Of a stretch of DNA of 43,052 nucleotides, positions 1 to 43,052 are shown in pieces (the stretch's first letter is position 1; the number at the start of each line of letters is the position of its first letter). The notes beneath the pieces were generated by a model that worked only from the letters and a program-made list of their open reading frames with translations, made no database searches and had not been told where the DNA came from. The stretch covers positions 1 through 43,052 of the forward strand of contig NZ_PNOS01000041.1 in assembly GCF_002869745.1 (NCBI RefSeq), in the 5' to 3' direction. This stretch comes from Oceaniglobus roseus (GTDB lineage: Bacteria > Pseudomonadota > Alphaproteobacteria > Rhodobacterales > Rhodobacteraceae). Both the position numbers and the translations under genes were made by a program.

Positions 1-1475
1 ACGGCTCTGCCGATCCCGCCGCGTTCATGGCCGCCACGGCGAAGGCACGGCGGGCGCAGAAGGGCCAGCCGGTCGAGGCCGGCCGACGGATCGTCGAATG
101 CGTCGAGGCGTCGATCCTCGTGCCATACGAGACGGGTATGGAGATGGAGCTTGCCGCCTGGCAGGACTGCGCGGCCGGCGCCCCCGCGAAGGCGCTGTCG
201 GCGCTCGCGGCGGCCGAGGCGGCAGCGTGGGACATGCCCGAGGCCGCGGGCGCCGATCCCGCCCCGCTGCGCCGCATCGCGGTGGTCGGCGCCACGGCCC
301 GGGCGGCTGCAATCGTTGCGGCCTGCCTTGACGCGGGGCTGGAAGTCGCGCTGGTCGAGCTCGATCCGACGGCGCGGGCCGAGGTGCTGGAGCGGGTGCT
401 GGCGGCGGCGGACGGCCAGGTGGAGCAGGGGCGGCTGGGCGAGGAGGAGCGCGACAGGCGCCTTGCCCGCCTCTCTCCCGAGGCGGGGTTCGAGGATCTG
501 GCCGGAGTCGATGCCGTGTGGGAGGCGGCGCCGGACTCGGTCGAGCTGAAGCGCGAGCTCTGGCGTGCCATCGGCCTGATGGCCGCGCCGGGCGCCCTGC
601 TGCTCAGCGCGACCGGCAGCCTCGGCATCGGCGCGCTCGGCGCCGCGGCAGAGCGGCCGGGCGAGGTGCTGGCGCTGCATGTCCCGGGAAGCGGGCAGGG
701 TGCGCCCCTGGCCGAACTGGTGATCCCGGCCGGGGCGGCGGGGCAGGGGCGCCACGTCGCCACCGCCGTCGCCCTTGCCCGCAGGCTTGGCAAGCGGGTG
801 GTACGCAGCGCCGACCGTGCCGGCTTCGTGGTGCAGCGGCTCCAGACCGCGCTGGAGCTGGCCATCGAGAGCCTGCTGATCGCCGGTGCCAAGGCCGAGG
901 CGGTGGACGACGCGCTGATCGCCTACGGACTGCGCGCCGCGCCCTGTCTTTCCATGGATGCCGAGGGGCTGGACCGGGTGCTGGCGCGCCGTCACCGCAT
1001 CGCCGGGCGCGGCGTCCCGGTCGTCACCGGCTTCACCTTGCTCGACGCGCTGGTCGAGGTGGGGCTGAAGGGACGCGAGAGCGGCGCCGGGCTGATGGGC
1101 TGGCGCGAGGGGCGGCCCGGCGGCAAGGACGAGAGCGCGCGCGCGGTGATGCAGGCCATGGCCGAGGCCGACAACGTCACCCCCCGCGCCTGGAGCGCCG
1201 AGCAGATCCAGCAGGCCTGCCTTGCGGCGCTGGCCAACGAGGGCGCGCGGATGGTCGAGGACGGCACGGTGCTGCGCGCGGGGGACATCGACGTGGCGGC
1301 CGTCCACGCGCTCGGGTTTCCGCGCTGGCGCGGCGGGCCGATGATCGCGGCGGACCAGCGCGGTCTCGTCGCGATCGAGCGGGAGCTTGGCCGCAGCTTC
1401 CCGGGGCTGCCGGTCTCGCCGCTGTTCAGCGCGCGGATCAAGGAGGGGGCGAAGCTGAGCGGCGCGGCGCTCTGA
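1..1475 (+). CDS. FadB/FadJ-like 3-hydroxyacyl-CoA dehydrogenase, 3' part, cut by window edge
   Basis: The reading frame is open from base 3 without a stop, so the gene begins upstream of the window. The visible part corresponds to the end of the enoyl-CoA hydratase half plus the 3-hydroxyacyl-CoA dehydrogenase half of a multifunctional fatty-acid oxidation protein, which is usually about 700 residues. Matching landmarks are a beta-strand leading to VVGA near codon 88, a GFVV segment, and a C-terminal block with GFPRWRGGP, typical of the second HCDH domain. Several normally invariant motifs are altered. The NAD loop reads VVGATARA instead of GxGxMG. The NTSS stretch is ATGS. HFFNP is reduced to HVPGS, keeping the His, and VEV becomes AEL, keeping the Glu. 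The Asn after GFVV is Gln. The family assignment is solid, but dehydrogenase activity is doubtful. A thiolase partner would lie upstream, out of view. Confidence 0.8.
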   Translation, partial: GSADPAAFMAATAKARRAQKGQPVEAGRRIVECVEASILVPYETGMEMELAAWQDCAAGAPAKALSALAAAEAAAWDMPEAAGADPAPLRRIAVVGATARAAAIVAACLDAGLEVALVELDPTARAEVLERVLAAADGQVEQGRLGEEERDRRLARLSPEAGFEDLAGVDAVWEAAPDSVELKRELWRAIGLMAAPGALLLSATGSLGIGALGAAAERPGEVLALHVPGSGQGAPLAELVIPAGAAGQGRHVATAVALARRLGKRVVRSADRAGFVVQRLQTALELAIESLLIAGAKAEAVDDALIAYGLRAAPCLSMDAEGLDRVLARRHRIAGRGVPVVTGFTLLDALVEVGLKGRESGAGLMGWREGRPGGKDESARAVMQAMAEADNVTPRAWSAEQIQQACLAALANEGARMVEDGTVLRAGDIDVAAVHALGFPRWRGGPMIAADQRGLVAIERELGRSFPGLPVSPLFSARIKEGAKLSGAAL

Positions 1476-1490
1476 TCCCCGCGCGGCCGT

Positions 1491-1706
1491 TCAGCCGAGG
1501 ATGATGCCGACGATCACCACGGCGAGCCCCATGAGCGAGGCGAGCAGCGCCGCCATGTTCACCACGACGAGCTTCTGCAGCCGCGCCCTGAGCGCCGCGT
1601 CGTCCAGCCCGGCGCGCCGGGCCCGCATCGCCAGCACGATGCACCAGACCAGCCCGACGAGGCCCGCCGCCGAAAGCGCGGCTCCGCTCCAGATCACCGT
1701 GTCCAT
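1491..1706 (-). CDS. small two-TM membrane protein of unknown function
   Basis: This gene encodes 71 residues with two predicted membrane segments, about residues 6-27 and 46-70. They are joined by a short basic and acidic loop (RARRAGLDDAALRARLQ). A good ribosome site (GGGGAAGGAG) lies directly upstream of the ATG. It converges with the FadB-like gene, whose stop is 15 bp away, and diverges from gapR. I do not recognise the family. The hydrophobic pattern, ribosome site and codon use make it a likely real inner-membrane protein. Confidence 0.6.
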   Translation of the reverse strand: MDTVIWSGAALSAAGLVGLVWCIVLAMRARRAGLDDAALRARLQKLVVVNMAALLASLMGLAVVIVGIILG

Positions 1707-1852
1707 CGCTCCTTCCCCGTTGCTCTCCGGGGCGCAGCCCTACCCGATCGCCGGCCCGCGCGCAACTTGGCGCGGCAGGGTCCCCGCGGGGCTTGCGACA
1801 GGGCGCGCCCGGCTTTAGGGATCGGCGCAAAATTAGCCACGAGGATATCGAG

Positions 1853-2152
1853 ATGAGCGACACCACCTCCGGGTCGGGCCCCGATTTCGGCCCCGAAGCC
1901 ACCCCCGCGGATTCGAACTATCGCATCACTGCGGACGAGCTGCGCCAGTTCATCGAGCGGTTCGAGCGGCTGGAGCAGGAGAAGAAGGACATCGCCGAGG
2001 CCCAGAAGGAAGTCATGGCCGAGGCGAAGGGCCGCGGCTACGACACCAAGGTGATGCGCAAGATCATCGCGCTGCGCAAGCGCGACAAGGACGACATCGC
2101 CGAGGAAGAGGCGGTACTGGAGATGTACATGCAGGCGCTCGGCATGTCCTGA
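1853..2152 (+). CDS. gapR: GapR-like (DUF2312) nucleoid-associated protein
   Basis: This 99-residue protein has a helical, charge-rich body that matches the DUF2312/GapR family. Recognisable segments are the FIERFERLEQEKKDI helix, then AEAKGRGYDTKVMRKI and IALRKRD, and a C-terminal EEEAVLEMYMQALG. In Caulobacter, GapR binds AT-rich and overtwisted DNA ahead of forks and RNA polymerase and stimulates topoisomerases. The same nucleoid role is inferred here. The ATG at 1853 is preferred over an in-frame start at 1793 because the family begins close to this point and GAGG lies 9 nt upstream. The first 20 residues are disordered and acidic, as is common for the family. It stands alone as a single-gene unit, facing a minus-strand gene downstream. 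Confidence 0.85.
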   Translation: MSDTTSGSGPDFGPEATPADSNYRITADELRQFIERFERLEQEKKDIAEAQKEVMAEAKGRGYDTKVMRKIIALRKRDKDDIAEEEAVLEMYMQALGMS

Positions 2153-2162
2153 GGCCCCTTCG

Positions 2163-2187
2163 GCGGAGGAGCTGCCCGCACCTCCGC
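2163..2187. terminator. weak hairpin between gapR and the convergent sulfotransferase-like gene
   Basis: A 7-bp perfect stem GCGGAGG/CCTCCGC with an 11-nt loop fills the short gap between two convergent genes. There is no T-run on either side, so it is at best a weak or Rho-assisted terminator. Confidence 0.3.
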
Positions 2188-2188
2188 G

Positions 2189-3067
2189 TCAGTGCGCCAG
2201 CAGCGTCACGCCGTCCAGGGCCGCGACGGCACGCATGTCGTTCTCGTAGAGCGCGCTCAGCCGGGCGGCGAGCGCGTCGGACCAGCCGGGCAGCGTGATC
2301 TCCTCCTCCACCGCCTCGGGCAGGGCGAACTTGTCGAGGAAGGCGGTCATCACCTGGCGGCGCACCTGCTCGGTCTGCGGCGGATGGCCCTTGGTATAGG
2401 CGCGCAGCCGCTTCATGCCCTCGCCGCTCATCACCGCGCGCAGCATGTCGAAGCCGCCCTGAAGCGGCACCGAGGCGTCCACGCCCGCGATCCGGCGGAC
2501 GATCTCGCCCCAGTAGAGCGGCGCGTCCTCGTAGCACCAGACGGTCACCGGGCAGTCGGGGCAGGCCTCGCGCAGCGCGGCGACGGTATCGGACCAGCGC
2601 AGGATCTCGGGCTCGGCCTGTTCGAGGTAGGCGGGGAAATCCTCGGGCCGGCCCCCCGTCTCGGAAAAGAGCGCGGGAATGAAGGTGGCGGGGTTGCGCA
2701 GGGCGAGGAAGAACGAGACCCGCGCATCGGGGAAGATGTTGCGCAGCCAGGCGGCCTTCTCGATCTTCGGATAGATCTGCCCGAAGTCCAGGACCGCCTG
2801 GGGCGCCGAGATGAAGTTGTGGTTCGACAGCACGACGCGGGCGGGTTCGTCGCGGTCCAGCATCGTTTCCAGCACCACGTCCACCGTCGTCGCGTCGGCC
2901 TGCGCGCCCCGGAGGCGGTCCATCACGTCGCGCAGCACGTCGCGGTAGCGGCCCGGTCCCGGCACCTCGATCCCCTGTGCCGACAGCACGTCGCGGTTGC
3001 GCAGGAGCGTCTTCATCAGCCGGTCTGCATCGGTGCAATGGGCGCCGAGGTGGATGGCTACGTCCAA
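2189..3067 (-). CDS. sulfotransferase-like protein of unknown function, TTG start
   Basis: The predicted protein has 292 residues. Its N-terminus (HLGAHCTDADRLMKTLL, then RNRDVLSAQGI) has the layout of the first strand, loop and helix of sulfotransferase-fold proteins, whose loop normally reads GxxKTGTT. Here the PAPS-binding Lys/Thr residues are absent. A later FFLALRNPATFIPALF segment resembles the RDP region that follows the second nucleotide-binding strand. The frame is open far upstream, but coding similarity begins at the TTG at 3067, which follows AAAGGGAAAGA. I chose that start. No ATG fits the N-terminal strand. It is divergent from the iron permease gene 84 bp away. Substrate and activity are unknown, and a catalytically inactive or non-PAPS enzyme is possible. 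Resemblance to sulfotransferases is from pattern only. Confidence 0.65.
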   Translation of the reverse strand: MDVAIHLGAHCTDADRLMKTLLRNRDVLSAQGIEVPGPGRYRDVLRDVMDRLRGAQADATTVDVVLETMLDRDEPARVVLSNHNFISAPQAVLDFGQIYPKIEKAAWLRNIFPDARVSFFLALRNPATFIPALFSETGGRPEDFPAYLEQAEPEILRWSDTVAALREACPDCPVTVWCYEDAPLYWGEIVRRIAGVDASVPLQGGFDMLRAVMSGEGMKRLRAYTKGHPPQTEQVRRQVMTAFLDKFALPEAVEEEITLPGWSDALAARLSALYENDMRAVAALDGVTLLAH

Positions 3068-3151
3068 GTCTTTCCCTTTCGCGGCGAGGCCTTCCGGGTG
3101 TATCGCGAGTTTCTGGACAGTCAAAGCGGAAAGGGCTAAGGCTGCGGCACA

Positions 3152-4819
3152 ATGGCCGATCAAAAGACTCAAGTTTCGCCGGTCCCGCACCTTTCCTTCC
3201 CGCGGCTGCGCCTCGACCCCTGGTCGGTGGGTGCGCTGGCGATCGCGGCGCTGGTGCTTTTGCCGCTGATCTCGGTCTTCTGGCTGGCGTTCCACCCGTC
3301 CGAGAACATCTGGCCGCACCTGCTGTCCACCACGCTGCCCCGCTACATGGGCAACACCCTGATCCTGATGGCGGGGACGGGGGCGCTGGCGGGCACCTTC
3401 GGCGCCCTGACGGCCTGGCTGGTCGTCATGTACCGCTTTCCGGGCGTGAAGGCGCTGGAATGGCTGCTGCTGCTGCCGCTGGCGATCCCGGCCTATGTCG
3501 GGGCCTATGCGCTGGTCGACTTCCTGGAATACGCGGGGCCGGTGCAGACCGGGCTGCGCGCGATGTTCGGCTGGGCCGATTCCCGCGCCTACTGGTTTCC
3601 CCCGATCCGCTCGCGCGGGGCGGCGGTGATCGTGCTGGCGGCCTCGCTCTATCCCTACGTCTATCTCCTCGCCCGCGCGGGACTGCGGGAGCAGTCGGGC
3701 TGCGCCTACGAGGTCGCCCGCGCGCTCGGGGCCGGGCCGGTCGCGCTGTTCTGGCGCGTCGGCCTGCCGCTGACGCGGCCCGCCATCGCGGCGGGCGTGG
3801 CCATCGTGATGATGGAGACGGTCAACGACTTCGGCGTGGTCGAGTATTTCGCCGTCCAGACGCTGACCACCGGCATCTTCTCGGTCTGGCTGGAAACCGG
3901 CAACGCGGGCGGCGCGGCGCAGATCGCCTGCGTGATCCTGGCGCTCGTCCTCGGCCTTGTCGCGCTGGAGAAGCTGTCGCGCCGGAACTCGCGCTTCTAC
4001 CGCCTCTCGCGCCAGCAGCGGCGGGTCGAGAGGATGCCGCTCGCCGGCGGGCGCGGCTGGGCCGCCACCGCCTTCTGCACGCTGCCCTTCGTCGTCGGCT
4101 TCGTGCTGCCCGTCGCCGTCATCACGGCCCACGCGCTGTCGAAGCCCGACCGCTGGGTCGATCCGGGGCTTCTGAAGGCGCTCTGGCACACCGTGGCCGT
4201 GGGTGGGCTCGCGGCCGTGCTGACCGTCGTCGCGGGGCTGTTCCTGGTCTACGGCGTCAGGCTGACGGGGCGCGCGCTGCCGCGGCTGCTGCTGCCGGTG
4301 ACGACCATCGGCTATGCCGCGCCGGGGGCCGTTCTGGGCCTCGGCCTGCTGATCCCGCTGGCCGGGGTGGACAACGCGGTGGCCGACGCCTGGACGGCGC
4401 TGACGGGCAACGATCCGGGGCTGATCCTCACCGGCTCGGCGGCGGCGATCGTCCTGGCCTACATGGTGCGCTTCTTCGCCATCGCCCAGGGCGCCGCGGA
4501 CGCGGCCATGGGGCGCGTCTCGCCCAGCCTGCCGATGGCGGCGCGCGCGCTCGGGCGCACGGCGGGCGGCACGCTGCGCGACGTCTATGTCCCGCTGATC
4601 CGCGGCTCGGTCGGCACGGCGCTGCTGCTGGTCTTCGTGGACTGCGTGAAGGAGCTGCCCGCGACCCTGCTGCTGCGCCCGTTCAACTACAACACGCTGG
4701 CGACGCGGGTGCACGAGCAGGCCTCGCTCGAGCGGATCGGCGAGGCGGCGCCGGCGGCGTTGATGGTGATGGCGGTGGGGATGGTCGCGGTGGCGCTTCT
4801 GGCGCGCACCAACCGCTGA
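3152..4819 (+). CDS. ferric iron-type ABC transporter permease (FbpB/SfuB family)
   Basis: This is a 555-residue, very hydrophobic protein with about 12 membrane segments arranged as two fused permease halves, as in FbpB/SfuB importers. Each half has an EAA-type cytoplasmic loop that contacts the ATPase: EVARALGAGPVALFWRV with GLPLTRPA following at about residue 190, and AARALGRTAGGTLRDVYVPL at about residue 470. It would pass Fe(III), released from a periplasmic binding protein, through the inner membrane. Thiamine or other substrates transported by related permeases cannot be excluded. No binding protein or ATPase gene adjoins it, so the partners must be elsewhere. It starts 84 bp from the divergent sulfotransferase-like gene and ends 6 bp before a convergent kinase gene. 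I saw no clear Fur or Irr box upstream. Confidence 0.85.
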   Translation: MADQKTQVSPVPHLSFPRLRLDPWSVGALAIAALVLLPLISVFWLAFHPSENIWPHLLSTTLPRYMGNTLILMAGTGALAGTFGALTAWLVVMYRFPGVKALEWLLLLPLAIPAYVGAYALVDFLEYAGPVQTGLRAMFGWADSRAYWFPPIRSRGAAVIVLAASLYPYVYLLARAGLREQSGCAYEVARALGAGPVALFWRVGLPLTRPAIAAGVAIVMMETVNDFGVVEYFAVQTLTTGIFSVWLETGNAGGAAQIACVILALVLGLVALEKLSRRNSRFYRLSRQQRRVERMPLAGGRGWAATAFCTLPFVVGFVLPVAVITAHALSKPDRWVDPGLLKALWHTVAVGGLAAVLTVVAGLFLVYGVRLTGRALPRLLLPVTTIGYAAPGAVLGLGLLIPLAGVDNAVADAWTALTGNDPGLILTGSAAAIVLAYMVRFFAIAQGAADAAMGRVSPSLPMAARALGRTAGGTLRDVYVPLIRGSVGTALLLVFVDCVKELPATLLLRPFNYNTLATRVHEQASLERIGEAAPAALMVMAVGMVAVALLARTNR

Positions 4820-4825
4820 GGCGCC

Positions 4826-6757
4826 TCAGGTCGCCAGCACCTTCCGGATCGCCCGCAGCAGGTCCAGCCGCGCCACCGGCTCCATCATCTGCACGTCGTC
4901 GGCCTGCAGCCCGTTGCCGTGGATCGCGGCCTCGTTCGGATAGCCGGAGATGAAGATCGCCCGCAGGTCGGGATCGTGCTTGCGCATCTCCTTCACCATG
5001 GCGGTGCCCATCAGCTTGCCGGGCATCACGATGTCGGTCAGCACGAGGTCGACCGGCCGGGCCTCGAGATAGAGCTGGAGCCCCTCGTCGCCGGTCGCGG
5101 CCTCCAGCACGCGGAACCCCTCGCGTTCTAGGATGCTGCGCAGCACCCTGCGCACCGCATCCTCGTCCTCGACCAGCAGGATCCGCTCCAGATCGCCCGA
5201 GCCCGGCTGCAACGCCAGGGGCGGGCGGTCGGCGGCATCGGGCACGGCGCGGAAATACATCTTGACCGAGGTGCCGACGCCGACCTCGGAGTAGATCCGC
5301 GTGGTGCCGCCCGACTGCTTGGAGAAGCCCAGCGCGCTGGACAGGCCAAGGCCGGTGCCGCGGCCCACCTCCTTGGTCGTGAAGAAGGGTTCGAACACCT
5401 GTTCCAGGATCCCGGGCGGAATGCCGGTGCCGGTGTCGGTGACGGCCACCATGACATAGCGGCCGGGCGGCACCGTCTCGTGGCGCTGCTCGACATAATC
5501 GTCGGTCAGGCGGATGTTCGCCGTCTCGATCGTCAGCTTGCCGCCCTTCGGCATGGCGTCGCGGGCGTTGATGACGAGGTTCAGCACCGCGTTCTCGGCC
5601 GAGCCGCGGTCCACCTCGACGGCCCAGAGCCCGCCCATCAGCGCCATCTCCAGGTCGATGGTCGCGGGCAGGGTGCGCCGGAGCATCGGATTGATGTTCC
5701 GCAGGACGTCGTTCAGGTCCAGCCGCTGGGGCTTCAGCGCGGCCTTGCGCGCGAAGCTCAGGAGCGAGCGGGTCAGGTCGCTGCCGCGGCGCGCGGCGGC
5801 CGTCGCCTCGGACAGGTAATCGTTCTGGGTGTCCGAGACGCCCTCTTCGCCGATCAGTTCGAGGTTGCCCATGATGACCGAGAGGAGGTTGTTGAAATCG
5901 TGGGCGATGCCGCCGCTCAGCTGCCCCACGGCGTCGAGCTTCTGGCTGTGCAGGAACAACTCGCGCGAGCGCGTCAGTTCGTGTTCCAGTTCGACCTGGT
6001 GTGTCACGTCCAGCAGGACCGAGGTCCAGAGCGTGCTGCCATCCTCCTGGCGCGCGGGGGTCGAGACGGCGTGGACGTGACGCCGGATACCGCCGCGGGT
6101 GACGTAGGTGATCAGGCGGTCGAACCGGTGGGGGTTGTCGCGGCGGGTCACGAAATGCTCGGCGAAGACGGCCTGGTCCTCGGGCGAGAACAGGCTGCGG
6201 ATCGCGAAGGGGTCGGCCTGGATCTCCTCCACCGTGAGGCCGAAGAGGTCGGCGCAGGTCGGGCTGATGTAGCCGTAGCGGCTGACCCCCTCCGGGCTGA
6301 CGCGGTAGCGAACGACGCCGCCCGGCAGGCTTTCGACGATCTCGGTGAACCGCCGCTCGCTTTCCTGCAGGGTCGAGCGGACCTGCATCTCCTCGGTGAC
6401 GTCGCGGATCGCGCCGACCATGCGGATCGCACCGGCCGCCCCGTCCGATTCGATCAGGCGTCCCATGTCTTCGAGCCAGACGGTGCTGCCGTCGTCCCGC
6501 CGGATGCGATAGCGCTCGCTGTAGGGGGAGCCGTTCCGAACGGCCTCCTCGAGCGCGGCAAGCACGCGCGCACGGTCGGCCTCGTGCAGCAGGTCCTGCC
6601 AGAGGTGGCGGGGGCGGTGGACCTCCGCCTCGGCGATGCCGAGGATCCGGGCGTAGGCCTTGCTGTTCCAGACGGTGTCCGAGGCGATGTCCCAGTCCCA
6701 GGTGCCCGCGCCGATGGCGTCGAGGACGAGGTTGGGAAGATGGGCCGAGGTCTTCAA
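4826..6757 (-). CDS. PAS-domain hybrid sensor histidine kinase with C-terminal receiver
   Basis: This 643-residue protein lacks membrane segments, so it is probably cytoplasmic. The order is PAS (about 10-120, with WDWDI and a PAC-type RIRRDDGSTVWLED), a second PAS (about 135-255), then a HisKA dimerisation helix with the phospho-acceptor His286 in GGIAHDFNN. The ATPase domain follows, with N-box NLVINARD near 393-400, DTGTGIP near 441 and GRGTGLGLS near 466. A receiver domain (about 525-640) carries the acidic pair in LVEDED and phospho-acceptor Asp575 in LTDIVMPG. The receiver's usual Lys-Pro is replaced by Glu-Pro (MMEPVAR, residue 626), and that Lys normally helps propagate phosphorylation. 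PAS signal and partner are unknown. A minus-strand promoter could lie around the TATGCTAACAT stretch near 6795. The next gene upstream, the acylase, is co-directional. Confidence 0.85.
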   Translation of the reverse strand: MKTSAHLPNLVLDAIGAGTWDWDIASDTVWNSKAYARILGIAEAEVHRPRHLWQDLLHEADRARVLAALEEAVRNGSPYSERYRIRRDDGSTVWLEDMGRLIESDGAAGAIRMVGAIRDVTEEMQVRSTLQESERRFTEIVESLPGGVVRYRVSPEGVSRYGYISPTCADLFGLTVEEIQADPFAIRSLFSPEDQAVFAEHFVTRRDNPHRFDRLITYVTRGGIRRHVHAVSTPARQEDGSTLWTSVLLDVTHQVELEHELTRSRELFLHSQKLDAVGQLSGGIAHDFNNLLSVIMGNLELIGEEGVSDTQNDYLSEATAAARRGSDLTRSLLSFARKAALKPQRLDLNDVLRNINPMLRRTLPATIDLEMALMGGLWAVEVDRGSAENAVLNLVINARDAMPKGGKLTIETANIRLTDDYVEQRHETVPPGRYVMVAVTDTGTGIPPGILEQVFEPFFTTKEVGRGTGLGLSSALGFSKQSGGTTRIYSEVGVGTSVKMYFRAVPDAADRPPLALQPGSGDLERILLVEDEDAVRRVLRSILEREGFRVLEAATGDEGLQLYLEARPVDLVLTDIVMPGKLMGTAMVKEMRKHDPDLRAIFISGYPNEAAIHGNGLQADDVQMMEPVARLDLLRAIRKVLAT

Positions 6758-6881
6758 TGCGACGCCTCGCGGAGATCCTGAATCCGGTCGATGTTAGCAT
6801 AAGTGCCTGCCGGGGGAACCGCGGGAGAGCCGAGAATTGTCTTGGTTCTGCCGTACGCCCGGCCCGTCGGTCCGCCGCGGA

Positions 6882-9350
6882 TCACCCGGCGGGCAGGAGG
6901 TTGGTGATGCCCACCGCCGCGCCGCGCGCCAGTTCGGGGTCCAGCGTCATCTGGATGTACTCGCCCCGCCGCCACAGCTCTCCGAGGTCGTCGTAGTGGC
7001 GCGACAGCGGGTGGCCGGACTGGCCGGTGGAGATGATGAAGACCGAGCTGTCGGGATCGGCGAAGTCGTAGACCCCGCGGTAGCCCGCGCCGTGGACGTT
7101 CAGGAACGGATTCGGTCCGGTGCCCTTGGTCAGCCCGCGCTGGAGCGTCTCGTCGCCGCCGCTTGTGGACTGGCGGATGTCGACGAACCACTTCAGGACC
7201 GGCGTGTCGCCCAGCACGGGGTGGTCGTGGGTCGCCTCGTGCGCATCGCCCCAGCGCAGGGATTCGAGCGCGGTGCCGTAGGTCTCCTTGATCCAGATCA
7301 GCGCCTCGTCCAGCGACTGGCGGGCGATGTCCTTGCAGGTCTCGACCGGGGCCGACTGGATCACGTCGCACCAGACGCCCGCGCCCTGCACGTTGCGGAA
7401 CACCCGCTCGATGAACACGGGATCGACATGGGTGAACTCCTCGGACAGCGGCCCCAGCTCGTCGCGGATCAGCCGGTCCTGCAGGGCGCGCATCCACGCG
7501 GCATAGATCAGCGGCTCGGGCAGATGTTCGTTCATCTCGCCATTCCAGTCGCCCAGCAGTTGCAGCGCCCGCTGGCGCAGGCGTTCCGGCGTGCCTTCGG
7601 GCGCGGGCTCGCCGGTGAACCACAGGTCGGCGGCGACCAGCGGCAGCAGCGCCCGGGCGGTGGGGCTGACGGTGTCGAGTTGCCCCTCGATGAAGCTTTC
7701 CCGCGTGTGCACCTCGCGGCTCTGCATCAGGCGGCGCCAGCGCAGGATCCGCTGGGTGTCGCCCCAGTCGAAAGAGACGTGGAGCGGGAAGGGCCGGTCT
7801 ACCGTCTTGTTGTTGGTGTTGCCGAGGATGCCGCCCACCGGGTTCACGAACTCGGGGTTCGAGGTGTAGGGCAGGCGGCCCTGCCAGCGGTTCTCGGGCA
7901 GCCAGCCCGGGGTCGGCATCCGCCCCTGGCTCTGGTGGTTGATGTCCCTGAGCGGCATCGCGCCGATGGTCTTCATCGCGATGCCCTCCGCATCGGCCAG
8001 CACCAGGTTCTGCGCGGGCGCGATGAAGTTCTCGCCCGCCGCCAGCCCCTCGGCCACGTTCTGCGAGCGCATCAGGTCCAGCGCGGCGGTCATCGAGGTG
8101 TCGTTGGGCGACAGCACCGTCCAGGCCAGCGCCGCGACGTGGCCGGGCGGGGTGATCGCGGCGATGTTGTAGTGGCTGCCGGGCAGGACGGGGCCATTGT
8201 CGGACCAGCGCAGCGTCAGGGTGATCGGCGCGGCGCCCTTGATCTTCAGGATCGAGGTGCGGGTCGTGAGCTTCTTGTAGCCTTCGGGCGTCAGCACCTC
8301 TTCCGGGTTGTCGGGGTTCAGCTTCTCGATATAGAGGTCCTGGTCGTCGACATAGGCGGAGGTGATCCCCCAGCCGAGCTTCGACGACCGCCCCAGCAGC
8401 ACCACGGGCATGCCCGGGATGGTGCCGCCGATCACACCGCCCGACTGCAGCTCCAGCCGCGCGAGATACCAGATCGTCGGTGCGGTGAAGCCGAGGTGCG
8501 GATCGTTGGCGAGCAGCGTGCCGCCCGAGGCCGAGCGCGAGGGCGCCGCCGCCCAGACGTTCGAAGCGCCCGCGAAGGCCGCGGGCTTGAACGGCGAGAG
8601 GGGGTCGTCCTCCACGGGGGGCATCGCGGCATAGCGCGGCAGCTCGGCATCGGGGAAGAGCGAGGCGTATTCCGGCAGCGCGGCGATGCCGTTGCCCGGC
8701 GCGTCCGGAAGGATGTCGCGCACCCGGTCGTCCTCGAGCAGCAGCGACACCCGCGCCCTGAGCACCTCGGAGGCGAGGTGCGAGGACAGCTGCAAGCCCA
8801 TCAGCTTGATGATGGCGAGGCTGTCGGCGGGCTGCCACGGCGCGATCTCGGGGGAGAACAGGAAGAACTCGGGCGCGCCGCGGCCGCGCGCGCCCGCGTT
8901 CACCTCCTTCAGCCAGGCGTTGACCCCGGCCGCATAGGCCCGGAGCGCCGCCTTCGTCTCGTCCGACTGCACCTCCAGCGACTGGACGGCGAGGTTGTAG
9001 ATGTCGAGGCGGCGCAGCAGGTCGTCGATCTTCACCGTCCGCTGGCCGAAGAGTTCCGACAGCCGCCCCTGGGCCGTGCGCCTCAGCATCGTCATCTGCC
9101 ACAGCCGGTCCTGAGCATGGGCGAAGCCGAGCCCGAAGTACACGTCCGCGTCGGTCTTGCCGAAGATGTGGGGGACGTCGGCGTTGTCCCGCACGATCTC
9201 GACCGGGGCGGTCAGCCCCTGGACCGTGAAATCGGCGTTGTAATCGGGGATCGAGCGGCTGGTGAACCAGTAGACCACCACCAGGGCCAGCAGCAGGAGC
9301 GCCATCAGGCCGGTGAAGAGGCGCAGCAGCCAGCGGAAGTAGAGAGCCAT
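6882..9350 (-). CDS. penicillin acylase family Ntn-hydrolase
   Basis: This 822-residue protein has an N-terminal membrane anchor or signal (residues 9-29) followed by the penicillin-acylase fold. Landmarks are VEIVRDNADVPHIFG near 50, the GLGFAHAQDRLWQM motif near 73, and GASNVWA with the predicted nucleophile Ser263. NDPHLGF and the TSAYVDDQDLY region follow. In the family the chain self-cleaves before that Ser, giving a heterodimer that hydrolyses amide bonds, for example of N-acyl-homoserine lactones or beta-lactam side chains, in the periplasm. The actual substrate cannot be read from sequence. It is divergent from the dehydrogenase gene at 9450 and lies 124 bp upstream of the kinase gene on the same strand. 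Length and motifs are normal for the family. Confidence 0.85.
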   Translation of the reverse strand: MALYFRWLLRLFTGLMALLLLALVVVYWFTSRSIPDYNADFTVQGLTAPVEIVRDNADVPHIFGKTDADVYFGLGFAHAQDRLWQMTMLRRTAQGRLSELFGQRTVKIDDLLRRLDIYNLAVQSLEVQSDETKAALRAYAAGVNAWLKEVNAGARGRGAPEFFLFSPEIAPWQPADSLAIIKLMGLQLSSHLASEVLRARVSLLLEDDRVRDILPDAPGNGIAALPEYASLFPDAELPRYAAMPPVEDDPLSPFKPAAFAGASNVWAAAPSRSASGGTLLANDPHLGFTAPTIWYLARLELQSGGVIGGTIPGMPVVLLGRSSKLGWGITSAYVDDQDLYIEKLNPDNPEEVLTPEGYKKLTTRTSILKIKGAAPITLTLRWSDNGPVLPGSHYNIAAITPPGHVAALAWTVLSPNDTSMTAALDLMRSQNVAEGLAAGENFIAPAQNLVLADAEGIAMKTIGAMPLRDINHQSQGRMPTPGWLPENRWQGRLPYTSNPEFVNPVGGILGNTNNKTVDRPFPLHVSFDWGDTQRILRWRRLMQSREVHTRESFIEGQLDTVSPTARALLPLVAADLWFTGEPAPEGTPERLRQRALQLLGDWNGEMNEHLPEPLIYAAWMRALQDRLIRDELGPLSEEFTHVDPVFIERVFRNVQGAGVWCDVIQSAPVETCKDIARQSLDEALIWIKETYGTALESLRWGDAHEATHDHPVLGDTPVLKWFVDIRQSTSGGDETLQRGLTKGTGPNPFLNVHGAGYRGVYDFADPDSSVFIISTGQSGHPLSRHYDDLGELWRRGEYIQMTLDPELARGAAVGITNLLPAG

Positions 9351-9449
9351 GGAACCTCGGGTCGGGCGGGTCCGCCCCGGCAGTTGACCCTGCGGAGCGT
9401 TTGTTTAGGTAGGGCGACAGGTAAGCGATTTGGAACGGGGAGGAAAGCG

Positions 9450-10322
9450 GTGGCGAAACTGGCATTTCTGGGAATGGGCGTCATGGGCGCGCCCATGGCG
9501 GGGCACCTGGCCAAGGCCGGCCACGACGTGACGGTCTATAACCGCACGACGGAGAAGGCGGAAGCCTGGGCCGCGAAGCACGGCGGCTCCCACGCCGCGA
9601 CCCCGCGGGAGGCCGCTGCCGGTGCCGCATTCGTGATGGCCTGCGTCGGCAACGACGACGACCTGCGCGCGGTCTGCCTGGGCGAGGACGGGGCCTTCGC
9701 GGGCATGGAGCCGGGCACCACCTTCGTCGACCACACCACCGTCTCGGCCGCCGTGACGCGCGAGCTCTACGCCGCCGCGAAGGAGAAGGGGATCGCCTTC
9801 GTCGACGCGCCGATCTCGGGCGGGCAGGCGGGGGCCGAGAACGGCCAGCTGTCGATCATGTGCGGCGGCGACGAGGACGCCTATGCGAAGGCCGAGCCGG
9901 TCATGGAGATCTACGCCAAGCTCTGCCGCCGGATCGGCGAGTCGGGCGCGGGCCAGACGACCAAGATGTGCAACCAGATCGCCATCGCGGGCCTCGTTCA
10001 GGGGCTGTCGGAGGCGCTGCATTTCGCCGAGAAGGCCGGGCTCGACGGACATGCGGTGGTCGAGGTGATCTCGCAGGGCGCGGCCGGGTCCTGGCAGATG
10101 GCGAACCGCTACGAGACGATGCTGGCCAACCACTTCGACCACGGCTTCGCGGTGAACTGGATGCGGAAGGACCTCGGGATCTGCCTTGCCACGGCGAACG
10201 AGAACGGCGCCTCGCTGCCGGTGACGGCGCTGGTCGACCAGTTCTACAAGGACGTCCAGAAGATGGGCGGCGGCCGGTGGGACACCTCGGCGCTGATCCA
10301 GCGGCTGCGCGACCGGGGCTGA
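9450..10322 (+). CDS. NAD(P)-dependent 3-hydroxyisobutyrate dehydrogenase-family oxidoreductase
   Basis: The gene encodes 290 residues with the canonical beta-hydroxyacid dehydrogenase layout. An N-terminal Rossmann motif FLGMGVMGAPMAGHL binds the cofactor, and YNRTTEK after the second strand has the Arg expected for NADP preference. The substrate signature is DAPISGGQAGAENGQLS near residues 113-129, and the catalytic Lys lies in GAGQTTKMCNQIA near 171. The helical C-terminal domain has NWMRKDLG. Likely substrates are small 3-hydroxy acids or semialdehydes (GLYR/tartronate semialdehyde/3-HIB type), and the exact one is not determinable. The GTG at 9450 is chosen because of the strong GGGGAGGAAAG just upstream and because the protein begins there with the Rossmann strand. 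Open frame further upstream is non-coding shadow of the acylase gene. It is monocistronic and followed by a repeat. Confidence 0.85.
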   Translation: MAKLAFLGMGVMGAPMAGHLAKAGHDVTVYNRTTEKAEAWAAKHGGSHAATPREAAAGAAFVMACVGNDDDLRAVCLGEDGAFAGMEPGTTFVDHTTVSAAVTRELYAAAKEKGIAFVDAPISGGQAGAENGQLSIMCGGDEDAYAKAEPVMEIYAKLCRRIGESGAGQTTKMCNQIAIAGLVQGLSEALHFAEKAGLDGHAVVEVISQGAAGSWQMANRYETMLANHFDHGFAVNWMRKDLGICLATANENGASLPVTALVDQFYKDVQKMGGGRWDTSALIQRLRDRG

Positions 10323-10369
10323 CTCCGGGCGTCCTGCCCGGCGGTCATCGCCAGGTGGCGGACCGGGCA

Positions 10370-10445
10370 GGGGGCATTCTGCCCCCACGGCGCTGCGCGC
10401 CTCCCCCTGAGGATATTTGGAAAGCAAAGATGGGGGTGCGGGGGG
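10370..10445. repeat. Rhodobacterales-type intergenic repeat element (single copy here)
   Basis: A perfect hairpin (GGGGGCA, loop TTC, TGCCCCC) is followed by a GC-rich linker and the sequence CCCCTGAGGATATTTGGAAA then GCAAAGATGGGG. From memory, variants of the CCCCGAGGATATTTGG motif preceded by a GGGGCTCTGCCCC-like hairpin are scattered through intergenic regions of many Rhodobacterales. Only one copy lies in this window, so repetition cannot be shown here. A second small hairpin (CCGGGC/GCCCGG, 10325-10341) lies just after the dehydrogenase stop and could act as its terminator. Confidence 0.45.
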
Positions 10446-10471
10446 GACTTCCGGGCTGTTCCGGCATGCAC

Positions 10472-10555
10472 TGGTGCGGGTGGTCGGACTCGAACCGACA
10501 CTCCTTGCGGAAAGGGTGTTTGAGACCCTCGCGTCTACCGTTCCGCCACACCCGC
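10472..10555 (-). tRNA. tRNA-Leu(CAA)
   Basis: The minus strand folds as a complete class II tRNA. The acceptor stem is GCGGGTG/CACCCGC, with discriminator A and an encoded CCA. The D-arm is GCGGAACGGTAGACGC. The anticodon stem AGGGT/ACCCT encloses the loop CTCAAAC, giving anticodon CAA (at 10520-10522 on the plus strand), which reads UUG. A 13-nt variable arm is closed by TCC/GGA. The T-arm is GTCGG-TTCGAGT-CCGAC. All stems pair perfectly. The gene stands alone between a repeat and the DUF1127-like gene. Confidence 0.97.
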
Positions 10556-10657
10556 ACGTGCCGTCTGCTGATAGGCCGGAGGACAGGGGGCGGTCAAGCG
10601 GTCAGGCGGTCGGAGCCCGGCGGGGTCGCGGCGGCCGTGTAGGGGTGGCGGAAACAC

Positions 10658-10690
10658 GAAACGGGCAGGCCGACCCGGCTTGCCCGTTTC
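10658..10690 (-). terminator. intrinsic terminator of the DUF1127-like gene
   Basis: A perfect 10-bp stem GAAACGGGCA/TGCCCGTTTC encloses a nested GCC-GGGTC-GGC hairpin. On the minus strand it ends in GTTTCGTGTTT. It lies 33 bp beyond the stop of the small gene at 10723. Confidence 0.65.
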
Positions 10691-10722
10691 AGGTCTGCTG
10701 CGGATCTTCGGTGTCGCCGGGC

Positions 10723-10887
10723 TCAGTAGCCATAGACGGCCCGGCGCGCGATCGTGTGGACATCGCCGCGGTAGATGTCGAGGTCGAGCGCGGTGTCGAG
10801 CGGCAGTTTCGACAGTTCCGCGACGGTGCGGTTGTAGGCGGCGCGCTTGGCGGCGGCGGAGCGGATGCTGTTGATCAGGGCCATCAT
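10723..10887 (-). CDS. DUF1127-like small protein
   Basis: The gene encodes a 54-residue basic protein. The C-terminal half (LDTALDLDIYRGDVHTIARRAVYG) has the spacing of the DUF1127/YjiS family, in which a short helix is followed by L-x-DI-x-R-x-D and a tyrosine near the end. DUF1127 proteins in Rhodobacter are small, Arg-rich and stress-induced, and some bind RNA. No function is claimed for this one. The frame is open to 10983, but MMALINS is preceded by AGAGGA at 5-8 nt spacing. Either of the two adjacent ATGs (10887 or 10884) is plausible. A terminator follows, and a palindrome lies 87 bp upstream. The gene is divergent from the PRC-barrel gene. Confidence 0.65.
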   Translation of the reverse strand: MMALINSIRSAAAKRAAYNRTVAELSKLPLDTALDLDIYRGDVHTIARRAVYGY

Positions 10888-10973
10888 CTTCGTCCTCTTC
10901 GGTGACCCGGGCCTCATTGCCCGTGCCCCAGAAATGACCCCGAAGGAGCGCCCGGACAACGCCCGGCTCGGTA

Positions 10974-10990
10974 ATGCTGCCATGCAGCAT
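10974..10990. promoter_or_regulatory. inverted repeat, possible operator in the DUF1127/PRC-barrel intergenic region
   Basis: ATGCTGC and GCAGCAT form a perfect 7-bp inverted repeat around CAT, in the 296-bp divergent region. It lies nearer the DUF1127-like gene. It could bind a dimeric regulator or form a small hairpin in the leader. No regulator is assigned. The rest of the intergenic region (10888-11183) shows no other gene. Confidence 0.35.
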
Positions 10991-11183
10991 GTGCAGGGGT
11001 CGCGGCCTCCGGCATCCTCTTGAAATGCGCGTGCGGCCCTGATCCGGCGGGAAGGTGGTGCGAATTTATATCCATCGAAAACAGCATGTTAGCGAAGTTT
11101 CCCAGGCGTCCGGGCAGAAAATCCCGGAACACTGCGGCGGCTGTCCTGTTGGTCCGGTAACCTGACAGACAAGGGAGACAGAC

Positions 11184-11816
11184 ATGAAACGCGCACTTGC
11201 AAGCACCCTCGCCCTCACCCTGGCCGCGACGGGCGCCTATGCCCAGAGCGACACCACCCAGAACCAGACCGACGGCACCGCGAAGGTCCAGGGCGACAGC
11301 ACCATGGCGGCGGACAACAACGCCACCATGCAGAACGACAGCAACATGACCGCCGACACCAACACCACCATGCAGAGCGGCGACGCGATGCAGGACAAGA
11401 CCATGTCGGCCGACAACAGCTCGGACATGCAGAACCGCGAGAACTGGGATGCGAACGACATGGCCTCGATGCAGGGCAAGCTGATCCGCACCCGCGACAT
11501 CACCGGCGGCAACATCTATACCGTGAACCCCGCCAATGACGAAGGCTGGGATCCGGCGCAGACCTACAACGGCGTCGGCGACGGCTGGAACAACATCGGC
11601 GAGATCGAGGACATCGTGTTGTCGAAGGACGGCCAGATGATCGGCATCGTCGGCGAGGTCGGCGGCTTCCTCGACATCGCGGACAAGCACGTGATGATCC
11701 CGGTGGACGACATCAGCCTCGTGGCCGTGGACGACCGCACCTATGCCTATGTCACGCGGCTGTCCGAGGAAGAGCTGGAGCAGCGCGAGGACGTCGACGA
11801 AGGCTACTGGAACTGA
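11184..11816 (+). CDS. secreted PRC-barrel domain protein with Met/Asn-rich linker
   Basis: This 210-residue protein has a clear signal peptide (cleavage expected after AYA, residue 20). A low-complexity stretch at about residues 22-96 is rich in Asp, Asn, Thr, Gln and Met, with a Met roughly every 6-10 residues and almost no basic residues. The C-terminal part (about 98-190) has the PRC-barrel pattern: GKLIRTRDI, then NNIGEIEDIVLSKDGQMIG, GEVGGFLDIADKHVMIP, and VDDISLV. PRC-barrel modules bind other proteins or small ligands, and periplasmic versions are common in alphaproteobacteria with unknown roles. The start has GGGAG upstream. A strong terminator follows 45 bp after the stop. A second, shorter member is encoded at 21489-21878. 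Confidence 0.8.
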   Translation: MKRALASTLALTLAATGAYAQSDTTQNQTDGTAKVQGDSTMAADNNATMQNDSNMTADTNTTMQSGDAMQDKTMSADNSSDMQNRENWDANDMASMQGKLIRTRDITGGNIYTVNPANDEGWDPAQTYNGVGDGWNNIGEIEDIVLSKDGQMIGIVGEVGGFLDIADKHVMIPVDDISLVAVDDRTYAYVTRLSEEELEQREDVDEGYWN

Positions 11817-11860
11817 ACGGTTCCAACCGATTTCGCCGGATGACTACCGGCGGACATGAC

Positions 11861-11896
11861 AAGGGCGCGGGGATCACCCCCCGCGCCCTTTCTTTT
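11861..11896 (+). terminator. intrinsic terminator between PRC-barrel gene and gap
   Basis: A perfect 12-bp stem AAGGGCGCGGGG/CCCCGCGCCCTT with a 6-nt loop is followed by TCTTTT on the plus strand. The leading AA gives a TT on the minus strand, so it may also serve the convergent gap gene. Confidence 0.85.
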
Positions 11897-11928
11897 GGTC
11901 CACGCGCAGCCGGTGCGCGGACCCGCGG

Positions 11929-12930
11929 TCAGATCAGCTTGCCCATCGCGACAGCCGTGTCGGCCATGCGGTTCGAGAAGCCCCATTCGTTGTCGTACCA
12001 GGTCAGGATCCGGCACATCGTGCCTTCCATCACCTTCGTCTGGTCGGTGTGGAAGATCGACGAATGCGGATCGTGGTTGAAATCCGACGACACCAGCTTC
12101 TCGTTGGTGTAGCCGAGGATGCCCTTCAGCCGCCCGTCCGCCGCGGTGCGGATCGCGTCGTTGATCTCTTCCACCGTGGTCGTCCGCGATGCCTCGAACA
12201 CCAGGTCGACGACCGACACGTTCGGCGTCGGCACCCGGATCGCCACGCCGTCGAGCTTGCCCTTCAGCTCGGGCAGGACCAGGCCCACGGCCTTCGCGGC
12301 CCCGGTCGAGGTCGGGATCATCGACAGCGCCGCGGCGCGGGCGCGGTAGAGATCCTTGTGCATCGTGTCGAGCGTCGGCTGGTCGCCGGTGTAGCTGTGG
12401 ATCGTGGTCATGAAGCCCTTGGTGATCCCGATCGCCTCGTTCAGCACCTGCGCGACCGGCGAGAGGCAGTTGGTGGTGCAGGAGGCGTTCGACACCACGA
12501 TGTCCTCGGCCGTCAGCACGCTGTCGTTCACGCCGAAGACGATGGTCTTGTCCGCGCCGTCGCCGGGGGCCGAGATCAGCACGCGCTTCGATCCGTTCTC
12601 CAGATGCGCCTGGCACTTCTCCTTGCTGGTGAAGATGCCGGTGCACTCCAGCACCACGTCGACGTCGCCCCACGGCAGGTCGGCGGGATTGCGGATCGCC
12701 GTCACCTGCATCGGGCCGCGGCCGACGTCGATGGTCGTCTCGGTCGTCGTCACTTCGGCCGGGAAGCGGCCGTGCACCGAATCGTAGCGCAGCAGGTGGG
12801 CGTTGGTCTCCACCGGCCCGAGGTCGTTGATCGCCACCACCTCGATGTCGGTCCGGCCGGATTCGATGATGCCGCGCAGCACGTTGCGCCCGATGCGCCC
12901 GAAGCCGTTGATCGCTACCTTGACTGTCAT
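11929..12930 (-). CDS. gap: glyceraldehyde-3-phosphate dehydrogenase, type I
   Basis: The gene encodes 333 residues, normal for the phosphorylating GAPDH tetramer. This enzyme oxidises glyceraldehyde 3-phosphate to 1,3-bisphosphoglycerate with NAD(P). The N-terminal GFGRIGRN dinucleotide motif, the active-site signature [12 protein letters not shown] with the catalytic Cys near residue 154, the general-base His in [10 protein letters not shown], and the C-terminal [12 protein letters not shown] are all present. An Asn follows the second Rossmann strand in AINDLG. The ATG at 12930 follows GGGAG at the usual distance and begins [12 protein letters not shown]. Open frame further upstream is not coding. 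A 46-codon membrane protein gene lies 139 bp upstream on the same strand and may be co-transcribed. Confidence 0.97.
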
Positions 12931-13069
12931 GGTGCGTAGTCTCCCTTGCCCTATGAGACGCGGGCGCGGCCCCCTGCCGCGCGGCCGGAGGGTCATGCCC
13001 CGGTCTGCGCCGTATTCCCGGCCAACATGAGAATTTCGCGGCAAAGGTCAACCGGAGAGCGCCCGGAGG

Positions 13070-13210
13070 TCAGCGCCAGAAGGCGACGTGCTGCACGAGG
13101 TCGGCGAAGCGGCGGGCGAGGAACAGCAGCCTGCCGCCGCCGGTGTAGAGGTCGAAGGCGACGAAGGCGCAGATCAGCAGGGCCAGGCCCAGGGCGATCC
13201 TGTTTGTCAT
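13070..13210 (-). CDS. 46-residue single-TM protein upstream of gap
   Basis: The sequence MTNRIALGLALLICAFVAFD, then LYTGGGRLLFLARR and a C-terminal end FWR, encodes one hydrophobic segment (about residues 5-20). A second amphipathic, aromatic and basic part follows. On the minus strand a purine-rich GAAGGAGC lies 8-9 nt before the ATG at 13210. The longer open frame above it is non-coding. It sits head-to-tail with gap. I recall similar tiny proteins ending in AFWR beside gap in Rhodobacterales, sometimes mislabelled as GAPDH, but I cannot verify this here. Function unknown. Confidence 0.6.
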   Translation of the reverse strand: MTNRIALGLALLICAFVAFDLYTGGGRLLFLARRFADLVQHVAFWR

Positions 13211-13357
13211 CTCCGCGCCGCTCCTTCCGCTGGCCGGGATCATGCCAGAGCCGGGGGCCGCGCGACAGCCCGTCCGCCGCCGCCCGCCGCAAAGCCCGAA
13301 GGCCGTTGCCTTTTCGCCGCCCCGGGTGCGATACCGGGAGCGAGAGGGGAGATCGGC

Positions 13358-13717
13358 ATGCGGGACCTCACGGCACTTCTGGGGCGCTGCCTGATCGCGG
13401 CGCTGTTCCTCGCCGGGGCGTTGCAGAAGGCCATGGATCCCGCGCCGGTGATGGGCCTTCTCGCCGATCATGGCCTGCCGACGGCGCTCGTCTGGCCTGC
13501 CCTCGTCTATAACGCGGCCGCGGGCCTTGCGCTGATCCTCGGCTGGCGGCTCGGGCCCGTGGCCCTGTCGGCGGCCCTCTATTGCATGTTCACGAGCTGG
13601 TTCCACTTCCTGCCCGCGGATCCCTGGCAGATGACGATCTTCGTCAAGAACTGGGCCATCGCGGGCGGTCTGCTGTGCCTGGCGGCGGGCGGCGGCGGCG
13701 GCTGGCGCATCCGCTGA
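13358..13717 (+). CDS. DoxX-like small membrane protein
   Basis: The gene encodes 119 residues with four predicted membrane segments. The DoxX family pattern is visible: an N-terminal GRCLIAALFLAGALQKAMDP (first TM followed by a short loop), a second TM with YNAAAGLALILGW, then CMFTSWFHFL and a C-terminal KNWAIAGGLLCLA. DoxX proteins are inner-membrane proteins linked in some bacteria to redox or oxidative-stress functions. The role here is unspecified. The ATG at 13358 follows GAGAGGGGAG. It is divergent from the 46-codon gene and 82 bp upstream of the sensor kinase. Confidence 0.75.
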   Translation: MRDLTALLGRCLIAALFLAGALQKAMDPAPVMGLLADHGLPTALVWPALVYNAAAGLALILGWRLGPVALSAALYCMFTSWFHFLPADPWQMTIFVKNWAIAGGLLCLAAGGGGGWRIR

Positions 13718-13799
13718 CCTCACCTTTTATCCTGCTTTATCCCCAGGCCGGATTGATCTATTGCGGGCCGTCACGCAGTTACCACGAGCCGACCTTTCG

Positions 13800-14888
13800 A
13801 TGACGATACCCAGTACCGGCGCACACGATCCCCGTCTCCGCGCCCTTGCCTCCTTCGACATCCTCGACACCGGCCCCGAGAAGGACTTCGACGACGTGGC
13901 CGAACTTGCCGCGGCGATCTGCGAGGCCCCGGTCGCGCTGATCTCGTTCGTGGCGGCCGACCGGCAGGTGTTCAAGTCGGCCATCGGCACCGACCTGCGC
14001 GGCACGCCGCTGGAACAGTCGATCTGCGCCCATGCGCTGCTGCACGACGACCTGCTCGAGGTGCCCGACACCCAGGCCGATCCGCGCACCCGGGGCAACC
14101 GGCTCTGCCAGGGCGAGGCGGCGATGCGCTTCTACGCCGGGGCGCAGCTGACCAGCAGCGAGGGGCACCGGCTTGGCACGCTCTGCGTGCTCGACCACCG
14201 GCCGCGGCGGCTGAGCGATCTCCAGAAGCACGCGCTGAAGGTGCTGGCCGAGCAGGTGATGAAGCAGCTCGAACTGCGTCGCGCGCTGAACCAGGCCGAG
14301 GTCCTGCGCCGCGAGGTCGACCACCGGGTGAAGAACTCGCTTCAGTCCGTCGCCGCGCTGACCCGCCTCCAGGCCCTGGCCAGCGAAAACCCCGAGGTGC
14401 GCGCGGCGTTGCAGGCCGCCGTCCAGCGCGTGCAGACCGTGGCGGCGCTGCACGAACAGCTTTACCGCACCGATGCGGGCGGACGGATCGACCTCGCCCG
14501 CTACCTCGAGATCGTCGCGGGCTCCATGGAGGGGGTGCGCCCGGCCCACGTGACGCTCGCCACCGACATCGCGCCGGTGACGCTCGATTCCCGGCAGGCG
14601 GCTGCGGTCGCGGTGATGCTGAACGAGTTCGCGCAGAACTCCTTCCGCCACGCCTTCCCCGAGGGGCGGAGCGGCACCGTCACGATCCTCGGTCGAACCG
14701 CGGAGGAGGGGCAGTACCGGCTGACGCTGATGGACGACGGCATCGGCTTCGTCCCCGGCGACACCCGCCCCGGCGGGCTGGGCCTGCGGGTGATCGAGGC
14801 CTCGGCGCAGCAGCTCGACGGAACGCTCCTGCACGACGATGCCGACGGAGGCGTGCGGCTGGAGCTGGTGTTCCCGGTCCAGGCCTGA
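13800..14888 (+). CDS. GAF-domain sensor histidine kinase of HisKA_2/HWE type
   Basis: The 362-residue soluble protein has an N-terminal GAF domain (about 15-155) with the typical SICAHAL, FYAGAQLTS and LGTLCVLD segments. A HisKA_2-type dimerisation helix carries the phospho-acceptor His175 in REVDHRVKNSLQ. The ATPase domain has N-box NEFAQNSFRHAF near 279, then DDGIGF and GGLGLRVIE. This kinase class usually phosphorylates single-domain or PhyR-type regulators of stress or light responses. No response regulator adjoins the gene, so it is an orphan. The ATG at 13800 places the GAF domain correctly. An in-frame TTG 39 nt upstream has no better ribosome site. Neither candidate has a strong Shine-Dalgarno sequence. 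Confidence 0.85.
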   Translation: MTIPSTGAHDPRLRALASFDILDTGPEKDFDDVAELAAAICEAPVALISFVAADRQVFKSAIGTDLRGTPLEQSICAHALLHDDLLEVPDTQADPRTRGNRLCQGEAAMRFYAGAQLTSSEGHRLGTLCVLDHRPRRLSDLQKHALKVLAEQVMKQLELRRALNQAEVLRREVDHRVKNSLQSVAALTRLQALASENPEVRAALQAAVQRVQTVAALHEQLYRTDAGGRIDLARYLEIVAGSMEGVRPAHVTLATDIAPVTLDSRQAAAVAVMLNEFAQNSFRHAFPEGRSGTVTILGRTAEEGQYRLTLMDDGIGFVPGDTRPGGLGLRVIEASAQQLDGTLLHDDADGGVRLELVFPVQA

Positions 14889-14930
14889 CGGGCGACGGAC
14901 AGCGCGACATCGCCATTGTGCGGGAGAGGG

Positions 14931-14960
14931 GTCCGGGGAGAGGGCATCCTCTCCCCGGAC
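14931..14960. terminator. strong hairpin after the GAF kinase gene
   Basis: A perfect 12-bp stem GTCCGGGGAGAG/CTCTCCCCGGAC with loop GGCATC lies 42 bp after the stop. It is in the convergent gap with tkt. There is no T-run, so termination may need Rho or the hairpin may protect the 3' end. Confidence 0.5.
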
Positions 14961-14981
14961 TTGCACCCGCGGGCGCGGCGG

Positions 14982-15004
14982 GCCGGCAGGAAGACCCTGC
15001 CGGC
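14982..15004 (-). terminator. hairpin just after tkt stop
   Basis: A 9-bp perfect stem GCCGGCAGG/CCTGCCGGC with a 5-nt loop begins 7 bp beyond the tkt stop on the minus strand. No U-run follows. Confidence 0.4.
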
Positions 15005-15011
15005 CGCGCTC

Positions 15012-17033
15012 TTACTTCAAAAGATCGCGCACCTTCTGTGCCGTCGCCTCGGCCGTGATGCCGAACTGCGCATAAAGCTCCTCGGCCGGGGCCGAGGCGC
15101 CGAAGCCGTGCATCCCGATGAAGCCCGACTTCTCGCGCTTGCCGCGCTCGCCGAACAGCCAGCGGTCCCAGCCGAAGCGCACCGCCGCTTCCACGGCCAC
15201 GCGCACCGGACCGGCCGGCAGCACGCGCTTGCGATAGGCCTCGTCCTGCTCCTCGAACAGCTCCCAGCAGGGCATGGACACGACCCGGGTGCCGATGCCT
15301 TCGGCCTCCAGGATGTCGCGCGCCGCCATCGCCACCGACACCTCCGAGCCCGTCGCCATCAGGATCGCCTGCCGCTTCGCCGTGGCCTCGGCCAGAACGT
15401 ACGCGCCCTGCGCCACCAGGTTCTTCGACTTGTGCTCGGTCCTCACCGTCGGCAGGTTCTGCCGGCTCAGCGCCAGCACCGAGGGCGTTTTCGGCGAGGT
15501 CAGCGCGATCTCCCAGGCCTCCGCCGTCTCCACCGTGTCGGCGGGGCGGAAGACGTGGAGGTTCGGCGTCGCGCGCAGCATCGCCAGATGCTCGACCGGC
15601 TGGTGGGTCGGCCCGTCCTCGCCCAGGCCGATGGAATCGTGGGTCATCACGTAGACCACCGGCGCGCCCATCAGCGAAGAGAGCCGCATGGCGCCGCGGG
15701 CGTAGTCGGTGAAGCACATGAAGGTGCCGCCGTAGGGCTTCACCCCGCCATGCAGCGCCAGCCCGTTCATCGCCGCCGCCATGCCGTGCTCGCGGATGCC
15801 GTAGTGGACGTAGCGGCCCTTGCGGTCCTCGGGGCTGAAGATGCCGAGGTCCTTCGTCAGCGTGTTGTTCGACCCCGTCAGGTCGGCCGAGCCGCCGAAG
15901 GTCTCGGGCATGATTGGATTGACGACCTCCAGCACCATTTCCGAGCTCTTCCGCGTGGCGACCTTGTGGCCCGCCTCGCTCGCCTGCTTCTTCAGCGCCC
16001 GGATGACCGAGGAGAGCTTCTTCGGCGCCTCGCCCGCGACCATGCGGTTGAACTGTGCCTGCCGCGCATCGGACAGCCCCGCCAGCCGCTCGCTCCAGTC
16101 CTTGCGGGCGGCGGCGCCACGGCGGCCGACTTCTTCCCACCAGGACTTCACCTCGGCCGGGATCTCGAAGGGCGCGTGGCTCCAGCCATAGGCCTCGCGC
16201 ACGTCGGCGATGAGCTTCGCATCGGTCAGCGCCCCGTGCCCCTTCGCCGTGTCCTGCGCCGAGGAGCCGAGCGCGATGTGGGTCTTGCAGGCGATCATCG
16301 AGGGCTGGCCCGTCACCGCCTTGGCCGCGGTGATGGCGGCGTCGATCGCCTCGGGGTCGTGGCCGTCGACCTCCTGCACGTGCCAGCCGGAGGCGGCGAA
16401 GCGCATCATCTGGTCGGTGCGGTCGGCGATCTCGACCTTGCCGTCGATGGTGATGTTGTTGTTGTCCCAGAACACGATCAGCTTGCCGAGGCCCTGCCGC
16501 CCGGCCAGCGCGATGGCCTCCTGGCTGACGCCCTCCATCAGGCAGCCGTCCCCGGCGATGACATAGGTGTGGTGATCGACGATCTTCCGGCCGAACCGCC
16601 CGCTCAGCGAGGCCTCGGCCATGGCGAAGCCCACGGAATTGGCGATCCCCTGGCCCAGCGGGCCGGTGGTGGTCTCGATCCCCTTGGCGTGGCCGTATTC
16701 CGGATGGCCCGCGGTCTTCGCGCCCCACTGGCGGAAGTCCTTGATCTGCTCCAGCGTCATGTCCTCGTAGCCGGTGAGGTACAGAAGCCCGTAGAGCAGC
16801 ATCGAGCCATGGCCCGTCGACAGGATGAAGCGGTCGCGGTCCGGCCAGTCGGGGTTGGCGGCGTCGAACTTCAGGTGCCGCGAGAACAGCACCGTCGCCA
16901 CGTCGGCCATGCCCATCGGCATGCCGGAATGGCCCGAATTGGCCGCCGCGACGGCATCGAGGGCCAGCATCCGCAGCGCGGCGGCGCGCTGCCAGTGATC
17001 GGGGTCGCGGTCGCGCAGGGTGGCGATGTCCAT
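15012..17033 (-). CDS. tkt: transketolase
   Basis: The gene encodes about 673 residues, the standard length. Transketolase transfers two-carbon units between sugar phosphates in the pentose phosphate (and, where present, Calvin) cycle using thiamine diphosphate. Visible motifs are the N-terminal [12 protein letters not shown], the ThDP-binding [14 protein letters not shown] followed downstream by DNNNITIDG, and the catalytic Glu in the [11 protein letters not shown] segment. [22 protein letters not shown] and the C-terminal domain ([12 protein letters not shown]) complete it. I prefer the ATG at 17033 ([10 protein letters not shown]) because AAGGATG lies at correct spacing. An ATG three codons earlier (17042) abuts the Shine-Dalgarno sequence directly. 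It is divergent from the coiled-coil/zapA pair, separated by about 200 bp that should carry both promoters. Confidence 0.96.
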
Positions 17034-17234
17034 GGCGTTCATCCTTCGGCTGCCTCGGGGGTCCGGCGGGTGATAGCAGGGTTCAGCCCAAGATCAAGCT
17101 GCGCCGCCTTGCCGACGGGGCGGTTAGGGGGCTGAAATCGGGTTTGACTTGGGTTTAGATGGCTGAAATGCCGGAAAATGCGATTCGGGACCGCGCCGCG
17201 TGCCCGGCGGCGGCAAGATGAGGACAGGTAACAC

Positions 17235-17696
17235 ATGAACGACTTGACCGAGTTGGAGGCACGGGTCTCGGCCGCGCTGGACCGGATCGCCACCCATGTG
17301 GCGCATCTGGAGCGCGCCGCCCCCGCGCCCGAACCGGAACCCGAGACCGACGCCGGCCTGCCCCCCGCGGCCGAGCTGATGGCCGAACTCGAGGCCGAGC
17401 GTGCCGTCACCGCGCAGCTCGAGGAGCGGGTGCGCGCCATCAAGGACCGCCAGGACAACCGCGTGAGCGTGCTGGAATCCGACCTCTCGCTGGCCCGCGA
17501 CCGGATCGCGGCGCTGGAGGAGGAGAACGCGGCGCTGAAGGCCGATGCGGGCTCCGGTTCCGGCTCCGGCGGGGACACGGCCGCGCTCCAGGCCGAACTC
17601 GACCAGCTGCGTGCCGAGCGCGAGGCCGAGCGGCAGGAACTGGCGGAGCTGCTGGCCGAATTGAAACCCATCGTCGAGGAGAGCGCCGGTGCCTGA
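17235..17696 (+). CDS. coiled-coil protein encoded upstream of and overlapping zapA
   Basis: The gene encodes 153 residues dominated by Glu, Ala, Leu and Arg. There are three parts: an N-terminal helix (1-27), a Pro/Glu-rich linker (29-45), and two coiled-coil stretches (about 46-105 and 113-150) split by a Gly/Ser spacer GSGSGSGG. No enzymatic motif or membrane segment is visible, so it is probably cytoplasmic. Its last 8 nt overlap the GTG start of zapA, implying translational coupling and a related role. By position and coiled-coil nature it could be a ZapA/FtsZ-ring partner analogous to ZapB, but no sequence similarity to ZapB is claimed. The ATG is preceded by GAGGACAGGTAACAC. Confidence 0.7.
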   Translation: MNDLTELEARVSAALDRIATHVAHLERAAPAPEPEPETDAGLPPAAELMAELEAERAVTAQLEERVRAIKDRQDNRVSVLESDLSLARDRIAALEEENAALKADAGSGSGSGGDTAALQAELDQLRAEREAERQELAELLAELKPIVEESAGA

Positions 17697-18105
17697 GATC
17701 AAGATCACCGTCGGCAGCCGCGTCTTCGAGGTCGCCTGCCAGGAGGGCGAGGAGCACTATCTCCAGGCCGCGGCGCGGATGCTGGACATCGAGGCTTCGG
17801 CGCTGGTGGGCCAGATCGGCCGCCTGCCGGAATCCCGGATGCTGCTGATGGCGGGGCTGATGCTGGCGGACAAGACCGCGGGCATGGAAGAGCAGGTGCG
17901 CAACACCGAGCAGCAGCTTCGCGCGATGCAGAGCCAGCTGGCCCAGGCCGCCGCCGAGATCGAGGCGCTGAAGAACGCGCCGCGCCCCGCGCCCGAGCGG
18001 GTCGAGGTGCCGGTGATCCCGTCCTCGGTCATCGAGTCGCTGGCCGAGATGGCGGCCCGGGCCGAGGCCATCGCCGACAGCGTCGAGGAGAAGGCGCAAG
18101 GCTAG
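17689..18105 (+). CDS. zapA: cell division protein ZapA
   Basis: The gene encodes 138 residues starting at GTG inside the end of the preceding gene. The N-terminal half (EIKITVGSRVFEVACQEGEE then AARMLDIE) is the ZapA globular domain. A long helix follows, with LMAGLMLADKT and a coiled coil at about 65-100. ZapA binds and bundles FtsZ polymers at the midcell ring. The C-terminal extension beyond about residue 105 (IPSSVIESLAEMAARAEAIAD) is longer than in E. coli ZapA, as is common in alphaproteobacteria. It forms a two-gene unit with the coiled-coil gene. A structured intergenic region and terminator follow. Confidence 0.9.
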   Translation: MPEIKITVGSRVFEVACQEGEEHYLQAAARMLDIEASALVGQIGRLPESRMLLMAGLMLADKTAGMEEQVRNTEQQLRAMQSQLAQAAAEIEALKNAPRPAPERVEVPVIPSSVIESLAEMAARAEAIADSVEEKAQG

Positions 18106-18240
18106 GGCGCCGCGCCGGGCGCCGTGCAGCCGGTGTTTGGGAAACACCGGGGCGCTGCGCGGCGAGGGCGCGTCGGGGGGGCGGTCTCCGGCTGGAGCGG
18201 AACCCTTGCGGCCATGCAGCCCGCGCGCTGCTGTCCTGAC
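18106..18240 (+). ncRNA. structured RNA-like region downstream of zapA (possible 6S RNA)
   Basis: This stretch has no ORF but marked structure. A perfect 9-bp hairpin CCGGTGTTT-GGG-AAACACCGG (18130-18150) is nested inside a longer GC-rich pairing (CGCCGCGC...GGCGCC with GGCGCTGCGCGGCG). GCAGC (18126-18130) can instead pair with GCTGC (18227-18231), closing a domain in which GUGUU immediately follows the stem. 6S RNA (ssrS) lies just downstream of zapA in many proteobacteria, and GUGUU after the closing stem fits the family. The enclosed length (about 105 nt) is shorter than expected. It could simply be a structured 3' UTR. Confidence 0.3.
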
Positions 18241-18249
18241 CCGGAAACG

Positions 18250-18286
18250 AAAGGGGCCCGCCCTCGGCCGAGGACGGGCCCTTTCA
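18250..18286. terminator. bidirectional terminator between zapA/ncRNA and grxD
   Basis: A 13-bp stem GGGCCCGCCCTCG/CGAGGACGGGCCC with one internal mismatch is flanked by AAA on the left and TTTC on the right. It can terminate transcripts from both convergent sides. Confidence 0.75.
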
Positions 18287-18305
18287 GTTGACGGGGGCCG
18301 CGGCC

Positions 18306-18668
18306 TCAGGCGTTGGCTTCGCGGATCTTGTCGGCGGCGGCCTTGTCGAAGGCGACGCCCTTCTCGGCGAAGAGCGTGTCGAGTTCGCCCGAGAGAGTCA
18401 TCTCGGTGACGATGTCGCAGCCGCCCACGAACTCGCCCTTGACGTAGAGCTGGGGGATCGTCGGCCAGTCGGAGAAGTCCTTGATCCCCTGGCGGATCGA
18501 CTCGTCCGCCAGCACGTTCACGTCGGCATAGTCGACGCCCATGAAGTTCAGCACGCCGGCCACGCGGCTGGAGAAGCCGCACTGGGGCATCGACTTGGTG
18601 CCCTTCATGAAGAGCACGACGTCGTTGCTCGTCACGGTATCCTGGATCTGTTTCGTCGCGTCAGTCAT
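18306..18668 (-). CDS. grxD: monothiol glutaredoxin, Grx4 type (CGFS)
   Basis: The gene encodes 120 residues with the monothiol active-site motif CGFS at residues 30-33 ([15 protein letters not shown]). FMKGTKS precedes it, and [19 protein letters not shown] carries the cis-Pro and the GG of the glutathione site. Grx4 proteins ligand a [2Fe-2S] cluster with glutathione and pair with BolA proteins to carry or sense iron-sulfur clusters in the cytoplasm. The gene is the last of a bolA, 49-codon membrane gene, grxD operon. Its ATG overlaps the end of the small gene by 8 nt. AGAAGGA lies 9 nt upstream of the start. Downstream is a shared terminator. Confidence 0.96.
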
Positions 18669-18810
18669 CGGAAGTGTCCTTCTTCGGGTCGCGGCGGGCG
18701 GCGTCCTGCTTCAGGTAGGGACGGAGCGCGCCGTAGGTGATCAAGAGAACGAGGCCGAGGGCGGCGAAGAGCGGCCATCCCTCGGTCAGCAGCGTCGCGA
18801 GCCAGCTCAA
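18661..18810 (-). CDS. 49-residue single-TM protein between bolA and grxD, TTG start
   Basis: The frame begins at TTG 18810, whose TTGA overlaps the bolA TGA by 3 nt. GGAGG lies 4 nt upstream. It ends at TGA 18661-18663, overlapping the grxD ATG by 8 nt. The protein begins [20 protein letters not shown], continues [17 protein letters not shown] and ends in a charged tail [12 protein letters not shown]. It has one clear membrane helix (about residues 11-30) with a basic cytosolic flank, consistent with an inner-membrane protein. Overlaps at both ends, the ribosome site and a complete TM-plus-tail architecture argue that it is a real, translationally coupled gene. Function unknown. By position, it may link the BolA/Grx4 pair to the membrane. 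Confidence 0.7.
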
Positions 18811-19049
18811 GGCGCCTCCGGCACCTTGGTCGTCAGGGCCAGCGCGTGCAGTTCGCCGTGGGAGCCGTCCATCTTGCCCTTGAGCGCCGCGAAGACGGCG
18901 CGCTGCTGCTGCACGCGGTTCATGCCGCGGAAGGACTCGTCCACCACCAGCGCGGCGAAATGCGCGCCGTCGTCGCCTTCGACGGTGATCTTCGCGTCCG
19001 GAAACCGCTCGCGGATCAATGCCTCGATGTCGCTGGCCTGGATCGCCAT
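18807..19049 (-). CDS. bolA: BolA family protein
   Basis: The gene encodes 80 residues. The BolA fold is recognised by the N-terminal IEALIRERFPDAKITV strand-helix, the variable loop with His30 (DDGAHFAALVV), the FRGMNRVQQQRAVFAAL helix, and the C-terminal ELHALALTTKVP with the conserved His68. With Grx4 it forms a heterocomplex that binds a [2Fe-2S] cluster, and the adjacent CGFS glutaredoxin gene supports that partnership. GGAGGGA precedes the ATG. It is the first gene of the bolA, 49-aa, grxD unit and lies 117 bp downstream of purL on the same strand, so it may also be reached by purL read-through. Confidence 0.93.
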   Translation of the reverse strand: MAIQASDIEALIRERFPDAKITVEGDDGAHFAALVVDESFRGMNRVQQQRAVFAALKGKMDGSHGELHALALTTKVPEAP

Positions 19050-19166
19050 GGGATCGTCCCTCCTGTCGTCGCTGCGAAGGTATGCCGGGGCGGTCGGCGC
19101 TTCAAGCCCATCCCGCGGCGCGCCCCGAGAGCGCCCGCAGGACTTCGGGCAGGAAAGAGAAGGCTG

Positions 19167-21341
<2,175 letters not shown>

Positions 21342-21439
21342 GGCAGTCTCCGCGGCGGCTTGCCACGTCATAGACAAGCGGCCTGCGGACGGAAAGGGCC
21401 AGTTCGACGCGCGGGCACGGGCGACCGGACCCCGGCACG

Positions 21440-21467
21440 AAAAAGGGGCGCCCCGGAAGGCGCCCCC
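21440..21467 (-). terminator. intrinsic terminator of the second PRC-barrel gene
   Basis: On the minus strand GGGGCGCC, loop TTCCGG, GGCGCCCC is followed by five T residues, 22 bp beyond the stop codon. This is a textbook Rho-independent terminator. Confidence 0.9.
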
Positions 21468-21488
21468 GCAAGTTGGATCGATCGTGGA

Positions 21489-21878
21489 TCAGGCCGGGTT
21501 CTGCTCTTCCACGAGCATCAGAAACTCGTTGTAGTCGGCGTTGACGACATAGTCTTCGCCGACCCGGCTGAAGTGCGTGGAGTCGAGGGTCACGTTCTTC
21601 TCGGCGCCGGGGCTGACGGTCTGGTCGACCTGGATGATGTACTGGGTGGTATCGCCGTCGCGCGGGACGACCGACACGATCTTGCCCAACAGCTCGCCGC
21701 TGGTCGCCATCACGACATCGTCGGCCTTCATGCCCTCGACGGAGGCGTCGGGCGCGATCTTCGCGGTCTCGACCGTCACGGCGTCCTCGGTGTTCGTCAC
21801 GGTGGCCTGCGCGTAGACGGGCGAGGCCAGCAGGGCGAGGGCGGTCAGCGGGGCGGCGATCTTGAGCGTCTTGAACAT
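21489..21878 (-). CDS. secreted PRC-barrel-like protein
   Basis: The gene encodes 129 residues with an N-terminal signal peptide (MFKTLKIAAPLTALALLASP, cleavage expected after VYA, residue 23). A compact beta-rich domain follows: VEGMKADDVVMATSGELLGK, IVSVVPRDGDTTQYIIQVD, and a C-terminal stretch with EEQNPA at the end. The ADDVVMATSGELLGKI pattern is typical of the first strands of PRC-barrel domains. Periplasmic or outer-envelope location is inferred from the signal. TTGGAG lies upstream of the ATG. An efficient terminator follows. It is the second PRC-barrel exporter substrate in the window (compare 11184-11816) but lacks the Met/Asn-rich linker. Confidence 0.7.
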   Translation of the reverse strand: MFKTLKIAAPLTALALLASPVYAQATVTNTEDAVTVETAKIAPDASVEGMKADDVVMATSGELLGKIVSVVPRDGDTTQYIIQVDQTVSPGAEKNVTLDSTHFSRVGEDYVVNADYNEFLMLVEEQNPA

Positions 21879-22019
21879 TTTCAATCTCCAACACTGTGTG
21901 GATGCTGATGCATCGTTGCCCGCTAAACGCGCGACGCGGCAGTTGGTTGCCTTGAAACGATAATTTTGCCGGAAGATGGCTTGATGCCGCCGTGCAGTGT
22001 CGTGCCGGACGAGGGGCGC

Positions 22020-22050
22020 AAAAAAAAGGCCGAGCACAAGGGCTCGGCCG
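22020..22050 (-). terminator. intrinsic terminator (candidate sRNA / lysR)
   Basis: On the minus strand GGCCGAGC pairs with GCTCGGCC-type sequence around a short loop and is followed by seven T residues. It is the first terminator downstream of lysR, 157 bp after its stop. Confidence 0.85.
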
Positions 22051-22118
22051 TAGTCCAACAGGGAGGTAGAAGAAGAACTGCCGCGAGGGCTGTCCTGCCT
22101 TCTGATGAGGCAGTTATG
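22020..22118 (-). ncRNA. candidate small RNA or structured lysR 3' end
   Basis: This sits in the 328-bp gap between lysR and the PRC-barrel gene. On the minus strand there is a 6-bp hairpin (CTGCCT/AGGCAG, 22095-22113). A pyrimidine-rich single-stranded run containing TTCTTCTTCTACCTCCC follows, which is complementary to a ribosome-binding site. A strong terminator hairpin with a T-run ends it. This order (5' hairpin, anti-SD loop, terminator) is typical of trans-acting sRNAs, including CCUCCC-containing RNAs known in Rhodobacter. No ORF is present. It could instead be the lysR 3' UTR, since the terminator is the first one after lysR. Confidence 0.4.
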
Positions 22119-22140
22119 CCTGCGCCCTTGGCGTTTCAAG
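22113..22140 (-). promoter_or_regulatory. possible heat-shock-type promoter for the candidate sRNA
   Basis: On the minus strand CTTGAAA (-35-like) is followed after 15 nt by CATAAC (-10-like). This resembles RpoH-type promoters. It would place a start near 22106, inside the first hairpin, so either the hairpin or the promoter reading may be wrong. Confidence 0.2.
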
Positions 22141-22206
22141 AAGAAACCGGCGTTCCCTTCGCAAGGCCGGTATGCGCGAGGTGCATAGCGGTGGATCGCG
22201 GCAATC

Positions 22207-23115
22207 TCAGTCGTCGGTCCCGTTCTCGCGCTGGCGCTGGCGATGAGCGAACAGCTCTTCCACCACGAAGTCCCGGAAGGCCTGCACCCGCTTGGACTGG
22301 CGCAGCTCTTCGGGATAGGCGAGGAACACGGGCACGTCGCCGGACTCGACATCCGGCAGGACGCGCACGATGGCCGGGAAATCCTCGATCACGTAATCGG
22401 GCAGCACGCCGATCCCGAGGTTGCTCAGGACCGCCTGCAACGCCCCGAAATAGTTGTTGACCGTCAACAGCGAGGGGATGTCGTAGGTCAGCAGCTCCTG
22501 CACCAGGATCGCGCCGGCCTGCACCTGGTGCGAGCCGGGGTTCTGGCAGATCAGGCGGTGGTTCGACAGGTCCGACAGGCGCCGTGGCGTGCCGGCCTCG
22601 GCGAGGTACTGCGGCGAGGCATAGAGGCGCATGCGGATGTTCATCAGCCGCTTGCGGATCAGGTCGGCCTGGCTCGGCTCCTTCATGCGGATCGCCACGT
22701 CGGCCTCGCGCATCGGCAGGTCCAGCACCCGCTCCTCCAGCATCAGGTCGATCTTGAGGTCCGGATACTTCTTGAACAGCGTCGGAAGGCGCGGCGCCAG
22801 CCAGAGCGAGCCGAAGCCGGTGGTCGTCGTCACGCGCAGTTCGCCGAAGACCTCCTCCTCGCTGTCGCGGATCCGCGCCGCCGCGGTGTCGAGCCTGCGC
22901 GCCATGGCCTTCGTCGCGTCATGCAGCAGCTCGCCCTGCTCGGTCAGGATCAGGCCGCGGGCGTGGCGGTGGAACAGGGTGGTGTTCAGCGATTCCTCCA
23001 GCGCCCGGATCTGCCGCGACACGGCGGACTGCGACAGGTGCAGCGCGTCGCCGGCATGGGTCAGGCTGCCCGCATCGGCCACCGCGTGGAATATTCTCAG
23101 CTTGTCCCAATCCAT
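22207..23115 (-). CDS. LysR-family transcriptional regulator
   Basis: The gene encodes 302 residues. The N-terminal winged helix-turn-helix is clear: KLRIFHAVADAGSLTHAGDA, then LHLSQSAVSRQIRALEESL and LFHRHARGLILTEQGE. A linker helix and a periplasmic-binding-protein-like effector domain (about 95-290) follow. It is divergent from the indolepyruvate oxidoreductase gene across a 159-bp region. That is the usual arrangement when a LysR protein controls the neighbour and itself, so control of that gene is a reasonable inference. The inducer is unknown. The C-terminus is Arg/Gln-rich (HRQRQRENGTDD). Candidate sRNA and terminator lie downstream. Confidence 0.93.
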   Translation of the reverse strand: MDWDKLRIFHAVADAGSLTHAGDALHLSQSAVSRQIRALEESLNTTLFHRHARGLILTEQGELLHDATKAMARRLDTAAARIRDSEEEVFGELRVTTTTGFGSLWLAPRLPTLFKKYPDLKIDLMLEERVLDLPMREADVAIRMKEPSQADLIRKRLMNIRMRLYASPQYLAEAGTPRRLSDLSNHRLICQNPGSHQVQAGAILVQELLTYDIPSLLTVNNYFGALQAVLSNLGIGVLPDYVIEDFPAIVRVLPDVESGDVPVFLAYPEELRQSKRVQAFRDFVVEELFAHRQRQRENGTDD

Positions 23116-23274
23116 TCTATCCGGTCCATCCCGCAGGAAGCGCGCCAGCGCGCCTCGTCTATGCCGCAGCGCAGCATCAATCGCAAATGCCGAACGCGCG
23201 ATTTATTCATTTTGTCACCTCCGGAGGAGTGGCCTAGACTCCTGTCGGAAAAGTACGGGCGGAGAGTGAACGAA

Positions 23275-26200
23275 ATGCGGCAGGATGTAACGCTTCACGA
23301 CCGCTACGATCTCGAAAAATCGCAGGTGCTGCTGAACGGCACCCAGGCGCTGGTCCGCCTGATGCTGATGCAGAAGGCCCGCGACCGCGCCGCGGGGCTG
23401 AACACCGCCGGCTACGTCACCGGCTACCGCGGTTCGCCGCTCGGCGCCGTCGACATGGTGATGGCCCAGGCGACGAAGGACCTGACCGCCGCCGACATCG
23501 TCTTCCAGCCCGGCCTGAACGAAGATCTGGCCGCCACCGCCCTCTGGGGCACCCAGCAGGCGGAACTGAGGGGCGAGGGGAAGTACGACGGCGTCTTCGG
23601 CCTCTGGTACGGCAAGGGGCCGGGGGTGGACCGGTCGGGCGACGTCATGCGCCACGCGAACATGGCCGGCACCTCGCCCCACGGCGGCGTCCTGATGGCC
23701 ATGGGCGACGACCACACCGGCGAAAGCTCGACCGTCTGCCACCAGTCCGACTGGGCCATGGTCGACGCCTACATGCCGGTCCTGTCCCCGGCGGGGGTGC
23801 AGGAGATCCTCGACTTCGGCCTCTACGGCTTCGCGCTGTCGCGCTTCTCGGGGCTCTGGGCGGGGCTGAAGCTGATGAAGGACACGGTGGAGGTGACCTC
23901 GGTCATCGACGGCTCGCCCGATCGCATGTCCTTCGTGCTGCCGGAGTTCCAGATGCCCGAGGGCGGGCTCAACATCCGCCTCGGCGATCACTGGATCCCG
24001 CAGGAGGCGCGGATCATCGACCACAAGCGCTTTGCCGCCGAGGCCTTCGCCAAGGCCAACCGCATCGACCGGCGCATCCACGGCAAGCCCGGCGCGAAGA
24101 TCGGCTTCGTCGCGGCCGGCAAGAACTGGCTGGACCTGACTCATGCCCTGTCGCTGCTGGGGCTCGATCACGCGGAATGCGAGCGTCTCGGCATCACCAC
24201 CTGGAAGATCGGCCAGACCTTCCCGCTGGACATGGACAGTTTCCACGACTGGGCCGAGGGGCTGGACCTGATCGTGGTCGTCGAGGAGAAGCGCAAGCTG
24301 ATCGAGGTGCAGATCAAGGAGGCGATCTTCGACGACCGGCAGGGCCGCCGCGTCTGGGGCTGGCGGATGGGCACGACCCACGGGCCGGAACTGTTCCCGA
24401 CCCGTTTCGCGCTCGACCCCGTGATGATCGCCGAGAAGCTGGGCAGGATCCTCGTCGACGAGGGCCGGGGCACCGACGCCCTGCAAGGCGCGCTCGCCCG
24501 TCTTGCCGAGGCGCGGAAATCCGACAACGCGCCCGAGATCGCGGCCCGCCTGCCGTATTTCTGCTCGGGCTGCCCGCACAACACCTCGACCAAGGTGCCC
24601 GAGGGGTCGCGGGGCTATGCCGGGATCGGCTGTCACTTCATGGTGCAGTGGATGGACCGCGCGACCAGCGGCTTCACCCACATGGGGGGCGAGGGCGCGA
24701 ACTGGGTCGGCGAGGCGCCGTTCTCGAAGACGCCCCACGTCTTCCAGAACCTCGGCGACGGCACCTACAACCACTCCGGCGTCCAGGCGATCCGCTTCGC
24801 GCTGATGGCGGGCACGAACATCACCTACAAGATCCTCTTCAATGACGCCGTCGCCATGACCGGAGGGCAGCACAACGACGGCGACCTCTCGCCCCAGCAG
24901 ATCGCCCGCGAGGTGCTGGCGATGGGGGTGAAGCACGTCGCGGTGGTCTATGACGAGAAGGAGGACGTGGCGCTCGAGGCTTTCCCGAAGGCGGTGACGA
25001 CCCACGAGCGGGCGGAACTGGCGTCGGTGCAGGAGAACTACGCGCGCCACACCGGGGTCAGCGTCATCATCTACGTCCAGACCTGCGCCGCCGAGAAGCG
25101 CCGCCGCAGGAAGCGCGGCCAGTATCCCGACCCCGACAGGCGCGTGTTCATCAACACCGACGTCTGCGAGGGCTGCGGCGATTGCGGGGTGCAGTCCAAC
25201 TGCGTCTCCCTCGTCCCGGTCGAAACCGAGCTTGGACGCAAGCGCGCCGTCGACCAGTCCTCGTGCAACAAGGATTACAGCTGTCTCAAGGGCTTCTGCC
25301 CCTCTTTCGTCACGGTCGAAGGCGCCGAGATCCGCAAGGAGGCGACCGCGGAGGTCGACACCGGCCACCTGCCCATGCCGGAAATCCCGGCGATCGAAGG
25401 CACCACCAACGTCGTCATCACCGGCGTCGGCGGCACCGGCGTCGTGACCATCGGCGCGATCATGGCCATGGCGGCCCACCTCGACGGCAAGGGGGCGGGC
25501 ATGATGGAGATGGCCGGGCTTGCCCAGAAGGGCGGCGCCGTCCACATCCACTGCCGCCTCGCCAATTCGCCCGGCGACATCAGCGCGATACGGGTCGCCA
25601 CGGGCGAGGCCGACGTGCTGATCGGCGGCGACCTGGTGGTGTCGGCGGGGGCCAAGACCATCGGCTTGATGAAGCCCGGCAAGACCGGCGGCGTGGTCAA
25701 TTCGCACGAGATCATCACCGGCGAGTTCACCCGCAATACCGAGTTCCGCATCCCGACCGAACGGCTGTCCCTTGCGCTGGAGGCGCGCCTGAAGGACCGC
25801 CTGCAACTCTTTGATGCGTCGGAGCTTTCCAAGGCGCTGCTCGGCGACTCCATCTTCTCGAACATGATGATCTTCGGCGCCGCGTGGCAGCACGGCTATG
25901 TCCCGCTGAGCTTCGAGGCCATCGACCGGGCCATCGAGCTGAACCGCGCCGCCGTCGACGGCAACCGCCGCGCCTTCGAGCTGGGCCGGTGGGCGGCGCT
26001 GAACCCGTCGAAGGTGAGGGAGATCCTGGAGCCGAAAGTGGTCAGCCTGCCGACCTCGACCGCCGAGCGCATCGCCTTCCGCGAACGCCACCTGGCCGCC
26101 TATCAGGGCCAGCGGCTGGCGAGGCGCTATCGCCGGATGGTCGACGGGATCGCGGACGACGAGGTGCGTCTCGCCGTGGCAAGAGGCTATCACAAGCTGC

Positions 26201-26682
26201 TGGGCTACAAGGACGAATACGAAGTCGCCCGACTGCTGAAGGACAGCCGCGCCAAGGCTCAGGAGGCCTTCGGCGGCGACCTGAAGCTGACCTTCCACCT
26301 CGCTCCGCCGATCCTCAGCCGCACCGGACCCGACGGACGTCCGGCCAAACGCGCCTTCGGTCCCTGGATCGAAAGGGCCTTCCCGGCGCTCGCGCGGTTC
26401 CGCTTTCTCCGGGGCACGCCGCTCGACCCGTTCGGCTACAGCGGCGAGCGGCGGATGGAGCGCGCACTTATCCGGCAGTACGAGGCGGACATGGCCGAGG
26501 TGCTGCCGAAGCTCGGGCCGAACACCCGCGGCGCGATCGTGGCTTTGGCGGAACTGCCGTTGCAGATCAGGGGCTTCGGGCCGGTGAAGGAGGCGAATGC
26601 CGCGAAGGCCGCCAAGCAGCGCGCGGCCCTGCTCGACATCATCCGCAGCGGCGGCGAGAGGTTCGACAAGGCGGCCGAATAG
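23275..26682 (+). CDS. indolepyruvate ferredoxin oxidoreductase, single-chain
   Basis: The gene encodes 1135 residues. It fuses the thiamine-dependent alpha part and the gamma part of 2-oxoacid:ferredoxin oxidoreductases. The order is an N-terminal pyrimidine-binding domain (GYVTGYRGSPLGAVD near 40), a ThDP-binding region (GDGTYNHSGVQAIRFALM near 494, then LFNDAVAMTGGQ), a 4Fe-4S region (CEGCGDCGVQSNC near 632 and CLKGFCPSF near 672), the gamma domain (GVGGTGVVTIG near 715), and a C-terminal domain common in proteobacterial members. It oxidatively decarboxylates aryl-pyruvates such as indolepyruvate to the acyl-CoA, reducing ferredoxin in amino-acid catabolism. ATG 23275 is chosen, and GTG 23266 is a close alternative. 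GGCGGAGAG precedes both. It is divergent from lysR. Confidence 0.92.
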   Translation: MRQDVTLHDRYDLEKSQVLLNGTQALVRLMLMQKARDRAAGLNTAGYVTGYRGSPLGAVDMVMAQATKDLTAADIVFQPGLNEDLAATALWGTQQAELRGEGKYDGVFGLWYGKGPGVDRSGDVMRHANMAGTSPHGGVLMAMGDDHTGESSTVCHQSDWAMVDAYMPVLSPAGVQEILDFGLYGFALSRFSGLWAGLKLMKDTVEVTSVIDGSPDRMSFVLPEFQMPEGGLNIRLGDHWIPQEARIIDHKRFAAEAFAKANRIDRRIHGKPGAKIGFVAAGKNWLDLTHALSLLGLDHAECERLGITTWKIGQTFPLDMDSFHDWAEGLDLIVVVEEKRKLIEVQIKEAIFDDRQGRRVWGWRMGTTHGPELFPTRFALDPVMIAEKLGRILVDEGRGTDALQGALARLAEARKSDNAPEIAARLPYFCSGCPHNTSTKVPEGSRGYAGIGCHFMVQWMDRATSGFTHMGGEGANWVGEAPFSKTPHVFQNLGDGTYNHSGVQAIRFALMAGTNITYKILFNDAVAMTGGQHNDGDLSPQQIAREVLAMGVKHVAVVYDEKEDVALEAFPKAVTTHERAELASVQENYARHTGVSVIIYVQTCAAEKRRRRKRGQYPDPDRRVFINTDVCEGCGDCGVQSNCVSLVPVETELGRKRAVDQSSCNKDYSCLKGFCPSFVTVEGAEIRKEATAEVDTGHLPMPEIPAIEGTTNVVITGVGGTGVVTIGAIMAMAAHLDGKGAGMMEMAGLAQKGGAVHIHCRLANSPGDISAIRVATGEADVLIGGDLVVSAGAKTIGLMKPGKTGGVVNSHEIITGEFTRNTEFRIPTERLSLALEARLKDRLQLFDASELSKALLGDSIFSNMMIFGAAWQHGYVPLSFEAIDRAIELNRAAVDGNRRAFELGRWAALNPSKVREILEPKVVSLPTSTAERIAFRERHLAAYQGQRLARRYRRMVDGIADDEVRLAVARGYHKLLGYKDEYEVARLLKDSRAKAQEAFGGDLKLTFHLAPPILSRTGPDGRPAKRAFGPWIERAFPALARFRFLRGTPLDPFGYSGERRMERALIRQYEADMAEVLPKLGPNTRGAIVALAELPLQIRGFGPVKEANAAKAAKQRAALLDIIRSGGERFDKAAE

Positions 26683-26754
26683 GGCTGTCGCAAAACTGAT
26701 ACCGAACCGTGACACAAGACGCGCCAACCGTTGCCTCAAGGTGAGTCCGCCGCG

Positions 26755-27648
26755 TTGAACGTCCAGCCGCAGCTGCCCGGCCAGCACATCGCCCGCGAGA
26801 TCAGCTATGCCAGCTCGGCCCGCTCGAAGGGCGGGCAGACGCTGATCCGGATGATGGAGAACGCCACCGGCCGCCTTTCCCTCATCCGCCGCGCCGCGGG
26901 ATACGAGGCCGAGGTGGCGCAGGGGCGCTGCTTCTGGCAGGTTATGGTCGAACGCTACGGTCTCAGCCTTCACGTCGCCTCGGGAGCCCTTGGGAACATT
27001 CCGAAAACAGGTCCCCTGATCCTGATCGCGAACCACCCGTTCGGCATCCTCGACGGGCTGATGATGGGCCATATCCTGAGCGTGACCCGGGGCGATTTCC
27101 GGATCCTGGCGCACCGCGTCTTCCGCAAGGCGCAGGATCTGGAGCGTGTCATCCTGCCCGTCGCCTTCGACGAGACGAAGGAGGCGACGGCGGTCAATCT
27201 GGAGACGCGGCGCAATGCACTGTCCTTCCTCGCCGCCGGTGGCGCCATCGGGATCTTCCCGGGCGGCACCGTCAGCACCGCGCCCAAGCCCTTCGGCCAG
27301 GCGCTGGACCCGGTCTGGCGCAACTTCACCGCGCGGATGGTGGCCAAGTCGAATGCGACGGTGCTGCCGATCCATTTCGACGGCTCCAACTCCAGAATGT
27401 TCCAGATTGCCAGCCACTTGCACTATACTCTTCGTATGGCGCTGCTGATCCGCGAGTTCCGCCGCCGGGTCGAGGAGCCGGTGCGCGTCGCCATCGGCGA
27501 CCCGATTTCCCCGGACGCGCTGGCGCCGTTCCGCCACGATCCGAAAGCGATGATGGACTTTCTGCGCGCGCGGACCTATGCCCTGTCTCCGAAGCCGCTG
27601 AAAACGCTCGGCTACGGCTTCGAGTTCGAGGACAGATACAGGGTCTGA
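26755..27648 (+). CDS. lysophospholipid acyltransferase family protein (PlsC-like)
   Basis: The 297-residue protein has a [20 protein letters not shown] core. This is the acyltransferase motif I block in the NHPxGxLDG form, His followed by five residues and Asp, not the classical HX4D. A later GIFPGGTVS block (motif III-like, EGT replaced by GGT) and [12 protein letters not shown] follow. Such hemolysin-type acyltransferases transfer acyl groups to lysophospholipids or lipoamino acids at the inner membrane. The acceptor is not predictable. The TTG at 26755 is preferred because AAGGTGAG lies 9 nt upstream. An earlier TTG (26731) has no ribosome site. Its stop is one base from the murI ATG, so the two are co-transcribed. 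Confidence 0.8.
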
Positions 27649-27649
27649 C

Positions 27650-28462
27650 ATGGCCGTCGGCATTTTCGATTCCGGTCTGGGCGGTCTCACCGTGCTGGAC
27701 GCGGTGGCGCGGCGGCTCCCCGAGGTGCCGTTCATCTATTTCGGCGACAACGCCAACGCGCCCTATGGCGTGCGCGACGCCGACGACGTCTACCAGCTGA
27801 CCTGCGCGGCGACCGAACGGCTGTTCGACGCGGGCTGCGACCTGGTGATTCTGGCCTGCAACACCGCCTCGGCCGCGGCGCTGCGCCGGATGCAGGAGGG
27901 CTGGGTACCGCGGGACAAGCGCGTGCTCGGCGTGTTCGTGCCGCTGATCGAGGCGCTGACGGAACGGAACTGGGGCGACAACTCGCCGCCCCGCGAGGTC
28001 GCGGTGAAGAACGTGGCCCTGTTCGCCACCCCCGCCACCGTCCGCTCCCGCGCCTTCCAGCGCGAACTGGCCTTCCGCGCCATCGGCGTGGACGTCGAGG
28101 CGCAGGCCTGCGGCGGCCTCGTCGACGCGATCGAGGACGGCGACATGATCCTGGCCGAGGCGCTGGTACGCTCCCACGTCGATGCGCTGAAGCGGAAGAT
28201 GCCGTTTCCGGATGCGGCGGTGCTGGGCTGCACCCATTATCCGTTGATGCAGGAGGTCTTCCAGGCGGCGCTCGGGGACGAGGTGCAGGTCTTCTCGCAG
28301 GCCAACCTCGTGGCCGAGAGCCTGGCCGATTACCTGACCCGCCATCCCGAACGCCAGGGCCCGCCGCGCGAGCCGGCGTTCCTGACCACGGGCAACCCCG
28401 ACAAGGTGTCGAACAGCGCCACGCAGTTCCTGCGCCGCCGCATCTCTTTTCAAAGCGCGTGA
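27650..28462 (+). CDS. murI: glutamate racemase
   Basis: The gene encodes 270 residues. The two catalytic cysteines are in place: Cys70 in [11 protein letters not shown] and Cys194 in [10 protein letters not shown]. The N-terminal [13 protein letters not shown] and [10 protein letters not shown] motifs are typical. The enzyme makes D-glutamate for peptidoglycan in the cytoplasm by cofactor-independent racemisation. It starts one base after the acyltransferase stop and is followed by argC 59 bp later on the same strand, so it probably belongs to one transcriptional unit. Length is normal. Confidence 0.95.
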
Positions 28463-28521
28463 TCTCGGTCTAAACCTCCGCCGGGACCCCGCGGAAGCCG
28501 GGGCCGGAGGGAGGGGACTGC

Positions 28522-29550
28522 ATGTCGTTCAAGGCCGCCATCTTCGGCGCCTCTGGGTATACCGGGGCCGAACTCATCCGCCTGATCGCCACCCATCCGA
28601 CGCTGGAGATCGCCGCGCTGGTGGCCGAGCGGCGGGCGGGCGAGGCGCTTGGCGCCGTGTTTCCCCACCTGCGACACCTCGACATGCCGAAGCTCGTGAA
28701 GCGCGAGGAGGTGGAGTTCGGCGGCGTCGACATCGTCTTCTGCGCACTGCCCCACGGCACCTCGGCGACGGTGGTGGCGGAGTTGCCGCGGGACGTGAAG
28801 ATCGTCGATCTCTCCGCCGATTTCCGGCTGAAGGATCCCGACGCCTATCACCACTGGTACGGCAAGCCCCATCCGGCTGCCGCGCTGCTGGGCGAGGCCG
28901 TGTATGGCCTCAGCGAGTTCTACCGCGACCGGATCGAATCCGCGCGGCTGGTGGCCGGGACGGGGTGTAACGCGGCGGCGGGCCAGTTCGCGCTGCGGCC
29001 GCTGGTCTCGGCCGGGGTGATCGACCTCGACCGCATCGTGATCGACCTGAAGGCCGGAAGTTCGGGCGCGGGGCGGGCGCTGAAGGAGAACCTGCTTCAT
29101 TCCGAGCTTCAGGGCGGCGCGGCGCCCTATGCGGTCGGGGGCAGGCATCGCCATCTGGGCGAGTTCGACCAGGAGTTCAGCGCGCTGGCCGGGCGGCCCG
29201 TGGAGGTGCAGTTCACGCCACACCTGATCCCGGCCTCCCGCGGCGTGCTGGCGACCTGCCATGTCGAGGGCGACGCCGCGGCGATCCACCGCACCCTGGC
29301 CGAGGCCTATGCCGAGGAGCCCTTCGTGGTGCTGCTGCCCATGGGCGAGGTGCCGAGCAGCCAGCATGTTCTGGGCTCCAATTTCGTGCATGTCGGGGTC
29401 GCCGGGGACCGGCGGAAGGGGCGGGCCGCGGTCTTTGCCGCTCTCGACAATCTGACCAAGGGGTCATCGGGCCAAGCCTTGCAGAACGCCAACCTTATGC
29501 TAGGAGAGGAAGAGACCGCGGGGCTGATGCTGGCGCCGCTGTTTCCATGA
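28522..29550 (+). CDS. argC: N-acetyl-gamma-glutamyl-phosphate reductase
   Basis: The gene encodes 342 residues of the long ArgC type. The Rossmann motif [14 protein letters not shown] at the N-terminus binds NADP. The catalytic Cys149 lies in [12 protein letters not shown], and the conserved [20 protein letters not shown] and [12 protein letters not shown] segments follow. ArgC reduces N-acetylglutamyl phosphate to the semialdehyde in arginine synthesis. GGAGGGAGGGGA precedes the ATG. Only 13 bp separate it from ccmE, so arginine synthesis and cytochrome c maturation genes are transcriptionally linked here. I see no arginine-specific leader. Confidence 0.96.
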
Positions 29551-29563
29551 GCGGCGGAGAGCG

Positions 29564-30022
29564 ATGAAGGGTCTGAAGAAGAAGCGACGCATCCAGATCA
29601 TCGTTCTGGCCTTCGTCGCGCTTGCCGGGTCCACCGCGCTGATCGGCTATGCCATGCGCGACGGCATCAACTTCTTCCGTGCGCCCGCGCAGGTGATGGC
29701 CGATCCGCCCTCCTCGGGCGAGGTGTTCCGCATCGGCGGCCTTGTCGCCGAGGGCTCGCTGGTGCGCGGGCAGGGCGAGCAGATCACCTTCTCGGTCACC
29801 GACGGCGCCGCGACGGTGCCCGTCACCTATACCGGCGTGCTGCCCGATCTCTTCGCCGAGGGGCAGGGGATGGTGGGCACCGGGCGCTATGTGAACGGCG
29901 TCTTCGAGGCGAGCGAGATCCTCGCCAAGCACGACGAGAATTACATGCCCAAGGAAGTGATCGACGCGCTGAAGGCGCAGGGCGTCTACGAGGCGCCGAA
30001 CGCCGAGGTTCCGCCCTCTTAA
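29564..30022 (+). CDS. ccmE: cytochrome c maturation heme chaperone CcmE
   Basis: The gene encodes 152 residues. An N-terminal membrane anchor (about 11-29), preceded by the basic KKKRR stretch, is followed by a periplasmic OB-fold. The covalent heme-binding His123 is in LAKHDENYMP, with Tyr127 as the axial ligand. CcmE accepts heme from CcmABCD and hands it to the CcmF/H lyase. In this window ccmF follows only after the three lysis-type genes. Promoter and terminator are not evident on either side, so read-through into those genes is likely. GGAGAG precedes the ATG. Confidence 0.95.
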   Translation: MKGLKKKRRIQIIVLAFVALAGSTALIGYAMRDGINFFRAPAQVMADPPSSGEVFRIGGLVAEGSLVRGQGEQITFSVTDGAATVPVTYTGVLPDLFAEGQGMVGTGRYVNGVFEASEILAKHDENYMPKEVIDALKAQGVYEAPNAEVPPS

Positions 30023-30076
30023 CCGCTCGGCCCGGATCTTCCCCGCCCAGATGCAAGGGCCCGGAGGGAGTGAGGC

Positions 30077-30688
30077 ATGGCAAGCGTGGAGTCCATCGCG
30101 GAAGAGATCGTGGCGCGGGAGGGCGGGTTCGTGAGCGACCCCGACGACCCCGGTGGCGCGACGAACCATGGCGTGACCATCGGCACCCTGCGTCGGCTGG
30201 GGCTGGACCTCGACGGCGACGGCGATGTCGACGTGGCGGACCTGCGGCGGCTGACTGCAAGCCGGGCGCGCGACATCTTCATTGAGCACTACTTCCGCCG
30301 TCCGCGCATCGCCGAGCTGCCCGAGGTGCTTCAGGACAGCGTCTTCGACATGTACGTCAACGCCGGGTCGAACGCGGTGGAGATCCTCCAGCGGCTGCTC
30401 TGCGACATGGGCCAGCGGGTGGCGGTGGACGGCGTGGTCGGGCCGCAGACCCTGGCCGCCGCCGCCGTCGCCCACGCCGCGGCGCCCGCGCATCTGCGGG
30501 ACGCCTATGGGATCGCGCGGCGCAACTACTACTACGCCCTGGCCGACCGGCGCCCTGCCTCGCGCAAGTACGCGCGGCGGCTGGACGGCGGCAAGGGCGG
30601 CTGGATCCTGCGGGCCGAGAGCTTCATCTCGCCGCGCTACCGGCTGAGCGAGGACGAGCACGCGCGCCGGGTGGCGTCATGGGGCTGA
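30077..30688 (+). CDS. holin-associated N-acetylmuramidase (GH108), GTA-type endolysin
   Basis: The gene encodes 203 residues without a signal peptide, so export to the wall needs the holin encoded next. Catalytic Glu15 lies in the GH108 motif AREGGFVSDPDDPGGATN. A C-terminal peptidoglycan-binding part (PG_binding_3 type) contains VDGVVGPQTL. Residues 44-55 (DLDGDGDVDVAD) form a full EF-hand-like calcium loop. The enzyme cuts the sugar backbone of peptidoglycan. In Rhodobacter capsulatus a muramidase/holin pair located away from the capsid cluster releases gene transfer agents, and this pair has the same composition. It overlaps the holin by 10 nt and follows ccmE by 54 bp. A TTAAC sequence at the ccmE stop is only a CtrA half-site. 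Confidence 0.88.
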   Translation: MASVESIAEEIVAREGGFVSDPDDPGGATNHGVTIGTLRRLGLDLDGDGDVDVADLRRLTASRARDIFIEHYFRRPRIAELPEVLQDSVFDMYVNAGSNAVEILQRLLCDMGQRVAVDGVVGPQTLAAAAVAHAAAPAHLRDAYGIARRNYYYALADRRPASRKYARRLDGGKGGWILRAESFISPRYRLSEDEHARRVASWG

Positions 30689-31308
30689 TCGACCGGGGCA
30701 TGGGGCTGCTGTTCGGCAGCGGCAATGTCATCGCGGAGACGGCCGAGGTGTTCCGCGAGAACGCCGAGGCCTCGGCACAGCGGGCGGCGGACCTTGGCGC
30801 GGCGTCGCTGGCGCAGTTCGCGGCCGAGTTCGCGGCCCCCCGGCAGGGTGCGTTCGACCGGTTCATGGACGGCGTGAACCGGCTGCCGCGGCCGGTCTTC
30901 GCGCTTGGCACCGTCGGGCTGTTCGGGGCCGCCATGGTAGATCCGCTGTGGTTCGCCGAGCGGATGGTGGGGCTTTCGGTGGTGCCGGACCCCCTGTGGT
31001 GGCTCCTGGGCGCGGTGGTGTCGTTCTACTTCGGCGCGCGCCATCAGGCGAAAGGGCAGGCGTTCCAGCGCGACATCGCGGCGGCGCTGGCGCGCACGCC
31101 GGGGGCGGTGGACGCCATCGCGCGACTGCGCGAGGCGCGTCAGGCGCAGGCGGGACAGACCGGGGAGGATCGGACAGATGCCGCAGGACAGGACACCGCC
31201 GCGCCTTCGGGCGCCCTTGCCGGCGCGCCGCGGGGGACCACCGCTGCCGCCACGCCGCCCCCGGACGGCAACGCGGCCCTCGACGACTGGAGGGCCGGGC
31301 GTGGATGA
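30679..31308 (+). CDS. GTA-type three-TM holin family protein
   Basis: The gene encodes 209 residues. An N-terminal amphipathic, alanine-rich helix (about 1-60) precedes two strong membrane segments (about 72-88 and 103-119). The N-terminal LLFGSG region may be the third. The long cytosolic tail is low-complexity, rich in Ala, Pro, Gly and Thr. This matches the GTA_holin_3TM family, whose members permeabilise the inner membrane to let the muramidase reach the wall. It overlaps the muramidase upstream and the 68-codon gene downstream, giving a compact translationally coupled cassette. The acidic/proline-rich tail after residue 150 is probably disordered. Confidence 0.85.
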   Translation: MGLIDRGMGLLFGSGNVIAETAEVFRENAEASAQRAADLGAASLAQFAAEFAAPRQGAFDRFMDGVNRLPRPVFALGTVGLFGAAMVDPLWFAERMVGLSVVPDPLWWLLGAVVSFYFGARHQAKGQAFQRDIAAALARTPGAVDAIARLREARQAQAGQTGEDRTDAAGQDTAAPSGALAGAPRGTTAAATPPPDGNAALDDWRAGRG

Positions 31309-31507
31309 GGCGTGGCGGCAGGCGATCGAGGCGCGGCTGATCGCCGCCGAGACGCGCAACGCAGTGGACGAGGTGCACCGCGTCAACGTCGAGAAACGGC
31401 TGTCCGCCATCGAGGATACGCTGAAATGGCTGGTGCGGCTGATCGTCGGCGCGATGCTGATGGCGGCGCTGACGCTCCTGTTCCGCGAGGGGGTCATCCC
31501 CGGCTGA
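31301..31507 (+). CDS. XhlA-like small protein, third member of the lysis cassette
   Basis: The gene encodes 68 residues starting at GTG inside the last codons of the holin, with GGAGG 8 nt upstream. The first 40 residues form a charged amphipathic helix ending in EKRLSAIEDTLKWLVRL. One membrane segment follows (about 47-62), and the tail is short. The coiled-coil-then-WL-TM pattern is that of XhlA-type phage haemolysin/holin accessory proteins. Overlap with the holin and the shared membrane topology suggest a holin partner or anti-holin. Alternative longer starts upstream would run in a shadow frame of the holin. ccmF begins 86 bp downstream. Confidence 0.65.
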   Translation: MDEAWRQAIEARLIAAETRNAVDEVHRVNVEKRLSAIEDTLKWLVRLIVGAMLMAALTLLFREGVIPG

Positions 31508-31593
31508 CCCCCGGGCCGCAGGACCTGCGGCATCGACGCACTTTGACGTGCGCCCCATTGGCGAGGCCGTCGCGCCGGTCTATGCTCCGGCGC

Positions 31594-33564
31594 ATGATTA
31601 CAGAACTCGGTCACTTCGCCCTGATCCTGGCCTTCATGGTCGCCCTGGTCCAGATGGTGGTGCCGCTCGTCGGTGCGCACCGTGGCTGGTCCGGATGGAT
31701 GGCGGTGGCCGAGCCCGCGGCCAAGACCCAGGCGGTCCTGATCGCCTTCGCCTTCGGTGCGCTGATGCACGCCTTCGTCACCTCCGACTTCTCGGTCAGG
31801 CTGGTGGTGATGAACTCCCACACAGCGAAACCGATGCTCTACAAGGTCGCGGGCGTCTGGGGGAACCACGAGGGGTCGCTGCTGCTGTGGTGCCTGATCC
31901 TCGCGGTCTTCGGCGCCTGCGCGGCCTGGTTCGGCGGCAACCTTCCGGCGACGCTGCGCGCCCGGGTGCTGGGGGTGCAGGCGGCCATCGGCGTCGCCTT
32001 TTTGGCCTTCATCCTGTTCACCTCCAACCCGTTCCTGCGCCTCGAGGTGCCGCCCTTCAACGGGCAGGACCTGAACCCGCTGCTGCAGGATCCCGGCCTC
32101 GCCTTCCATCCGCCGTTCCTCTACCTCGGCTATGTCGGGCTTTCGATGACCTTCTCCTTCGCCGTCGCCGCCCTGCTGGAGGGCCGGGTCGATGCCGCCT
32201 GGGGCAGGTGGGTCCGGCCCTGGACGCTGGCCGCCTGGATCTTCCTGACCATCGGCATCGCGCTCGGCTCGTGGTGGGCCTATTACGAGCTTGGCTGGGG
32301 CGGCTTCTGGTTCTGGGATCCGGTCGAGAACGCGTCGTTCATGCCCTGGCTGATCTCGGCGGCGCTGCTGCACTCGGCCATCGTTGTCGAGAAGCGCGAG
32401 TCGCTGAAAAGCTGGACGATCCTGCTGGCGATCATCGCCTTCGGCTTCTCGCTGATCGGCACCTTCATCGTGCGTTCGGGCATCATCACCTCGGTCCATG
32501 CCTTCGCCAACGACCCCGAGCGGGGCGTGTTCATCCTGCTGATCCTCGCCGTCTTCATGGGCGGCGCGCTGACGCTCTATGCCGCGCGGGCGGGGGTGCT
32601 GGAGGCGAAGGGGGTGTTCTCCACGCTCAGCCGGGAATCGGCGCTGGTGGCGAACAACATCCTGCTGACCGTCTCGTGCTTCGTGGTCTTCGTCGGCACG
32701 CTCTGGCCGCTGATCGCCGAGCTGCTGTTCGGACGGAAGCTTTCGGTCGGCGCGCCGTTCTTCGATGCGGCCTTCACGCCCTTCATGGTCGCCATCGCGG
32801 TGCTGCTGCCCTTCGGCTCGCTCATGCCGTGGAAACGGGCGCACATGGGGCGGGTCGCACGGCCGCTCTGGGGCGCGGCGGCGCTGAGCCTCGCGCTCGG
32901 CGCGCTGGTCTGGACGATGCAGACGGGGCGCGCCTTCCTCGCGCCGGTGGGGCTGGTGCTGGCGCTCTGGGTCGCGCTTGGCGTGGTCGCGGATCTCTGG
33001 ATCCGCTCGGGACGCGGAAACCTGGCGCAGAAGGCCGGGCGGCTCTGGCGTCTGCCGCGGGCGGACTGGGGCAAGTCGGTGTCCCACGGCGGCTTCGCGG
33101 TGACGATGTTCGGCATCTGCGCCATGACCGCCTGGCAGACCGAGGACATCCGCGTGACCCGGGTCGGCGAACCCTTCGAGGTCGGTGCCTATACCGTGAC
33201 ACTGCAGGACGTGCAGGAGGTGCAGGGGCCGAACTATTTCTCGACGCTGGCCACCATCGGCATGGAGCGGGGCGGTCGGACGATCGAACTGCACCCCGAG
33301 AAGCGGATGTATCCCGTCCAGCGGATGCCGACGACCGAGGCGGCGATCCACAACGGGATCCTGCGCGACCTCTACGTCGTGATCGGCGATCCGCAGGACA
33401 ACGGCGGCTGGGCGGTGCGCACCTATATCAAGCCCTTCGCCAACTGGATCTGGGCCGGCTGCATCATCATGGCCTTCGGCGGCGTGCTGTCGCTGTCGGA
33501 CCGCCGCCACCGCGTTGCGGCCGGTGCGGCGAAGACCCGGACGGCGGCGGTGCCCGCGGAATGA
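31594..33564 (+). CDS. ccmF: heme lyase subunit CcmF
   Basis: The gene encodes 656 residues with about 15 membrane segments. The tryptophan-rich WWD signature is present (GGFWFWDPVENASFMPW, near residue 231). Candidate heme-ligand histidines occur in periplasmic loops and TMs, such as NHEGSLLLW and FHPPFLYLGY. A large periplasmic domain (about 510-620) precedes the last TM. With CcmH it ligates heme from CcmE to apocytochrome c. ATG 31594 (MITELGHFAL) agrees with the family N-terminus, although an ATG four codons earlier exists. Neither has a strong ribosome site, which may mean reduced or coupled translation. ccmH overlaps its stop. Confidence 0.95.
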   Translation: MITELGHFALILAFMVALVQMVVPLVGAHRGWSGWMAVAEPAAKTQAVLIAFAFGALMHAFVTSDFSVRLVVMNSHTAKPMLYKVAGVWGNHEGSLLLWCLILAVFGACAAWFGGNLPATLRARVLGVQAAIGVAFLAFILFTSNPFLRLEVPPFNGQDLNPLLQDPGLAFHPPFLYLGYVGLSMTFSFAVAALLEGRVDAAWGRWVRPWTLAAWIFLTIGIALGSWWAYYELGWGGFWFWDPVENASFMPWLISAALLHSAIVVEKRESLKSWTILLAIIAFGFSLIGTFIVRSGIITSVHAFANDPERGVFILLILAVFMGGALTLYAARAGVLEAKGVFSTLSRESALVANNILLTVSCFVVFVGTLWPLIAELLFGRKLSVGAPFFDAAFTPFMVAIAVLLPFGSLMPWKRAHMGRVARPLWGAAALSLALGALVWTMQTGRAFLAPVGLVLALWVALGVVADLWIRSGRGNLAQKAGRLWRLPRADWGKSVSHGGFAVTMFGICAMTAWQTEDIRVTRVGEPFEVGAYTVTLQDVQEVQGPNYFSTLATIGMERGGRTIELHPEKRMYPVQRMPTTEAAIHNGILRDLYVVIGDPQDNGGWAVRTYIKPFANWIWAGCIIMAFGGVLSLSDRRHRVAAGAAKTRTAAVPAE

Positions 33565-34040
33565 TCGTGTCGCGGAGGAGCCTGTCGCGCGTCCTCGCGC
33601 CCCTGATGGTCGCGCTTGCCGTGATCGGCCAGCCGGTGCTGGCGGTGCAGCCCGACGAGATGCTTTCCGACCCCGCGCTCGAGTCGCGGGCGCGGGACCT
33701 GTCCAAGGGCCTGCGCTGCCTCGTCTGCCGCAACGAGAACATCGACGAGAGCGACGCCGACCTCGCGAAGGATCTCCGCGTGCTGCTGCGCGAGCGGCTG
33801 GTGGCGGGCGACACGGACGAGGAGGCCATCGCCTTCATCACCGACCGCTACGGCGAATACGTTCTGCTCAATCCCCCCGCGACGGGCTCGACCCTGATCC
33901 TTTGGCTCGCGGGCCCCGCGATGCTGCTTCTGGCCGGGGGCGTGGCCGCGGTCTATCTCCGGCGGCGCCGCCCGGAACGGCAGGACGACAGCCTGAGCGC
34001 CGAGGACAAGGCGCGGCTCGACGAAATCCTGGGGCGGTGA
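33561..34040 (+). CDS. ccmH: cytochrome c maturation thiol reductase CcmH
   Basis: The gene encodes 159 residues. An N-terminal signal/anchor (10-29) and a C-terminal membrane helix (about 108-132) bracket a periplasmic domain with the redox motif LRCLVCRNENI (Cys53 and Cys56). This reduces the apocytochrome CXXCH disulfide for heme attachment. ATGA overlap with ccmF couples translation. A separate CcmI gene is not adjacent, and the next gene is an enoyl-CoA hydratase-family enzyme 69 bp on. Confidence 0.94.
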   Translation: MIVSRRSLSRVLAPLMVALAVIGQPVLAVQPDEMLSDPALESRARDLSKGLRCLVCRNENIDESDADLAKDLRVLLRERLVAGDTDEEAIAFITDRYGEYVLLNPPATGSTLILWLAGPAMLLLAGGVAAVYLRRRRPERQDDSLSAEDKARLDEILGR

Positions 34041-34109
34041 CGGCGCGTTCCGCTTCCCCGGACCTTCCGCTTCGGCAATGATCTGCCAAAAGCCCCGGAA
34101 GGACCCCCG

Positions 34110-34886
34110 ATGCATTACGAAACGATCCGCCTGACGGTTGCCGACAACGTGGCCGTCCTGACCCTGTGCCGCCCCGAGGTGATGAACGCGCTGAACACCC
34201 AGATGCGGGCCGAGATCCTGCACGCGGTGAAGGCCGCCGCCGACAGCGCGCGGGTGCTGGTGATGACGGGCGAGGGGCGGGCCTTCTGTTCGGGGCAGGA
34301 CCTGGGGGACGGGGCCACGGCGGCGAACATGGATCTTGAGCGGACGCTCAGGGACGAGTACGTGCCGATGCTGAAGGCGATCTTCGACTGCCCGATCCCC
34401 ACCATCTGCGCCGTGAACGGCGCGGCGGCGGGGGCGGGGGCGAACCTGGCGCTGGCCTGCGACGTGGTGATCGCCACGGAAGGCGCCGTGTTCCTCCAGG
34501 CCTTCACCCGCATCGGCCTGATTCCGGACGCCGGCGGCACCTACTGGTTGCCGCGGCAGATGGGCGCGGCCAAGGCCATGGGCGCGGCGCTGTTCGCCGA
34601 GCCGATCACGGCGCGGCAGGCCTCGGACTGGGGGATGATCTGGGAAGCGGTGCCGGATCACGCCTTCGACGCCCACTGGCGCGCCCGGGCCGGGAAGCTC
34701 GCCTTGGGGCCGACGCTGGCCTACCGGCACGTCAAGGCGGCGCTGCGGGGCAGCTTCGAGAACTCCCTCGACGAGCAGCTGGCGCTCGAGGCGCGGTTGC
34801 AGGGCGATTGCGGCACCTCCTTCGACTTCAAGGAAGGCGTGCTGGCCTTCCTCGAGAAGCGCCCCGCGCGCTACGAAGGGCGCTGA
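34110..34886 (+). CDS. enoyl-CoA hydratase/isomerase family protein, PaaG-like
   Basis: The gene encodes 258 residues of the crotonase fold. The CoA/oxyanion motifs AFCSGQDLGDG (about 58-68) and VNGAAAGAGANLALACDVV (about 102-120) are present, and IGLIPDAGGTYWLPR carries Asp140. The Asp in place of a second Glu and the SGQDL motif are typical of PaaG, the epoxy-phenylacetyl-CoA isomerase. Other isomerase or hydratase substrates are possible because no other paa gene adjoins. GGAAGGA precedes the ATG. It follows ccmH in the same direction and may end the long operon that starts at 26755. Confidence 0.85.
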   Translation: MHYETIRLTVADNVAVLTLCRPEVMNALNTQMRAEILHAVKAAADSARVLVMTGEGRAFCSGQDLGDGATAANMDLERTLRDEYVPMLKAIFDCPIPTICAVNGAAAGAGANLALACDVVIATEGAVFLQAFTRIGLIPDAGGTYWLPRQMGAAKAMGAALFAEPITARQASDWGMIWEAVPDHAFDAHWRARAGKLALGPTLAYRHVKAALRGSFENSLDEQLALEARLQGDCGTSFDFKEGVLAFLEKRPARYEGR

Positions 34887-34951
34887 TCCGGTCACGGAAC
34901 GAATTCTGCGTCGCGGCGTTACCGTATCTCTTCTTCGGAAAGGATCGAGAT

Positions 34952-36055
34952 ATGAGTGAGCACCGCAACCTGTTCGACCCCGTGAAGATGGGCGATCTGG
35001 ACCTGGCGAACCGCGTCCTGATGGCGCCCCTGACCCGCAACCGCGCCCAGTCCGACGGCACGCCGCGCGACATGGCCGAAACCTACTACGGCCAGCGCGC
35101 CGGCGCCGGGCTGATCTTCACCGAGGCCACCCAGATCAGCGCGATGGGCAAGGGCTATCTCGACACGCCGGGGATCTACACCGACGGGCACGTGGCGGCG
35201 TGGAAGAAGATCACCGACGCCGTGCATGCCAAGGGCGGACGGATCTTCCTCCAGCTCTGGCATGTCGGGCGGATCAGCCATGTCTCGCTGCTGCCCGACG
35301 GCCGCAATCCCGAGGCGCCCTCGGCCATCGCCGCGAAGGGTCAGACCTTCACTGCGAACGGGTTCGAGGACTGCTCGACGCCCGACGCGATGAGCGTGGA
35401 GCGCATCCACGAGGTCGTGAATGAGTTCCGGCACGCGGCCGAGATGTCGCGCAAGGCGGGGTTCGACGGCGTCGAGGTGCACAGCGCGAACGGCTATCTC
35501 CTAGACCAGTTCCTGCAGGACAGGACCAACAAGCGCACCGACCAGTTCGGCGGCGAGATCGAGAACCGGATGCGGTTCCTCGAACTCGTCATCGACGCGG
35601 TGAGCGAGGTCTGGGACAAGGATCGCATCGGCGTGCGCCTGTCGCCGCTCGGCCAGGCCAACGACATCGGCGACAGCGATCCGGAGGGGCTGTTCACCGA
35701 GGTCTACAAAATGCTTTCCGGCAAGGGCCTCGCCTACCTCCACGTCGTCGAAAGCTTCCCGGGCAGCGACAAGGACAGCGCCGGGCAGGACCTGCTGAAG
35801 CGGCTGCGCGGCCACTACCACGGCTTCTATATCGCCAACGGCGGCTATGACGCCGAAAGCGCCTCGGCCGCCATCTCGGATGGCCACGCCGATGCCGTGA
35901 CCTTCGGCCGTCCCTTCATCGCCAATCCCGACTTGCCCGAACGCTATCGACTCGGTGCCGAGCTGAACACGCCCGATCAGGACACGTTCTACGGTGGCGG
36001 CGCGGAAGGCTACATCGACTATCCGTTCCTGAAGCCGGGCGAGAAGGCGGCCTGA
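34952..36055 (+). CDS. old yellow enzyme family alkene reductase
   Basis: The gene encodes 367 residues, an FMN-dependent (beta/alpha)8 barrel of the NemA/OYE classic type. FMN-contacting MAPLTRNRA near 24, FLQLWHVGR with Gln101, and the substrate-binding pair His177/Asn180 with catalytic Tyr182 in VEVHSANGYLLDQF are visible. The C-terminal DAVTFGRPFIANPDL segment completes it. The enzyme reduces activated C=C bonds, nitro groups or nitrate esters with NAD(P)H, and its physiological substrate is unclear. GGAAAGGATCGAG precedes the ATG at 34952. The 65 bp after the previous stop could carry its own promoter. A perfect terminator follows. Confidence 0.92.
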   Translation: MSEHRNLFDPVKMGDLDLANRVLMAPLTRNRAQSDGTPRDMAETYYGQRAGAGLIFTEATQISAMGKGYLDTPGIYTDGHVAAWKKITDAVHAKGGRIFLQLWHVGRISHVSLLPDGRNPEAPSAIAAKGQTFTANGFEDCSTPDAMSVERIHEVVNEFRHAAEMSRKAGFDGVEVHSANGYLLDQFLQDRTNKRTDQFGGEIENRMRFLELVIDAVSEVWDKDRIGVRLSPLGQANDIGDSDPEGLFTEVYKMLSGKGLAYLHVVESFPGSDKDSAGQDLLKRLRGHYHGFYIANGGYDAESASAAISDGHADAVTFGRPFIANPDLPERYRLGAELNTPDQDTFYGGGAEGYIDYPFLKPGEKAA

Positions 36056-36093
36056 CGCGCGGCGTCCCGGCGCCGACGACCGTCTGCAACGGA

Positions 36094-36121
36094 AAAGGGC
36101 CGCCCCGAGGGGCGGCCCTTT
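36094..36121. terminator. bidirectional terminator between alkene reductase and gltA
   Basis: A perfect 13-bp inverted repeat (AAAGGGCCGCCCC / GGGGCGGCCCTTT) with a 2-nt centre lies between the two convergent genes. A-run and T-run flanks allow function in both directions. Confidence 0.9.
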
Positions 36122-36145
36122 CGCATGGGATCCGGGCCTTGCGGC

Positions 36146-37441
36146 TCAGCGGTTCTCGACGTCCACGTAGTCGCGGTAGGTCGGGCCCTGGTACAGCTGG
36201 CGCGGACGGCCGATCTTCAGCTGCGGGTCCGAGATCTGCTCCTTCCACTGGGAAATCCAGCCGACGGTGCGGGCCAGCGCGAAGATCGGCGTGAACATCG
36301 CGGTCGGGAAACCCATCGCGTCGAGGATGATGCCCGAGTAGAAGTCGACGTTGGGGTAGAGCTTCTTCTCGGCGAAGTATGAATCCTCCAGCGCCACCTT
36401 CTCCAGCTCCTTGGCGACCTGAAGGGTCGGGTTGTTCTCGACTCCGAGCAGCTCCAGCACCTCGTCGGCGGACTTCTTCATCACCTTCGCCCGCGGGTCG
36501 AAGTTCTTGTAGACGCGGTGGCCGAAGCCCATCAGGCGGAACGGGTCGTTCTTGTCCTTGGCGCGGGCGATGAACTCGGGGATGCGGTCGGGCGTGCCGA
36601 TCTGGCGCAGCATCTCCAGCGCCGCCTGGTTGGCGCCACCGTGGGCCGGGCCCCAGAGGCAGGCGATGCCGGCCGCGATGCAGGCGAAGGGATTCGCCCC
36701 CGAGGACGAGGCCAGCCGCACCGTGGAGGTCGAGGCGTTCTGCTCGTGATCCGCGTGGAGCGTGAAGATCCGGTCCATCGCGCGGGACAGGATCGGGTTG
36801 ACCACGTAATCCTCGGCCGGAACGGAGAAGCACATCCGAAGGAAGTTCGACGCATAGTCGAGCGAGTTCTGCGGGTACACGAAGGGCTGGCCGATCGAGT
36901 ACTTGTAGGCCATCGCCGCGATCGTCGGCATCTTGGCGATCAGGCGGATCGAGGCGACCTCGCGTTGCCAGGGGTCCGAGATGTCGGTGCTGTCGTGATA
37001 GAAGGCCGACATCGCGCCGACCACGCCCACCATGGTCGCCATCGGGTGCGCGTCCCGGCGGAAGCCGCGGAAGAAGTTGTGCATCTGCTCGTGGATCATC
37101 GTGTGCTGGGTCACGCGATGCTCGAAATCCTCCAGCTGGTCGGCGGTTGGAAGCTCGCCGTAGAGCAGGAGATAGCAGACCTCGAGGAAATGCGACTTCT
37201 CGGCCAGCTGGTCGATCGGGTAGCCGCGGTGCAGCAGCACGCCCGCATCGCCGTCGATGTAGGTGATCGCACTGTCGCAGGCCGCGGTCGAGGTGAAGCC
37301 GGGGTCATAGGTGAAGACCCCCGCCTGGGCATAGAGCTTGCGGATGTCGATGACGTCGGGCCCCGCGGTCGGGGTGTGCATCGGCAGCTCGAAGGTCTTG
37401 TCGTCGAAGGTCAGCGTCGCTGTTTTCGTGGCTTCTGACAT
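36146..37441 (-). CDS. gltA: citrate synthase
   Basis: The gene encodes 431 residues of the Gram-negative hexameric type. It condenses oxaloacetate with acetyl-CoA at TCA entry. Recognisable parts are the N-terminal [29 protein letters not shown]-like GYPIDQLAE, and [15 protein letters not shown] with active-site His. [33 protein letters not shown], and a C-terminal [12 protein letters not shown] complete it. The ATG at 37441 follows GAGAGGAAGGA; an ATG further upstream is not used in the family. It lies 81 bp downstream of gltX on the same strand. Transcription could therefore be shared or initiate in that gap. Confidence 0.97.
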
Positions 37442-37522
37442 GTCGGTGTCCTTCCTCTCGGGGGGCCTCACCGCAGTGAAACCTCGTTGATCCTGTGTCG
37501 GGTGGCGGGGCCGTCCCGGTGT

Positions 37523-38923
37523 CTACTGCGTCGCGTCGGCCAGGCGGGCCAGGCTTTCGTCGCGGCCGAGCACCTGCATCATGTCGAAGACGCTGGGTGT
37601 GGCCATGCGCCCGGCGAGGGCAGCACGCAGCGGCTGCGCGAGCTTGCCCAGCCCGATCCCCTGCGCCTCGGCGAATGAAGCAACTGAAACCTCTAGGTTA
37701 TCCCGGTCCCAGCTAGCAGTTTGCAGGTGCGGCGTCAATTCGCGCAAGCGCGCCCGCGCCTCGTCGTCCAGCGCCTTCGCCGCCTTGTCGTCCGGCGCGA
37801 TCGGGCGCGAGGTCAGGCAGAAATGTGCCTTTTCAAGGAGATCCGGGAAAGATTTCGCGCGGTCTTTCAGTGCGTACATCGCCTTTTGCAGCAGCTCCGC
37901 CTGCGCGTCGGTCAGCGGCGGTTGCTGCGCCGCGTCGAGATAGGCGGCGATCTCCGCCACCAGGGCCGCGTCCTCCATCATCGCGATGTGCTGGCCCGAG
38001 AGGTGCGCCAGCTTCTTCGCGTCGAGCCGCGCGGGCGCCTTGCCGATCCCTTCGAGCGTGAACCACTCCACCGCCTGCTCGGTCGTGAACACCTCGTCGT
38101 CGCCGTGGCTCCAGCCGAGCCGGGCAAGGTAGTTGCGCATCGCCGCCGCGGGATATCCCATGGCCTGGTACTCGTGCACGCCAAGCGCGCCGTGCCGCTT
38201 CGACAGCTTCTTGCCGTCCTCGCCGTGGATCAGCGGGATATGCGCCCAGACCGGCACCTCCCATCCCATGGCGTTGTAGACCAGCATCTGCCGCGCGGCG
38301 TTGTTCAGGTGGTCGTCGCCGCGGATCACGTGGGTCACGCCCATGTCGTGATCGTCCACCACCACCGCCAGCATGTAGACGGGCGTGCCGTCCGAGCGCA
38401 GCACGATCATGTCGTCGAGCTGGTCGTTGCGGATCCTGACGTCGCCCTGCACGCGGTCGGCGATCACCGTCTCGCCGTCGAGGGGCGCCTTCACCCGAAT
38501 GACATACGGCGCATCGGGATGGGTCGCCGGATCGGCGTCGCGCCAGGGCGAGCGGAACAGGGTCGAACGCCCCTCGGCCCGGGCCTGTTCGCGGAACGCC
38601 TCGATTTCCTCCTGGGTGGAAAAGCACTTGTAGGCGGTCCCGGCCTCCAGCATCTGCCGCGCCACCTCGGCGTGGCGGGGGGCGTTGGCCGACTGGCTGA
38701 CCGCCTCGCCGTCCCAGTCAAGCCCGAGCCAGCGCATGCCCCGGAAGATCGCCTCGGTCGCCTCGGGGGTCGAGCGGGCGCGGTCCGTGTCCTCGATCCG
38801 CAGCAGGAATGTCCCGCCGTTCGCCTTTGCGAACAACCAGTTGAACAGCGCGGTGCGGGCGCCGCCGATGTGGAGATAGCCCGTCGGCGAGGGGGCGAAA
38901 CGGGTGACGACGGGTCGGGACAT
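37523..38923 (-). CDS. gltX: glutamate--tRNA ligase
   Basis: The gene encodes 466 residues of a class I synthetase. [19 protein letters not shown] carries the HIGH-type motif and KLSKRHG the KMSKS-type motif. [11 protein letters not shown] is the glutamate site, and a helical anticodon-binding domain follows. It charges tRNA-Glu (and possibly supplies tetrapyrrole synthesis through the C5 route). ATG 38923 (MSRPVVTR) has AGAAGG 9 nt upstream; the ATG at 38947 is less likely. One oddity is that codons at 37676-37723 use many A/T-ending synonyms (TCA, GCT, GTT, CTA, ACT, CAA), unlike the rest of the gene, and include a 12-bp palindrome. It is divergent from comEC across 76 bp. Confidence 0.97.
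37688..37699. repeat. 12-bp palindrome within gltX low-GC patch
   Basis: AACCTCTAGGTT has perfect 5-bp arms AACCT/AGGTT around CT, inside a run of rare A/T-ending codons in gltX. No function is assigned. Confidence 0.35.
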
Positions 38924-38999
38924 TGGCGTTAACCTTCTGGAAATCATGAGGAGGTTAGGGTCCGGAGCGGTCTAGCCAATCGGCGGAGGGAGGACAAGT

Positions 39000-41069
39000 G
39001 TGGCACCCCTGACGCGCCTCGCCGGCTGGATCGACGCGCAGAGGGGCGGCCTGTTTCCCTGGGTGCCGGTGTGCCTGGCCATCGGCATCGGCTGCTACTT
39101 CTCCCTGCCTGCCGAGCCATCGGCGGCGATCTGGGTGGGCCTTTCCGCCACCACCCTGGCGCTGGTCGCCGGGCTGGCGCGGACCGGGCCGGCGCGGCGG
39201 CCGCTGCTTTCGGCCCTCGCGCTGGTGGCGGCGGGCGTGCTGCTGGCGGGGGCGCGGGCGCATCTGGTCGCCGCCCCGGTGCTCCCGTTCCGCTACTACG
39301 GCTCGGTCGAGGGGCGCATCCTCGGCATCGACCGCTCGGCCAGCGACGCCGTGCGCCTGACGCTCGACCGCGTGGTGCTGGACGACGTGGCGCCCGCCCG
39401 CACGCCCTCGCGGGTGCGCATCTCTCTCCACTCCGATGTCGCGGGGACCGTGCCGGTGCCGGGCAAGCGGGTGATGCTGACGGCGCATCTGGCGCCGCCC
39501 GCCGGCCCGGTGGAGCCCGGGGGCTTCGACTTCCAGCGTTCCGCCTGGTTCGACGGGCTGGGCGCCGTCGGCTATTCCCGCACGCCACTGATGGCGGTGG
39601 CCCTGCCGCCCTCCCGCCCAAGCCTCGCGCGCTGGCGCGACACCGTCGCCGGATCCGTCCGGCGCGACCTGCCGGGCGAGGCGGGCGCCTTCGCCGCGGC
39701 CATCACGACGGGCGACCGCGCGGCCATTCCGCTCGCCACCCTGGTCGACCTGCGGGCCTCGAACCTCGCGCACCTGCTGGCGATCTCGGGGCTGCACATG
39801 GGGCTTCTGACCGGCGTCGTGTTCACCGCGGTCCGCCTCGCGCTGGCGGCGGTCCCGGGCGCGGGGCTGGCCTGGCCGATCAAGAAGATCGCCGCGGTCT
39901 TCGCGCTGGCCGCCGGCGCGGTCTACCTCGGGCTCTCGGGCGGCAACGTCGCCACCCAGCGCGCCTTCGTCATGGTCGCGGTGATGTTCGGCGCCATCCT
40001 GCTGGACCGCCGCGCGCTGACCCTGCGCGCCGTCGCCATGGCCGCGATCATCGTGCTGGTCCTGCGCCCCGAAAGCCTGACCGAGCCGGGGTTCCAGATG
40101 TCCTTCGCCGCGACCACGGCTCTCGTCGCCGTGTTCCGCGCGCTCCGCGGCGTCGAGGCGCCGTGGCTGCCGCGGCTCCTGCGCCCGGTCCTGACCGTCG
40201 TGCTGTCCTCGGCCGTTGCGGGGGCCGCCACGGCGCCGGTCGCGGCCGCCCATTTCAACACCTTGTCCCACTACGGGCTGATCGCGAACCTGCTGTCGGT
40301 GCCGCTGATGGGAACGGTCGTGATGCCGGGCGCGGTGCTGGCAGCCTGCCTCGCGCCCTTAGGGCTGGAACAGGTCGGGCTGGCCGTCATGGCCCCGGCG
40401 ATCCGCTGGATCCTCGGCGTCGCGCACTGGATCGCCGCGCAGCCGGGGGCTGTCGGCCGCGTCGTGGCGCCCGGTCCCGCCGTGCTGCCGCTGATGTCGC
40501 TCGGCCTGCTCTGGGTCATGGTCTGGCGGGGCCCGGCGCGGCTGGCGGGGCTTGCCCCGGCCGCTCTCGCGCTCGGGCTCTGGAGCCAGGCGGAGCGGCC
40601 GGCGCTCCTGGTGTCGGACAGCGGCGGGCTCGTCGGCGTGATGACCCCCGCGGGCCGGGCGCTGAGCAAGGAGCGGGGCGAAGGCTTCGTCGCGATGAGC
40701 TGGCTCGAGAACGACGGCGACGGCGCGCCGCAGGACCGCGCCGCAGGGCGCGGCGCCTTCCGGCGCGAGGGCGGCCTGACTCTGTTCCGCATCGGCGAAG
40801 TGGAGGTCGCGCAGATCGGCGGGCGTGGCGCGGGCGAGAGGCTGACCGAGGGCTGCGCGCGCGCCTCCCTCGTCATCCTCGCGGCCCGCACGACAGCGGC
40901 CCCGCCCGAGGGCTGCCGCGTGATCGACCGCGCCAGCCTGTCCCGCTCGGGCGCCCTTGCCGTGCGGGCGATGCCCGGTGGTCTGGACATCACGACGGCG
41001 CGCGAGGCGTCAGGAGAGCGGTTGTGGAACCGGCACCCCCGAAGGCCGCGGTCCGGGTCAGGGGGCTGA
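39000..41069 (+). CDS. comEC: ComEC/Rec2 family DNA-uptake channel
   Basis: The gene encodes 689 residues starting at GTG with GGAGGGAGGA upstream. An N-terminal TM region precedes an OB-like periplasmic DUF4131 domain (about 95-190). The Competence domain (about 215-490) has the core motif LAHLLAISGLHMGLLTG near 258. Some 8-10 membrane segments are predicted. The C-terminal portion (about 540-690) lacks a recognisable metallo-beta-lactamase HxHxDH motif and appears to be a shortened, variant domain. ComEC takes single-stranded DNA through the inner membrane. In Rhodobacter capsulatus it is needed to import GTA-delivered DNA. Divergent from gltX and convergent with lexA. Confidence 0.88.
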   Translation: MAPLTRLAGWIDAQRGGLFPWVPVCLAIGIGCYFSLPAEPSAAIWVGLSATTLALVAGLARTGPARRPLLSALALVAAGVLLAGARAHLVAAPVLPFRYYGSVEGRILGIDRSASDAVRLTLDRVVLDDVAPARTPSRVRISLHSDVAGTVPVPGKRVMLTAHLAPPAGPVEPGGFDFQRSAWFDGLGAVGYSRTPLMAVALPPSRPSLARWRDTVAGSVRRDLPGEAGAFAAAITTGDRAAIPLATLVDLRASNLAHLLAISGLHMGLLTGVVFTAVRLALAAVPGAGLAWPIKKIAAVFALAAGAVYLGLSGGNVATQRAFVMVAVMFGAILLDRRALTLRAVAMAAIIVLVLRPESLTEPGFQMSFAATTALVAVFRALRGVEAPWLPRLLRPVLTVVLSSAVAGAATAPVAAAHFNTLSHYGLIANLLSVPLMGTVVMPGAVLAACLAPLGLEQVGLAVMAPAIRWILGVAHWIAAQPGAVGRVVAPGPAVLPLMSLGLLWVMVWRGPARLAGLAPAALALGLWSQAERPALLVSDSGGLVGVMTPAGRALSKERGEGFVAMSWLENDGDGAPQDRAAGRGAFRREGGLTLFRIGEVEVAQIGGRGAGERLTEGCARASLVILAARTTAAPPEGCRVIDRASLSRSGALAVRAMPGGLDITTAREASGERLWNRHPRRPRSGSGG

Positions 41070-41133
41070 CGTTCCGATCACGTCCCGGCACCCGGTCAGG
41101 CGAAACCGCTGCGCCCGGTGCTTCGCTTTCGAC

Positions 41134-41181
41134 AAAAAAAAGGCACGCCGTCCCGCCGGTCTGCGCGGGAGAGCCCCGCGC
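41134..41181 (-). terminator. probable terminator of lexA
   Basis: On the minus strand a GCGCGGG/CCCGCGC hairpin (41163-41181) and a GC-rich stretch lead into eight T residues (41134-41141). The hairpin nearest the T-run is small (GGC-GT-GCC), so the exact structure is uncertain, but the T-run is clear. Confidence 0.55.
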
Positions 41182-41197
41182 CCGGCGCGGCCCTGCG

Positions 41198-41881
41198 TCA
41201 GTAGGTGCGGATCAGGCCCACGAGCCGTCCCTGCACCTTGACCTGATCGTCGCGGTACATCCGCGTCTCGTAGGCCGGGTTGGCGGCTTCCAGCGCGATG
41301 GAACTGCCGTTGCGGCGGAACCGCTTCAGCGTCGCCTCCTGGTCCTCGACCAGGGCGACCACGATGTCGCCGTTGTCGGCGCTGCTGCTTTCCCGGATCA
41401 CCACGACGTCGCCGTCGTTGATCCCGGCCTCGATCATCGAATCCCCGCGCACTTCCAGCGCATAATGGCTGCCCTTGCCGGACAGCATCGTGCCGGGCAC
41501 GGCGACGCGGTGGCTTTCCAAGCTGATGGCCTCGATCGGGACACCGGCGGCGATCCGGCCCATCACGGGAAGGTCGACGGCGTCGACCTGCGCCTGCGAG
41601 GAAGGGCGCCGCGCGTCGGACTCACCGCCCTCGATCACCCGCGGGGAGAAGCCCGGCGCCTCCATCGCGTCGGGCAGCTTGACGATTTCCAGCGCCCGCG
41701 CCCGGTGGGCGAGGCGGCGGATGAAGCCACGCTCCTCCAGCGCGGTGATCAGCCTGTGGATGCCGGATTTCGAGCGCAGGTCCAGCGCCTCCTTCATCTC
41801 GTCGAAGGACGGCGGCACCCCGTCGCGCTGGACGCGGCGGTTGATGAAATCGAGCAATTCCAGCTGCTTGCGGGTGAGCAT
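41198..41881 (-). CDS. lexA: SOS repressor LexA
   Basis: The gene encodes 227 residues from [13 protein letters not shown]. The N-terminal winged helix-turn-helix includes [20 protein letters not shown], with the alphaproteobacterial sequence typical of GTTC-N7-GTTC recognition. The self-cleavage bond is Ala112-Gly113 ([10 protein letters not shown]). The catalytic dyad is Ser148 in [11 protein letters not shown] and Lys186 in EATLKRF. RecA-stimulated cleavage induces the SOS response. A GTG at 41905 is in frame, but the ATG at 41881 matches the family start. Three GTTC half-sites lie 44-69 bp upstream, indicating autoregulation. It follows moeA on the same strand but has its own promoter region. 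Confidence 0.95.
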
Positions 41882-41924
41882 GTATCGGGTCCCGAAGTTG
41901 TCCACAGGGGGCGCCCGAAGGCGC

Positions 41925-41950
41925 GTTCTGCGCGTGTTCTACAGGTGTTC
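41925..41950 (-). promoter_or_regulatory. tandem LexA operator (three GTTC half-sites, N7 spacing)
   Basis: On the plus strand GTTC occurs at 41925, 41936 and 41947, each pair separated by exactly seven bases (TGCGCGT and TACAGGT). On the minus strand this is GAAC-N7-GAAC-N7-GAAC upstream of lexA. The alphaproteobacterial SOS box is GTTC-N7-GTTC, so this is two overlapping boxes. Confidence 0.9.
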
Positions 41951-41999
41951 CCGCTTTGTGTCAATCTCCGCGGCGTCACCCCGCCACGGCTCCGGGCGG

Positions 42000-43052
42000 T
42001 CAGAGGGGCAGGTAGGTGACCAGATCTCCGGCGGCGCGGGCGGGATCGTCCACCGGGCGCAGGATCAGCGCGTCGGAGGCGGCCAGCACGCCGGTCAGCG
42101 CGCTGTCCTGCCGCGGGGCCGGGACCAGCCCCGCCTCGGTCAGGCGCGCCCGCATGTAGTGCTCGCGCGGACCGTTCGCCGCAAGCGGCGCGGCGAGCGG
42201 TGCGGTGCGGCGGGGGGCGGGCCGGGCGCCGAGGCCCAGCATGACGCGCAGCGCGGGCAGCAGGAAGACATGGCCGCAGACCATGGCCGAGACCGGGTTG
42301 CCGGGCAGGCCCAGCATCGGCACCCCGTCCATGCGTCCTGCCATCAGCGGTTTGCCGGGGCGCATGGCGATCCTGTAGAACGACCGCTCCATGCCCCGCG
42401 CCGCGGCGACGGCGCCGACCAGATCGTGGTCCCCGACCGACGCGCCGCCGATGGTCACGACGAGGTCGGCGCCCCCCGCCAGCGCGAACACGGCGTCGAG
42501 CGACGCCTCGCTGTCCCGCGCGATCGGCAGGATCCGTGCCGTTCCGCCCGCGGCCTCGACCATGGCGGCAAGCCCGAAGATGTTGGACGCGGCGATCTGG
42601 TCGGCCCGCGGCGCCTCGCCCGGCATCACCAGCTCGTCCCCCGTGGCGATCAGGGCGACGACGGGACGGCGGACCACCGTGACCTCGGGCAGGTTCATCG
42701 CCGCGATCAGGACGAGGTCGGCGGGGGTCAGGGGATGGCGGGGGAAATGTTCCTGGCCTTGCGCGAAGTCCGCGCCGGCGGGGCGGACGTGGGTGGCGTC
42801 GTCGAGGTTGTCCTTCAGCGTGACGGTGTCGCCGTCGCGGCTGACGTCCTCCTGGATCACCACGCGGTCGGCGCCCGGGGGGAGCGGCGCGCCGGTGAAG
42901 ATGCGCAGCGCCTCGCCGGGTCCGAGCGCGCGGTCCGAGACGCGGCCGGCCGCGTTCTCGCCCACCACGCGGAAGGTCGCGCCGGGCCTCACGGCATCGC
43001 CCGCCACCGCATAGCCGTCCATGGCCGAGGCCGCGAAGGGCGGCTGGGCGCG
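42000..43052 (-). CDS. moeA: molybdopterin molybdenumtransferase MoeA, 3' part, cut by window edge
   Basis: The frame continues to the window edge without a stop; upstream codons read PPFAASAMDGYA, the MoeA N-terminal signature. The ATG at 43022 is therefore internal, and about 50 residues are missing. Visible parts are IFTGAPLPPGADRVVIQED, the MoCF domain with ALIATGDELV, TIGGASVGDHD and MRPGKPLMAGRMDGVPMLGL followed by PGNPVSAMVCG, and the C-terminal domain IV. MoeA inserts molybdate into adenylylated molybdopterin. It lies upstream of lexA on the same strand, 118 bp away. Confidence 0.95.
   Translation of the reverse strand, partial: RAQPPFAASAMDGYAVAGDAVRPGATFRVVGENAAGRVSDRALGPGEALRIFTGAPLPPGADRVVIQEDVSRDGDTVTLKDNLDDATHVRPAGADFAQGQEHFPRHPLTPADLVLIAAMNLPEVTVVRRPVVALIATGDELVMPGEAPRADQIAASNIFGLAAMVEAAGGTARILPIARDSEASLDAVFALAGGADLVVTIGGASVGDHDLVGAVAAARGMERSFYRIAMRPGKPLMAGRMDGVPMLGLPGNPVSAMVCGHVFLLPALRVMLGLGARPAPRRTAPLAAPLAANGPREHYMRARLTEAGLVPAPRQDSALTGVLAASDALILRPVDDPARAAGDLVTYLPL

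Follow-up and report, generated by a model that had tools for sequence, protein, structure and literature searches.

This study provided evidence that three overlapping genes between ccmE and ccmF are probably the GTA release (lysis) cassette of Oceaniglobus roseus, and that they form a separate nested expression unit in which a CtrA/GafA promoter would be combined with a hairpin lock against read-through. We put the probability of this explanation as a whole at roughly two in three. What is new is a conserved TTAAC together with a coevolving hairpin over the muramidase Shine-Dalgarno sequence, both in the gap between ccmE and the muramidase gene. The analyzed stretch, called the window here, comprises 43,052 nucleotides of one contig, and the features concerned are as follows.

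28522..29550, + strand: argC, profile match to the semialdehyde dehydrogenase family, ending 13 bases 5' of ccmE
29564..30022, + strand: ccmE, the upstream neighbour of the cassette (PF03100, 109.6 bits)
30019..30024, + strand: TTAACC, of the CtrA half-site type with a putative CtrA role, overlapping the ccmE stop and lying 58 bases before the muramidase start
30030..30076, + strand: leader hairpin, in which 30037-30042 is predicted to pair with the Shine-Dalgarno sequence GGAGGG at 30063-30068
30077..30688, + strand: GH108 muramidase (endolysin; PF05838 84.5 bits, PF09374 79.3 bits)
30679..31308, + strand: GTA_holin_3TM holin (PF11351 94.5 bits, above the gathering cut-off of 24.8)
31301..31507, + strand: small XhlA-like protein (likeness to PF10779 and phrog_1193), with GTG 31301 as the likelier start
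31558..31586, + strand: predicted ccmF promoter TTGGCG-17-TATGCT, identified by pattern and ending 7 bases 5' of the ccmF ATG
31594..33564, + strand: ccmF (PF16327, PF01578)
33561..34040, + strand: ccmH (PF03918)

An earlier, sequence-only reading of this DNA had described a GTA-type lysis cassette lying between ccmE and ccmF, and the profile searches agree with it for the muramidase, the holin and both neighbours. The muramidase also matched NF040573, the "holin-associated N-acetylmuramidase", with 357 bits over residues 4-203, above the curated cut-off of 240, and it carries a catalytic-type Glu at residue 15. No hydrophobic N-terminus was visible when its translation was judged by eye, in keeping with the proposed absence of a signal peptide. 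The EF-hand-like loop of the muramidase (residues 44-55, 30206-30241) is kept among 109 relatives at its first (109/109), fifth (107/109) and last (109/109) positions; the idea of a second, calcium lock was dropped and the loop is not called special, because the solved GH108 protein 2nr7 carries the same loop.

The third gene is only partly as described before, since its likeness to XhlA was recovered with a score under the family cut-off. It reached 33.5 bits (E 4.6e-8) against PF10779, where the gathering cut-off is 34.7, and 43.2 bits against phrog_1193 "hemolysin"; judging from these scores, we call it XhlA-like and do not count it as a PF10779 member. A start at 31178 was considered and dropped. 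The XhlA match covers residues 51-100 of that longer ORF and residues 9-65 of the shorter one (phrog_1193) and thus falls entirely 3' of 31301, which makes GTG 31301 the likelier start. The overlap of the cassette genes noted earlier was also seen: the muramidase and holin genes share 10 bases, as they do in 89 of 106 loci, and the holin and XhlA-like genes share 8 bases, given the start at GTG 31301. As tblastn found XhlA-like relatives in few loci (8 of the best 80 among 223 confirmed loci and 3 of 26 additional ones), this gene appears to be a lineage-specific extra. A hydropathy screen for small ORFs 3' of the holin gave 16 of 106 loci, at least one of them with a non-XhlA peptide. In a group of relatives (L004, L006, L008, L009, L017, L018, L021 and others), the holin and ccmF are separated by about 800-930 bases, suggesting another gene between them.

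The O. roseus genome contains one GH108 gene. On another contig, a GTA cluster was found that comprises terminase, prohead protease, capsid and gp10, gp12, gp13 and gp15, and the genome has one DUF6456 (GafA-type) gene (C34, 171.6 bits); the DUF6456 family is gafA according to Table 1 of PMC9765227. Both the capsid cluster and a gafA-type gene, as sought in this genome search, were present. As in an RcGTA-type lysis locus, the endolysin and holin are adjacent, the GTA structural cluster is located elsewhere in the genome and a GafA-type regulator is encoded. The two outcomes that the earlier reading had named against itself, a genome lacking a GTA structural cluster and profile assignments to unrelated families, were both excluded by the profile and genome searches, and the cassette would serve to lyse the cell.

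The conservation of the locus was surveyed in 292 genomes of the order, at least 90% complete, all listed ones belonging to the window's own family. The muramidase family occurred in 283 of the 292 genomes, in 282 above the cut-off. A class-wide draw of 241 genomes yielded six above the cut-off, four from the window's family and two from another family, and in the latter two no ccm genes were present beside the cassette within 12-kb stretches. Gene order was scored in 80 named loci, which, as the best 80 among 223 confirmed, lean to close relatives (L001 is the window; L069 and L104 share one assembly and L047 and L084 another, and each distinct leader sequence was counted once). Among these best 80 of 223, ccmE was found on the same strand within 1.5 kb upstream in 74, and both ccmE and ccmF, in order, in 49; 17 had downstream room but no ccmF, and ccmF was reversed in two. 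These counts, with those of the muramidase, make the position of the cassette a family trait. In two of the nine muramidase-less genomes (G145, G149), ccmE adjoins ccmF with a short gap only. Fourteen gene families, ccmE included, show a codon adaptation that runs parallel to that of GTA genes (Table 1 of PMC9765227), and the nearness of the lysis cassette in the window's family may be related to this.

The ccmF gene carries a promoter pattern of its own. The pattern TTGnCn-(16-18)-TAWnnn, with its end 4-10 bases 5' of the start codon, was found in its strict form at ccmF in 27 of 73 loci, with shuffles averaging 0.1, and at none of the other genes compared (muramidase 0/105, ccmE 0/97, echA 0/54, argC 0/57, murI 0/67). 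Because the promoter predicted in the window ends so close to the ATG, the predicted ccmF mRNA is leaderless, and this placement (31558-31593 in the window) recurs in relatives. A sigma-70 scan of the region, run at a threshold that the predicted ccmF promoter likewise fails to reach, returned no site.

The cassette might instead be expressed within an argC-ccmE-ccmF operon, with lysis bound to the ccm transcript as had been proposed earlier. The same strand and short gap of ccmE and the muramidase, the conserved position, and the absence of any terminator-like site between the two genes in a terminator scan of the region, which agrees with the earlier reading, are all compatible with such an arrangement. 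The sole terminator-like match of the region, against 0.8 expected, was weak and inside the holin gene, and an Rfam scan of the window gave one tRNA and nothing else. However, the ccmF promoter is separate, the leader hairpin covers the muramidase Shine-Dalgarno sequence, and the R. capsulatus counterpart is, in the published work cited below, GafA/CtrA-controlled and co-expressed with the GTA module, so that we regard this explanation as very improbable. The single argC-ccmE-cassette-ccmF operon was dropped because of the separate predicted ccmF promoter. The cassette does lie inside a housekeeping region as had been stated, but to call this an operon is too strong, since ccmF seems, as far as the sequence tells, to be independent of the cassette's upstream promoter. 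The expectation that such a module implies dedicated internal promoters and post-transcriptional control fared better, as both look real in view of the TTAAC, the leader hairpin and the ccmF promoter.

TTAAC occurred within 130 nt upstream of the muramidase in 78 of 95 distinct loci, whereas mononucleotide shuffles, which keep single-base content only, gave a mean of 5.9 and a maximum of 12 over 200 runs (these and the hairpin, arm-swap and linkage statistics ignore kinship among loci). It is mostly located at -45 to -60 from the muramidase (median -50), often overlapping the ccmE stop, and the 5' arm of the hairpin has its median start at -31. A TTAAC in the -35 region would put the first transcribed base roughly 10-25 nt 5' of the ATG, beyond the 5' arm; as the sigma-70 scan revealed no recognisable -10 element for a dedicated muramidase promoter, this predicted start is derived from spacing.

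The muramidase leaders from -45 to +3 (n = 105) had a median z of -1.85 and a probability of 0.17 that the Shine-Dalgarno sequence is unpaired, as against z of -0.29 to +0.07 and probabilities of 0.37-0.53 for the control leaders of ccmE, ccmF, echA, argC and murI, and -0.21 and 0.27 for ccmH (n = 5). The Shine-Dalgarno sequence itself was the 3' arm in 95 of 95 folded leaders, and trimming the leader to 22 nt raised its probability of being unpaired from 0.17 to 0.64. When 5' and 3' halves were swapped among loci, own halves gave -16.6 kcal/mol and permuted ones -12.7 kcal/mol (z -13.5; none of 10,000 permutations was as good), and five control sets ranged from z -2.3 to +1.9. The arms of the muramidase leader hairpin coevolve. 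The antisense of the leader also showed an arm-swap signal (z -8.5), because a real palindrome must show it. When 21 leaders were aligned by sequence, RNAalifold predicted no pairs, since their arms fail to line up in such an alignment. The structure is also associated with the ccmE neighbourhood: the 93 ccmE-linked loci had a median z of -2.01 (79 below -1 and 14 above -1), and the nine loci without ccmE linkage had one of -0.51 (p 0.0014), with a single exception, L013, whose hairpin is very strong (z -4.56).

Taken singly, the window's leader could pass for a functionless consequence of high G+C content combined with a strong Shine-Dalgarno sequence, since 30030-30079 (MFE -21.1 kcal/mol, z -1.05) lies within its shuffles and its hairpin was no stabler than they were in separate runs (z +0.50, -1.05 and -0.27). 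Against such an origin stand the dinucleotide-shuffled controls, the comparison with five further genes from these genomes and the arm-swap permutations across loci, and we consider it highly unlikely. A somewhat more plausible, but still unlikely, alternative is that the inverted repeat works at another level, as a GafA/CtrA DNA operator, an attenuator overridden by GafA antitermination or an mRNA-processing site. The 5' arm often holds CAGCNT at a constant distance from TTAAC (35 of 95 loci have the strict bipartite pattern, as against 0.3 in shuffles), and GafZ antitermination has been published for Caulobacter (PMC11150451), both of which would suit such a function. Yet the arm sequences vary while their pairing is kept, no T-run follows the hairpin, and the 3' arm is always the Shine-Dalgarno sequence. 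In addition, the sense leader was stabler than its complement in 70 loci and less stable in 23, of 95 (p 4e-7), which favours a role in RNA over one in DNA.

We therefore prefer the nested unit with its own promoter and hairpin lock. Phosphorylated CtrA, together with GafA, would activate the dedicated promoter, whose mark is the TTAAC some 50 bases ahead of the muramidase start. In R. capsulatus, the promoter of the lysis cassette is bound by GafA and the endolysin depends on CtrA for its expression (PMC6363796), and putative CtrA half-sites were described in that promoter (PMC9638019). Read-through RNA from argC-ccmE would fold the leader, leaving the Shine-Dalgarno sequence paired and the muramidase and overlapping holin untranslated; the predicted structures show such pairing on the long transcript, as in a self-silencing leader of the T4 gene e type. 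Transcripts from the dedicated promoter would begin inside or past the 5' arm, where no hairpin is possible, and could be translated, and ccmF, transcribed from its own promoter, would need neither unit. Such a two-key lock, a dedicated promoter plus a hairpin formed only by read-through RNA, would let a lethal pair be long tolerated behind a housekeeping gene, and with it the timing of GTA release becomes open to experiment.

The cassette also persists where the capsid is gone. The capsid was tested in 44 of the 292 genomes and in 50 named ones, the rest being judged by GTA_TIM, which prophages can carry. An intact GTA capsid was absent in 27 of the 44, of which 11 had no GTA_TIM and 16 a weak GTA_TIM match only; a capsid fragment was seen in G250, and distant capsid relatives only in G078 and G110. 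The muramidase is kept in 25 of these 27, without internal stops in any (the G079 copy is shorter), and the DUF6456 gene in 26. The ccmE gene lies directly upstream in 24 of the 25 genomes with muramidase, TTAAC occurs in 21 of 24, and 16 of the 22 leaders measured have a z below -1. The muramidase dN/dS among capsid-less congeners is 0.04-0.11, so that constraint on this gene persists unless the capsid losses are recent; the comparison group of this dN/dS analysis includes the duplicate assemblies L069/L104 and L047/L084. In the reverse case, seven capsid-bearing genomes lack the muramidase, and there was no detectable tie between cassette presence and GTA presence (Fisher p 0.20, most GTA calls being by GTA_TIM). 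"Stops inside" Paracoccus capsids were dropped as a sign of decay, since tblastn of four Paracoccus stretches and of Fertoeibacter (L127) showed no stop in the aligned part.

In all 16 genomes with a weak GTA_TIM match (L129-L144), the terminase matches ended at about residue 199. In these genomes, the GTA cluster has collapsed in situ to a chimera, one gene in which TerL 1-198 is fused to gp15 from about residue 753 to the end; this applies to 16 of the 27 capsid-less genomes, or about 1 in 18 genomes. The junction falls at the identical codon in all but one of the 16, the exception (G102) being frameshifted there, and 13 of the 16 have an open chimeric gene of 831-893 codons. In L140 and L136, the chimera is followed by a gene resembling one 3' of gp15 in L110. 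Fused and intact rows interleave in the gp15 tree, with 11 changes, 8 of them forced by well-supported branches, and the shorter TerL tree has 10 changes, 4 of them so forced; either the identical deletion has recurred or the junction was spread by recombination. The dN/dS of six fused pairs was 0.065-0.153. The chimera is also in one frame in L003 (JAGXFH01, Brevirhabdus MAG) and L059 (JAHDGO01, Yoonia MAG), and that in L069 (CANNCO01) is apparently G151 again, not a further case. It is a tentative and rather doubtful possibility that cassette and regulator make up a GTA-independent, host-owned lysis programme, with the TerL-gp15 chimera perhaps its working partner. A cassette persisting without the capsid raises the question of the purpose of programmed lysis in these marine bacteria.

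Concerning known systems, no published account of a lysis locus at ccmE/ccmF was found in the titles and abstract starts of the open-licence literature, which is weak evidence of absence. Caulobacter CcGTA (GafY/GafZ/IHF) resembles the present case in having a DUF6456-type regulator and a GTA (PMC11150451), and differs in that NF040573 and PF05838 were unmatched in 14 control genomes including Caulobacter vibrioides. In phage T4 gene e, long transcripts sequester the Shine-Dalgarno sequence, and transcription from late promoters begins beyond the 5' strand (PMC3014915). Like the muramidase, gene e is a lysozyme-type gene whose Shine-Dalgarno sequence is hidden on a long upstream transcript, as predicted here; gene e uses early and late phage promoters, whereas the upstream transcript in the window would be a host housekeeping one, and a common origin is not claimed. 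The closest counterparts are rcc00555/rcc00556 of RcGTA in R. capsulatus and Dshi_1756/1757 of D. shibae, which by description, the basis of this comparison, likewise consist of a GH108-type endolysin and a holin apart from the capsid cluster, under GafA/CtrA control. Co-expression of rcc00555/rcc00556 with the GTA module has been reported (PMC4158056). A primer for the rcc00555 region (PMC6854486) matches the window's argC in 19 of 20 bases (29035-29054), which suggests that argC precedes the R. capsulatus locus as well. The RcGTA passages cited are silent on an XhlA-like gene, a ccmE/ccmF setting and a leader hairpin.
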